From a virus, in IMG/VR virus record IMGVR_UViG_3300025117_000410, positions 1 to 42,272 of that record: DNA of 42,272 bases; one strand, given 5' to 3'. The first letter of the stretch is position 1. Each line of letters begins with the position of its first letter. Of the stretch, positions 1-42,272 are shown in pieces. The notes under the pieces were generated by a model. The model had not been told where the DNA came from. It saw only the letters and a program-made list of their open reading frames with translations, and did not search any database. A program made the position numbers and the translations under genes.

Positions 1-447
1 CAGGTTGCGTGTGAACTTAGCAGGCATCTTCAAATCTTCTGGATAGGTAGGATACTCACCCCTTACGTATATCCCCTTACCGCTAACATGCGTGATATGG
101 TTATCCTCCACCAACTGTGCAAACTCAGGATCAATCTCAAGCATCTTCCTGCCTATCTTGTAGAACGCCATGCCAGCATCTTCAGCCGCTTTCAATCCAT
201 CCATACTCCAAATACTAGCCGACAACTCAACCCCGTATATCTTGCACCACCTGTATAAATCACACGCCCAATCATCAATGTATCTTACTGGATTGTACTC
301 AAGCCCCATTTTCTCTTGCGCTTCTTTCGTCCATCCGAACTGGAACTTGATTACCGTTGCCCCCGCTTCACTGTACCTGCGTATAAACTCGTACGCCAAA
401 GGCTTACTCCCTTTGTGCGCACTTCCCACTTCCGCTACCCAGAACAT
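1..447 (-). CDS. neuB: NeuB-like nonulosonic (sialic) acid synthase, N-terminal part
   Basis: The frame is open from an ATG at 447 to the window edge (149 codons). AGAGAGG, 5 bases upstream, supports the start. NeuB condenses PEP with ManNAc or a related sugar to make a nonulosonic acid. Seen: an AEVGSAHKGS segment near residue 5 (family form EIGxNHxG), a barrel-strand motif VIKFQ near residue 34 with the family lysine, FYKI near residue 96, and EYPTYPEDL near residue 130 (family form SEYPTPxED). The segment that normally carries the STGM-type motif is shortened. The GYSDH and EKH segments, which supply metal-binding histidines in NeuB, and the C-terminal SAF domain are absent here. It overlaps the neuA-like gene by 13 bases. 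Either the rest lies outside the window or, if the genome is circular, the ORF runs in frame into the methyltransferase ORF at 42272. Confidence 0.8.
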   Translation of the reverse strand, partial: MFWVAEVGSAHKGSKPLAYEFIRRYSEAGATVIKFQFGWTKEAQEKMGLEYNPVRYIDDWACDLYRWCKIYGVELSASIWSMDGLKAAEDAGMAFYKIGRKMLEIDPEFAQLVEDNHITHVSGKGIYVRGEYPTYPEDLKMPAKFTRNL

Positions 448-1118
448 ACTAGCCTCTCTTTCATCAGTAATTCACATAGTTTGAAGTCTAATTCCGTGTC
501 TATGTTCACGCTTCTATTCTCAGGCATTACATAACCTATACTATGCTTGTGCCCAAACAGTTTGCGGATAGGTGTCTTTAGCGCATAGATTGTTCCATTC
601 CTGATGTATGCCGTTGGCGTACAATCCTGCCTGCGTCCGCTTCTTGGTTCTGGAATGAAGTCATGCAAGTAATCGTTATGATCCATCCACTTCATTCTAG
701 CTGGATGATGGTCTTGCATGTGCGTAACGCCTATCACGCTATCCGCTCCTGTCTCAATCAGTTTCCACACAGCGCCATCAATATCTTCAACAGTCTTTAG
801 TGGACTGGTAGCGCGTATCTCTGCAACAAATCTTGCACCACCAATGTAATCCACCGCATGTAGCAATGCCGGTAATGTTGGCGTGTTATCCCTGGCTAAG
901 TCAGCAGGTCTCTTGATAGTCAATACCCCGTACTGTTCAGCGATACTCAATATCTCATCGCTGTCAGATGATACGGCATACAGTTCAATCAGCTTAGACT
1001 TCAACACTTCTTCAATCGTCCAGGCGATAACAGGCTTGCCACACAGCATACGTGTGTGCTTCCCTGGTACGCCCTTGCTACCACCACGCGCAAGTGTCAC
1101 GCACAAAATCTCAGGCAT
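435..1118 (-). CDS. neuA: CMP-nonulosonic acid cytidylyltransferase (NeuA-like)
   Basis: This 227-residue protein has the full acylneuraminate cytidylyltransferase layout. Near the N-terminus is the nucleotide-binding loop LARGGSKGVPGKH, followed by the core segment ATSPLKTVEDI (family QPTSPLRT), an RNGTIYAL segment, and near the end RSVNIDTELDF with the conserved Asp of S-DIDT--D. It would activate a nonulosonic acid to its CMP form in the cytoplasm. The ATG at 1118 follows AAAGGA and overlaps the stop of the FkbM gene upstream by 8 bases. The neuB-like gene overlaps its 3' end. Tight coupling with a NeuB homologue, a glycosyltransferase and methyltransferases argues for a glycan-modifying role. 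A CMP-Kdo or other CMP-sugar product is possible. Confidence 0.9.
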   Translation of the reverse strand: MPEILCVTLARGGSKGVPGKHTRMLCGKPVIAWTIEEVLKSKLIELYAVSSDSDEILSIAEQYGVLTIKRPADLARDNTPTLPALLHAVDYIGGARFVAEIRATSPLKTVEDIDGAVWKLIETGADSVIGVTHMQDHHPARMKWMDHNDYLHDFIPEPRSGRRQDCTPTAYIRNGTIYALKTPIRKLFGHKHSIGYVMPENRSVNIDTELDFKLCELLMKERLVCSG

Positions 1119-1839
1119 GATCTATCCTTTCATTTGGCATATAAATACCATCGGTAGTATCCGTGGCAATTTTAGTGTAGCCATACGAAATAATCATGTC
1201 GTGAACGTCTTTCGCAGTCTTGTTTGCCCTAACTTGGTTACGATCAACAAGTTCTATCTGTATCGTTGGTCTGTCCTTTGTGAGTATCCGCTGTGCGCCA
1301 GCTAAGACTCTAGTTTCCATTCCTTCAACGTCAATCTTCAATAGATCAACATTCTCAACCATGTCATCAAGTGGGTGCGCTTGTACGTCCACGGCTTCTT
1401 TATCTGGCTCACCATATCCGCTCATCAATCCATAGTTGTTCCACAGTTCACCAGGTCTTCCGTCGCTCCAGTACCTAAAGTCTGGTAGGCTCAAATTCAC
1501 TACACCATCTTTATCGTCTGCGGCAGCGTTGATTGTCTTCAGGTTGGTTAGTCCTTTGCCGTTGTAGACAAGGCAAGCGTAGCTGAGTGGTACAGGTTCA
1601 ATGCAGGTAACACTTAAGCTTGGATAACGAGTTGCCATGAGTATTCCCCACGAACCAATACAAGCACCCACATCAACAAAATTGAGAGAGCCTCTAAACT
1701 CCATCAAGTCGAGTAGTTCTGACACCACCCAACCACTTATCAATCGAGAAGTAAAACCCATTAGGGGTTCAACGCTTGGTGCTACCAAATCCCATTGTTT
1801 GTCAGGCAAGTCAATATACAGTCTCGCTCCAGCCTTCAT
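1111..1839 (-). CDS. FkbM-family SAM-dependent methyltransferase
   Basis: 242 residues. The SAM-binding motif I is FVDVGACIGSWGIL near residue 54, followed by an acidic strand end CIEPVPLSY (motif II) and the FkbM hallmark LLKIDVEGMETRVLAGA near residue 167, then PTIQIEL. FkbM enzymes usually O-methylate sugars or small molecules. The ATG at 1839 overlaps the upstream pentapeptide gene (ATGA), with AAAGGGG inside that gene as ribosome site. Its place between a glycosyltransferase and neuA/neuB suggests methylation of a glycan; the substrate is inference. Confidence 0.9.
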   Translation of the reverse strand: MKAGARLYIDLPDKQWDLVAPSVEPLMGFTSRLISGWVVSELLDLMEFRGSLNFVDVGACIGSWGILMATRYPSLSVTCIEPVPLSYACLVYNGKGLTNLKTINAAADDKDGVVNLSLPDFRYWSDGRPGELWNNYGLMSGYGEPDKEAVDVQAHPLDDMVENVDLLKIDVEGMETRVLAGAQRILTKDRPTIQIELVDRNQVRANKTAKDVHDMIISYGYTKIATDTTDGIYMPNERIDHA

Positions 1840-2441
1840 TCAATACCCCTTTCATAACCCAATCCAGATTGTCCCATCCCTGAATTTTCCTGCCAACTCC
1901 AATTACCCAATAGGCTTTCTGTTATTGGTTGCGAACCAGGGAACGGATCATACACAGGCTTACCACCCAACGGACTGAAGAACCACCGGAAGACAGCTTT
2001 GTCAATGTTCCTTAGCCCTTCAGTTCTCGCACCGTCAAAGCGTGCGCCAAGCATCTCAGCCCTTGCCATGTCAGCGCCAACCATATCCGTACCAAAGAAC
2101 GTAGCGTTCTTACAGATAGAACCCTTCAACACTGTGTGCCACATGGTCGCCTTATCAAACTTAGTCCCCTTGCAGTAGCTTCCTGTCATATCAGCGCCAC
2201 TCAAATCAGCGCCTTCAAGGTTACAGTTATGCAAGCAGGCTCGTGACAGGTCGGCATTAACAAGGACAGCGCCACGTAAATCTGAACCCGATAAATCCGC
2301 TCCTCTAAAGTTGGAGCAGGTAAAGTTTACGTTGCGCATGTCCTTGTTTCGCAGGTCGGCTCTTTCGTAGTTCCTACCCGCAAACATATAACGCTTCATG
2401 CGACGAACTACTTCGTTATTCCAGTCCGTCTTCTCGTCCAT
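1836..2441 (-). CDS. Pentapeptide-repeat protein
   Basis: 201 residues. About 20 consecutive A(D/N)LxG-type pentapeptides run from residue ~25 to ~140 (for example ADLSGADMTG and GADMARAEML), predicting a right-handed quadrilateral beta-helix. The N-terminal 20 residues are charged and the last ~55 are non-repetitive, aromatic and rich in Pro and Gly. It overlaps the glycosyltransferase stop region upstream and the FkbM start downstream. Some family members mimic DNA or act as scaffolds, but nothing here fixes a function. A structural or scaffold role for the glycan module is only a guess. Confidence 0.85.
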   Translation of the reverse strand: MDEKTDWNNEVVRRMKRYMFAGRNYERADLRNKDMRNVNFTCSNFRGADLSGSDLRGAVLVNADLSRACLHNCNLEGADLSGADMTGSYCKGTKFDKATMWHTVLKGSICKNATFFGTDMVGADMARAEMLGARFDGARTEGLRNIDKAVFRWFFSPLGGKPVYDPFPGSQPITESLLGNWSWQENSGMGQSGLGYERGIE

Positions 2442-3516
2442 ACTTTGTGTCCGGTAGCATCTGCGCTAGTTCGATTGCCTGATCCTTATACACATCTGCA
2501 CGCTTCTGTTTCGCTTGCTCTGCGTCTGGCATCTCGTCAGGTATTGTCACTTGCTTCGGCGTGTTCTCAGTCGTTGGCAATTGGTCTGGTCTTTCGATAG
2601 CAGGATATTTCTCAGCCCATTCAATCCAGGCTTCCATTTCCTTTATCTTACCTTGCATCTGATAAATGGCAATAGTAACCTTGTACTCATCCTCAACGTC
2701 TACATCCCTGCCATCTTCTTTAACTTTAGCCAAGTCTTGCGCCTGCTGCTCTAATCCTTCAAGCCGCGCTTCTAGTATTCGCTTTCGTTGTTTGAATGCT
2801 TCTAGGCTCACTCCGTACATCTCCAATCTGCTAAGTAATAAGTCGTGGGCTGCATCAGCCCACTTAGCGTAGTCAATTAGCTTCTCTGCGCTTTTGTGTC
2901 CTATCCATATCGTTACACCATGCAGGCTTTCTATGCTTGCATCAAGCCATAACTTGTATCCAAGTTTTCTTGCCCTATGAAAGAAGATAAAGTCAGGCCC
3001 CCAATTCGCATGGTCTTTGCTAACTTCATGCAATGTACCAATAGCAACAGGTGAAGCTCCTTTTGGTAAGGTTTTCTGTACATCTTGGAAAACCTTCTTC
3101 TTGATAAGCACACAACCAAAGCCAGTTATAGCTATCTCGTGCAATCCTTCTTTTGGTGGTTTCAAGTATGGAAGATAAGGCCATGTTCCATCACCTAATT
3201 CATAGCACAGACTTTGGATTGGGCTTGTCTCTCTACGATAGTAATGAGCGCATACCATATCAAGGTTATGCGCTCGTAACTTCGCGAGAAGGTCGGGGGG
3301 ATGTCGCTGGTCAGCATCTAATAATAACAATGCATCTTCTGGTCCGAAGTAATCATCTTCCAGAAGTGTTTTTACAAACGCTTCCCTTGCTATATCCCCT
3401 CGCCATCTCCATTGGTCAACAAATCTATCTTGTTCTTCGCGTTGCATGAGATACACTGTTCTCAAACTGCCCACATGCTGTACCTCATGCGACGCGGCGG
3501 CTATTAGCACCTTCAA
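2416..3516 (-). CDS. GT-A-type glycosyltransferase with C-terminal coiled coil
   Basis: 366 residues, probable TTG start at 3516 with AAAGGATG 7 bases upstream. The first ~215 residues look like a GT2-type nucleotide-sugar transferase: a hydrophobic N-terminal strand, LLLLDADQRHPPDLL with a DxD-like metal motif near residue 65, then ITGFGCVLIKKKVF and GPDFIFFHRARKLGYKL, the usual acceptor-side segment. From residue ~245 to ~320 the protein becomes a charged heptad-like coiled coil. That is unusual for a small transferase and may mediate binding to a virion or host partner. It is first in the glycan cluster, so it may use the CMP-sugar from the neuA/neuB products. The donor is unproven. Confidence 0.75.
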   Translation of the reverse strand: MKVLIAAASHEVQHVGSLRTVYLMQREEQDRFVDQWRWRGDIAREAFVKTLLEDDYFGPEDALLLLDADQRHPPDLLAKLRAHNLDMVCAHYYRRETSPIQSLCYELGDGTWPYLPYLKPPKEGLHEIAITGFGCVLIKKKVFQDVQKTLPKGASPVAIGTLHEVSKDHANWGPDFIFFHRARKLGYKLWLDASIESLHGVTIWIGHKSAEKLIDYAKWADAAHDLLLSRLEMYGVSLEAFKQRKRILEARLEGLEQQAQDLAKVKEDGRDVDVEDEYKVTIAIYQMQGKIKEMEAWIEWAEKYPAIERPDQLPTTENTPKQVTIPDEMPDAEQAKQKRADVYKDQAIELAQMLPDTKYGREDGLE

Positions 3517-3529
3517 TAGTGCATCCTTT

Positions 3530-3742
3530 CTAGTTGGTAAGTCGTCCCACCGTCTTATTCTTTAGCGTTACCATTTTGATAGTACCCGCTCCAGACGAAG
3601 TACACATTCCAAGGATAGGTCTCGAACCATGAAACAGAAGAAGCAATTCTCCTTTAGTAAGTCCGGTAGTAGGCTTAGTCGTGTAGTAATTCAGAAGGAC
3701 AGTCCCACCGAATACCTCATTCATTACCTTCTTTACAGCCAT
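3530..3742 (-). CDS. Small head-associated protein, paralogue of the next gene's C-terminus
   Basis: 70 residues. Residues ~21-70 align closely with the last 50 residues of the neighbour at 3751-4242: both have PTTGLTKGE, LLLFHGS and a final GRLT. The N-terminal 20 residues differ. The shared block is probably a small folding module duplicated in tandem. It lies directly after the capsid gene, so a decoration or fibre-tip role is plausible but unproven. Confidence 0.7.
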   Translation of the reverse strand: MAVKKVMNEVFGGTVLLNYYTTKPTTGLTKGELLLLFHGSRPILGMCTSSGAGTIKMVTLKNKTVGRLTN

Positions 3743-3750
3743 AGTACCTC

Positions 3751-4242
3751 CTAGGCAGTCAGTCGCCCGAATGTCTTAGTCTTGAGACGAATCAGTTTGA
3801 TCTGTTGCCCTGCCGTGGATATACACACGCCAATCTTAGGCGTTGAACCGTGGAACAGAAGCAACATTTCGCCTTTGGTTAAGCCGGTAGTTGGGCGTGT
3901 AGTGCGAACACGATGCAGAATCCCGTGGTTCTTGGAGACACCAAAGCGCAAAGTCGTTCCATCGTTGGAGTACACAGCCAACGCACTAGCGGTTGGTGTA
4001 GAAGCCTGAGTAATTTTCAGGCCAACGTCGCCAGCCGCACCCTGAACAACTGCAATGTTACCGCCATCTTCAACGACGAACCTTTCAGTTCCAGTAGAAG
4101 TGCGCGCAACGATGAAGTCGCCAGTCTGCGTATCGCCGCCCTCGATGGTCATAATATCGGTAGCTCCTGTAGCCTGTGTGATAACGAACTCACCAAACAA
4201 AGGAACTGCTAATCCCATATAAGTTGAAGTACCAGTTGCCAT
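3751..4242 (-). CDS. Probable head fibre or decoration protein
   Basis: 163 residues just downstream of the major capsid gene. The first ~110 residues carry short beta repeats (DFIVARTSTGTERFVVEDGG and similar), typical of trimeric phage fibre shafts. The last 50 residues are the module shared with 3530-3742. There are no cysteines in the shaft part. Start ATG at 4242 with GGAGG upstream. The role is inferred from position and repeat style. Confidence 0.65.
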   Translation of the reverse strand: MATGTSTYMGLAVPLFGEFVITQATGATDIMTIEGGDTQTGDFIVARTSTGTERFVVEDGGNIAVVQGAAGDVGLKITQASTPTASALAVYSNDGTTLRFGVSKNHGILHRVRTTRPTTGLTKGEMLLLFHGSTPKIGVCISTAGQQIKLIRLKTKTFGRLTA

Positions 4243-4252
4243 AATATACCTC

Positions 4253-5476
4253 CTAAGCCTCGTAGCTCACTGAACATTCAAAGCGCAGTAAGCGGTGTTC
4301 GCTGATGCGCCCGTAGTTGCCGTAGTATTTCCAGCCAAGGCTATTGAACTGATCCAGCAAACCATCAACCTTAGGTCCTACAGTCTTTCCGTACTCCCCA
4401 ACATCGGTAGCAAATACCTTAGCAAGTGAAGTCGGTCCACCAAACAGGATCGTGTAAACACTGTCAGCGTTACGGACAGCAGAAGCAGCCGCATGTGCAA
4501 ACCGCAAGCCACCGTTAGGACCAGTACCCAAAATGGTAACAGTCGTGCCAGAAGCAGACAGAACCTTTACGGGCTCATTGGTTGGGTAGAATGTGGTTGA
4601 AGTTTCCTCAGTACCAATCCACCAGAACAGGCCATAGGCTGCATTAGCACTTACATCAGCCGCGGTAACAATGCTGGTAGACAGCGCAGTTTCCTCAGGA
4701 GTAAGTGTGGTCGCAACATTAGTGCCGTTGTCAGCGCCAGCCGCACCAAACACCTTAGCGTAAGGACTTGACAGCAAGCGGAAGCGCCCAATCTGTCCAA
4801 GTTCCCAGTTCAGGTGAATGCCTGGATCAACAAGTGTACCGATTGCATTTACGTTACCACTTTCGGAAATGTCATGGAATACAAATGGATGCATTGCAGC
4901 CGACCAGATTTCTACAGAACCGTCATCGTTCAGGTAGCCTGGCGCTTTCAACATTTGCAGCATGGCGTCATACTTGCGGAAGATGCTATCGCTTGCACGA
5001 TGAGATGTAGTGCCAGCGTCCAAGGATGCTCGTGCAGCCGCACGCTCAACCCACGATCCAGCAAGTGCAGCGTCAATCGCCAACTGCTCAATGGTTTCCA
5101 TAGCGTTGGCGCCAACCTTCTCGTAGGCTGCCGCCGTGTAGTCAGTGTAGGCCTGAATGGTTAGTTGCTGCGACCACTGCAAGGCTTCACCACGCGAAGT
5201 GCTGGTAATGTATGCGGTTGCATCGGTCAAGGTTTGTGGGGTTACATCAGCGGTTTGTGAAATCGCAGATGAACCAGGTGTCATGTCACTGATGAAAGGC
5301 ACGTAGATATTCGTAGCCCGCATCAGTTCGTCCATCGTCTTACCGTCTGCGCCCAACTCAGTGTAGGGCGTGGCAAATTGATCGTATAAACGAATCTTCT
5401 TTGCGCCTTGAAGGTATTTACCTTTGTAGACGTTAGTGATGGAGTTAGTCAAATTGCTAGTAGTTTGTACTGCCAT
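4253..5476 (-). CDS. Major capsid protein (N4-gp56-like)
   Basis: 407 residues. The order of features fits the N4-gp56/P22-like coat families: an N-terminal YDQFATPYTEL segment, a GKTMDELMRATNIYVPF strand, a TPQTLTDATAYI segment, then an E-rich helix (QLTIQAYTDYTAAAYEK) and a long Thr/Ala-rich beta region. It follows the scaffold gene, the usual order. A GGGGAGG site and a 6-bp GC stem-loop (5491-5507) precede the ATG at 5476. The family call is from pattern memory, not a search. Confidence 0.85.
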   Translation of the reverse strand: MAVQTTSNLTNSITNVYKGKYLQGAKKIRLYDQFATPYTELGADGKTMDELMRATNIYVPFISDMTPGSSAISQTADVTPQTLTDATAYITSTSRGEALQWSQQLTIQAYTDYTAAAYEKVGANAMETIEQLAIDAALAGSWVERAAARASLDAGTTSHRASDSIFRKYDAMLQMLKAPGYLNDDGSVEIWSAAMHPFVFHDISESGNVNAIGTLVDPGIHLNWELGQIGRFRLLSSPYAKVFGAAGADNGTNVATTLTPEETALSTSIVTAADVSANAAYGLFWWIGTEETSTTFYPTNEPVKVLSASGTTVTILGTGPNGGLRFAHAAASAVRNADSVYTILFGGPTSLAKVFATDVGEYGKTVGPKVDGLLDQFNSLGWKYYGNYGRISEHRLLRFECSVSYEA

Positions 5477-5490
5477 AATTGATTACCTCC

Positions 5491-5507
5491 CCAGGGTTGT
5501 TCCCTGG
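5491..5507 (-). promoter_or_regulatory. Stem-loop before the capsid start
   Basis: On the leftward mRNA CCAGGG-AACAA-CCCTGG forms a 6-bp GC-rich hairpin in the gap between the scaffold stop and the capsid ribosome site. No U-run follows, so it is not an intrinsic terminator. It could be an mRNA 5'-end stabiliser or a processing site that lifts capsid expression. Confidence 0.5.
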
Positions 5508-6191
5508 CTATTTTCTGTAAAATTTCTCCAACTCGCTCGTAAGTCTATTAATCTCATCCATATTCTTCTGAGGATTACGGTGCAACTTATCAAGCTGAGT
5601 GTTGATTTCGGCTTCACGGTTTGATACACCGCCGCCGACAATGCCTGGTATCCGTGTTTCAGGATCAGGCTTATTGGAGGTACGTTCTTTCCAGGCGGCC
5701 GCGGCGATTGCGAGTGTTGATAAGTATTGCTCAGGCGTTCCCTTCATGTTGATTTTCTTCAGTTCTGGATCGCCATCTCTAAAATCTACGCCCATACTTT
5801 TCAGCATTCTTTCGCCCATTGTGTTTATAGCGTCAGGTGAGAGTCCTTCCTGCCTTGGCTGTTGAGCGACAGCCTTCTCAGGTTGCGGTTCGTCCATCAA
5901 AGATTTCGTGATGATTTTGTTACGCATTCGCTCGATGTCTGCATCACTTACGTTTACACCAGATTCTTTCTGGAATGCAATGTGTTCTTCTAACTGTTCT
6001 AATCTTTGACGTAACTTCTCCGTGCCTTTCGTATATAAACCGACCTGCCTATTCAATGCCTCATCTACCTTCTTTTGAAAGATAGACTCCGCTTCTTCCC
6101 TGGTGAGGTAAGATGGTGCTGAGGTCTCCCGTTCAGTTGTTTGCTCTGCAACTTCACCTTCAACCGACACCTGTTCTAACTGGTCACTCAT
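5508..6191 (-). CDS. Capsid scaffolding protein
   Basis: 227 residues, very charged and Glu/Gln-rich. There is a predicted coiled coil around residues 30-85 (EEAESIFQKKVDEAL onward) and a basic C-terminal helix ending LEKFYRK, the usual capsid-binding end. It sits directly before the major capsid gene. There is no protease-like motif, so it is probably released or cleaved by other means. ATG at 6191 with GGAGG. Confidence 0.75.
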   Translation of the reverse strand: MSDQLEQVSVEGEVAEQTTERETSAPSYLTREEAESIFQKKVDEALNRQVGLYTKGTEKLRQRLEQLEEHIAFQKESGVNVSDADIERMRNKIITKSLMDEPQPEKAVAQQPRQEGLSPDAINTMGERMLKSMGVDFRDGDPELKKINMKGTPEQYLSTLAIAAAAWKERTSNKPDPETRIPGIVGGGVSNREAEINTQLDKLHRNPQKNMDEINRLTSELEKFYRK

Positions 6192-6213
6192 CTAAAATCC
6201 TCCATTCCGCTAC

Positions 6214-6239
6214 ATTGTAGCAAACATTATTGAATTATA
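6214..6239 (-). promoter_or_regulatory. Candidate leftward promoter for scaffold and capsid
   Basis: The 59-base gap before the scaffold gene is AT-rich. On the minus strand it holds TATAAT (6239-6234) preceded directly by TG, and 17 bases past a TTGTAT hexamer lies TACAAT (6219-6214). The -35 match is weak, so this is tentative. An internal boost before the highly expressed capsid genes would make sense. Confidence 0.3.
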
Positions 6240-6250
6240 CAATACTTTTA

Positions 6251-9200
6251 TTATTGCCCGAAATAACTTCTTAGCAATTCTATGAACTGCTCTAACGTCT
6301 CAGTAGGTTTACCATACTTAATCCATAGTCTGTTTAGTTCACTCCTTGCCCCGCCTTCCAGCGGCTGTCCAGAATAGAAGTAGCCTAGCATCCTGTTGGT
6401 TAGCGCCGAGTTGAAGTCATTCGGATCAATCTCAAATGCCGCCAAGTTATCACGCTGATACTTCTCCTTGGTCAATTCTTCTAACCGTGGATACTGTTGC
6501 TTCACACCCTTGTTCCAATCCCAATATGTCCTTAGTTCAGGATGTAAGTTCAAGAATGCTTTACGATTTTCCTTTGGTAACGCATAGTACCTGTTCTGTG
6601 TTGCGGTAATGTTCCCGAACAACTGTTCACGTTGCTGGTAATACCAATCCAATACTTGATTTTCAGCAGGCGTACCCGTGTCAACTTGCGGTACGTTTAC
6701 GTTGTACTCTTTCGCCAATTCAGGCAGTTCAGCACCCATAGCCTTAGACCATGCAAGCAGTGTTTCCGTGTCAATCGAATCGTAGGATCGTGTTTCCTTG
6801 CTAAGAAACGATGTCTGGAACTCTTCACCAAACGCCGCATACAATCTATCCTTAGTCAGCTTAGGCAACTGTTGTGACATATCCCAAATGGCTGATACGG
6901 CAAACTTGCGCAACTTATCTTCAGGCGTGTCAGCAAATGCCATTGCCCTGGCTGCGTATTCAGGATGCTTGTCAAAGAACTCAGCCACAGTATTGGCTTC
7001 CAATGCTGCCCTGAACTCTTCATGCAGTTGGCGTATTTCTTGTTCGCCTTCTGGAAAGAAGTCAGTAGAAAACGATGACGCGAAGTAGCGCACAGACTGG
7101 CGCTTGCCTACCAGGTCTAACGCTTCTGTGTATGCCGGACCTGTCCTGTCAATCATGGCTTTGCTTACTTCTTCGTAGCTGTACTTACCCAAGGCTGCCA
7201 ACCATGACAGTTCACGGTCAACGTAGTAATCCCAATATTCACCGCCAACCTGCAAACCTAATGCCTTGCGTAGTGGCGCTTCAAGATTGACACCGCCTGG
7301 CGTAGCCCATGAAGTCAATGCCTGGATCGCCCTGGTTACAGGCAGTTCGCCTATCTTTTCTTTCTTGTTGCTAATCAGTTTGTACGCCCAATCCAAAGGC
7401 ATAAGCATACCTGAGATAGCAGTCATAAAGTCCATTGGATTATTGAACTCACTGCCTATCTCTACCTTAGCCTGCGCCAAGGCTTTCTCCCAAGTCTCAC
7501 CTTCTTTGGTGTCTATAGCTTGCTGTAATACTTCCCTATCTTCTGTCTCATCAGCCGCCCATTGTTCCAGGATGTAACGCGCCCTGGTATCCAATGCGTT
7601 ACTATCTTCAGCCATGCGCATAAACGGTTCGGATAGAAGCTGGATAGGAAACAGTTGACGCATCGGATCAATGTACACACTGTCACCCATGAAGTCTGGT
7701 AGCCAAGGCATTTCTATCTTTATCTTGCCAGCCAGTCTGGAAGGATAACCTTCCCTACGATCATTCTTCTTTTGCGCGGCGTGTAACCGTCCCCATGTAG
7801 CCAAGTAGCCTGGCTTGTCAATAGAACGCATCGCCCAATTAGCCATGCTTCTTGAATACCAGAACTGATAAGGCATCACAGCCGTCAGGAACGTATCGAA
7901 ACCGTACCGCTTCTGGTAGTTCAGTAATGAGAAGTCCCGTAGTTGTTCAGCGTGTTTGATTGCCATGTTCTTAGTGTCTGACATCTGTCCGTACACACCG
8001 CCAAGGTATCCCTTCAGTTCTTTCAACTTAGCAGCATCAAGGTTAGCGCCCTTCAAGGTCGTTGCGTGCTTGCCATTAGCGCCAAGTAATTCCCGTTGCA
8101 GTTCCTGTAGTAATGGCAATCCATGTTCAAACCAGTTGTTTTCCATCGTTGCGTAAACGTCAGGCAACGTGTCGAACTTATCCAGCATCCCCATTGGAGC
8201 ACTCATGCCGTTGTTAGGTGTATTCACAGACTCTGAATTTCTAGCCACATCGTACACGCCATTGACATCATCGAAGTTGCTTCTGTGATAGTCCTTTATT
8301 CGCCGTTCATGTTCCGGTACGAACTGCTTCCACAAGGCGCTACGTTCCCCATGCGTTTTACCTGTTGTCGCTAGACGTAATGCTTCCATATCGTTGCGCA
8401 TAACATCACGCATTTCAACTAGCTTTGTGCGCCATGCAATCGTAGCATCGCCAACGCCATCGCCATACTGTCTGCGCATTGCCTGTTGCACATAATCGCT
8501 CATCTGCAATTCGATGTTATGTTCTACATCAACGTGCTTGCGATACAAGTCGTTCGCTAGTCTTTCATACTCAGCAAAATATAATTCACTATAACCATCC
8601 TTGAATACTTCTTCCTGCATCTTGCGAATTTCTTTGTAGAACTCTTTCCAGTTATCGAACCATGATTGCTGTGTATCAAACAGTCCCTTACCAATATCGT
8701 CAGTCAAATCTACAGATTGTCTGATAGCGTCCAGGTCAGCCATCGTTCTTTGTTCAAACCTGTTGTAGCGCAACCGTTCCGCTTCGTAGTGCTTCCTCAT
8801 AATTTCGTTATACAGTTTTTTATCTATGTTTGGATTATCGTCTAAGAAATCCCACAAGCGTTCATTAGCGCGCCAGCGTGCAATTTCAGTCATCTCCATG
8901 TCAATGCTATTATTCGCAAAGTAATCAACGAACTCAACAGAACCAGACACACCAAACTTAGCACGTAACTTCTCAGCATGATACTGTTTGTACTCAGCAG
9001 CCTGGCTTTCAAACCAGTTGTCAGCCATCTTCATGGCTTCCCCAACAACCTTGACAACATCATCATTCGATATGTCACCCTTCAAGTTGTCATTCAAGAA
9101 GTCATCTATACCTAGCTTGTGAAATATATCCCGTGCCATTTCAGGCTTTAGTCCTGCACGTTCAGCAGCGATAGGGACTAAGTCATCAAAGTGTTTGCGT

Positions 9201-11803
9201 GCGTAGCCAGACCACAAGGCATCTTCAATTTCAGCCTTATTCATCCCATTTCGGATTGCACTATGAATATAGTCCGTCATTTGTGGACCTAATGCATCCT
9301 GCAATGACATTGGCAAACGATCAAAACCAGAACCAGGCTTCCACAGTTTAGACCATGACTGTTTGAAACCACTGGTAAAGGCTTGCGCCGATGACCAACC
9401 TTCCATGCTTTGTGACCACCTACCAAAGATACCAATTTTCTTTGAACCTTTACTGGCAACGTCACTAACCTTATCTATCGTATCGCCTACCTTTGTGGCG
9501 TCCGATATAATCCTATTGGCATCCTGAACGGTATCAATAGCGCCAACACCCTGGCGCAATCTTGGCGGTTCAACCCCGACACGTTTCCAGAATGTATCAA
9601 TAGCGCCTTGCGACCTGAAACCTAATGCGCCATCCGTAGCCATCGTCACCATGTTGTTGACGAAGTTATTCACCAAGTAGTTAGGATTCAATCCTAGTAA
9701 CGCCCATGACTGTGCGTTCTTCAGCATGGTTGACATTCGTATGATTGCAGGATCAGGCTGAACATTGAACCACTTAGACGCCCAATTAGCCGTATCTTCC
9801 ATGACCATGCCGTAGTATTGCGCTAACCACGCGTCTTCAGATACAGCGTTACCATCCTTGACAAAACTATCAAATACTTTAGACAGACTATCTTGGTTCA
9901 AAGTTCCATCGTCCAAAGACTTTATCAGTTCATCGTTACCAGATTTCCTGATTGCATCATCAATGCGATTGAACAATACATCCATCTTCGTAACGTCAGG
10001 CTTTGCACCAACCCTATCTTTGGCTGTCTTTCTAGCCGTATCCCTTAGCGCATCCAACATTTCATCCATACGCTTGGCGTCATCCAGCTTACCAAACAAT
10101 GCACGTGATATGTTATCCAGCATCACACGTGACGTTTCGTTAGTTTTCCATATTTTCAGATGATTGTCTAACTTGCTTCCGATAGACTTCAATGCCATTG
10201 GCACAGCCGCGGCTTCTGGTGTTTCCAAAGAACGCATAGATAATATTTCTGCTAATTCATGTGGATTGTTGGCAAATGTCTTTGTGTATTTTACGATCAA
10301 ATCAAAGTCGTACTTACCGTCAATCCTGGTATGTGTTCCAACCATATTGGCAATGTTACGATTGACTATATCAATTGATTCCAATGCACGTGCAGCAGGT
10401 GTTAGGTTAGTAAGATACAGGAAACCTTTCTTACCACCATACAGGCTACCCAATCCCCCCATAATCAATGCACCTGGCAATCCGAACAATCCACCACCAA
10501 TCACAGCCGGTAGCGAACCGCCAGCAATAGCGCCGCCCAAATAGTTAGCTGCACCCTTCACGCCTGTTGGCGCTACGTATGGTTCAAATAGTTTGCTTTT
10601 ACCTTCAGGCGTAAACCCGCCTACCCATTTACCTAGTTTACCTAGTTGTTGAGCCTGGCTTTCTGGCAATGCGCCCATTGCAATTCTTGTTTTCTTCAAC
10701 AAGTCAACAGGACCTTTGGCAACATCAGCCGCTTGACCCAATGCCTTGTACGCATCACTCAAAAAACCAGCAGCCACGCCAAGTTTAGCCAATGCGCCAA
10801 CACCTTTAGCGATACCAATACCTGCCAAGTTCAATGGATCGAATACGATATGACCCATCAAGTCGCGCATCTGTCCGCTAAAGCCTACCTGCGCTTGAAT
10901 ATCTTCGTATACCTTGTCAACATCTTCGCCACTACGTATCCTGGTATAAGCATCGTACAACAATTCTTCTTCCGTCCATGTGACTGTCTCTTGTTCTTTC
11001 AGTAAGTCAATCATCTGCTTATCAGCCACACGCGCAACGTCATACGCAAGATGTCCGGCTTTCCAGGCTGCGTCCAAATCTTCAAACGTCTTTACATCAC
11101 CACCTGTAAGCAGACTAGCCGTACCAACGAACCGCTCAACGCCTTCCGCTAATATGTCCAGCTTATCGAATGCACCAGATAGCCAAGGAAACTTATCAGC
11201 AAGCGAACCCAATCCAGCACCCAATCCAGCGCCAGCAGCAATACCACCAGGACCACCAGGAATACCAGCGATACCACCAATAGCCGCACCTGCACTTTTA
11301 GGAGATGAGAATATCCCATACAAGGCGCGCTGCGTCCAAGGCAATGCATCCCATTCAGCCTGTGTCAATCCACCCGTAGTATAGTTTTGCTGTGTTACTG
11401 TTGGATATTCACTAGCCGTAACCTCTGGCAATTCTTCAGGTGGCGCGCCGAATGAACCCAAGAACTGTCTGGCTGGATCGTCCAACTGCAATGGCTTCCA
11501 CTCTTCCCAATTCGCGCCATCGTTTGCAATCTCATACAGACCATACGCCTGTTCGATGAAGTTGACAAAGCTGTCATCCATCCAATCTGTGTACTGATTG
11601 TTCTGTATCTGATTGTAATAACTGGCTACATTGGAAGGCTGTAGCCAGTAGTCAGACTTTTGGTCGTATTGTTTTGCACCACCTTGGTAACTGTAATCGC
11701 TACTCTTATCCTGGTAGATTAAATCTTCTACAGCAGCCCTAACAGGATTTTGTTTTACGCTAGGTAGTACACGATTCTGCCATGCAGAATAGTTGTTTGC
11801 CAC
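6251..11803 (-). CDS. Giant virion protein, probable internal/ejection protein in the minor-head position
   Basis: 1850 residues from a GTG at 11803 (GGAGA about 9 bases upstream). Two long Gly/Ala-rich hydrophobic stretches near residues 165-200 and 415-460 resemble glycine-zipper membrane segments. Around residue 700 is a LNPNYLVNNFVNNMVTMAT block, and around 1310 an MPYQFWYSRSMANWAMR block. Both resemble conserved segments of very large polyvalent phage proteins found beside portals. The middle (~900-1200) is charged and helical. No catalytic motif was recognised. It lies between portal and scaffold, where MuF-type minor head proteins sit. Most likely it is packaged inside the capsid and helps DNA cross the envelope. 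Its size alone takes 13% of the window. Confidence 0.6.
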   Translation of the reverse strand: MANNYSAWQNRVLPSVKQNPVRAAVEDLIYQDKSSDYSYQGGAKQYDQKSDYWLQPSNVASYYNQIQNNQYTDWMDDSFVNFIEQAYGLYEIANDGANWEEWKPLQLDDPARQFLGSFGAPPEELPEVTASEYPTVTQQNYTTGGLTQAEWDALPWTQRALYGIFSSPKSAGAAIGGIAGIPGGPGGIAAGAGLGAGLGSLADKFPWLSGAFDKLDILAEGVERFVGTASLLTGGDVKTFEDLDAAWKAGHLAYDVARVADKQMIDLLKEQETVTWTEEELLYDAYTRIRSGEDVDKVYEDIQAQVGFSGQMRDLMGHIVFDPLNLAGIGIAKGVGALAKLGVAAGFLSDAYKALGQAADVAKGPVDLLKKTRIAMGALPESQAQQLGKLGKWVGGFTPEGKSKLFEPYVAPTGVKGAANYLGGAIAGGSLPAVIGGGLFGLPGALIMGGLGSLYGGKKGFLYLTNLTPAARALESIDIVNRNIANMVGTHTRIDGKYDFDLIVKYTKTFANNPHELAEILSMRSLETPEAAAVPMALKSIGSKLDNHLKIWKTNETSRVMLDNISRALFGKLDDAKRMDEMLDALRDTARKTAKDRVGAKPDVTKMDVLFNRIDDAIRKSGNDELIKSLDDGTLNQDSLSKVFDSFVKDGNAVSEDAWLAQYYGMVMEDTANWASKWFNVQPDPAIIRMSTMLKNAQSWALLGLNPNYLVNNFVNNMVTMATDGALGFRSQGAIDTFWKRVGVEPPRLRQGVGAIDTVQDANRIISDATKVGDTIDKVSDVASKGSKKIGIFGRWSQSMEGWSSAQAFTSGFKQSWSKLWKPGSGFDRLPMSLQDALGPQMTDYIHSAIRNGMNKAEIEDALWSGYARKHFDDLVPIAAERAGLKPEMARDIFHKLGIDDFLNDNLKGDISNDDVVKVVGEAMKMADNWFESQAAEYKQYHAEKLRAKFGVSGSVEFVDYFANNSIDMEMTEIARWRANERLWDFLDDNPNIDKKLYNEIMRKHYEAERLRYNRFEQRTMADLDAIRQSVDLTDDIGKGLFDTQQSWFDNWKEFYKEIRKMQEEVFKDGYSELYFAEYERLANDLYRKHVDVEHNIELQMSDYVQQAMRRQYGDGVGDATIAWRTKLVEMRDVMRNDMEALRLATTGKTHGERSALWKQFVPEHERRIKDYHRSNFDDVNGVYDVARNSESVNTPNNGMSAPMGMLDKFDTLPDVYATMENNWFEHGLPLLQELQRELLGANGKHATTLKGANLDAAKLKELKGYLGGVYGQMSDTKNMAIKHAEQLRDFSLLNYQKRYGFDTFLTAVMPYQFWYSRSMANWAMRSIDKPGYLATWGRLHAAQKKNDRREGYPSRLAGKIKIEMPWLPDFMGDSVYIDPMRQLFPIQLLSEPFMRMAEDSNALDTRARYILEQWAADETEDREVLQQAIDTKEGETWEKALAQAKVEIGSEFNNPMDFMTAISGMLMPLDWAYKLISNKKEKIGELPVTRAIQALTSWATPGGVNLEAPLRKALGLQVGGEYWDYYVDRELSWLAALGKYSYEEVSKAMIDRTGPAYTEALDLVGKRQSVRYFASSFSTDFFPEGEQEIRQLHEEFRAALEANTVAEFFDKHPEYAARAMAFADTPEDKLRKFAVSAIWDMSQQLPKLTKDRLYAAFGEEFQTSFLSKETRSYDSIDTETLLAWSKAMGAELPELAKEYNVNVPQVDTGTPAENQVLDWYYQQREQLFGNITATQNRYYALPKENRKAFLNLHPELRTYWDWNKGVKQQYPRLEELTKEKYQRDNLAAFEIDPNDFNSALTNRMLGYFYSGQPLEGGARSELNRLWIKYGKPTETLEQFIELLRSYFGQ

Positions 11804-11806
11804 TTG

Positions 11807-12562
11807 TTAGGTTCTCCAGTTTACTAGCTGTCCCGTCCACATTGGCGCTACGTTATCGCCATCTACTTCCTCATCTTCCGGTATTCCTAGTGCGTCCTTG
11901 TATCCATCACGGCTCGCCCTTGGCTTACCGCCTGGCGTCTTGTAAACCTGTTGTTCTGGAATGTAGTATCGTCCTGACATACGCCCACTACCCATAGACG
12001 AACCACCGCCAGTGCGTCCACCAATCCAAGTAGGCTGTTGGTACTTCCAGTATGGCATTACCTGGTAAGGATCACCCCATCGTGGATTGCCTACGCCAGT
12101 AAGATTGCCTTGTTCGTCCTTCTGTCCGTAGAATGCAGCCAAGTATTGCGCCTGTTGTTCAGGTGTCCACGTCTCCTGATTCTGTTGTAGGTCGTACCAA
12201 TAATCATAGTTTGGATTACCAGGCGTTCCACCACCAGTGTTGGTTGGCGCATATTGTGGCGCTTGTGGCGGTCCATACTGAACAGGATTTAGCGAAGGTA
12301 TCCCTGGAATTGTTCCTGTAGGAACACCACCCGTACCAAGGTTGGTAGGTTGTGGTGGCGGCATCACAGGTTCAGGATTATTCTGCTGCCATCTAAGAAA
12401 GTATGGGTCAGGTTGTGGAATGTTCATTGGACCATACATAGAAAACCAAGGGTCTTGATTGTTTGAAAATCTTTGAACAGGCGGTTTATACGTTGATTGC
12501 GCCCCCTGTCCTGAATATCTAAACGGTCCGTTCTTGAATGGGTTATAAGGTTTCGTTGCCAT
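11807..12562 (-). CDS. Pro/Gln/Gly-rich structural protein
   Basis: 251 residues, dominated by Pro, Gln, Gly, Asn and Tyr (for example PPPQPTNLGTGG and GGGTPGNPNYDYWYDLQ), so largely disordered with aromatic patches. It lies between the 69-residue gene (1-base stop/start overlap) and the giant protein. No family recognised. Its position implies a head or ejection-complex component. Confidence 0.65.
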   Translation of the reverse strand: MATKPYNPFKNGPFRYSGQGAQSTYKPPVQRFSNNQDPWFSMYGPMNIPQPDPYFLRWQQNNPEPVMPPPQPTNLGTGGVPTGTIPGIPSLNPVQYGPPQAPQYAPTNTGGGTPGNPNYDYWYDLQQNQETWTPEQQAQYLAAFYGQKDEQGNLTGVGNPRWGDPYQVMPYWKYQQPTWIGGRTGGGSSMGSGRMSGRYYIPEQQVYKTPGGKPRASRDGYKDALGIPEDEEVDGDNVAPMWTGQLVNWRT

Positions 12563-12771
12563 TATTTACCTCCTATCGCAAAATCAATAATCCTGTTTAT
12601 GCCACCTTCCGGTATCCCCTTTATCTGTTCTGGTCGCAAGTTTGCCGCCGCCAATCCTACAAAGGATCGCGCTAACGGTTTGTACCATGCGTACAACACT
12701 TCATCCATCACCTGTTTCACCTCAGCATCAGCGTATAGATAGGCATCTTCTGCATCTGCAATTGTTATCAT
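12562..12771 (-). CDS. Small protein after the portal, unknown
   Basis: 69 residues, helical, ending in GINRIIDFAIGGK. It overlaps the portal stop by 4 bases (ATGA) and the next start by 1 base, so translation is coupled. The position suggests a minor head component. No motif recognised. Confidence 0.65.
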   Translation of the reverse strand: MITIADAEDAYLYADAEVKQVMDEVLYAWYKPLARSFVGLAAANLRPEQIKGIPEGGINRIIDFAIGGK

Positions 12772-14468
12772 CCCATCATACCTCCTTGCTGCATCATGGC
12801 TGCCATCATTTCATCTTGCGTAGGCTGTTGTTCCATTCCTGGTTGCGCACCACCAGCCATCTGCGCTTCACGTTGCATGGTAGCCGCTTGTGGTTGTGCT
12901 TGCGCTTGCTGTGCCTGCGCCATTTGCATCTGTTGTTGTTGCATTGCCATCTGTTCTTGCTGTGCCATCTTCTGAACGAACTGCTGGAACTGCAATTCGA
13001 CAAATCGTTCACGCATTATCTGTTTGCGCATATCCTCAGGCTGTTCAATCTGCAACAATCCGCTCATAATCCATTCGTCACTCACAATTCCAGCCGCTTT
13101 CAGGCTAGTCGCTATGTTAGCAGCCTGCAATTTATCTTGCGGAAGTCTAACATCCAATGCCGTTTCTATATTGGTATCCGTACTCAGTTCAACACCGTCC
13201 AACATTCGTTCAATAGCTGAATTAGTACCAGCACCATCAGCCAAACGCTCCATACACTTCTCCATAGTCTGACTAAGCAGCCATTCTATGCGTCTTTGTG
13301 GCGTAATCAGTGGCAACCTGCCTGCCTGCGTCAATAATGCGTGTGTTGAGTAGGCTGCATTAGCGCCAACGGTCTGGCCACGTGCTGTTCGGTAGATTGT
13401 GCTGTCCTCAACCAAGGAATTAGCGATATTCATGCCTTCCATGACAGCCGGATCAATCAAATTGCGTGCCAATGACGACAATCCTTCGCCCTGGTCCAGG
13501 TTTATGACGTTGAACGGCTTGCTAAAGTCCACTTCAAGCTCTTTACCAGGCTGATTTCTGGTATATGCGAACAATGGACTGAAACCTACTGCGAAAATCA
13601 GCGTATATAAGGCGCTAAGTGTCAGGTTTTGCCTGTCCCACAGGCCAGACTTAGCCACACCGTACAAGAATGGCTGTCTTTGATAGCTGATTTTGCTAAA
13701 TAGCTTCTGCGAACCGTCCGTAATAGCCGTTTCAATCGGTATAAATGGCAAATCGTGTTCAATATCTAAGACAACCTTGCCTTCATCCAACCAAACACAG
13801 TGCTTTTCCAAGTCCCACCACTCGTTATAAGTGATTTTGTCCTGGTCCTGCATGTCTTTTGTGGCTTTGATACCAGCCTGACCCCATTCACCAGCCACTT
13901 TCTTAGCGGTTGCCTCAACCCTGCGGTAGTGTGAAGTCAAACCAAGGTCATCAAAGTCTGTATAGCACTCATGCGGATTGAATGCCTTGAACATAAACGG
14001 ACTTTTACTAGCTGCCCGTTTCGCCCTGCGTTCATACGCCTTGCCACGCTTCTTGAAATAGCCCACATAATCATTCATATCCGTGACAGCCAAGTGGCTT
14101 TCACCGTACAGCATGGCGCTGAATATCAAGTCATACAGTAGGCTAGTGCCTGCAATCTTGTTTGATTCAGTCCACAATGCCTGAACAAACTTTTCAATCT
14201 GGCTTTCGTCTCCTACCATGTTCTTTGCTTCCGGAACACGGAACTTAGGTTCAGTAGCAGACATTAGCTGGACAGCCGCCAAGAACTGATTGCGCGCATC
14301 AGGTGAAATAGTAATCTTTACGTTAGGCGCTTTCGCCTGTGTAGACGCTTTCTCAGCCCAATCAAGGAATGTCATCTGTTCAAGTTCGTCATACAATGCA
14401 TCACGATCAGCATAGCGTGACTTTAACTCCTCAGCCTTCGACATAATAACTTCTATGCTATCTACCAC
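12768..14468 (-). CDS. Portal protein
   Basis: About 566 residues. The portal forms the dodecameric DNA gate at the capsid vertex. Seen: a helical N-terminus, the LSATEPKFRVPE stretch of podoviral portals, a beta-rich core, a long central helix segment near residues 280-330, and a Met/Gln-rich C-terminal tail of ~90 residues (QMAMQQQQMQMAQAQQ) that could form the barrel. The best start is the GTG at 14468, six bases after GGAGG; TTG at 14471 and ATG at 14444 are alternatives. It sits between terminase and capsid genes, as expected. Confidence 0.85.
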   Translation of the reverse strand: MVDSIEVIMSKAEELKSRYADRDALYDELEQMTFLDWAEKASTQAKAPNVKITISPDARNQFLAAVQLMSATEPKFRVPEAKNMVGDESQIEKFVQALWTESNKIAGTSLLYDLIFSAMLYGESHLAVTDMNDYVGYFKKRGKAYERRAKRAASKSPFMFKAFNPHECYTDFDDLGLTSHYRRVEATAKKVAGEWGQAGIKATKDMQDQDKITYNEWWDLEKHCVWLDEGKVVLDIEHDLPFIPIETAITDGSQKLFSKISYQRQPFLYGVAKSGLWDRQNLTLSALYTLIFAVGFSPLFAYTRNQPGKELEVDFSKPFNVINLDQGEGLSSLARNLIDPAVMEGMNIANSLVEDSTIYRTARGQTVGANAAYSTHALLTQAGRLPLITPQRRIEWLLSQTMEKCMERLADGAGTNSAIERMLDGVELSTDTNIETALDVRLPQDKLQAANIATSLKAAGIVSDEWIMSGLLQIEQPEDMRKQIMRERFVELQFQQFVQKMAQQEQMAMQQQQMQMAQAQQAQAQPQAATMQREAQMAGGAQPGMEQQPTQDEMMAAMMQQGGMMG

Positions 14469-14479
14469 CAATCACCTCC

Positions 14480-15907
14480 TCAGAATATCCCAATATCCAT
14501 CGCTGGATGTCTCTTGTTGCGTAACTTGTTTTCTTCCACGCTTACGCCAGCTTCCACGTTAGTACATAAATATTTTAATGAGTCGACCGCATGGTCATCG
14601 GCGTCTGTGTCAACATCTTCTGGTCTGTTTGGATCAACCGGAATATTCTCCAACTGTTCAATCAGGTTCACACAGTTAGAGAAGATTATAATTCCAGGTA
14701 GTCCGTCAGGTTTACTAGACAATAGTCCATCTATCTTGCGCTTACCGGCAATGCGCTTGTTATCTGCTTTCGTCAAGGGAATACCATTGCGCATATATTC
14801 ATCGGCGCTTGAACTGATTATACCCTCCATGTTCTTTTGCGTCCACATAGCCGGATCAGCATACGTCATGCCAATGAACTCATTCTCAAGCGTCATATCC
14901 TTGATACGTTCCGCCTGCTGTCTTATCGTCAACTGCTTGGCATACGCTTCCCGATAAATATAAATCCGTCTGGTATCTGGATCACGCGCAGCCCACAAGC
15001 AACACCAAGGTGCTGTGTAACCTTCGTCAATGCCACGCCACCGATACCAGTTGTCCGGTATCTGAAACGGCGATACAACGTGCTTGCTTGCATCGAACTG
15101 CGGAAACGCTTGGCCAGCGAACACGTCAAAGTCACCATCACGCCACGCCCGCCCAAGCTGCCCTGGTATGGCTTCCAAGTAATCAATATAATCTTTCGTA
15201 AGAAATGGATTGTCACGATACGTTGAAGGTATAAACGTAGTGTTATTCCCCAACATTACCCTGCCTTCAACCAGATACTTCTTGAACCAGCTATGTCCAA
15301 TTCCACCAGGATTAGTTGTCAAGTAAATTCTAGGACGCCAGTCAGCCCTACTTGTTCTTACACTGCCCCTGAACTTTTCAATCTTGTCGTACCCAATCTG
15401 TGTGGCTTCTTCAATGCCAACCACTTCGTATTCGATACCAATATACTTTTCAATGTCAGCTTCGTTCTGATAACCACCTATCAATATCCTACTTCCATTC
15501 GGAAACGTAACCTTCCCCTGACTTGGCGTGTAATCGTACTTTATCCCGTGAAACACACGCCTTACCAAGTCATCCAAACTTTCACTAGCAGACATCTTCG
15601 TCTTGCGCAAGAACAACGCCTTCAATCCTGGCGCCCTTTGACAATCATCCAATCCTAACTGTGCCATTGTCGTATGGCTTTTACCAGGACCACGCGCACC
15701 ACCTAGACCTATCCAGAACGGACCATCATCCACATCCGCTAATCTAGCTTGCGTGTGGTACTTCATCTGCCAAGGCAACGGCGCATAATCAGCCTTCACA
15801 AAAGTGGCTATCTGTTCCTTCGGCATCCCCGCTTCTGCTGCCTGCTTCACCAATTCCAACAACGCCGCCTTCGTCTTCTCCTGTTCCGCTTTGCTAACTC
15901 TTGCCAT
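14480..15907 (-). CDS. terL: Terminase large subunit
   Basis: 475 residues. ATPase domain: Walker A GGARGPGKS near residue 70, Walker B VVGIEEAT near residue 165, and the coupling motif LTTNP. RNase H-like nuclease domain: GIDEGYTAPWCCLW with the first Asp near residue 293, YADPAMW, and the final acidic motif DADDHAVDSLKY near residue 447. It packages and cuts phage DNA at the portal. The ATG at 15907 overlaps the stop of the methyltransferase-like gene by 1 base. The length is normal for the family. Confidence 0.97.
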   Translation of the reverse strand: MARVSKAEQEKTKAALLELVKQAAEAGMPKEQIATFVKADYAPLPWQMKYHTQARLADVDDGPFWIGLGGARGPGKSHTTMAQLGLDDCQRAPGLKALFLRKTKMSASESLDDLVRRVFHGIKYDYTPSQGKVTFPNGSRILIGGYQNEADIEKYIGIEYEVVGIEEATQIGYDKIEKFRGSVRTSRADWRPRIYLTTNPGGIGHSWFKKYLVEGRVMLGNNTTFIPSTYRDNPFLTKDYIDYLEAIPGQLGRAWRDGDFDVFAGQAFPQFDASKHVVSPFQIPDNWYRWRGIDEGYTAPWCCLWAARDPDTRRIYIYREAYAKQLTIRQQAERIKDMTLENEFIGMTYADPAMWTQKNMEGIISSSADEYMRNGIPLTKADNKRIAGKRKIDGLLSSKPDGLPGIIIFSNCVNLIEQLENIPVDPNRPEDVDTDADDHAVDSLKYLCTNVEAGVSVEENKLRNKRHPAMDIGIF

Positions 15908-16464
15908 TACACATTACCCCATTGTTCTGCCATTGCTTTCGCTATGCCTTCAAACGTTCGTGACCTGTTCTTCCATCTGTCCTTACCAGGCGGCATTCTG
16001 TGTATTCTGTTTTCACGCCCATCAACCATATCAGTTGGTATTAGTTTCGGTAAGTTCTTCAACCATAAACACGTTGCCTTTGTCTCACCATGTCCAAACA
16101 TATAAGGCTGAATAATCTGATCCGGTTTACGCCACTTCGTAGACATTATGCTTATTGGATTTTCTATCGCTATCTTTTCTATATCTGCATTCGCAAGCAT
16201 CATAAAGAAATCAATTGCCTCCTGCTGCCTGCTATCAAGTTTCTTTTCTGCAAAGTATCGCGCACCACTAACCGCTAAATGCGTACACGGCGGATGCGCT
16301 ATCATTATGTCCCATCCATCACCTATCACATCTCTTATATCCCCCTGATAATGCGGCCCTTCTACTTCCGTTGCCAACAAGTCGCAACTCATCGCTTCAT
16401 GTCCTGACGCCAGAAACGCATCACGCACCCTACCAGAAAATTCACATGCAACTAATACCTTCAC
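15907..16464 (-). CDS. Short DNA cytosine-C5 methyltransferase-like protein
   Basis: 185 residues, GTG start at 16464 four bases after AGGTGG. The N-terminus VLVACEFSGRVRDAF has the SAM-loop style of C5 methyltransferases. AHPPCTHLAVSG holds the Pro-Cys catalytic motif IV near residue 58, and IAIENPISIM matches the ENV motif VI. No target-recognition domain is present and the length is half that of typical Dcm enzymes. Such short forms are common in phages, and their activity (self-protection or modified-base chemistry) is uncertain. It is transcribed with the terminase. Confidence 0.75.
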   Translation of the reverse strand: MKVLVACEFSGRVRDAFLASGHEAMSCDLLATEVEGPHYQGDIRDVIGDGWDIMIAHPPCTHLAVSGARYFAEKKLDSRQQEAIDFFMMLANADIEKIAIENPISIMSTKWRKPDQIIQPYMFGHGETKATCLWLKNLPKLIPTDMVDGRENRIHRMPPGKDRWKNRSRTFEGIAKAMAEQWGNV

Positions 16465-16509
16465 GCTACCACCTGCCTTTCCACTACCTTATGCGTATAA
16501 CCTAAATGC

Positions 16510-16515
16510 ATTATA
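16510..16515 (-). promoter_or_regulatory. Candidate -10 element for leftward transcription
   Basis: TATAAT on the minus strand, with TG directly before it, about 45 bases upstream of the methyltransferase-like start. No good -35 hexamer lies at 16-18 bases; the 14-bp direct repeats occupy that place and could bind an activator. Confidence 0.35.
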
Positions 16516-16531
16516 CATTATTCAAATGCAG

Positions 16532-16564
16532 ATTCAGTATTCAATATTCAGTATTCAATATTCA
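16532..16564. repeat. 14-bp tandem direct repeat
   Basis: ATTCAGTATTCAAT occurs twice back to back (16532-16545 and 16546-16559), followed by a partial third copy ATTCA. It lies just upstream of the leftward -10 element, so it may be a regulator binding site. Confidence 0.85.
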
Positions 16565-16579
16565 TGCTATATAAACCTT

Positions 16580-16645
16580 CTCCTGACTAACTCCTGACTT
16601 ACTCTTGCGTAACTCTTGACTTACTCCAGACTTACTCCGGACAAA
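16580..16645. repeat. Six tandem 11-bp iterons
   Basis: Six contiguous 11-bp units with consensus CTCCTGACTTA: CTCCTGACTAA, CTCCTGACTTA, CTCTTGCGTAA, CTCTTGACTTA, CTCCAGACTTA, CTCCGGACAAA. The 11-bp period is one helical turn, so a protein could bind every copy on the same face. The period is not a multiple of three, so it is not coding. An AT-rich stretch follows at once. This is the architecture of an iteron origin, or of a terminase pac/cosB-type site given the terminase genes on both sides. Confidence 0.85.
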
Positions 16646-16735
16646 GGAATATGCAATCATTACCATTACTGCAATTATATATTTCATTACCGTAATCATT
16701 CATTTCTACAGTAAAAAAATTTTCCGCAACACACC
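16646..16735. other. AT-rich stretch beside iterons (candidate unwinding element)
   Basis: About 90 bases, rich in A/T, with repeated CATTA words, an ATTAC-C-GTAAT inverted repeat (near 16687) and a final AAAAAAATTTT run. It directly adjoins the iterons. AT-rich DNA next to iterons is the usual duplex-unwinding layout of origins. No ORF is evident. Confidence 0.4.
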
Positions 16736-16765
16736 TTCATTCACCATCTTCAAAAGCCTACCACG

Positions 16766-16843
16766 TCATTCACTCTCAAGCACAACAGCTAGCAACCACA
16801 CCAACAGCACCACCAACAAGCTGCTTATGATTTCGTTCGACAT
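16766..16843 (-). CDS. Possible 25-residue membrane peptide
   Basis: ATG at 16843 is preceded by GGAAGG at 8 bases and encodes 25 residues, almost wholly hydrophobic from residue 5 to 22 (IISSLLVVLLVWLLAVVL), ending ESE. It is too short to be sure of. The ribosome site and clean membrane helix make it worth listing. It lies inside the repeat-rich region. Confidence 0.35.
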   Translation of the reverse strand: MSNEIISSLLVVLLVWLLAVVLESE

Positions 16844-16850
16844 CGTATCA

Positions 16851-17023
16851 TCCTTCCATCTCATCTTATCTATTCTTATCTCTTCTCTTCTCTTCTTATC
16901 TTATCTATAGCACTACTTAGCAACCTACCTAGCCAACTACATAGCAACCTACGTAGCACCAATCCATTTCTTCTTTCCTCTTCTCTTTATCTTATTCTTC
17001 TCTTCTCTTCTCTTCTCTTCTCT
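16851..17023. repeat. Two polypyrimidine tracts flanking 12-bp repeats
   Basis: The plus strand is almost purely C/T at 16851-16906 and again at 16960-17023. A pure 28-base TCTTC pentamer run lies at 16996-17023. The leftward transcript would carry GA-rich tracts here. Such homopurine/homopyrimidine DNA can form triplex (H-DNA). The tracts flank the repeat array at 16911-16956. Confidence 0.8.
16911..16956. repeat. Tandem 12-bp repeats with CTACnTAG core
   Basis: CACTACTTAG, then CAACCTACCTAG (16921-16932), CCAACTACATAG (16933-16944) and CAACCTACGTAG (16945-16956). The core CTACnTAG is fixed in all four copies, while n is T, C, A and G in turn. Likely a binding-site array. Confidence 0.8.
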
Positions 17024-17039
17024 AGAAGCGTGAGTCACT

Positions 17040-17083
17040 CGTGACACCCTTTACCCTGTCACCCGTGACACCTGCGTGACACC
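17040..17083. repeat. Three CGTGACACC motifs with an inverted half
   Basis: CGTGACACC occurs at 17040-17048, 17064-17072 and 17075-17083. The middle copy is part of TGTCAC-CC-GTGACA (17057-17070), a perfect 6-bp inverted repeat. The same CGTGACAC word occurs as a long inverted repeat at 26118-26158, in front of another gene group, so it is probably an operator for a phage or host regulator. Confidence 0.75.
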
Positions 17084-17289
17084 ATCAGCCTGTTATCCAT
17101 ATCTGTGAAGTGCAAAAATTTTCGCGAGAATGTACCCATGGGGAACAATGCAGCACCCTAAAAAGCCAACTACCCTAGTCATTGTGTCGCTCCTACATTT
17201 TTACATATACACTACACATCTACAATCCATTCTAAGGCATCTATTTGGCGTTCTAAGGCGTGTTATAGGCGTTTTATGGACGGCCGTTC
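17084..17289. other. Remainder of the intergenic region
   Basis: No convincing gene. TTCTAAGGC is repeated at 17230-17238 and 17251-17259, exactly 21 bp apart (two helical turns). A 29-codon minus-strand ORF (17182 down to 17093) has a GGAG site, but its sequence is unremarkable and I do not call it. Confidence 0.5.
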
Positions 17290-17682
17290 CTATTTTCTCT
17301 TTTGTCCACCATAGACGTATTTATGCCAATCTGGCCGGCTGAACGTCTCTTCTCTTACCTGGCGTACTGGTGTCTTTGATTGTTTGCTTTCAGGTATTCC
17401 ACTTTCGATTATATCGATTGCAGTACGAAAATCACGCAGTTCAATCCAATCATGGCATTTGTTACATAGCGTTATTAGGTTATCGTCATCGTCCTGGCCG
17501 CCAATGGCACGCGGCACTATGTGATGAGCTGATAATCCAGTATGCGTTCTGTGATGCTTCTTGCATCGCTGGCATGTAAACTTATCGCGTTCGATTATTC
17601 TGTTCCTGGTATCACGCCACATATTGACGTTCATCGTAGTGTATTCCTTTTTTGCGTATACTGTTTTATGCCAATCTTTCAT
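17290..17682 (-). CDS. HNH endonuclease
   Basis: 130 residues. A zinc-bound HNH core: CQRCKKHH near residue 38, then SAHHIVPRAIGG with the catalytic His, then NLITLCNKCHDW with the second Cys pair and final His. ATG at 17682, six bases after GGAGG. It sits between the probable small terminase and the large terminase, as in many phages where HNH proteins assist terminase cutting at genome ends. The C-terminal 40 residues are basic. A homing-type role is the alternative. Confidence 0.92.
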   Translation of the reverse strand: MKDWHKTVYAKKEYTTMNVNMWRDTRNRIIERDKFTCQRCKKHHRTHTGLSAHHIVPRAIGGQDDDDNLITLCNKCHDWIELRDFRTAIDIIESGIPESKQSKTPVRQVREETFSRPDWHKYVYGGQKRK

Positions 17683-17726
17683 GCCAACCTCCTATCAACT
17701 GGTATGACCAGTTCTATCAAAACCTA

Positions 17727-18218
17727 TCAACTGCCACTATCACTATCCATTTCATCCACTATCACGCTATCAACCACATCTACCAGTGCCGGCACTTCCA
17801 CCTTGCCATAAACCTCTGTAAGCACATCATCCAATGCGCGCACGGCCACGCTAGCCATTACTTCCACTTGTGTTTTGTCAGGAGCACGCAAGCCAACGCG
17901 ATCAAGTATGTCCTTAGCTGCAGACTGGCGAAGCTTCTTATCATGTGACTTCAAATCGTCAACCATAACCCTTACCGCATCCATCGTTGCTTCCTGCAAT
18001 GCCATGCTAGCTTGCAATAGTCTATCGTGTCGCAATTCCATAGCTAAGCTTTCCAGTTCGCTTTTGTTAGGCAATCGCCATAACCACGTGTTGGAAAGTC
18101 CTACTTCTTTCAGTGCTGCTTCATTGGTAGGAAGCATAGAACGATAATAGATAAAAGCATGTTGGTCAGGGTCTATGGATTTTATATAGGTTAGTTGTGA
18201 CTGGAGTTCGCTTTGCAT
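17727..18218 (-). CDS. Probable terminase small subunit
   Basis: 163 residues from the ATG at 18218 (an in-frame TTG at 18260 would add 14). The N-terminal half reads NEAALKEVGLSNTWLWRLP, an HTH-like helix-turn-helix. The second half has LRQSAAKDILDRVGLRAPDKTQVEV, a segment typical of phBC6A51-type small terminase proteins, followed by an acidic tail. It would recognise the packaging site and regulate the large subunit. It lies upstream of HNH and TerL in the same leftward unit. The ribosome site is weak (GAAAG), and a TATAAT lies at 18243-18238. Confidence 0.65.
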   Translation of the reverse strand: MQSELQSQLTYIKSIDPDQHAFIYYRSMLPTNEAALKEVGLSNTWLWRLPNKSELESLAMELRHDRLLQASMALQEATMDAVRVMVDDLKSHDKKLRQSAAKDILDRVGLRAPDKTQVEVMASVAVRALDDVLTEVYGKVEVPALVDVVDSVIVDEMDSDSGS

Positions 18219-18282
18219 AGTTGTACAATCTTTCGCGATTATAAGATAAATGTCATACAAATTACATAAAAGAGATACGCGG

Positions 18283-18291
18283 ATTATATCA
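18283..18291 (-). promoter_or_regulatory. Extended -10 leftward promoter
   Basis: TGATATAAT on the minus strand (extended -10 form TGnTATAAT) in the gap between the 64-residue gene and the small terminase gene. No good -35 is seen, as is usual for extended -10 promoters. It could drive the late leftward unit. Confidence 0.5.
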
Positions 18292-18299
18292 TGCTAGTA

Positions 18300-18494
18300 T
18301 CAATTTCCATCGTCAATAAGTTCTATGACAGCGCGGATGTATGCCTTGTGCCATTGTAACAGCTGGCCCGCTTGCAGGCTGCACGTTTCCTGCAAGCGTA
18401 ACACTAGCATGATTGCTCCGTCAACGTTAGTCTTGATTGACCAAATTTCACCGTCAATTTCAACGGCTCTTACCTTGTTAGTTGTGTTATCCAT
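18300..18494 (-). CDS. Small protein, first gene of the leftward unit
   Basis: 64 residues from the ATG at 18494, the only ATG near the 5' end. No family recognised. It is a mixed alpha/beta peptide with GEIWSIKTNVDGAIM and a helical C-terminus. An extended -10 (TGGTATAAT) ends 6 bases before the ATG, so transcription would begin on or beside the A of ATG: a likely leaderless message. Being the most promoter-proximal leftward gene, it might be a regulator. Confidence 0.6.
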   Translation of the reverse strand: MDNTTNKVRAVEIDGEIWSIKTNVDGAIMLVLRLQETCSLQAGQLLQWHKAYIRAVIELIDDGN

Positions 18495-18500
18495 ACCAGT

Positions 18501-18509
18501 ATTATACCA
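18501..18509 (-). promoter_or_regulatory. Extended -10 leftward promoter (leaderless start)
   Basis: TGGTATAAT on the minus strand, 6 bases from the ATG at 18494. It is the outermost leftward promoter, back to back with the rightward promoter at 18585-18612. Confidence 0.6.
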
Positions 18510-18518
18510 GTGCAAGCA

Positions 18519-18548
18519 TAACTAGAACACAGGATTAATAACTAGAAC
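18519..18548. repeat. Direct repeats TAACTAGAAC between divergent promoters
   Basis: TAACTAGAAC occurs at 18519-18528 and 18539-18548, exactly 20 bp apart (about two helical turns). It is a likely operator pair in the divergent control region. Confidence 0.65.
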
Positions 18549-18584
18549 GTAGAATAATAGTTAGATTAATGAGGCTGAAAGTAC

Positions 18585-18612
18585 TTGACAAGCATAGACA
18601 ATAGTGTATAAT
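18585..18612 (+). promoter_or_regulatory. Main rightward (early) promoter
   Basis: Perfect hexamers TTGACA (18585-18590) and TATAAT (18607-18612) with a 16-bp spacer. It drives the long rightward unit. GCATACCACA follows at 18617-18626, the same word that forms one arm of the operator at 19340-19349. Confidence 0.9.
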
Positions 18613-18651
18613 CTAAGCATACCACAAACAACAGAACAGAAGAGAGGCAGC

Positions 18652-18768
18652 ATGAAACTAATCATAGTCTTGATAGCCTTAATCATAATCGCAAGCACGC
18701 CACAACCATTCCGAATCGTTGCTTGCCTGGTATTTATAGCCGCAGGTATCGCGGCAATAGTAAAGTAA
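18652..18768 (+). CDS. Small membrane peptide
   Basis: 38 residues. Two hydrophobic stretches (LIIVLIALIIIA and VACLVFIAAGIAAIV) are separated by a short TPQPFR loop, predicting a helical hairpin. Ribosome site GAGAGG. First gene after the main early promoter. Function unknown; an early host-membrane or superinfection role is a guess. Confidence 0.65.
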   Translation: MKLIIVLIALIIIASTPQPFRIVACLVFIAAGIAAIVK

Positions 18769-18780
18769 AGGATGTGTGAG

Positions 18781-19062
18781 ATGACTAACAGAATTAATCA
18801 ATCAGACTTAGAAGCAACAGTAAACCGTATCAACCGCGCGACTGGCAACAAACTTGAAGCAGTAACACGCGGCGACGATGGTAAGCGCACCTACAATATC
18901 GGAACATATGTAATCAGCTATGCTTACGGCGGTTGCAAATTAGAGCAAATTGTATCCGACGGCGGCGGCATTCGATCTATCACAAGCGGTTACGTTTCGA
19001 AGCGTGAATTGTACTATCAGATGCAAGCATTCTTAGCAGGCATTGACGCAATCAAATCATAA
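18781..19062 (+). CDS. Conserved small phage protein, unknown
   Basis: 93 residues beginning MTNRINQSDLEATVNRINR. AAAGGA lies 7 bases before the ATG at 18781, favouring it over the ATG at 18772. The NRINxxTG start and the Gly-rich GGCKLEQ centre recall short early proteins of other phages. No function known. Confidence 0.75.
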   Translation: MTNRINQSDLEATVNRINRATGNKLEAVTRGDDGKRTYNIGTYVISYAYGGCKLEQIVSDGGGIRSITSGYVSKRELYYQMQAFLAGIDAIKS

Positions 19063-19076
19063 CCCCCCTATCCCGA

Positions 19077-19096
19077 GCCTGGCGGGTAAACCAGGC
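19077..19096 (+). promoter_or_regulatory. Stem-loop before the next gene
   Basis: GCCTGG-CGGGTAAA-CCAGGC, a 6-bp GC stem in the gap between two early genes, ending just before the GGAAAGG ribosome site. No U-run. Possible mRNA processing or stability element. Confidence 0.45.
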
Positions 19097-19110
19097 GGAA
19101 AGGTATCATC

Positions 19111-19302
19111 ATGAAAGCAAAGGAACTTATGAAAGTAAAAACCGTTATTGCTTCCTGGTCTTGGGGCAAAGAGATTGTAAATAGTTGGGCTTATGTAACC
19201 GACAACCATGATGGTACTTATCAGGTACATTATGATGACGGTGAAACATACGACAACTCAATGACATTCAATCTATCCGACCGTGCATTTCACTTCTCAT
19301 AA
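19111..19302 (+). CDS. Small early protein, SH3-like/Tudor-like barrel possible
   Basis: 63 residues, with WGKEIVNSWAYVTDNHDGTYQVHYDDGETYD, a beta-rich pattern ending in an acidic patch that resembles small SH3-like folds. Ribosome site GGAAAGG. Function unknown. Confidence 0.65.
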   Translation: MKAKELMKVKTVIASWSWGKEIVNSWAYVTDNHDGTYQVHYDDGETYDNSMTFNLSDRAFHFS

Positions 19303-19307
19303 ACAAC

Positions 19308-19336
19308 TTGACAACGATTGTGTGGTATGCTACAAT
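19308..19336 (+). promoter_or_regulatory. Second rightward promoter
   Basis: TTGACA (19308-19313), 17-bp spacer, TACAAT (19331-19336). The -10 lies in the loop of a 12-bp inverted repeat, so a bound repressor would block polymerase. Confidence 0.88.
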
Positions 19337-19351
19337 AAGGCATACCACACA
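19319..19351. promoter_or_regulatory. 12-bp inverted-repeat operator over the -10 box
   Basis: Arms TGTGTGGTATGC (19319-19330) and GCATACCACACA (19340-19351) are perfect inverted copies around a 9-bp centre that holds the -10. The next gene encodes a ribbon-helix-helix protein, so autoregulation is the simplest reading. A single arm recurs at 18617-18626 after the main early promoter. Confidence 0.82.
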
Positions 19352-19368
19352 GAAAGGAAACTAATCAC

Positions 19369-19563
19369 ATGACAAAAGCAATCCGAACTAAACCGAAGGC
19401 TATCACTATCTATATAACGGATAGCCAATACAATCAATTGCAAGAACTGATCGCCTATTATTCACAAGGCGCGTCAAATGCTGGACTATCAAGCGTCATC
19501 CGATATGCAATTAATATGCTATATCACAGTATGCTAAAGGAACTGACACAGAAAGGCAAGTGA
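19369..19563 (+). CDS. Ribbon-helix-helix (CopG/Arc-like) DNA-binding protein
   Basis: 64 residues. A basic N-terminus leads into the strand KAITIYITD, then helix DSQYNQLQELIAYYSQ and a second helix SSVIRYAINMLYHSML: the ribbon-helix-helix order. Such dimers bind palindromes through the strand. The gene lies directly behind a 12-bp inverted repeat over its own promoter, so it probably represses itself and perhaps the main early promoter, which carries a half-site. Ribosome site AAAGGA. Confidence 0.8.
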   Translation: MTKAIRTKPKAITIYITDSQYNQLQELIAYYSQGASNAGLSSVIRYAINMLYHSMLKELTQKGK

Positions 19564-19566
19564 CAC

Positions 19567-19830
19567 ATGTACATGGTGGTAACGTCCGAACTACTGACAG
19601 TCTACAATCAGGATAACGAAGAAGTTTACATGACAAGACTGACCAGCAGGATGAAATATAACATTGTCAATCTGACCAGGCGCGATGACTTCCAGACACG
19701 TGTACACTTTGGATGTAACCTGTTTCTAACGATCAGACGGATAGCATACAAGCCTTATGAGTTGGACCTATCCGAACACACAGGAATCAATACAAGAATA
19801 TGGATGGATGTAATCAGAAAGGATAAGTAA
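19567..19830 (+). CDS. Small early protein, unknown
   Basis: 87 residues, mainly beta, with a basic middle (RMKYNIVNLTRRDD) and an aromatic centre. It follows the RHH gene by 3 bases. No family recognised. Confidence 0.65.
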   Translation: MYMVVTSELLTVYNQDNEEVYMTRLTSRMKYNIVNLTRRDDFQTRVHFGCNLFLTIRRIAYKPYELDLSEHTGINTRIWMDVIRKDK

Positions 19831-19831
19831 C

Positions 19832-20020
19832 ATGAACGCAGGCAATTTTATTATCGGCTGCATCTTGGCAGCGTGTGCGCTGGTAGTTATGGTCGTGCTT
19901 ATGCTTGAACCAGCAGGCCGCGCAATGTTTGTTCAAGCATACCTTGACTGGCTGGCTACCGCCGCCGTCCTAATAGTCTGCATAACCTTAGGACTTGCAT
20001 CACTAATCAAATGGAGTTGA
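19832..20020 (+). CDS. Small two-helix membrane protein
   Basis: 62 residues with two clear membrane helices (FIIGCILAACALVVMVVLML and LATAAVLIVCITLGLASLI). AAGGA ribosome site. Function unknown. Confidence 0.7.
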   Translation: MNAGNFIIGCILAACALVVMVVLMLEPAGRAMFVQAYLDWLATAAVLIVCITLGLASLIKWS

Positions 20021-20024
20021 TCCG

Positions 20025-20339
20025 ATGGCTAAACTAATTGACTGGATAAGAGAAGAGACTGACGAAGAAGTAACCGCCGTTATCTTTGGCGAGGTATATG
20101 CCTACAGATATCTTGAAGATAAGCACCCGCCGGCTGGCGTAGTTATGACACTTGAAGAAGCTATGCCTTGGCTTAAAAAAGAGTTCGACGATGGCTATGG
20201 TTCGCCGGAATGCCCACCGATGGCAGCATACACTGAGAACTGGATTGTATCTGTGTATCAATACGATGGCAGCACAAGTTCATTCACTATCAGACGTAAT
20301 CCTATCAATGGCATCAAGCCTTGTATGCCTGGAGGTTGA
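20025..20339 (+). CDS. Early protein, unknown
   Basis: 104 residues. Acidic, with VIFGEVYAYRYLEDKHPPAG and a C-terminal beta part (WIVSVYQYDGSTSSFTIRR). GGAG ribosome site. It precedes the next gene by one base. No family recognised. Confidence 0.65.
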   Translation: MAKLIDWIREETDEEVTAVIFGEVYAYRYLEDKHPPAGVVMTLEEAMPWLKKEFDDGYGSPECPPMAAYTENWIVSVYQYDGSTSSFTIRRNPINGIKPCMPGG

Positions 20340-20340
20340 C

Positions 20341-20595
20341 ATGGACGGAATAGAATACACCACATGGCATGACCAGAAGCCGAGCCATAATCCGAAGCCG
20401 GATAACCTGATGGAGCTAGAGTATCAGATGCAGAAAGGGTGGTTGGACTACGATCACCTGATTGAGAAGCGTTACGACTGGTACGCAGGCATCACAACCG
20501 ATGAAGTAACGCATGAGATGATTGACAAGCAGCGCGCCGAAGCAGTCCGATGTCAACAGGCGTACTATGATGCATGGAGGCAGGCGAATGAGTGA
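20341..20595 (+). CDS. Early protein, unknown
   Basis: 84 residues from the ATG at 20341, with GGAGG about 7 bases upstream. Acidic and helical, rich in Trp and Tyr (HDQKPSHNPKPDNLMELEYQ). Its last 8 bases overlap the next gene. Confidence 0.65.
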   Translation: MDGIEYTTWHDQKPSHNPKPDNLMELEYQMQKGWLDYDHLIEKRYDWYAGITTDEVTHEMIDKQRAEAVRCQQAYYDAWRQANE

Positions 20596-20941
20596 CATTA
20601 TCAGAATGGAAATGGCTGAAATGATAGGCGATGATTGGCTGTTAGGACATGGATTATTAGAGCCGTTGTCATTCGACAACCTATCTGATGTTCACCAATT
20701 TACCAAAGGAAACAACTGCGCATTATGCTTTGGAATACTTACTAAGCGTTTTAACCATGATACCGGCAAGTACAATGCCTATTGTCCTGAATGTGACAGT
20801 CTCATCTATTCGCACAACCATATCAGTAGGAAAAGAGTAGAAGAAATTCAAGAAGTAAACCAGACTGCTACATACCAGCGCAAAGGCGAAGAGTTAGAAC
20901 GCAGAACTGAACAACAAATATTAGATGAGTTAGGTTTCTAG
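20588..20941 (+). CDS. Zinc-ribbon protein
   Basis: 117 residues. NCALCFGILTKRF and YCPECDSLIYSH form a CxxC/CxxC zinc ribbon near residues 42-75, flanked by helices. The ATG at 20588 lies in ATGAGTGA over the previous stop. The real start is here rather than further upstream. It directly precedes recT, so it could be a recombination partner; this is inference. Confidence 0.7.
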   Translation: MSDIIRMEMAEMIGDDWLLGHGLLEPLSFDNLSDVHQFTKGNNCALCFGILTKRFNHDTGKYNAYCPECDSLIYSHNHISRKRVEEIQEVNQTATYQRKGEELERRTEQQILDELGF

Positions 20942-20956
20942 AAAGGAAACAATCCG

Positions 20957-21916
20957 ATGGCTACAAATGCAATCACACCCTACCAGCAACTAAAGAAAAT
21001 GATTTCAACTGAAGAAATCAAGAATAGATTTCAAGAAGTATTAGGTCAGAAGGCACAGGGTTTCTTGACATCAGTATTAAACACTGTTTACCTGAATGAC
21101 AACCTATCGCAGGCGGATCCGAACAGTATTATGACAAGCGCACTAACCGCCGCCGCCTTGGACCTGCCAGTAGACCCGAACCTTGGGTTCTCCTGGATCA
21201 TTCCTTACAATGTCAAAGGTCAGAAGGTGGCACGCTTTCAACTTGGATACCGAGGCTACATTCAATTAGCGTTACGCTCGGGACAATATGAGACTATCAA
21301 CGTGGTTGAAATCTACGAAGGCGAAGAGATAAAAGAGGATAGACTGACAGGCAAGGTAATCTTAAATGGCAAGCGTGTATCCGATCAAGTCAAAGGATAT
21401 GTTGCATACTTCCGGTTACTGAATGGGTTCGAGAAGTACCTGCTTAAATACAAGAGTGAGATTGAAGCACATGCCAAGAAATATTCAAAATCTTGGGGTA
21501 ATCAGTCATCACCCTGGACATCAGACTTTGACAAGATGGCAAAGAAAACCGTACTGAAAGAACTGATTAGCAAGTATGGGATCATGTCAATTCAGATGCA
21601 GACTGCTATCGAACATGACAAAGAACCTGAAGAACAAGAAGAAAGCATTGACCTATCCGATGTCATAGATGCAAGGTCAAGAGATGTAGAACAAGAGCAA
21701 CAGTCATTCAATGCGGTTGCTACCCTTGTATCTGAGGGCATCTGTGATAATGAATTTGCTGCCACTGGTTTACTGAACTCGCATGTTCCAGACGAGTTGA
21801 AATCTAACCGTGATGCACTAATCAAGTGGGGCAAGATGTACCGAGCATGGCGCGACATGGGCGACAAGCCCGACGATGCTGCAAGCAAGGCGTCCGAGGG
21901 ATTAGTAGCACAATAG
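20957..21916 (+). CDS. recT: RecT-family single-strand annealing protein
   Basis: 319 residues. Seen: FLTSVLNTVYLNDNL, the conserved block MTSALTAAALDLPVDPNLGFSWIIPY split over residues 65-90, then ARFQLGYRGYIQLALRSGQY, all hallmarks of RecT annealases. The family core ends near residue 215; the last ~100 residues (acidic, coiled) are less conserved. RecT pairs homologous single strands for recombination-dependent replication. No RecE-type exonuclease adjoins it. A small PDDEXK nuclease is encoded at 28642 in the same unit. GAAAGGA ribosome site. Confidence 0.97.
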   Translation: MATNAITPYQQLKKMISTEEIKNRFQEVLGQKAQGFLTSVLNTVYLNDNLSQADPNSIMTSALTAAALDLPVDPNLGFSWIIPYNVKGQKVARFQLGYRGYIQLALRSGQYETINVVEIYEGEEIKEDRLTGKVILNGKRVSDQVKGYVAYFRLLNGFEKYLLKYKSEIEAHAKKYSKSWGNQSSPWTSDFDKMAKKTVLKELISKYGIMSIQMQTAIEHDKEPEEQEESIDLSDVIDARSRDVEQEQQSFNAVATLVSEGICDNEFAATGLLNSHVPDELKSNRDALIKWGKMYRAWRDMGDKPDDAASKASEGLVAQ

Positions 21917-21928
21917 ACTACTTCGGGG

Positions 21929-22013
21929 GCTGCGCATCCGACAAAACACGCGGCATGTTCTCTCCTCCTTACGGTTCAGCCCGCGTGGTACGGGCTGGAC
22001 CAAAGGGAGAACA
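21929..22013 (+). ncRNA. Tandem stem-loops after recT
   Basis: Helix 1: GCTGCG (21929-21934) with CGCGGC (21949-21954). Helix 2 starts one base later: TGTTCTC (21956-21962) with GAGAACA (22007-22013), enclosing an inner stem GTTCAGCCCG/CGGGCTGGAC around a 7-base loop. No U-run follows, so it is not a plain terminator. It may be an mRNA processing site, an attenuator or a small structured RNA. The ribosome site of the next gene follows. Confidence 0.55.
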
Positions 22014-22036
22014 CACAAACGAAAGGGATAAAGAAG

Positions 22037-22450
22037 ATGGAATGGAATGAGTTAGTAAACACAAAAACAGGAACCGTACTACAACATGGTAAACATTCTG
22101 GCATTGAATACTACATAGTGTGTGGACCTGTATCCGTTGTCGCATACATCCGCATACCGGAAGGTAGTCCGTACCTTGATTCTGAATACGATGATGTTGG
22201 TCTTGATGTGCATGGTGGACTGACTTACAAGGGAACAAAATGGTGGGAAGGTGAAGTAGAAGGTAGCACAGGAAGCCTATACTTTGGTTGGGACTATAGT
22301 CACTGGCAAGATAGACCATTTTATGATGAGATGTTTAGAAACAATCGCGAAATTGAATGGACTGATGACCTTGTGTTACCAGAAGTATTAGAAGCATGTG
22401 AAGAATTTGCAAGGATGCAAACCGATGAACAAGAAGTGTCCGCACTGTGA
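22037..22450 (+). CDS. Conserved phage protein, unknown (VHGGLTY family style)
   Basis: 137 residues. GSPYLDSEYDDVGLDVHGGLTY and SLYFGWDYSHWQDRP resemble a common phage early protein family of unknown role, with conserved VHGGLTY and FGxD blocks. GAAAGGGA ribosome site. It overlaps the next gene. Confidence 0.75.
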   Translation: MEWNELVNTKTGTVLQHGKHSGIEYYIVCGPVSVVAYIRIPEGSPYLDSEYDDVGLDVHGGLTYKGTKWWEGEVEGSTGSLYFGWDYSHWQDRPFYDEMFRNNREIEWTDDLVLPEVLEACEEFARMQTDEQEVSAL

Positions 22451-22673
22451 CAAGGCAATAGACTATCAGGACAACCACGAACTAGCTATAAACTGTCCAC
22501 ATTGCAACGGACTGATCGAAGTGGACAGACTAGGCATCGGCATCATGTTTGTCCGTGCTTACCAGCAGGTGGTGTACATGCACAAGATACCAGAACTGTT
22601 CTGGAAGCAAGCGGAACGCCAGTTCGCTGGCGATCCGTTTACCAAACTAATCTATGATAAGGAGACAAGATGA
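22425..22673 (+). CDS. Zinc-ribbon small protein
   Basis: 82 residues from the ATG at 22425 (an upstream in-frame ATG at 22398 lies inside the previous gene). KCPHCDKAIDY and NCPHCNGLIEV form a classic zinc ribbon at the N-terminus. The C-terminal part is helical. Function unknown; nucleic-acid binding is likely. Confidence 0.7.
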   Translation: MNKKCPHCDKAIDYQDNHELAINCPHCNGLIEVDRLGIGIMFVRAYQQVVYMHKIPELFWKQAERQFAGDPFTKLIYDKETR

Positions 22674-22858
22674 AAGACATATTAGACTTGCAAGTATTAC
22701 ATGACCTAAGCGTTGCGTTGTTGCGCATCATGCAATCGGAAGGAACGTCAGCACACACAAGTTACATTGATGAAGTTGACTACGTTGACGCACCAGAAGG
22801 TAAATGCTATCGCATCACAATCAACTTAGAACTTGTAGACGAAGGAGATAGGACATGA
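22670..22858 (+). CDS. Small protein, unknown
   Basis: 62 residues, an amphipathic helix followed by a beta strand pair (GKCYRITINLELVDEG). ATGA overlap with both neighbours, so translation is coupled. No family recognised. Confidence 0.6.
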   Translation: MKDILDLQVLHDLSVALLRIMQSEGTSAHTSYIDEVDYVDAPEGKCYRITINLELVDEGDRT

Positions 22859-23010
22859 AACGACTAATCATTATCATCTTGGTTGTACTGGCAATCACAT
22901 TTGTAATGACATTCGATGTCATGGCAGGTGGTGACAAACAGCGCGGCGACAAGGGACAAGGCAGCGTGAACCAGCACTTTGTCATGCCACCTTGGTGGGC
23001 AATGAACTAG
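22855..23010 (+). CDS. Small secreted or membrane-anchored peptide
   Basis: 51 residues. A basic start and a hydrophobic core (IIIILVVLAITFVMTF) end in DVMAGG, a signal-peptide-like cleavage site. The mature part is polar and ends VMPPWWAMN. Its stop adjoins the structured RNA. Confidence 0.6.
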   Translation: MKRLIIIILVVLAITFVMTFDVMAGGDKQRGDKGQGSVNQHFVMPPWWAMN

Positions 23011-23320
23011 GAATTACGAGTTTATTCCGAGATTACGCTGCGGCGCATGGTACACAAGGCGGCTGCACTCCTACTGCTGATCCATGCGCAACTAGACGGA
23101 CCGCCACCAAGGACAGGATGCGAATTCCCCCGCAGCGAATGACCAGGCACGCGTAGAGGCGTATGCCCCGCACCTGGCAAACACGCGAACCGTAAGCGGC
23201 AGTACGGTATGCGCAAAATCATCTTCTTGTTTTGGGACGACTGCCGCAGATGATAATAGCCTGGGTGTAGCGCATCCTAACCGATGTGCGCCCGTCGGGT
23301 AACGGACATCCAGGCATCAG
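23010..23320 (+). ncRNA. Candidate large structured non-coding RNA
   Basis: About 310 bases, GC-rich and without a convincing gene, between two early genes. Perfect helices: CGCTGCG (23036-23042) with CGCAGCG (23131-23137); GCGCATGG (23043-23050) with CCATGCGC (23082-23089); CCAGG (23143-23147) with CCTGG (23173-23177); ACCGTA (23189-23194) with TACGGT (23203-23208); ATCATCT (23218-23224) with AGATGAT (23248-23254); GCCTGGGTGT (23259-23268) with ACATCCAGGC (23306-23315, one G-U); GCGCATC (23270-23276) with GATGTGC (23283-23289); CCGT (23292-23295) with ACGG (23302-23305). The loop GCGGCAG (23196-23202) pairs with CTGCCGC (23241-23247) in another hairpin loop, a kissing interaction. GGCGG (23058-23062) may pair with CCGCC (23101-23105). 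I match no known class. No IscB/IsrB-like protein is in the window. Confidence 0.78.
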
Positions 23321-23332
23321 ATTGGAGGAGCG

Positions 23333-23569
23333 ATGGAAGGCAGAATAGTAAGAGTTAAGTTGACAGGTAACGCATACTATCCAAAATTCGAGATTATAAG
23401 AGACTTCAAACGGCGTGAGTATTGGGCAAACGAGACGAGAATAAAAATGCTTAATACCCTATTCGCATCGCACAAAGGAAAAACATTTGTTGACTTTAAG
23501 AACAGCGCGGTTGAAATATACGTACCGAAACGCAATCACACAGACGAAACGGCAATCAATCCGTGTTAG
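23333..23569 (+). CDS. Small protein after the structured RNA, unknown
   Basis: 78 residues, beta and basic, with RIVRVKLTGNAYYPKFEIIRD and VDFKNSAVEIYVPKRN. GGAGG ribosome site just after the RNA's last helix. The basic charge would suit RNA or DNA binding, but no family was recognised. Confidence 0.65.
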   Translation: MEGRIVRVKLTGNAYYPKFEIIRDFKRREYWANETRIKMLNTLFASHKGKTFVDFKNSAVEIYVPKRNHTDETAINPC

Positions 23570-23576
23570 CGCAACA

Positions 23577-23592
23577 GTGTACACCAGTACAC
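23577..23592. promoter_or_regulatory. Palindrome GTGTAC-ACCA-GTACAC
   Basis: A perfect 6-bp inverted repeat with a 4-base centre in the 94-base gap before the gene at 23664. TTGACG (23594-23599) lies next to it, but no -10 at the right distance was found; a TATAAA is further on (23629). A possible operator. Confidence 0.4.
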
Positions 23593-23663
23593 ATTGACGC
23601 GACGGAATGATACTTGTTTCGGAATTAGTATAAATGATTACCAATCGTGAAAGGATGAGCAAC

Positions 23664-24026
23664 ATGAATGATCCTAAAGTAATAGAGCCATTGGCAGAAT
23701 ATGCACACAAAGCATGGTCTGGATGGATGCGGTATCTATTCAACGAGGCAACAGATAATCCAGACGGAACAGTAACAGTACCAGAATGGGCGGTATCTAG
23801 GTGGAAGCGTCAAATGCATACAGACTACGCGGACTTGCCTGAAACAGAAAAGGAAAGCAATAGAGTTGAAGCTGAAATGATTGTAACAACCATTGGTAAT
23901 ATCAAGAGAATTGCGGCAGAAGAGTTTGTAAAAAGAGTTGAGGGTATTGATCCTAATTGTCTCACGGTTGAGAGAAGAGGCGATAAATGGATTATAGGAA
24001 ATGACAAAGATAACAAGAAAGGATGA
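23664..24026 (+). CDS. Early protein with RyR-like domain
   Basis: 120 residues from the ATG at 23664, with AAAGG 9 bases upstream (in-frame ATGs at 23634 and 23655 lack this). AHKAWSGWMRYLF, then WAVSRWKRQMHTDYADLPETEKESNRVEAEM. The YxxLPExEKESxRxEA pattern is seen in phage RyR-type domains. Function unknown, perhaps ligand binding. Confidence 0.65.
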   Translation: MNDPKVIEPLAEYAHKAWSGWMRYLFNEATDNPDGTVTVPEWAVSRWKRQMHTDYADLPETEKESNRVEAEMIVTTIGNIKRIAAEEFVKRVEGIDPNCLTVERRGDKWIIGNDKDNKKG

Positions 24027-24031
24027 GTAAC

Positions 24032-24193
24032 ATGGAGCAAATCAAAGAGTGTCCGTATTGTGGATCGGCGATAGCGGTAGTGTTTGAGAACATAGCGTAT
24101 AAAGAATTTGTTGGCTACGTAAAGTGCGATTGTGGCGCAACCGGTCCAGACGGACGGTCGGAAGAAGACGCCATCCTCCTCTGGTGGCGATAG
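24032..24193 (+). CDS. Lar-like restriction alleviation protein
   Basis: 53 residues. Two zinc-binding pairs, ECPYCGSA and KCDCGATGP, followed by EEDAILLWWR, match the short Lar family order CPxCG ... CxxCGAxGP ... EAIxxWN. Lar proteins of prophage Rac lessen type I restriction. Such phage zinc proteins often carry the name without proof. GGATGAG ribosome site. Confidence 0.75.
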   Translation: MEQIKECPYCGSAIAVVFENIAYKEFVGYVKCDCGATGPDGRSEEDAILLWWR

Positions 24194-24252
24194 ACATTGA
24201 TTGTCCCGTGCATGGACTAAACGCCAACACGAACGACAAGGCACAGCCATGA
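24184..24252 (+). CDS. Possible 22-residue coupled peptide
   Basis: A GTG at 24184 inside the end of the Lar-like gene opens a 22-residue frame (CPVHGLNANTNDK) whose TGA overlaps the next ATG (ATGA). The bridging layout fits the chain of overlapping genes here, but the peptide is very short. Confidence 0.3.
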   Translation: MAIDIDCPVHGLNANTNDKAQP

Positions 24253-24374
24253 TCCTATTCACCTGCATCGCTGGCGTGTTGTTGTTCGCAATTTATTTTG
24301 CAATCTGCTATGCGTTAGGTATGATTGCAGATACGATGACCGGCGTACCGATGGATACGCACAAGGAAGGATAA
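24249..24374 (+). CDS. Small membrane protein
   Basis: 41 residues with one hydrophobic helix (CIAGVLLFAIYFAICYALGM) and a polar tail. Part of a run of overlapping tiny genes. Function unknown. Confidence 0.55.
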   Translation: MILFTCIAGVLLFAIYFAICYALGMIADTMTGVPMDTHKEG

Positions 24375-24377
24375 GAG

Positions 24378-24542
24378 ATGGAAGACCAAGAAATAAAAGT
24401 TTTGCTAGATGACATTGCTAAAATTGTAGCGACGTTCATGGGTTTCAACAGTGTATATCATTATGTAGCACATTATACGGATAATGATGGTAAGCAATTT
24501 GAACTTACTCTTATATTCAAGCAAGTTGAGGATGAGCCATGA
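24378..24542 (+). CDS. Small acidic protein, unknown
   Basis: 54 residues, a helix followed by a beta pair (HYVAHYTDNDGKQFELTLIF). It follows an AAGGATAAGAG ribosome site and overlaps the next gene by ATGA. Confidence 0.55.
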   Translation: MEDQEIKVLLDDIAKIVATFMGFNSVYHYVAHYTDNDGKQFELTLIFKQVEDEP

Positions 24543-24712
24543 AAATTTGGATAGTGACACAACTTTGGAAGATAAACTACATCCGCCATCGCTGGTGTTG
24601 GGCTTATGCAGTCGGATGGGCGTTTGGTGGAGACGGAGGTTTTCTTATGCGAGTTGATCCGCAGTGTGACTACTGCGGCAATTGCAAGGATGCAGAAGAG
24701 GTGACGCCATGA
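24539..24712 (+). CDS. Small Trp/Cys-rich protein
   Basis: 57 residues. Trp-rich N-terminal half, GGDGGF turn, then CDYCGNC: three Cys in a CxxCxxC spacing that may bind a metal. ATGA overlaps at both ends. Confidence 0.5.
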   Translation: MKIWIVTQLWKINYIRHRWCWAYAVGWAFGGDGGFLMRVDPQCDYCGNCKDAEEVTP

Positions 24713-24924
24713 AAATCGAAACGGAAGATGAGTACAGGCAGGCGCTGAAACATAAAAACAAGCTTATGCCTAAATGGGAAAAACTGGATGCCAAGCTTGA
24801 TGTGATATGTCTTGCTATTCAAAGATACGAATTTGAACACCATACAATTCCAATGGACAAGCCTAGCCTGTGGACGCGGATCAAGTTTCGCCTCGGCCAG
24901 CGGTTCGGTTGGCTGGGATGGTAA
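24709..24924 (+). CDS. Small protein resembling the HigA N-terminal segment
   Basis: 71 residues from the ATG at 24709 (overlapping the previous stop). IETEDEYRQALKHKNKLM and AIQRYEFEHHTIP resemble the dimerisation segment of HigA-type antitoxins (I-teeeYe-Al ... I-xYExxHxPI), but there is no XRE HTH after it; the C-terminus is basic and aromatic (RLGQRFGWLGW). No toxin adjoins. Weak resemblance only. Confidence 0.55.
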   Translation: MKIETEDEYRQALKHKNKLMPKWEKLDAKLDVICLAIQRYEFEHHTIPMDKPSLWTRIKFRLGQRFGWLGW

Positions 24925-24936
24925 AGGAGCAAACCA

Positions 24937-25158
24937 ATGATCGACACAGAAGAAATACGCAAGGCAATAAACAACAAAGAGTATTGGAAGTACGCTAATG
25001 ATTTCGTTATTCTTCAGCTATGCAATGAAATTGATAGGTTGCGCGCAAGTACCAGCTTATCGTGGCCCGATACGTGGCCTGAGACATATCAGCAATGCAC
25101 TTGTGGCACTACGCAAGTTTGCCCGTTGCATCAAAACAGTTTGACCCCACCTTATTAG
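24937..25158 (+). CDS. Small Cys-containing protein, unknown
   Basis: 73 residues, a helical N-terminus and a tail with CTCGTTQVCPLH, which could bind a metal. GGAG ribosome site. Confidence 0.6.
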   Translation: MIDTEEIRKAINNKEYWKYANDFVILQLCNEIDRLRASTSLSWPDTWPETYQQCTCGTTQVCPLHQNSLTPPY

Positions 25159-25174
25159 AGAAAGGATAAAAGAG

Positions 25175-25411
25175 ATGAGTACAGAATGGACATTTGTTGA
25201 AGATGTATTACCACCGCCCGACGAAGATGTTGTGGTAACGGACGGAGACGAAGTGTCGCTTGCCAGGAGAACAGACAACGGTGAATGGGAGTTCGTTTAT
25301 CCTGACGATGTATTGACGTTCGCGCCAATATTTGCTTGGTTCAGGATACCGATATTGCCTAACAACATGGACTACATCGTATGGAAAGATAAAAGATACG
25401 GACATCGATAA
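25175..25411 (+). CDS. DUF551-like small protein
   Basis: 78 residues. WTFVEDVLPPPDEDVVVTDGDE, a central GEWEFV strand, and IFAWFRIPILP fit the short DUF551 pattern W-V-LP-V ... W-P-P common in phages. Function unknown. AAAGGATAAAAGAG ribosome site. Confidence 0.65.
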   Translation: MSTEWTFVEDVLPPPDEDVVVTDGDEVSLARRTDNGEWEFVYPDDVLTFAPIFAWFRIPILPNNMDYIVWKDKRYGHR

Positions 25412-25412
25412 C

Positions 25413-25652
25413 ATGGACAACAAACTGGAGTACACAACAGTTGGCGAGCTGATTGACAAGCTCTCAAAGTTTGATCGTGACCTGCCGGTTGCCACATGTG
25501 ATGCGCTACCGACACGGATAGACGTTAGACGAGAGAGGCTTGGTGTAAACTCTGGCGAGTATAGATGGACAGCTCGGGAAGATGACATTCTTGATGATCC
25601 AGTTTTTTGGAAAGAATATACAAACATAATAGATTGCGTGGTTATTTGCTGA
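25413..25652 (+). CDS. Conserved small phage protein, unknown
   Basis: 79 residues from the ATG at 25413. The opening YTTVGELIDKLSKFDRDLPVA matches short phage proteins that begin with a helical GELIxxLxxFDxxLPV block. Acidic C-terminus. The ribosome site is poor, and coupling to the previous gene is likely. Confidence 0.6.
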   Translation: MDNKLEYTTVGELIDKLSKFDRDLPVATCDALPTRIDVRRERLGVNSGEYRWTAREDDILDDPVFWKEYTNIIDCVVIC

Positions 25653-25659
25653 ACTGGAT

Positions 25660-25688
25660 GTTAGGTTAATCCTAACGTGTGGTACACA
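25660..25688. promoter_or_regulatory. Adjoining inverted repeats
   Basis: GTTAGG-TTAAT-CCTAAC (25660-25676) then TGTG-GTA-CACA (25678-25688) in a 76-base gap. They could form a hairpin in the message or be operators. No clear promoter. Confidence 0.35.
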
Positions 25689-25728
25689 TGACGCCGCTAT
25701 CATGCGCAAAGAATAGGAGAATTAATAC

Positions 25729-25932
25729 ATGACAGTCACAACTAGAAAAAATTGCTATTGCTATACCTGCGACAAATATTTCCACTATCTTGGCATCAAT
25801 CGTCACCGCTCCATGCACAGAGACAGGAAAGAGGATTGCATCATCATGTACACACATGGAGATACAAAGACATTTAGATTTTCTAAGTTACAAGTTGCAT
25901 CCAATGACGAAGTAGAAAGAAGGTTTATATGA
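25729..25932 (+). CDS. Small C2H2-like zinc protein
   Basis: 67 residues. CYTCDKYFHYLGINRHRSMHRDRKEDC holds CxxC followed by paired His in a C2H2-like spacing, a form often seen in phage early genes. GGAG ribosome site. Probable nucleic-acid binding. Confidence 0.7.
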   Translation: MTVTTRKNCYCYTCDKYFHYLGINRHRSMHRDRKEDCIIMYTHGDTKTFRFSKLQVASNDEVERRFI

Positions 25933-26090
25933 AAGTTATAAAAATTATTACAGTGATATTTATAACTTTCATATACATATTGGCATTATGGGCAGCTGTA
26001 ATTATTGAAAAGGCCCCGCATATTGTTGCACTGGGTGTTCTAACAGCAATTTTAATTCTCACTATTCAATCTATTATCGAAAGTATGTAA
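25929..26090 (+). CDS. Small two-helix membrane protein
   Basis: 53 residues, almost wholly hydrophobic with two helices separated at EKAPH. ATGA overlap with the zinc protein. Function unknown. Confidence 0.6.
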   Translation: MKVIKIITVIFITFIYILALWAAVIIEKAPHIVALGVLTAILILTIQSIIESM

Positions 26091-26117
26091 GACTAAATCA
26101 GTCACAAAGTTGCATCC

Positions 26118-26167
26118 TGTGTCACGTAGTCATCACAATGCGACACTTGCGTGACACAAACTATACT
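26118..26167 (+). promoter_or_regulatory. Promoter with 9-bp inverted-repeat operator
   Basis: TGTGTCACG (26118-26126) and CGTGACACA (26150-26158) are perfect inverted copies 23 bases apart. A promoter GCGACA (26140-26145), 16-bp spacer, TATACT (26162-26167) has one arm in its spacer. The CGTGACAC word also occurs three times at 17040-17083. Confidence 0.6.
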
Positions 26168-26210
26168 GCGATAGTACCCGCACAAGAGATTAGCGAATGA
26201 AAGGATTGAC

Positions 26211-26477
26211 ATGGTAATAATTGACCACGATATGTACTGTAACAACTGCAAGAAGATAACCAGCCACATTGTTACTATGATGACAATGCGCACACTTGAT
26301 GGCACAACTACTGAATGCGTGGAATGTGGATTGTACACGGCACGCTTAGATAGCATACCAGACTACAAGAAGATACTGAAATCATCAGATGTTCCAGACG
26401 AATGGAAAGCGGTTGACGATATGCTTCCTGGTATCGTTGGCGAAATCGGTTCGCTAAAAATTATACACAGCGAATGA
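26211..26477 (+). CDS. Zinc-ribbon protein
   Basis: 88 residues. YCNNCKKITSH and ECVECGLYTAR form a CxxC/CxxC zinc ribbon in the first half. An acidic helical C-terminal half follows. AAAGGA ribosome site, behind the CGTGACAC-controlled promoter. Nucleic-acid or protein binding is likely. Confidence 0.7.
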   Translation: MVIIDHDMYCNNCKKITSHIVTMMTMRTLDGTTTECVECGLYTARLDSIPDYKKILKSSDVPDEWKAVDDMLPGIVGEIGSLKIIHSE

Positions 26478-26488
26478 AAGGACAAGCC

Positions 26489-26635
26489 ATGAAGAAACTG
26501 ATCGCACTAATCGTTATTATCCTGTGCCTGCTGCATACCATTCCGGCAATGGCAGTGGCAAGCGACGAAGGACCAAGGATGTTCACCATCTACCTGCCAC
26601 TGGTGGAAGCAAGGTATAGACTCGATGTTGACTAA
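26489..26635 (+). CDS. Small secreted peptide with YLPLV motif
   Basis: 48 residues. MKKLIALIVIILCLLHTIP and AMAVA form a clean signal peptide. The mature end reads FTIYLPLVEARYRL. An YLPLV block soon after the signal peptide is frequent in exported Chloroflexota proteins, a hint to the host. Function unknown. Confidence 0.65.
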   Translation: MKKLIALIVIILCLLHTIPAMAVASDEGPRMFTIYLPLVEARYRLDVD

Positions 26636-26639
26636 CCTG

Positions 26640-26708
26640 ATGGAAATAATCTATATGGTTGCGCTGGTGGCAGCCTGCGTGCTGATGGCATTACCACAAA
26701 AGGATTGA
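26640..26708 (+). CDS. Possible 22-residue membrane peptide
   Basis: ATG at 26640 opens a 22-residue hydrophobic frame (YMVALVAACVLMALP) that ends on the -35 of the next promoter. It lacks a clear ribosome site, so it is tentative. Confidence 0.25.
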   Translation: MEIIYMVALVAACVLMALPQKD

Positions 26709-26733
26709 CACGGCGCATGGATTGTGGTAAGAT
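26705..26733 (+). promoter_or_regulatory. Promoter for the replication initiator
   Basis: TTGACA (26705-26710), 17-bp spacer, TAAGAT (26728-26733). The expected start is near 26740, just at the first arm of the structured leader. Confidence 0.75.
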
Positions 26734-26737
26734 AGAT

Positions 26738-26836
26738 GTGCTTAGGTTAGTTTGTGAATGATCGGAGGCAATCGCCCGCTTCTCTACTAACTAGCCTAAG
26801 CACCTAGCCGATCAAGTAGAAAGCGGGCGAATGCTT
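26738..26836 (+). ncRNA. Structured 5' leader with crossing helices (pseudoknot)
   Basis: Three pairings cross one another. A: GTGCTTAG (26738-26745) with CTAAGCAC (26796-26803), extended by GTTAGT (26746-26751) with ACTAAC (26786-26791). B: TGATCGG (26759-26765) with CCGATCA (26808-26814). C: TCGCCCGCTT (26772-26781) with AAGCGGGCGA (26821-26830), extended by TCTACT/AGTAGA inside and short GGCA/TGCT outside. Order A-B-C-A'-B'-C'. The loop of hairpin C is thus complementary to the 5' end of the message. The ribosome site AAGGAGG (26838-26844) begins two bases after helix C. It is a switch or a replication-linked structure. Confidence 0.75.
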
Positions 26837-26847
26837 TAAGGAGGCTT

Positions 26848-27900
26848 ATGGCATCCAGAAGAATGATAGCAAGTGACATCTTTGAAGATGAGTTTGTAGG
26901 TAACTTGTCTTACTTCGAAAGACTACTTTGGATAGGTATGATTACATCGGTGGCAGACGATCAAGGCAGACTTATGGATAATCCTGCTCTAATAAGAGCT
27001 AAAGTATTCCTGTTCGATAATGTTTCCGATAAAGAAGTAGAAGCTGCACTACACAAACTGAACGTAGCCAACAAGATAGTGCGCTATGTAGACGGCACAA
27101 AGAAACTGATACAAATTATTAAATGGTGGAAGTATCAATCGCCATCTTGGTCAAATCCTTCAAAGCATATTGCGCCAAAAGGATGGATTGACCGCGCAAA
27201 GTATCACGCACAAGGAAATAAGATACTAACTTTCAATTGGGATAAGGATGGTGGCTATATAGATGACTATGTAGCAGGCTATGTACCTAAACTAGATAGT
27301 GCTATAGATGAGAAGAGAGAAGAAGAGATAAGACAAGATGAGAATAGACAAGATGAAGAGGAAGAAGAAGTAAGTAATGAACCGTTCCGAATCCTGTTCG
27401 ATGCGTTCCTGGAAGCGTCCGGCATTAGCGAGCTTATGTTGGTAGGACACAAAGCAGTCGATGAGATTACAGGCAAGTGGATACCAAGTGGCGTCACGCC
27501 AGATGAAGTCAAAGGCGCGGTCAAAGCATTGCAAGACAAAGGCTACAACATTACAGGACCGTGGTCAGTGACCAACACGATCAACATGATACGCAGTGGC
27601 AAGAAAGGTAGCGCCAACAAACCACTATCTGAGCGGTACAAACTACCTGACGATTATGACGATGAGGAGGAGTACGAGGACGATGACGAACCCGAAGTGG
27701 ACACCAAGTGGACTACGTTCCTTGAACAACACGTGAAGGATATTCGCTGGCGTAACCTGCTGGTGTACGGTGGTCACGATAGCGATGGCAAGGTGGTGAT
27801 ACACGTTCCCGAGAAGGAACTACCTGAGGCGAAGTCACGCTTTGGCAGCACGCTTGGCAGATACTATCTTGATGGCGTGGTGTTGGCAGGTGTCACATGA
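26848..27900 (+). CDS. DnaD-like replication initiator / helicase-loader protein
   Basis: 350 residues. The N-terminal ~130 residues form a winged-helix of the phage replisome-organiser type: FVGNLSYFERLLWIGMITSVADDQGR, then DKEVEAALHKLNVANKIVRYV and a basic IIKWWKYQSPSW segment. A Glu-rich linker follows (residues 155-180), then a second helical domain near residues 185-255 and an acidic stretch DDEEEYEDDDEPEVD. The C-terminal ~65 residues are a separate beta domain. It probably opens the origin and recruits the host helicase, as no phage polymerase or helicase is present. AAGGAGG precedes the ATG. Confidence 0.8.
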   Translation: MASRRMIASDIFEDEFVGNLSYFERLLWIGMITSVADDQGRLMDNPALIRAKVFLFDNVSDKEVEAALHKLNVANKIVRYVDGTKKLIQIIKWWKYQSPSWSNPSKHIAPKGWIDRAKYHAQGNKILTFNWDKDGGYIDDYVAGYVPKLDSAIDEKREEEIRQDENRQDEEEEEVSNEPFRILFDAFLEASGISELMLVGHKAVDEITGKWIPSGVTPDEVKGAVKALQDKGYNITGPWSVTNTINMIRSGKKGSANKPLSERYKLPDDYDDEEEYEDDDEPEVDTKWTTFLEQHVKDIRWRNLLVYGGHDSDGKVVIHVPEKELPEAKSRFGSTLGRYYLDGVVLAGVT

Positions 27901-28112
27901 AGTGCAAGGTAGCGCAACGATTGGCAATGAAGTGGTACGCCACATCGGATGACAGCGACAAGCAGGCGTACATCGAACACCGCAAGAAGTGTGCAGATTG
28001 CAGGCTGATGATGCACAAGGCAAACAAGATGGCAGCATTCATAACTTACAACGAGGAGGCATGGAATGTCGTACTACAAGAGGCTGAGGAAGATGATAAG
28101 GCAAGAGCGTGA
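27897..28112 (+). CDS. Small zinc protein with HxxxCxxC
   Basis: 71 residues, ATGA overlap with the initiator gene. AYIEHRKKCADCRLMMHK contains HxxxCxxC, the zinc motif of anti-sigma factors (ZAS). The rest is helical and the tail is acidic. Anti-sigma function is inference from this short motif; other zinc proteins share it. Confidence 0.65.
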   Translation: MKCKVAQRLAMKWYATSDDSDKQAYIEHRKKCADCRLMMHKANKMAAFITYNEEAWNVVLQEAEEDDKARA

Positions 28113-28239
28113 AGGCGAACTGATTGTGTACCACTGTCCGCGTTGCATGGCAATGCGATTGCATCACAGACGCACAGGCGCTGGCATGGAATACCTGACC
28201 TGCTTGTATTGCAATACAATCTTGGAGTTTGTGCTGTGA
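28066..28239 (+). CDS. Small zinc-ribbon protein
   Basis: 57 residues from the ATG at 28066, with GAGGAGG upstream. A basic N-terminus (YYKRLRKMIRQ), then HCPRCMAMRLHH and CLYCNTILEF, a compact zinc ribbon. It overlaps both neighbours. Confidence 0.6.
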   Translation: MSYYKRLRKMIRQEREGELIVYHCPRCMAMRLHHRRTGAGMEYLTCLYCNTILEFVL

Positions 28240-28628
28240 AGATAAACACATGTGCAATCTGCGGAAAAGAATACGACATGCACATGTCGGACGGAAGAAA
28301 GATAATCGGCATACGTCCACGGTATTGCAGTGATGCGTGTCGACGCAAAGGAAAGAGCCAGAAGGAACTAGAACGCCAGGCTAAACAAAAAGGTGCGCCA
28401 CGAGAGGCGGTGCAAATACAAACACAAAGCTATGATAAAACCAGGACGAACACATACTACATGCAATATTACATGGGTCCATTGGCAGGCTTGCAGTGCT
28501 TCGGCTGTCCGTTCATCGGAGAAGAATGCAGGAACATGATATACCCGATGTGCAGACCCATGAACCCAAGGCACAACGAATACCTACGCGTTGTGCGTGA
28601 ATGCCAGGACAGATACTATTTTGTCTAG
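28236..28628 (+). CDS. Double Cys-cluster protein
   Basis: 130 residues from a GTG at 28236 that overlaps the previous stop (GTGA). The N-terminal zinc finger is CAICGKEY with YCSDACRRKG, common in phage proteins. The C-terminal cluster CFGCPFIGEECRN ... YPMC has four Cys in CxxCx6Cx8C spacing, which could hold a second zinc or an iron-sulphur cluster. A basic linker lies between. Function unknown. Confidence 0.65.
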   Translation: MKINTCAICGKEYDMHMSDGRKIIGIRPRYCSDACRRKGKSQKELERQAKQKGAPREAVQIQTQSYDKTRTNTYYMQYYMGPLAGLQCFGCPFIGEECRNMIYPMCRPMNPRHNEYLRVVRECQDRYYFV

Positions 28629-28641
28629 GCAAGGAGTTGAG

Positions 28642-28959
28642 ATGAGTCATCTTGAAGATACATTAGCCTACCACTTGAAAGCACTAGGCGCACCAGAACC
28701 AGAACGCGAATACAAGTTCCATCCATCGCGCAAGTGGCGGTTCGACTTTGCTTATCCTGATGATATGTTAGGTATCGAGTGCGAAGGTGGAGTGTATTCA
28801 AGAGGCAGGCATGTTCGAGGTGAAGGATACGAAGGCGACCTTGACAAGTACAATGCCGCATCACTGTTAGGCTGGCGTATTCTAAGATACACAGCCAAGA
28901 AGATTGAGAGTGGTGAGGCGGCGCAAGAGATTATAGACGCAAGAAAGGTGAAAGTGTAG
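28642..28959 (+). CDS. PDDEXK-type endonuclease (possible junction resolvase)
   Basis: 105 residues from the ATG at 28642, after AAGGAG. REYKFHPSRKWRFDFAYPDD supplies the acidic Asp, IECEGGVYSRGRH supplies ExE-type residues, and DKYNAASLLGWRILRY is the conserved helix and strand. This matches a widespread phage nuclease group of VRR-NUC/DUF559 style. With RecT it could process recombination intermediates. Confidence 0.8.
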   Translation: MSHLEDTLAYHLKALGAPEPEREYKFHPSRKWRFDFAYPDDMLGIECEGGVYSRGRHVRGEGYEGDLDKYNAASLLGWRILRYTAKKIESGEAAQEIIDARKVKV

Positions 28960-28960
28960 G

Positions 28961-29212
28961 ATGGATGAAAACAAGATTACAGTGTTAGCAATCGCATTCA
29001 TAGCGATGGCAGTGATTGCACTAATCGAAGCATACATAGTCAGAGATTACAAATTCAAGTTTCTAGATATGAGCTATCAGATTAGATTGCTTGAACGCGA
29101 ACTTAAGAACTACAGGAATCCTGACGCTATAAGAAAGGAAATGGAAGAGATAGAAAAAATGATTATAGATTCTCTTAGAGAGGTTTACGGAAATGGAGAC
29201 GACGATGGATGA
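28961..29212 (+). CDS. Membrane-anchored coiled-coil protein (i-spanin-like)
   Basis: 83 residues. One N-terminal membrane helix (VLAIAFIAMAVIALIEAYIV) followed by a charged coiled coil to the end. This is the outline of Rz-type i-spanins, and lysis genes follow. No o-spanin lipoprotein was seen. Confidence 0.55.
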   Translation: MDENKITVLAIAFIAMAVIALIEAYIVRDYKFKFLDMSYQIRLLERELKNYRNPDAIRKEMEEIEKMIIDSLREVYGNGDDDG

Positions 29213-29462
29213 CTTCATCGAACTGCCACACCCGATGGACACCTACGCCTTGACGACCAAGGCGCTGAACATCTACGATGCGCCAAGACTAGGCTCTAAG
29301 ATGATAGGCGTAGTGCCTGATATAACGCGTGTGCCAGTGGTCGGCTTCAAGATTTCGCAGGAAGCTGGCAAGATATTCATGAGCATAGGCGGGTATCCTG
29401 AGCAGTGGATTACAGCCTATCACAACGGCAAGATGAATGTTCGATATTTGATAGGAGAGTGA
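29205..29462 (+). CDS. SH3b-like domain protein
   Basis: 85 residues from the ATG at 29205 (GGAGA 6 bases upstream; 29193 is an alternative). TTKALNIYDAPRLGSKMIGVV and YPEQWITAYHNGKMNVRYL match a bacterial SH3 fold (xLNvRxxPxxxSkxIG ... W). Probably a wall-binding partner of the lysozyme two genes on. Confidence 0.65.
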   Translation: MDDFIELPHPMDTYALTTKALNIYDAPRLGSKMIGVVPDITRVPVVGFKISQEAGKIFMSIGGYPEQWITAYHNGKMNVRYLIGE

Positions 29463-29465
29463 CGA

Positions 29466-29654
29466 ATGAGTACTGACAAAATAATTTATAAAGGTGCGAA
29501 TTTTGCTGACATGCTGACAATATTATTCATCTACCTGAAGATGACAGGGCAGATAGATTGGTCGTGGTGGTTAGTTCTTTTGCCATTATGGCTACCGGCT
29601 TTCATAAATGCTTTTGTTGAAGCTATTAAAAACCACAAGGAGCGTGACGAATGA
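29466..29654 (+). CDS. Small membrane protein, possible holin-like
   Basis: 62 residues with LTILFIYLKMTGQIDWSWWLVLLPLWLPAFIN split over residues 17-48. The WSWWLVLLPLW pattern occurs in small phage membrane proteins (transmembrane Fragile-X-F group). ATGA overlap with the lysozyme gene. Confidence 0.6.
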   Translation: MSTDKIIYKGANFADMLTILFIYLKMTGQIDWSWWLVLLPLWLPAFINAFVEAIKNHKERDE

Positions 29655-30364
29655 CAGAAACATTATTAGGAGTAGACGTATCACATTGGCAAGGCGTCAT
29701 GGATTGGCGCAAGGCAAAGAACGCAGGCGTTCAGTTCGCATTCATCAAGGCAACAGAAGGATCAACCTACACTGATCCACAATTCATGGCTAATGTGAAT
29801 GGATGCAAGATGCAAGATATACCTTATGCAATCTACCACTTCTGGCGTCCATTAGTTTCACCAGAAAATCAGTTCACAAATATTAGCAAGGCATATCATC
29901 AGGCGTATAAACAACCAATCGTACTTGACGTTGAGGATACTGCTGGACTGACACCAAAACAGAACATGCAATCACTGGCTATGTTGGTGCAATTGGTTAT
30001 AGAAAATACAGGCAAACTTCCAACCATCTACACAAGCAAAGAGAAGTGGAACAGAATTGATCCATACCATAGGTGGGAGGAACTGCCATTATGGGTTGCT
30101 AACTATGGCGTAGACGAACCAGCGTTACCGCGTGATTGGAAGTATTGGTTTGCATGGCAGTACACTAGCACAGGCGATGGCGCAAAGTATGGTGCGCAAT
30201 CCAAGTTCATTGACCTGAACTACGTCAAGCCTGCATACCTGGTCGTCTACGGCATCGGACAAGCGCAGCCTGAACCACAGCCACAGCCACAGCCTGCAAT
30301 GCCTGAGATACTAAACGAGATTATTATAAACGGCGTCAAGTATACGGGAGAGATGAAGCGATGA
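29651..30364 (+). CDS. GH25 lysozyme (endolysin)
   Basis: 237 residues. Begins GVDVSHWQGVMDW (first catalytic-site Asp), AFIKATEGSTYTDP, AIYHFWRP, and the catalytic LDVEDTAG near residue 97: the GH25 muramidase order. A (QPEP)n linker leads to a short tail EILNEIIINGVKYTG. It cuts the glycan of peptidoglycan to free progeny. It is encoded in the rightward unit, not with the holin-like gene on the other strand. Confidence 0.95.
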   Translation: MTETLLGVDVSHWQGVMDWRKAKNAGVQFAFIKATEGSTYTDPQFMANVNGCKMQDIPYAIYHFWRPLVSPENQFTNISKAYHQAYKQPIVLDVEDTAGLTPKQNMQSLAMLVQLVIENTGKLPTIYTSKEKWNRIDPYHRWEELPLWVANYGVDEPALPRDWKYWFAWQYTSTGDGAKYGAQSKFIDLNYVKPAYLVVYGIGQAQPEPQPQPQPAMPEILNEIIINGVKYTGEMKR

Positions 30365-30576
30365 GATGGCAGAACGTATCAAGAGAAGAACTAGAAGTAA
30401 TTGCATCAAGGTTCTATGATGCACTAGACAAAATATCCTGCAAGCCTGCAAAGGATGGCGACTACGAAGGCGCGTATTGGGACATCGTGCTTGAAGCAGA
30501 CGCCGCATTATATCCAGATGAATATTCACGAAAGGGAAACGAAGATGGCATGGGTAAGAAGAATCAAGATAGTTGA
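30361..30576 (+). CDS. Small acidic protein, unknown
   Basis: 71 residues, ATGA overlap with the lysozyme gene; helical, with acidic DYEGAYWDIVLEADAA. It overlaps the next gene by 32 bases. No family recognised. Confidence 0.6.
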   Translation: MRWQNVSREELEVIASRFYDALDKISCKPAKDGDYEGAYWDIVLEADAALYPDEYSRKGNEDGMGKKNQDS

Positions 30577-30748
30577 TGCTGATGAACTGACCAGCAAAAT
30601 GAATAAGATTATGCAGTCGTGGGATGATACAGGCGTTGATAACGTAGCCTACGCATTCACCGAACTTGCGCAGGAGATTGGACTGCCACCTGACCAGGTG
30701 CTAACAGAGAGACAGTATAAACTACTGAAGAAGCAAGGCATGATATGA
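30545..30748 (+). CDS. Small helical protein, unknown
   Basis: 67 residues from the ATG at 30545 (AAAGGG upstream). WVRRIKIVDADELTSKMNKIM. No family recognised. Confidence 0.6.
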   Translation: MAWVRRIKIVDADELTSKMNKIMQSWDDTGVDNVAYAFTELAQEIGLPPDQVLTERQYKLLKKQGMI

Positions 30749-30936
30749 AAACTCGTGACGCCGTGAAGATTGCCGTTGAGATTATGGAAGCAGAACTGAA
30801 TAAAGTTGCCGTTGATATTAATATCGTCAGGTTTTCAGGCACAGGAGAGGCTTATATCCTGAAGTTGCAAGACCGTTACGATGAAATAGCAGACGCGATC
30901 AAGACGTTGCAGGAATTACCGGAGGCAGTGCTATGA
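30745..30936 (+). CDS. Small helical protein, unknown
   Basis: 63 residues, two predicted helices. ATGA overlaps on both sides. No family recognised. Confidence 0.6.
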   Translation: MKTRDAVKIAVEIMEAELNKVAVDINIVRFSGTGEAYILKLQDRYDEIADAIKTLQELPEAVL

Positions 30937-31040
30937 CCTATAGCGACTGGTACAGGATACAGCTTCGCTACAGCGACACGATACTAAAGTGGTCGTGGAA
31001 GCGTATGCTTTACATGACACAAGAAGTGTGGCACAGATAA
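30933..31040 (+). CDS. Last small gene of the rightward unit
   Basis: 35 residues, basic and Trp/Tyr-rich. ATGA overlap with the previous gene. It ends before the terminator hairpin. Confidence 0.5.
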   Translation: MTYSDWYRIQLRYSDTILKWSWKRMLYMTQEVWHR

Positions 31041-31092
31041 TCAGGATCGCTTAGCCTTCTTCCTGACACACCTCAGCACCCACCTACGAACA

Positions 31093-31122
31093 AAGCGCCG
31101 TCGCCTCCAAGCCTCGGCGCTT
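31093..31122. terminator. Hairpin between convergent units
   Basis: AAGCGCCG (31093-31100) and CGGCGCTT (31115-31122), a perfect 8-bp stem with a 14-base loop, between the last rightward stop (31040) and the last leftward stop (31124). Only a poor T-run follows on either side, so a bidirectional terminator is probable but not textbook. Confidence 0.65.
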
Positions 31123-31123
31123 C

Positions 31124-31351
31124 TCATTTCGCCAGCCTGTACACGTAGCGTATCCTACCTTCTACCACCATCTTGCGCCGCGTTATCTTGCCTGCCCTAC
31201 ACGCAGCAAGCAATCTCTTACCCATAATATCAGGCGTTATCCCCTCAGCCTCAGCCAGTTCTTCCGGCGTGTACTCACCTGGTTCACGCTTAGGACCATT
31301 CACCACAGCCAGCAGGTCCAGCATCAATTCATCTACAGTTGGTTTGTCCAT
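31124..31351 (-). CDS. Small possible winged-helix protein
   Basis: 75 residues. EYTPEELAEAEGITPDIMGKRLLAACRAGKITRRKM resembles a small HTH with a following strand pair (RIRYVYRLAK). It shares its first six residues, MDKPTV, with the next gene upstream because of a 19-bp direct repeat. The last leftward gene. Confidence 0.6.
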   Translation of the reverse strand: MDKPTVDELMLDLLAVVNGPKREPGEYTPEELAEAEGITPDIMGKRLLAACRAGKITRRKMVVEGRIRYVYRLAK

Positions 31352-31703
31352 AGTGCCACTCCCAAAACTTGCTAGTGATTTCGCCTGCTATCGTAGGCCA
31401 GAACTCATCATCCCCTTCGCCAATGATCGTATACCATGATTGAAGGAAGTGTTGTAGTTCATGCGCGAACACACCCGCACCATAGCCATCCTTATACAAG
31501 TGAATGTCGCCAGCGTGCTTAGTCAGTATAGTCGGTTCGTGATAGATGTCCTTGTAGTCTATTCTTACGTCCTTACCATGCCAGTATCCGAAAATATCAT
31601 CTTGACATACAGCCCTTCGCATCTCTTCGATTGTAGGCCAGATTAACACGCGGATAAATCTATCGCCATCAAAATAGAAACGCTTTACAGTTGGTTTGTC
31701 CAT
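31329..31703 (-). CDS. Small putative zinc metallopeptidase-like protein
   Basis: 124 residues. GVFAHELQHFLQSW holds HExxH-type spacing (HELQH), the zinc site of metallopeptidases. Nearby aromatic and acidic residues could complete a site, but no third ligand is certain. It starts MDKPTV from the 19-bp repeat and overlaps both neighbours. It may be a moron-like insertion. Confidence 0.55.
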   Translation of the reverse strand: MDKPTVKRFYFDGDRFIRVLIWPTIEEMRRAVCQDDIFGYWHGKDVRIDYKDIYHEPTILTKHAGDIHLYKDGYGAGVFAHELQHFLQSWYTIIGEGDDEFWPTIAGEITSKFWEWHYGQTNCR

Positions 31704-31704
31704 A
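31334..31704. repeat. 19-bp direct repeats flanking one gene
   Basis: TACAGTTGGTTTGTCCATA occurs at 31334-31352 and 31686-31704. Each copy holds the ATG and first codons of one gene and the last codons of the gene before. The 352-bp segment from one copy to the next spans the HELQH gene. Recombination between copies would delete that gene and leave a clean junction. Confidence 0.85.
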
Positions 31705-32518
31705 CATTCTTCACAGTCTGAGATAGTTTCTCAATCATCTTTTTCTCACCGACAATACTTCCATTGTCAATCAGAAATATTATCATGCCAATGTCGCTGA
31801 TCCTGTTAGGGTTCAGCTTGACTCCATAGCTTGTCATCGTCTGCCAGGCTGGTAATACCAATGCCCTTACAGGATAGTTGTCATGGCTGTCAGCGTGCTT
31901 ATGCACATGGCTTCTAACCAATAGTCCAGGTGGCTTCTGTCCAAGCAAACTGTAATTCATAAATGCATCAGCAGCCAGCTTGTTCGCGGCGTTAGCAGCA
32001 TTCCAAGGTAGTGTACCCATGGTTGTGTGATGTGTTACATCTATCCGCAATCCTTCCAGCACACCACGATAGTGATACCATGATGCAGTACCACTTTCCT
32101 TGTTGCGTATAACCGTAGTTCCTATTATGTCATCGGCTACAAGTTCTTCCATGTTCGCATTCGTACCAACATGCGCCTCAGTTCCCCTAATGACTAGCAC
32201 CTGGTCGGCTACTTCCAATCCAGGTGCTAAGGTGTCTATCGTCATGTTGGCTATCGTTGCAGGATTTCCGGTTATGTACTGGTAACTTCTTTGCTTATTG
32301 TCCTTGTCTACCATGTCCCCGTTGATTATCCAAGTTACTTTACTAGCTTCTTCTGTGAATGCTTTGGCCTCCTGCCAGCACTCGTTCCAGAATGCCCACA
32401 TCCAGCGTTGTGTTTTGTTAGGCGTGTACGTACCGCCGTCGTCCAAGGTTACACGTGACGTGCAAAGCCCCACCGTACTATTCGTATGGTGGTCGCCCGT
32501 TAGGATTAATGCTTCCAT
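31685..32518 (-). CDS. Calcineurin-like metallophosphoesterase
   Basis: 277 residues. TGDHHTNSTVG (GDxH), WIINGDMVDKD (GDxxD), VIRGTEAHVG (GNxH-like, Asn replaced by Thr-Glu), VTHHTTMG, and the final RSHVHKHAD pair follow the five-motif order of the family. It could hydrolyse phosphodiesters or 2'-3'-linked nucleotides. A role in defence-signal breakdown or DNA processing is inference. It lies among lysis genes in the late unit. Confidence 0.85.
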   Translation of the reverse strand: MEALILTGDHHTNSTVGLCTSRVTLDDGGTYTPNKTQRWMWAFWNECWQEAKAFTEEASKVTWIINGDMVDKDNKQRSYQYITGNPATIANMTIDTLAPGLEVADQVLVIRGTEAHVGTNANMEELVADDIIGTTVIRNKESGTASWYHYRGVLEGLRIDVTHHTTMGTLPWNAANAANKLAADAFMNYSLLGQKPPGLLVRSHVHKHADSHDNYPVRALVLPAWQTMTSYGVKLNPNRISDIGMIIFLIDNGSIVGEKKMIEKLSQTVKNVWTNQL

Positions 32519-32537
32519 GCGCCCTATGTTCTCCTAT

Positions 32538-33086
32538 TCACGGTATGAATATCTGCGTACCTGTTGGTATTGGCATCACTGTAAATGGTGGTGTCAGTGG
32601 AATTGGAGGCCACCATATCACGCAATCAGCGCACATCGTTGGCGTCAATGCGATGGGTGGTAGCCAGCATCTTGATACTTTCTTTATGCCCCACGGCCTG
32701 ATGAAGTAAGTAACGCACTCGTAATCTATACTATTCTGTATAGGATACACAATCGGTATAGGCGTTGCAGTGTTTTCAGGCATAGGCGTGTTTTCAATGG
32801 TTATTAAAACTGTTGGCGTAGCCGTAACCGTTACAGGTGGTTCATACGGCGTTGCCGTATAGCCTATGGTTGGCTGTATCGGCGTAGGCACAACCTTAGT
32901 TGGCGTGGCGCTAGGTACAATCGTTGCCGTTATCCTGGTAGGCCAGTAGCCAGTAGCGGTTGGCGTTGGTGGTGGATAAGGTTTATAGATACCCTCCCCT
33001 ATCCACCATGCTACCAACAACACCACTAAAATTATCCAGAAGACAACGATAACTCTATGCTTATATCCTCGTCTCATGCCTGCCAT
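32538..33086 (-). CDS. Membrane-anchored Thr/Pro-rich protein
   Basis: 182 residues. A basic N-terminus and one membrane helix (VIVVFWIILVVLLVAWWIG) are followed by about 80 residues of Thr/Pro-rich linker (TATPY, PSATPT). The C-terminal part has a few Cys (DYECVTYF, CADCVIWW). Such ATPT linkers are frequent in Chloroflexota surface proteins. Next to holin-like genes it could be a spanin-like or cell-surface lysis factor. Confidence 0.55.
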   Translation of the reverse strand: MAGMRRGYKHRVIVVFWIILVVLLVAWWIGEGIYKPYPPPTPTATGYWPTRITATIVPSATPTKVVPTPIQPTIGYTATPYEPPVTVTATPTVLITIENTPMPENTATPIPIVYPIQNSIDYECVTYFIRPWGIKKVSRCWLPPIALTPTMCADCVIWWPPIPLTPPFTVMPIPTGTQIFIP

Positions 33087-33379
33087 GATCGCTCGTTTGG
33101 CTTAGGCAGTATCATGTAAACAGTTTGGTTTGCCATGATCGCAGCCAGTAACAACTTACCTGCCTTGATAAGTCCTTCGTTATCACAGGTAAAGTAGTCC
33201 ACAAGCCCAAAGCAACTCAGCCCATAAGAACCGCCAACCACCAGCACTAACATGCCCAACATGATAAGACGCTGATAGTTCGTTGCAAGTGCCAGGTACT
33301 TATCCTTTAGCCAGGGTACGTACATAAACACCGCAGCCATCAAAGCACTTACAAATCCAACAACAGTTTCTACAGTCAT
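33074..33379 (-). CDS. Holin-like membrane protein
   Basis: 101 residues from the ATG at 33379, with GGAGG 6 bases upstream. Three hydrophobic helices: VGFVSALMAAVFMYVPW, LIMLGMLVLVVGGSYGL and AGKLLLAAIMANQTVYMIL. Size and topology fit a class I holin, beside an XhlA-like gene. Confidence 0.65.
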   Translation of the reverse strand: MTVETVVGFVSALMAAVFMYVPWLKDKYLALATNYQRLIMLGMLVLVVGGSYGLSCFGLVDYFTCDNEGLIKAGKLLLAAIMANQTVYMILPKPNERSWQA

Positions 33380-33380
33380 T

Positions 33381-33743
33381 TTATCCTCCAATCAATGTGT
33401 TCCAAATAAACATGATCGCAGCCCCACCAACCACGGTGGCAATGAATATCAGTACCCCGTTCATGGTGCGTTGCGCTTCTAATGCTTTCTCAATTGCCAT
33501 TATTCGCTTCTCGGTTTCAATCTTCCACACCAGCACTTCATCTATGCGCCTGTGTGCAAGGTTGGCACTGCTAATTACACGCTCATGCTCTTGCGTGTAA
33601 CTTAGCTGGAACTCTTCTTGCGACTTGTCCATTTCTTTTATCGTGGACTTTATCTCGGTTATGTCAATATTCATACGGTCTTGTTTCTCCGCTATCCTGA
33701 TTAGTAATTCTCTTTGCGTTGCAGTAGTTGTGTCAGCGCCCAT
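33381..33743 (-). CDS. XhlA-like coiled-coil/TM protein
   Basis: 120 residues. A long N-terminal coiled coil (residues ~8-92) ends in a single membrane helix VLIFIATVVGGAAIMFIW. This is the outline of haemolysin XhlA, which works with a holin in lysis. Directly upstream of the holin-like gene. Confidence 0.7.
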   Translation of the reverse strand: MGADTTTATQRELLIRIAEKQDRMNIDITEIKSTIKEMDKSQEEFQLSYTQEHERVISSANLAHRRIDEVLVWKIETEKRIMAIEKALEAQRTMNGVLIFIATVVGGAAIMFIWNTLIGG

Positions 33744-33744
33744 T

Positions 33745-34092
33745 TTACATCAATTCCCTTCGTACTACCGTGTACGTTGTCTCTGGATCAACCAGGTCTA
33801 GTGTCCACAAGTTAACCACCCTGTTGCCTATCATCTGTTCGATGATTGCCTGACGCATTTTGTCGTCAGAGCCCATCTCGCCAGTGTGCCAGTACTCACC
33901 CATAATCTCTATTGGGATAGAGAACGGACTTAGAACCAAAAAGTCTATGATGATCCCACCGCGCAAGCCAGCCGTAATCACCTCGTATTGGAATATGTAT
34001 CTTAGCTTCAGCCTGTCCAATGCCTGTGCTACCCATACTTCCTCCTTACTGTCTGGTCTCTTCCCTTGGATTGCCGGTAGGTCTGCTAACAT
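33745..34092 (-). CDS. PDDEXK-like nuclease (Vsr/MutH-style)
   Basis: 115 residues. SKEEVWVAQALDRLKLRYIFQ, then IIIDFLVLSP (acidic Asp), IPIEIMGEYWHTGEM (ExxxxxxWH) and a following helix. This matches small PDDEXK nucleases seen in phages. It overlaps the nozzle-like gene's start-to-stop by 1 base. It lies among structural genes, so it could be a packaged or late-acting nuclease. Confidence 0.65.
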   Translation of the reverse strand: MLADLPAIQGKRPDSKEEVWVAQALDRLKLRYIFQYEVITAGLRGGIIIDFLVLSPFSIPIEIMGEYWHTGEMGSDDKMRQAIIEQMIGNRVVNLWTLDLVDPETTYTVVRRELM

Positions 34093-36782
34093 CAGTCTAA
34101 CTCATAACAAACTATCTGACAGATATAGGACGTACTCATATCGTCTCTCTCGATACGATGTAATCTCACTCCACCACGCGCAATGAACACACTCTTTGTG
34201 TCAATCTCTCCTATGCTGCTTGTCATGGTCAATACAGTTCCTTCAGACCACGTTGTTAGTTGTGCCAATTTTTCTGCGGCAGTAAGATAATCGTCATAAT
34301 CTACACCAGTCAAGTCCTTATCCCTATCAGCGATACGAACAGTAAGCGTATCAATCCAGTTCACCTCTTCTAGAACAACCGCCTTGAATATCAGCGCGTC
34401 TAATGCGAAATAAGTTGTTGGATAGGCTGCTCGTATTGTTACTATTGGCTTTATATAAGGGAATGAATATTCAATAGCAATTTCATCCTCAGTTCTTGCG
34501 TTCACTTGGTCTGGATCATAACCGTACAATGTGTTCAGCGCATAATCATATATTTCTAATCTTCTTATGTCCGCCGAACTTATAAATGCCTGGTACTGAT
34601 TGTCGTAAGCATGGAATTGCATTTCTTTCCAATACTTAGGCAACAACTTTCTTCCAGCATACATCATCCCCATTTGTAATTTAGCATCCCACGCCTGGTT
34701 ATACGCGTTGTAATAACTGGTAGGAAACTCGTAAGGATTTACACTAAGTGGAATCCATAATGATGTATCCGCACAACTGATCCATAGCCTATCCACGTTA
34801 TCGCCTGGAATAGACTGAATGTAAATGTTCTGTATCCGCAAGCCAACCTTAGGCGCTGTAAACAGGTTGCACCAGCCCGTGCCGTTGTAGGCATTCACCG
34901 TACTGTATCCACTATCACCCGCATCAATGCTGCACACCAGCATTCCAGGATAGGATAGCAACCCACTAATCACGCCCCTGTATTCTGCTGGCGTACTCAC
35001 TTCCATACTGTTAGGACCAATGTTATCCAGGTAGTTGCGGTAGTAGCGCATGACAGTATCATGCCATGAGAAGAACAAATACGTGTCGTGTACGCAAGCA
35101 GCCCTACCGTTACGCCAATCCTTTGTTGCAGGAAATGCGCTGATAGGAACTTTACCCACATAGTCTGTATCATCACTAGCCAGGTACATCTTATACAGAC
35201 CATCTTCTTTCAATACGAATGGCTGCCCGTAATCTTCCCCGTACACCAGCATATTCGTTATCCGGCTTCCAAGGTTATCAATGCCTATCTCAGTCTCCCA
35301 CACCAGGTCAGCCGCTGCCGCCGTGCCACTGCAATCCACCGATGGAGCTTTAGCAACCTTGGCAATAGGACCACCCTTAGCCTTCCATATCCAGCTTCCT
35401 TTAGGATCAGAACATTGCATAAGATAGGTTGCTTCACTGTTAGTCGCTTCCGCTGTCCATTCATACGTCCACACCTGCGCGCTGTTATAAGCCCGCATCC
35501 TGGTCATATCATTGGCGTCGCCGTGCGCAAAGTAAACCGCATTGTTCACCGATAGTACATCCGTTACTGGTAGGTTCAACCAAGGATTACTACCCGTAAT
35601 GTCAGGCGTAATCGCAGTCCACTTGTTACTAGCCACAATCACGTATTCGCTGGTAGCGTCTGGCGCCACATCCCAAGGATCGCTAGTAAATTCAAACAAT
35701 GTTTCTGGTGGTGATGTCACATCGTTGCTTTCGATAACCCTGAAATTCCTTGGCTGCGTGCTACCCGTTCCAGCCGTGATAATGAATATACATCCAACCG
35801 CCTCATCTGCCGCCCACGTAGCCACCCCGCTATCACTTGTCACAGACGTTGTGCTACCACCCGCCTTGACTACACCCTGGTCACCATTCAAGAATAGCGT
35901 AGCCGTTGCGCCTGCATCAAACTGCAATGCACCATACAATGCTCCCTTGTACTCAAAGAAGAAATTTTTCAAATCCCCATATCGTTTGCCTAACACGTAG
36001 AATGGTGCATAGCCATCGTAAAGACTTATTGTGGTCCATGCAGGTGCAGCAGTTCCATATTTTGCTGTAGGTGCAGCACTTGAAGCGCCACACAATATCT
36101 CAATTGTATTAGTTCCTGTTAGAGTACCCTGAAACACAAGCCAATAAGCGGTAGCACTTGATAACGCACTATTAGTATTAATTGTAACTACATATTCGCC
36201 ATTATCTGTTTCTGATGTTACTGTTGCCGTTGCCAATGCATCAACTAAAGCATTAGGACTTCCACCACTGTTAGTATAAATAGATACCTTTAGTGTTCCT
36301 ATATCCCCTTTGGCTACAAAATGTATATAGTCAATATCAGTAGTTGATGTGGTTGTAAACGTAGTAGCTAAGTATGGAAGAGTAGCAGTAAGCGAATGCC
36401 ATACATAGAAATAGTTATAGTGACGCCAGTAGCGATACAGTCCTCCCGTCCATACCGGTTGTGGTCCAATCATAAATTTACCATCGTGCGTGTATGCTCT
36501 TGTTCCCCAAAAATACGAACTTTTGTCGTTGTCAAATTCGTTTTTGCCAAAGCCACCACTAAAATCACTCATCGTTATAGGTGTCCAAGGTGGCATACTG
36601 TCATCGTACTTCGCCGTACCTTGATACATCTTTATAGCCTGTCCAGTAGGATTACGTTGAAACCCTCGTGAATCAGGATTGCCATACCCATCCACCAGGA
36701 CTAAGCCAACGGTGCTTGTTCCATCCGTCAGCTTTACGTGGTGGCTAGGATTAATCTGCGTAGGTCCGGTAGTCACTGTCAT
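34092..36782 (-). CDS. Large tail protein (nozzle / tubular B-like, beta-rich)
   Basis: 896 residues, Thr/Ser/Tyr-rich and beta throughout, with no membrane segment. Residues ~130-230 resemble a surface beta-sandwich (LKVSIYTNSGGSPNALVDAL), and the middle has propeller-like repeats (VLSVNNAVYFAHGDANDM, GEDYGQPFVLKEDGLYKMY). It follows the adaptor-like gene, the usual podoviral order adaptor then nozzle. The name is inferred from order and size. Confidence 0.6.
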   Translation of the reverse strand: MTVTTGPTQINPSHHVKLTDGTSTVGLVLVDGYGNPDSRGFQRNPTGQAIKMYQGTAKYDDSMPPWTPITMSDFSGGFGKNEFDNDKSSYFWGTRAYTHDGKFMIGPQPVWTGGLYRYWRHYNYFYVWHSLTATLPYLATTFTTTSTTDIDYIHFVAKGDIGTLKVSIYTNSGGSPNALVDALATATVTSETDNGEYVVTINTNSALSSATAYWLVFQGTLTGTNTIEILCGASSAAPTAKYGTAAPAWTTISLYDGYAPFYVLGKRYGDLKNFFFEYKGALYGALQFDAGATATLFLNGDQGVVKAGGSTTSVTSDSGVATWAADEAVGCIFIITAGTGSTQPRNFRVIESNDVTSPPETLFEFTSDPWDVAPDATSEYVIVASNKWTAITPDITGSNPWLNLPVTDVLSVNNAVYFAHGDANDMTRMRAYNSAQVWTYEWTAEATNSEATYLMQCSDPKGSWIWKAKGGPIAKVAKAPSVDCSGTAAAADLVWETEIGIDNLGSRITNMLVYGEDYGQPFVLKEDGLYKMYLASDDTDYVGKVPISAFPATKDWRNGRAACVHDTYLFFSWHDTVMRYYRNYLDNIGPNSMEVSTPAEYRGVISGLLSYPGMLVCSIDAGDSGYSTVNAYNGTGWCNLFTAPKVGLRIQNIYIQSIPGDNVDRLWISCADTSLWIPLSVNPYEFPTSYYNAYNQAWDAKLQMGMMYAGRKLLPKYWKEMQFHAYDNQYQAFISSADIRRLEIYDYALNTLYGYDPDQVNARTEDEIAIEYSFPYIKPIVTIRAAYPTTYFALDALIFKAVVLEEVNWIDTLTVRIADRDKDLTGVDYDDYLTAAEKLAQLTTWSEGTVLTMTSSIGEIDTKSVFIARGGVRLHRIERDDMSTSYICQIVCYELD

Positions 36783-38158
36783 AGATACACCTTATTAGGT
36801 TCGTTGTCTGGATCGCTTATGCTAGGCGAAGCCCAAGGCGATAGGTGAACATCCTTTGCCATCTTCGGTACTTTGTGCAACTGCTTCATCATGGCTGCCA
36901 TCTGTGTTGCGTATGCTAATCTCCGTTCCAGGATCGCGCTACCCTCACCCATGTTAGGCTGCTTCCATAGGTAGGCATTCACCGCCGCTTCCCACTTCAA
37001 CAGGTCAGGATGAATGTAATCGCTAATCGTATCCGCATCATCGTCAAGTTCTGCTGGTTGCGGCTCATACGTCAATCGAATAAGATAGCCAGCATCAGGT
37101 ATCTCAAAGCCTGTGTCAAAGTAAATGTAGCCATCCTTCTCAACCCAATGATGATGCCTGATGTAGTAGTATGGCGTGCTTGTGCTGGTCGCAATCTCAA
37201 CCCGCTTGACGTTGTATACGCCAGATGGTAACTCATACGCTTCCTGGTCTGCAACGGTTACGAATGTCGCCAGCGTGTACAGGTCAGGCAATGCGCCAAG
37301 TGATTGAATAGCCTGGTTGATAGCGCGTCGCAATACGTCACGCGGCCAGTCCTTGTCAACGAATGCGTATCGTTTCGATGCACCTGGCGCAGAACTTTGC
37401 GTAGCAAACGTGAAGGTCTTTGTAGAGCTTACCCAATCTGTAACGATAGCAGTCTTACCCGCCAAGTCACCAGACACAAACCACAGCGTGCCGTAGTTGA
37501 ATGCGTCATCAGGTGGTGGCGTCCTAGGTAATGCCGTATCCACTAGCGTAGTCGTAGAACCAGCCGCGCTAGTCGTACTTTCAATCACGTTGCCAACTAT
37601 CTTAGCTAATTCAAGTGTCGCTGAAAATAATGTCGCCATAGGTTTAGTCCTCGTTGAATAATCAATCACTGCCCATACTTGCGTAACGTAAGGTAAGTTT
37701 ACATCTACGCCATCTTCTTCCGCATTGCTTCTAATCCCTATCTGCAAGTCGTCAATGTCGTTCTTGTCCCATTCCAGGTTCGTTACAGGATTATAAGTCC
37801 ATGTGTAGTATCCATCCGCATAACTATCCGTTGTTTCCGTGCCTGTGCTTGCCGTTGTCGTCGACGAACCGTGTCGCACCAAGGCATATACAGTAGGCTT
37901 GGTAAGGACAGGCGAACCGATGTTCCCATACTTGCATGAGAAGTACACCTTCACAGAATTGATAATCTTGTTATCGAACAGGTCACTTGTTTCGATTGTG
38001 TACAGGTCGTTGACAGCAGATGTGCTTGTAGTTATCACATACGATGTGTCACCATCATTCGTTGCTTCGTCAACCAATACGTAATGTTCTGTACCCGTAT
38101 TAGGTGTCCAGTTCGATTCGTATCCATCACCATTAGGTCGCAAGGTCACAGTAGCCAT
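36779..38158 (-). CDS. Tail adaptor-like protein with extra N-terminal beta domain
   Basis: 459 residues from the ATG at 38158 (a GTG at 38164 is also in frame). Residues 1-~172 form a beta domain. From the internal Met (ATG at 37639, GAGGA 8 bases upstream) the protein resembles podoviral head-tail adaptors: ATLFSATLELAKIVGN, RDVLRRAINQAIQSLGALPD and a basic C-terminal helix. The second start could give a shorter adaptor. It is followed by the nozzle-like gene. Confidence 0.6.
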   Translation of the reverse strand: MATVTLRPNGDGYESNWTPNTGTEHYVLVDEATNDGDTSYVITTSTSAVNDLYTIETSDLFDNKIINSVKVYFSCKYGNIGSPVLTKPTVYALVRHGSSTTTASTGTETTDSYADGYYTWTYNPVTNLEWDKNDIDDLQIGIRSNAEEDGVDVNLPYVTQVWAVIDYSTRTKPMATLFSATLELAKIVGNVIESTTSAAGSTTTLVDTALPRTPPPDDAFNYGTLWFVSGDLAGKTAIVTDWVSSTKTFTFATQSSAPGASKRYAFVDKDWPRDVLRRAINQAIQSLGALPDLYTLATFVTVADQEAYELPSGVYNVKRVEIATSTSTPYYYIRHHHWVEKDGYIYFDTGFEIPDAGYLIRLTYEPQPAELDDDADTISDYIHPDLLKWEAAVNAYLWKQPNMGEGSAILERRLAYATQMAAMMKQLHKVPKMAKDVHLSPWASPSISDPDNEPNKVYL

Positions 38159-38170
38159 AGTCACCTGCCT

Positions 38171-38725
38171 TTATTTGTTGGTATGCTCATACCAATTCAA
38201 TATGAATGAAATCCAATTATTGCTTGCCGTACCATTCGTTATTCTGAAAAGATACTTTGTGTTCTGCTTCAAGATAAACTCATGGACATCGTGTCCTTCT
38301 GCTCCATCTGCCTTGCCACTACCAAAGTGCTTCTGTCTAATCAGCGTTCCTTCCGCTCCGCCTGCTATCGTTGGCGTGTAGCTCACTACCGTCGTCGCAG
38401 CCGTAGAACTGTTCCTGTTCCTGTTGAACTCCGTCAAGCCTGTACCATCATTAGTGGTTGTCGGTCCTTCGTAGAACTTAAAGTCTGTCTCAAGTTCGCA
38501 TATCAGCGAGTACACCATGTGCGCCCACTTGGTTGTATTAGGCGTGACTACAAGTATATCTATTACAGCACCGTTGCCTAGTTCTACCGTGTAGTTGGCA
38601 GTAAACGATGAACCAGCATGTATCTCATGATGTTCGTAGGTTATCGTATTTAGCGCATTCGTAGCACTGTCAACGCTAAACCTTATATGCTGCTGAGTTT
38701 GTGGCAATGCCCTGTTATCCGTCAT
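38171..38725 (-). CDS. Virion-associated beta protein
   Basis: 184 residues. ITYEHHEIHAGSSFTANY, DILVVTPNTTKWAHMVYS, EFNRNRNSSTAATT and LKQNTKYLFRITNG form a set of blocks seen in structural proteins of many phages. Probably a jelly-roll decoration or fibre protein. It follows the LamG-like module. Confidence 0.65.
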   Translation of the reverse strand: MTDNRALPQTQQHIRFSVDSATNALNTITYEHHEIHAGSSFTANYTVELGNGAVIDILVVTPNTTKWAHMVYSLICELETDFKFYEGPTTTNDGTGLTEFNRNRNSSTAATTVVSYTPTIAGGAEGTLIRQKHFGSGKADGAEGHDVHEFILKQNTKYLFRITNGTASNNWISFILNWYEHTNK

Positions 38726-38864
38726 TCGTCACCTTCTTATGCTTCTTGTTATGTTCGCGTTCCAGTTTCAGCCGTTGCAGCTTGCGCCACTTGTCCGGTC
38801 TGTTGATGCGTAGCCACTTCTCTTCCGTGCTTTCTTCATCTGCGTTACGCTTATTCTTCTTCAT
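38715..38864 (-). CDS. Short basic protein
   Basis: 49 residues from the ATG at 38864, inside the end of the upstream gene. Very charged (KWLRINRPDKWRKLQRLKLE), Lys/Arg-rich. It overlaps the next start. Perhaps a small DNA-binding or assembly factor. The longer upstream frame is not supported. Confidence 0.45.
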   Translation of the reverse strand: MKKNKRNADEESTEEKWLRINRPDKWRKLQRLKLEREHNKKHKKVTNDG

Positions 38865-39795
38865 GGTAGTCAAAGTAATCCTCAATAGCCTGCCATAACT
38901 GATATAGTTTACTATCAATCCACTTCTTTGCCTTGTCAAGCGCATCACTTGCAACATTGGTAGCACGCTGCCAACGTGTTAGTTCAGGCGCTTTCGGCGC
39001 TTCAATAACCTGTGCTGCCGCTTCAACCAGGTCAGCACCTTCCCACCACAACTTCTCTTCTTCCGGCTCAAATTCTAGCAGTCCTTCAAGTGACTGCATC
39101 CTACTCTCAGACGTTAGCGCATTCATCGCCGTTGTGATCGCGGCTACTTGGTCGCCGGTCAATGTCGTGTTGTAGATTGCTAATGCCTGTAGGTAAAATA
39201 GCCCAGTTGACACGCTTTGAGACCTTAAGGATGCAGGTGTTATAGTGTCACTGGCTGGCGTCCAACTGTAGCTAGGACTACCATCAACATAGATTCCCAC
39301 CTTGTTCCACGCGACTACACCGCCGCTATCAAATGCGTTCAGTCTTTGAGTAGTATGGTATCTATACTGACTGTTTGCAGCTCTAAATTGCAAATTTAAG
39401 TTATTGCTTGTTCCATTAGTGGTTAGTGCATATCCATTCTCTATTCCCTGAACCACGTTACTAAATCTTAATATGGCTGAATACTCAGCACTTGATCCTA
39501 ACGCGATATAATATAGAGTTTGGCTATCTCCGGTTGTATGATCGAATTTCCAGCCGTTTGTGTCATCCCACGTCGGATATTCCGCGCCATCAGTCGCGTT
39601 ATATGTCCCAGGATTAGCCAAATTAACCTTACTCGCCGCATAGTCAGCCGCTCCAATCGGCTGATACGCCGCCACACAATTCGCCGCACTCACCCCGCCA
39701 GCCAGATACCAAGGCGTAACAACTGCCCCACCACGCGGATTAACCACATGGTATGCGAACAGTGGCGGTATCATGCACAGACTAGAACGCGTCAT
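38851..39795 (-). CDS. LamG/concanavalin-A-like virion protein
   Basis: 314 residues from the ATG at 39795, with AGGAAG directly upstream. The central ~180 residues have the laminin-G pattern: WKFDHTTGDSQTLYYIAL, YSAILRFSNV, VGIYVDGSPSYSW and LYLQALAIYN-type strands. An acidic helical C-terminal ~80 residues (EEEKLWWEGADLVEAAAQ) may anchor it. A receptor or glycan-binding role beside the GH10 enzyme is likely. Confidence 0.65.
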   Translation of the reverse strand: MTRSSLCMIPPLFAYHVVNPRGGAVVTPWYLAGGVSAANCVAAYQPIGAADYAASKVNLANPGTYNATDGAEYPTWDDTNGWKFDHTTGDSQTLYYIALGSSAEYSAILRFSNVVQGIENGYALTTNGTSNNLNLQFRAANSQYRYHTTQRLNAFDSGGVVAWNKVGIYVDGSPSYSWTPASDTITPASLRSQSVSTGLFYLQALAIYNTTLTGDQVAAITTAMNALTSESRMQSLEGLLEFEPEEEKLWWEGADLVEAAAQVIEAPKAPELTRWQRATNVASDALDKAKKWIDSKLYQLWQAIEDYFDYHEEE

Positions 39796-40736
39796 CTTCC
39801 TGTCAACTCCTTCACCACAAGGCTGTAACATTCGTTAGGCAATCCCTGGTAATCGAACAGCAGGTAGCCGCCATTCCAAGAAGTACCCTTCACGCCCCAC
39901 TGCGTCACGTTCACCACAGTTCCACCCCATGCAATCGCAAGCCGTACAATGTCAGCCCACACCATTGCCACGTCAAGCATCGTGGCGTCATCACCCTTCT
40001 GGACGCTAACTTCGCTGAACCGCACAGTTCTTCCAGCGTCCTTACACGCCTGCAACATCCTGCGTATCCTGTCAAAGAACGTAACCCTGTCAGTCCACGT
40101 CCCAATATGTATCTGAACGCCAATCCCATCAGCCACGTCAAGCAGACTGATAGCATAGTCAGCATCCGCATCCGTCCTGAAGAAGCTGTTGTAATACAAC
40201 TTGCAATCACCCGCGTACTTGCGTGCTTCCTGCATCGCGAACCTTCCAGCATCAGCGCCAATGTATCTAACGAACACGCCAGCGTTAGCAGCCACTGCCG
40301 GTTGGTGTTCATTCACAACGTCAATGCTTTTGCATGTTGGCGCATAGTGGCGCATCACCCGTTCTACGTGTTCAGCCAATATAGCGTACCTTCCATCCAT
40401 ATCCGCATTAGCCATTGCCTCTTCCATCCAAGCCGGATACTGCATGTGCCACATAACGCAATGACCGTGCGCATCAATGCCAAACTCCTGGCATCTTGCT
40501 ATCATGGCATCTGCGTAATCGTAAGAGTACACGCCGCGCAATGGCTGTGTATATTCCCACTTCATGCTAACTTCTGTGCTTAGTATCGCCGCGTGTCGCT
40601 TGACCAATGGCGCTTGCACACTGCTATCGAACGCGTAGTATTCCCCCGCCATTCCAAATTCAATGTCACGGTTGGCGAAGTATTCCTTCAGTCCGTATTC
40701 TGTGTGTATCGCGGTTGGAAAGTAGGTGTTGAACAT
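39792..40736 (-). CDS. GH10 endo-xylanase-like enzyme
   Basis: 314 residues. Seen in order: EFGMAGEYYAF, VSMKWEYTQPLRGVYSYDYAD (GH10 ENEMKW ... G-Y-F--AD), GHCVMWHMQYPAWM (GH-L-WH-Q-P-W), IDVVNEHQPA with the acid/base Glu, and VRFSEVSVQ with the nucleophile Glu. These are the two catalytic residues of GH10 (beta-1,4-xylanase). Size matches a single barrel with no signal peptide. Its place among virion genes suggests a capsule or cell-wall polysaccharide depolymerase. Substrate not shown. Confidence 0.85.
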   Translation of the reverse strand: MFNTYFPTAIHTEYGLKEYFANRDIEFGMAGEYYAFDSSVQAPLVKRHAAILSTEVSMKWEYTQPLRGVYSYDYADAMIARCQEFGIDAHGHCVMWHMQYPAWMEEAMANADMDGRYAILAEHVERVMRHYAPTCKSIDVVNEHQPAVAANAGVFVRYIGADAGRFAMQEARKYAGDCKLYYNSFFRTDADADYAISLLDVADGIGVQIHIGTWTDRVTFFDRIRRMLQACKDAGRTVRFSEVSVQKGDDATMLDVAMVWADIVRLAIAWGGTVVNVTQWGVKGTSWNGGYLLFDYQGLPNECYSLVVKELTGR

Positions 40737-40805
40737 GGCATTATCTAGCCACTACAAAATAGCACAGTAACGGAACAATCAATTCATCTTCTTCTTTTTC
40801 TTTCA

Positions 40806-41090
40806 TTACTGCGGTCCTAGCATCAACCAGCTAACGCCTTCTCCATTCACAGAACTGTCAATGATGATCGTGTTCAGGTCGCCAACATAGTTGAATATGA
40901 TTACTTCTCCCGCATCAAGCTCCAATCCGTTCGCGCTCGTCACGTCTCCAGCGCCATCGTTGCCAACGTAAATATTACCTGAGTTAGCCAGTAGCGCCTT
41001 CACCATCAGTGGTCCGTTGACCTTCCCCGTCCCCAATACCAGCGCCGTTCCCGCCGTTGTTACTGCCTTCTGTCCGCTTATCGCTGCCAT
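40806..41090 (-). CDS. Small virion protein (beta-rich)
   Basis: 94 residues. ISGQKAVTTAGTALVLGTG, NSGNIYVGNDGAG, LELDAGEVIIFNYVGDLN and IIDSSVNGEGVSWLM. The NTG-IYVG ... GE-V pattern recurs in phage head decoration proteins. GGAGGTGACAG before the ATG. It overlaps the previous gene's end by 107 bases. Confidence 0.7.
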   Translation of the reverse strand: MAAISGQKAVTTAGTALVLGTGKVNGPLMVKALLANSGNIYVGNDGAGDVTSANGLELDAGEVIIFNYVGDLNTIIIDSSVNGEGVSWLMLGPQ

Positions 41091-41415
41091 CTGTCACCTC
41101 CTGTTTGTCGTCTCTAATGCGCCTGCCAAGTTCATCGTACTTTGCCCAAGGCATTGGCTTCATACTTCCGAAATGATACCTGTGTCCTGCATCAGCAGGC
41201 TTTGGTGTCCTCATCCTCGTTACAGCAAAGTCACGCGGATACGCCTTCTGTATCTCACGCGCCAATGTCTCATCTTTCACCGTGAACCTGCCCTGCCCAT
41301 TCCCCTTCAACTCCCCCTTGCTTGTCATCACGCTATCAGGGGAATTAGGCCATGCCTTCTGCACCACAAAAGTGTGGTCAACGTGTTTTTCCTTATCTGG
41401 ATTAAAATCAGGCAT
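40984..41415 (-). CDS. Basic-acidic structural protein, unknown
   Basis: 143 residues. The N-terminus (HVDHTFVVQKAWPNSPD, GRFTVKDETLAREIQKAYPRD) looks folded. The last ~35 residues are low-complexity Gly/Asn/Thr/Asp and lie in the overlap with the next gene. The overlap is unusually long (107 bases) but the next gene has an excellent start. No family recognised. Confidence 0.6.
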   Translation of the reverse strand: MPDFNPDKEKHVDHTFVVQKAWPNSPDSVMTSKGELKGNGQGRFTVKDETLAREIQKAYPRDFAVTRMRTPKPADAGHRYHFGSMKPMPWAKYDELGRRIRDDKQEVTDGSDKRTEGSNNGGNGAGIGDGEGQRTTDGEGATG

Positions 41416-41424
41416 GGCCTACCC

Positions 41425-41733
41425 CTATCGTTGTGGCTGCCACACATCACCTGGTAATGGTTCACCAGGTCTAATGCCGTCACGCCGCATTCCAGCCGTA
41501 GGATCGTGGCGTCTACAATACGTAGCGGCCTGTTCAGGCTCACCGCCCATCATGTTTCTCGATCCAGGTACGAACACGGCAACTTCAGTAGCGTCAATCG
41601 CAGGATCGCGCAACGGATGTGAGATACAAACCCACAAGTCCTTACTGCATACTTCGCACTTTCCAGCAAATTTATACTTACTGCCTTCAGCGCCTTCTCT
41701 AACTTCTACTTCTTCAGTTTTCTTTACTGGCAT
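41425..41733 (-). CDS. Cys-containing protein, unknown
   Basis: 102 residues. An acidic N-terminus, KCEVCSKDLWVC (CxxC plus one) and CRRHDP may bind zinc. The tail is Pro/Gly-rich (GIRPGEPLPGDVWQPQR). It sits between the methyltransferase and the virion genes. Confidence 0.55.
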   Translation of the reverse strand: MPVKKTEEVEVREGAEGSKYKFAGKCEVCSKDLWVCISHPLRDPAIDATEVAVFVPGSRNMMGGEPEQAATYCRRHDPTAGMRRDGIRPGEPLPGDVWQPQR

Positions 41734-41735
41734 TG

Positions 41736-42272
41736 CTATTCTCCTTTTCTACATACCGCCAATAATGGCGTTTGTCTTGTGTCCAATTCTTGCCGCTTCT
41801 CTAATCTATAGTCATACAGTTTTACATCTTCAAAGTATTCTCGCATAGAACTGTGCAACTGTGCGGCGGTCCATTCTCTTTCATGCAATTCATTCTTGCG
41901 CAAATCAGCATTGGCGTTACGTGCGCTTATGTAAAACGTACCACCTGGCGCTAACATCTTGTACACATTCCTGATAGCACTCCTCCAATCTGCAACATGC
42001 TCCAAGACTTCAATCATCACAATGGCGTCATACTCACCGCCAACATAATCAAACCCTCGGCTCACATCACCCCAATACCACATAATCCCTGGTAGGCACT
42101 TGTTGGCAAAGTCAACCGCTTCCTTGTCATTCTCAACACCTACAACCATATCAGCGGTCTTAGTCAGTTGAAGTGTGCCAAAGCCAGTACCAAAGCCGAT
42201 GTCCATTACAGCATCTTCTTCACCAAGGCATTCAGCAATCGCCTGATAAATATCCAATTGCGGCGATAGCAT
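41736..42272 (-). CDS. Class I SAM-dependent methyltransferase
   Basis: 178 residues shown, possibly longer, as the ATG at 42272 lies exactly on the edge. VMDIGFGTGFGTLQL is the SAM-binding motif I, VVGVENDKEAVDFA the acidic motif II, YDAIVMIEVLEHV motif IV and LAPGGTFYISA motif V. A Rossmann-type small-molecule or sugar methyltransferase. If the genome is circular the NeuB-like ORF runs straight into this frame. Confidence 0.88.
   Translation of the reverse strand: MLSPQLDIYQAIAECLGEEDAVMDIGFGTGFGTLQLTKTADMVVGVENDKEAVDFANKCLPGIMWYWGDVSRGFDYVGGEYDAIVMIEVLEHVADWRSAIRNVYKMLAPGGTFYISARNANADLRKNELHEREWTAAQLHSSMREYFEDVKLYDYRLEKRQELDTRQTPLLAVCRKGE

Follow-up and report, generated by a model that had tools for sequence, protein, structure and literature searches.

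We found that a stretch of about 280 bases in an uncultured bacterial virus is almost certainly a functional structured RNA. It lies between two early genes and is composed of two modules, A and B. The window analysed is virus record IMGVR_UViG_3300025117_000410, 42,272 bases in length. Comparison with a homologous locus, L002, in IMG/VR contig IMGVR_UViG_3300020048_000259, from a virus that is otherwise largely unrelated, shows that module B has a conserved fold and module A is under constraint, and also shows a modular make-up and linkage to a small protein. Most likely the RNA serves to control or protect the downstream gene as an intrinsic element. We favor, with a probability of about 0.5, a structured leader that acts in cis from an intercistronic position in the early polycistronic message. 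The elements of the locus are as follows.

22855-23010, plus strand: 51-aa open reading frame, upstream neighbor of the gap, encoding a small signal-peptide-like protein
23035-23315, plus strand: structured RNA with two modules
23035-23142, plus strand: module A, a closed pseudoknotted domain
23136-23142, plus strand: junction CGAATGA between modules A and B, its single occurrence in the window
23136-23315, plus strand: module B, with an invariant hairpin, an H-type pseudoknot and a 10-bp stem
23324-23332, plus strand: ribosome-binding site GGAGGAG and spacer, outside every conserved helix
23333-23569, plus strand: gene for a small basic protein of 78 aa; an 82% identical protein is found directly after module B in L002

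The gap between the 51-aa frame (end 23010) and the 78-aa frame (start 23333) contains no convincing gene. Its GC content is 0.54-0.62, against about 0.42 in the surroundings. A protein-coding alternative was rejected: one frame stays open in both phages, but within the window it lacks a start codon, and its substitutions look non-coding. A GC-rich, gene-free stretch between early genes had been described in an earlier, sequence-only reading, and the reading frames, base composition and non-coding substitution pattern agree with it, although the start of the element moves from 23010 to 23035. The products of 22855-23010 and of L002 6222-6389, both small and signal-peptide-like, have in common the motif GGDK-RG--G-GSV-QH; their positions differ between the phages.

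The minimum folding energy is -111.2 kcal/mol, compared to -104.5 ± 5.5 for shuffled sequences (z -1.22), and 12 of 100 shuffles folded as well. The sequence-only reading had argued that so dense a set of complementary segments is not expected by chance. Since the folding energy is unremarkable, this argument is insufficient by itself. The basis for a real RNA is instead a homologue with compensatory changes.

This homologue was found by searching with the downstream 78-aa protein. In L002, a relative of window 23136-23330 stands directly before the protein copy, and its first 120 bases are 86% identical. Window 23035-23142 has its counterpart elsewhere in L002, at 1084-1186, with 82% identity. 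The large terminase of the window has no match in the L002 contig, and pieces of the early region do match it, which indicates mosaic phages with a common early-gene cassette. The search for compensatory changes that the earlier reading had called for was thus successful in one homologue; two members are known and the covariation is that of a single sequence pair, window against L002.

Module B contains the following helices.

23143-23147/23173-23177, plus strand: P2 hairpin, CCAGG/CCTGG; the element spans 23143-23177
23151-23153/23169-23171 and 23158-23160/23165-23167, plus strand: inner helices of P2
23185-23194/23203-23212, plus strand: P3, first stem of the H-type pseudoknot; the first loop is 1 nt
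23196-23202/23241-23247, plus strand: pseudoknot helix GCGGCAG/CTGCCGC
23215-23221/23227-23233, plus strand: P4 hairpin within the long pseudoknot loop, formable in both phages
23259-23268/23306-23315, plus strand: P5, a 10-bp stem that encloses P6
23281-23286/23293-23298, plus strand: P6 hairpin, formable in both phages

P3 and P5 are visible from the window alone and carry the covariation. Five pairs differ in P3, all standard in L002, three of them changed on both sides. Five pairs also differ in P5, all standard in both phages, and four are changed on both sides. Together, all ten differing pairs are standard in L002, seven are changed on both sides, and one is an A-A mismatch in the window. 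The probability of this outcome is 1.2e-4 under random substitution at the changed sites. A test that includes P4 and P6 gave 5e-6, a value to be discounted because their pairing was picked with both sequences in view. In the tool alignment, P4 shows one consistent change and one window mismatch that pairs in L002. When the 3' partner strand is slid by 1-3 columns, the paired cells in P2-P4 drop from 96% to 26-50%. P2 does not vary between the two phages over 42-43 nt, in a surrounding alignment of 85% identity, so covariation cannot be tested for it. G-U pairs are found on the plus strand only, in P3, P4, P5 and P6, which favors an RNA in the direction of the genes.

The pseudoknot helix is invariant, with all seven pairs present in both phages. 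The sequence-only reading had seen in it two kissing hairpin loops. The 7-bp contact holds, but the kissing hairpins do not: the stem ATCATCT/AGATGAT is missing from L002, so the contact pairs the P3 loop with a single strand. As the contact sits in the loop of the covarying P3, both can coexist only as an H-type pseudoknot. Without the pseudoknot helix, the consensus helices fall short of the minimum-energy fold by 12 kcal/mol in the window and by 3 kcal/mol in L002. A three-way junction had also been proposed. Its 10-bp closing stem, P5, is present letter for letter and conserved in L002, whereas its two inner arms are not conserved and P6 provides an alternative inner hairpin.

Module A is of a different character. 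Its elements, and those of the corresponding region in L002, are listed below.

23036-23043/23130-23137, plus strand: S1 closing stem
23043-23050/23082-23089, plus strand: S2 hairpin; base 23043 can be used by S1 or S2, not both
23058-23062/23101-23105, plus strand: module A pseudoknot GGCGG/CCGCC, 5 bp in the window and 7 bp in L002
23119-23125, plus strand: T-loop-like TGCGAAT, 12 bp away from the closing-stem end (closing stem and T-stem counted)
L002 1201-1869: DNA methyltransferase gene, between module A and A'
L002 1871-1916: A', a short 5' domain before module B, with a 7-bp closing stem, a 5-bp arm and the loop TGCAATT

None of 31 stem positions in module A differs from L002, compared to 25 of 79 other positions (Fisher p 9e-5). 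In this sequence comparison, the invariance of the stems shows constraint, not covariation. A T-loop-like motif occurs in both module A and A'; it deviates in the same way (U55 to G) and lies 12 bp from the stem end in each. The A' stack measures 7+5 bp, and its 7-nt loop, UGCAAUU, is closed by a G53-C61-like pair; by sequence it resembles the acceptor/T-arm stack of a tRNA. The T-stem of module A in the window is weak, with three of five pairs. In tmRNA, YrlA and RNase P model substrates, a T-loop-like hairpin stacks with a closing stem to a total of 12 bp, and the hairpin and 12-bp stack described here may be comparable. Unlike these tRNA-like domains, the window RNA lacks a CCA end (AATGA comes after the module A stem) as well as D and anticodon arms, and it has no match in Rfam or ARAGORN, in addition to the weak T-stem; ARAGORN found no tRNA gene in the whole window. 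An HDV fold was considered for module A in a comparison with known ribozymes, and the helix order does not fit. The Y RNA motif GNCGAANG has no exact match.

Module A could be an RNA-processing or mRNA-protection element, at which a host nuclease (e.g. RNase P) or an exonuclease block would separate and stabilize the downstream mRNA. The acceptor-like stem and T-arm of 12 bp in A' are consistent with such a role, as is the position of module A alone ahead of the methyltransferase gene in L002. However, the weak T-stem in the window argues against it and the conservation of module B is left unexplained, and we consider it quite unlikely.

The methyltransferase gene is part of a cassette at L002 1187-1914, which parts module A from module B and has CGAATGA at either end. 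The simplest reading of the sequences is that this cassette entered or left at the A/B junction, the direction being undecidable. Module edges that are also recombination edges, with CGAATGA at both ends of the insertion, could point to a DNA-level element, such as a folded single strand, a mobile-element end or a recombination site, rather than an RNA. Such an element would not account for G-U pairs restricted to the plus strand. Compensatory changes and the placement relative to start codons also fit an RNA, and a DNA-level element is the least probable of the explanations.

The leader is favored by its position. The last helix is 17 nt away from the start codon in the window, 20 nt away in module B of L002 and 19 nt away in module A of L002, ahead of the methyltransferase gene. 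With the structures ending 17-20 nt before the start codon, the ribosome-binding site is free, which favors a cis-acting intercistronic leader. The RNA starts 25 nt (window), 1 nt (module B in L002) and 5 nt (module A in L002) past the upstream stop codon, which leaves little space for a promoter of its own. Such a compact site between stop codon and ribosome-binding site argues for a leader in a polycistronic message over a large free-standing RNA. In addition, module B has stayed linked to the small protein in two phages with unmatched terminases: the same protein, the small basic one mentioned in the earlier reading, follows module B in both. A pseudoknot is also located upstream of the ribosome-binding site, as in leaders of the gene 32 type, with the P3 pseudoknot followed by P5. 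Three observations argue against the leader. Module A precedes a different gene in L002, the methyltransferase gene, and is therefore not tied to the small protein. A simple translational operator would be expected to be smaller than about 280 nt. No conserved helix sequesters the ribosome-binding site, which gives the RNA no evident means of repression.

Perfect (12/12) and near-perfect (11/12) sigma-70-type promoters are found at window 18585-18612 and 19308-19336, and are likely the starts of a rightward early operon. No promoter-like site was found adjoining the RNA, and no intrinsic terminator-like site on the plus strand at 18.3-26.5 kb. The gene for the 78-aa protein has a dN of 0.076 and a dS of 0.167 between window and L002. 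The protein has no Pfam or PHROG match, and its AlphaFold model is unreliable (pLDDT 54), too poor for a structure search. Two further folded segments are found in these phages. Window 21917-22036, a second intercistronic gap rich in GC, folds strongly (z -3.06), ends shortly before a ribosome-binding site and is possibly a second structured leader; it matches no Rfam family apart from chance microRNA matches and has no copy in the L002 phage. L002 6389-6450 forms a very stable long hairpin after the gene for a small secreted-type protein (z -5.83 for 6389-6535), unrelated in sequence to the window RNA, with similar arms at L002 5020-5064.

We propose the following mechanism for the leader. 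Transcription would begin near 18.6 and 19.3 kb, at the two strong sigma-70-type promoters. The RNA would fold in the intercistronic gap into a compact block beside the landing site of the 30S subunit, and would set the output of the small protein through ribosome access and mRNA decay. The small basic protein, perhaps a ligand of the leader, would probably exert feedback by binding it. Module A carries a tRNA-like T-arm in a stack of 12 bp; it would be a detachable upstream domain and may serve host nucleases as a barrier or a processing site.

Processing of the leader into a free-standing RNA is possible. A trans-acting stable RNA could be cut from the early transcript and act alone or in complex with the small basic protein, for example against host defence, with module A mimicking a tRNA for protection or recruitment. 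The compact pseudoknotted fold and the T-loop-like motif with U55 to G in both A and A' are consistent with this, as are the anti-restriction neighbors, the Lar gene (24023-24193) and the L002 methyltransferase. However, the element has no promoter or terminator of its own, leaves little space on either side between the stop codon and the ribosome-binding site, and carries no CCA end, tRNA call or Rfam tRNA match; we regard a trans-acting RNA as a possible but minor alternative. A more specific form, a phage RNA-protein complex in which an RNA cut from the early message, with a tRNA-mimicking domain, is bound by its small basic partner for host takeover or counter-defence beside anti-restriction genes, appears unlikely. 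The product of 24023-24193 is a Lar-like restriction alleviation protein, and a 47-bp stretch at the start of its gene is identical in L002.

Searches for known families and further members gave no match beyond L002. In Rfam 15, which includes GOLLD, ROOL, OLE, HEARO, tmRNA, riboswitches, group I introns and Y RNA, nothing in the window reached the gathering score, and relaxing the threshold to E 5 brought up nothing but a chance microRNA match, on the opposite strand. The earlier statement that the RNA belongs to no known class agrees with this, and the RNA corresponds to none of the catalogued families. A third member was not found by searching IMG/VR for patterns taken from P2, from the pseudoknot and from module A, by the small protein (single sequence and alignment) in viral and genome collections, through terminase relatives, in phage records (DNA and protein) and plasmid records (DNA), or by covariance models on collected loci. 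The covariance-model search recommended by the sequence-only reading thus gave no member beyond L002 in the collections searched. One chance match pointed to a particular phylum, and a module B covariance model applied to 400 of its genomes also gave no further member. Thirteen genome pattern matches were judged to be chance. Three other loci were rejected as relatives: L036, a chance match inside a protein gene (L037 is the same DNA), and L039 and L040, chance matches inside open reading frames.

The closest functional parallel is the T4/RB69 gene 32 leader, also from phage and intercistronic, with a pseudoknot that immediately precedes the initiation region. The protein encoded by T4 gene 32 binds this pseudoknot (PMC535899). 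In T4, a gene for a homing endonuclease adjoins the pseudoknot and overlaps with it (PMC535899), an arrangement similar to the methyltransferase gene between two modules in L002. The T4/RB69 leader is a simple pseudoknot of about 28 nt before a single-strand binding protein gene, whereas the RNA described here has about 280 nt, two modules and an unrelated sequence. GOLLD and ROOL are likewise phage-borne and contain several pseudoknots (PMC12286853). They are several hundred nt long and often near tRNA islands (PMC12286853), whereas the window RNA is much smaller. The likeness to large ornate RNAs raised by the earlier reading is not supported: about 280 nt is below GOLLD and ROOL, neither was matched in Rfam, and the window has no tRNA genes.

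The put RNAs of HK022 are cis-acting structured RNAs that act on polymerase in early phage operons (PMC9378689); for the window RNA, cis action is a proposal. A processive antitermination or anti-pausing RNA, like put or EAR, would suit an early operon with many genes, as put RNAs act in this way (PMC9378689). However, put RNAs are about 70 nt, with two stem-loops near promoters (PMC9378689), and this architecture differs from that of the window RNA. The element is also located about 4 kb into the operon, with no nearby plus-strand terminator-like site (18.3-26.5 kb) and no Rfam match, which makes such a function very unlikely.

The window and L002 thus contain a new structured RNA of uncultured phages, with comparative support, that escapes both folding energy and Rfam, and its partner is a small protein of no known family. 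If the small protein binds the RNA, the two would form a new phage RNA-protein regulatory pair. The modular make-up suggests that early phage genes can carry and swap their own RNA control elements.
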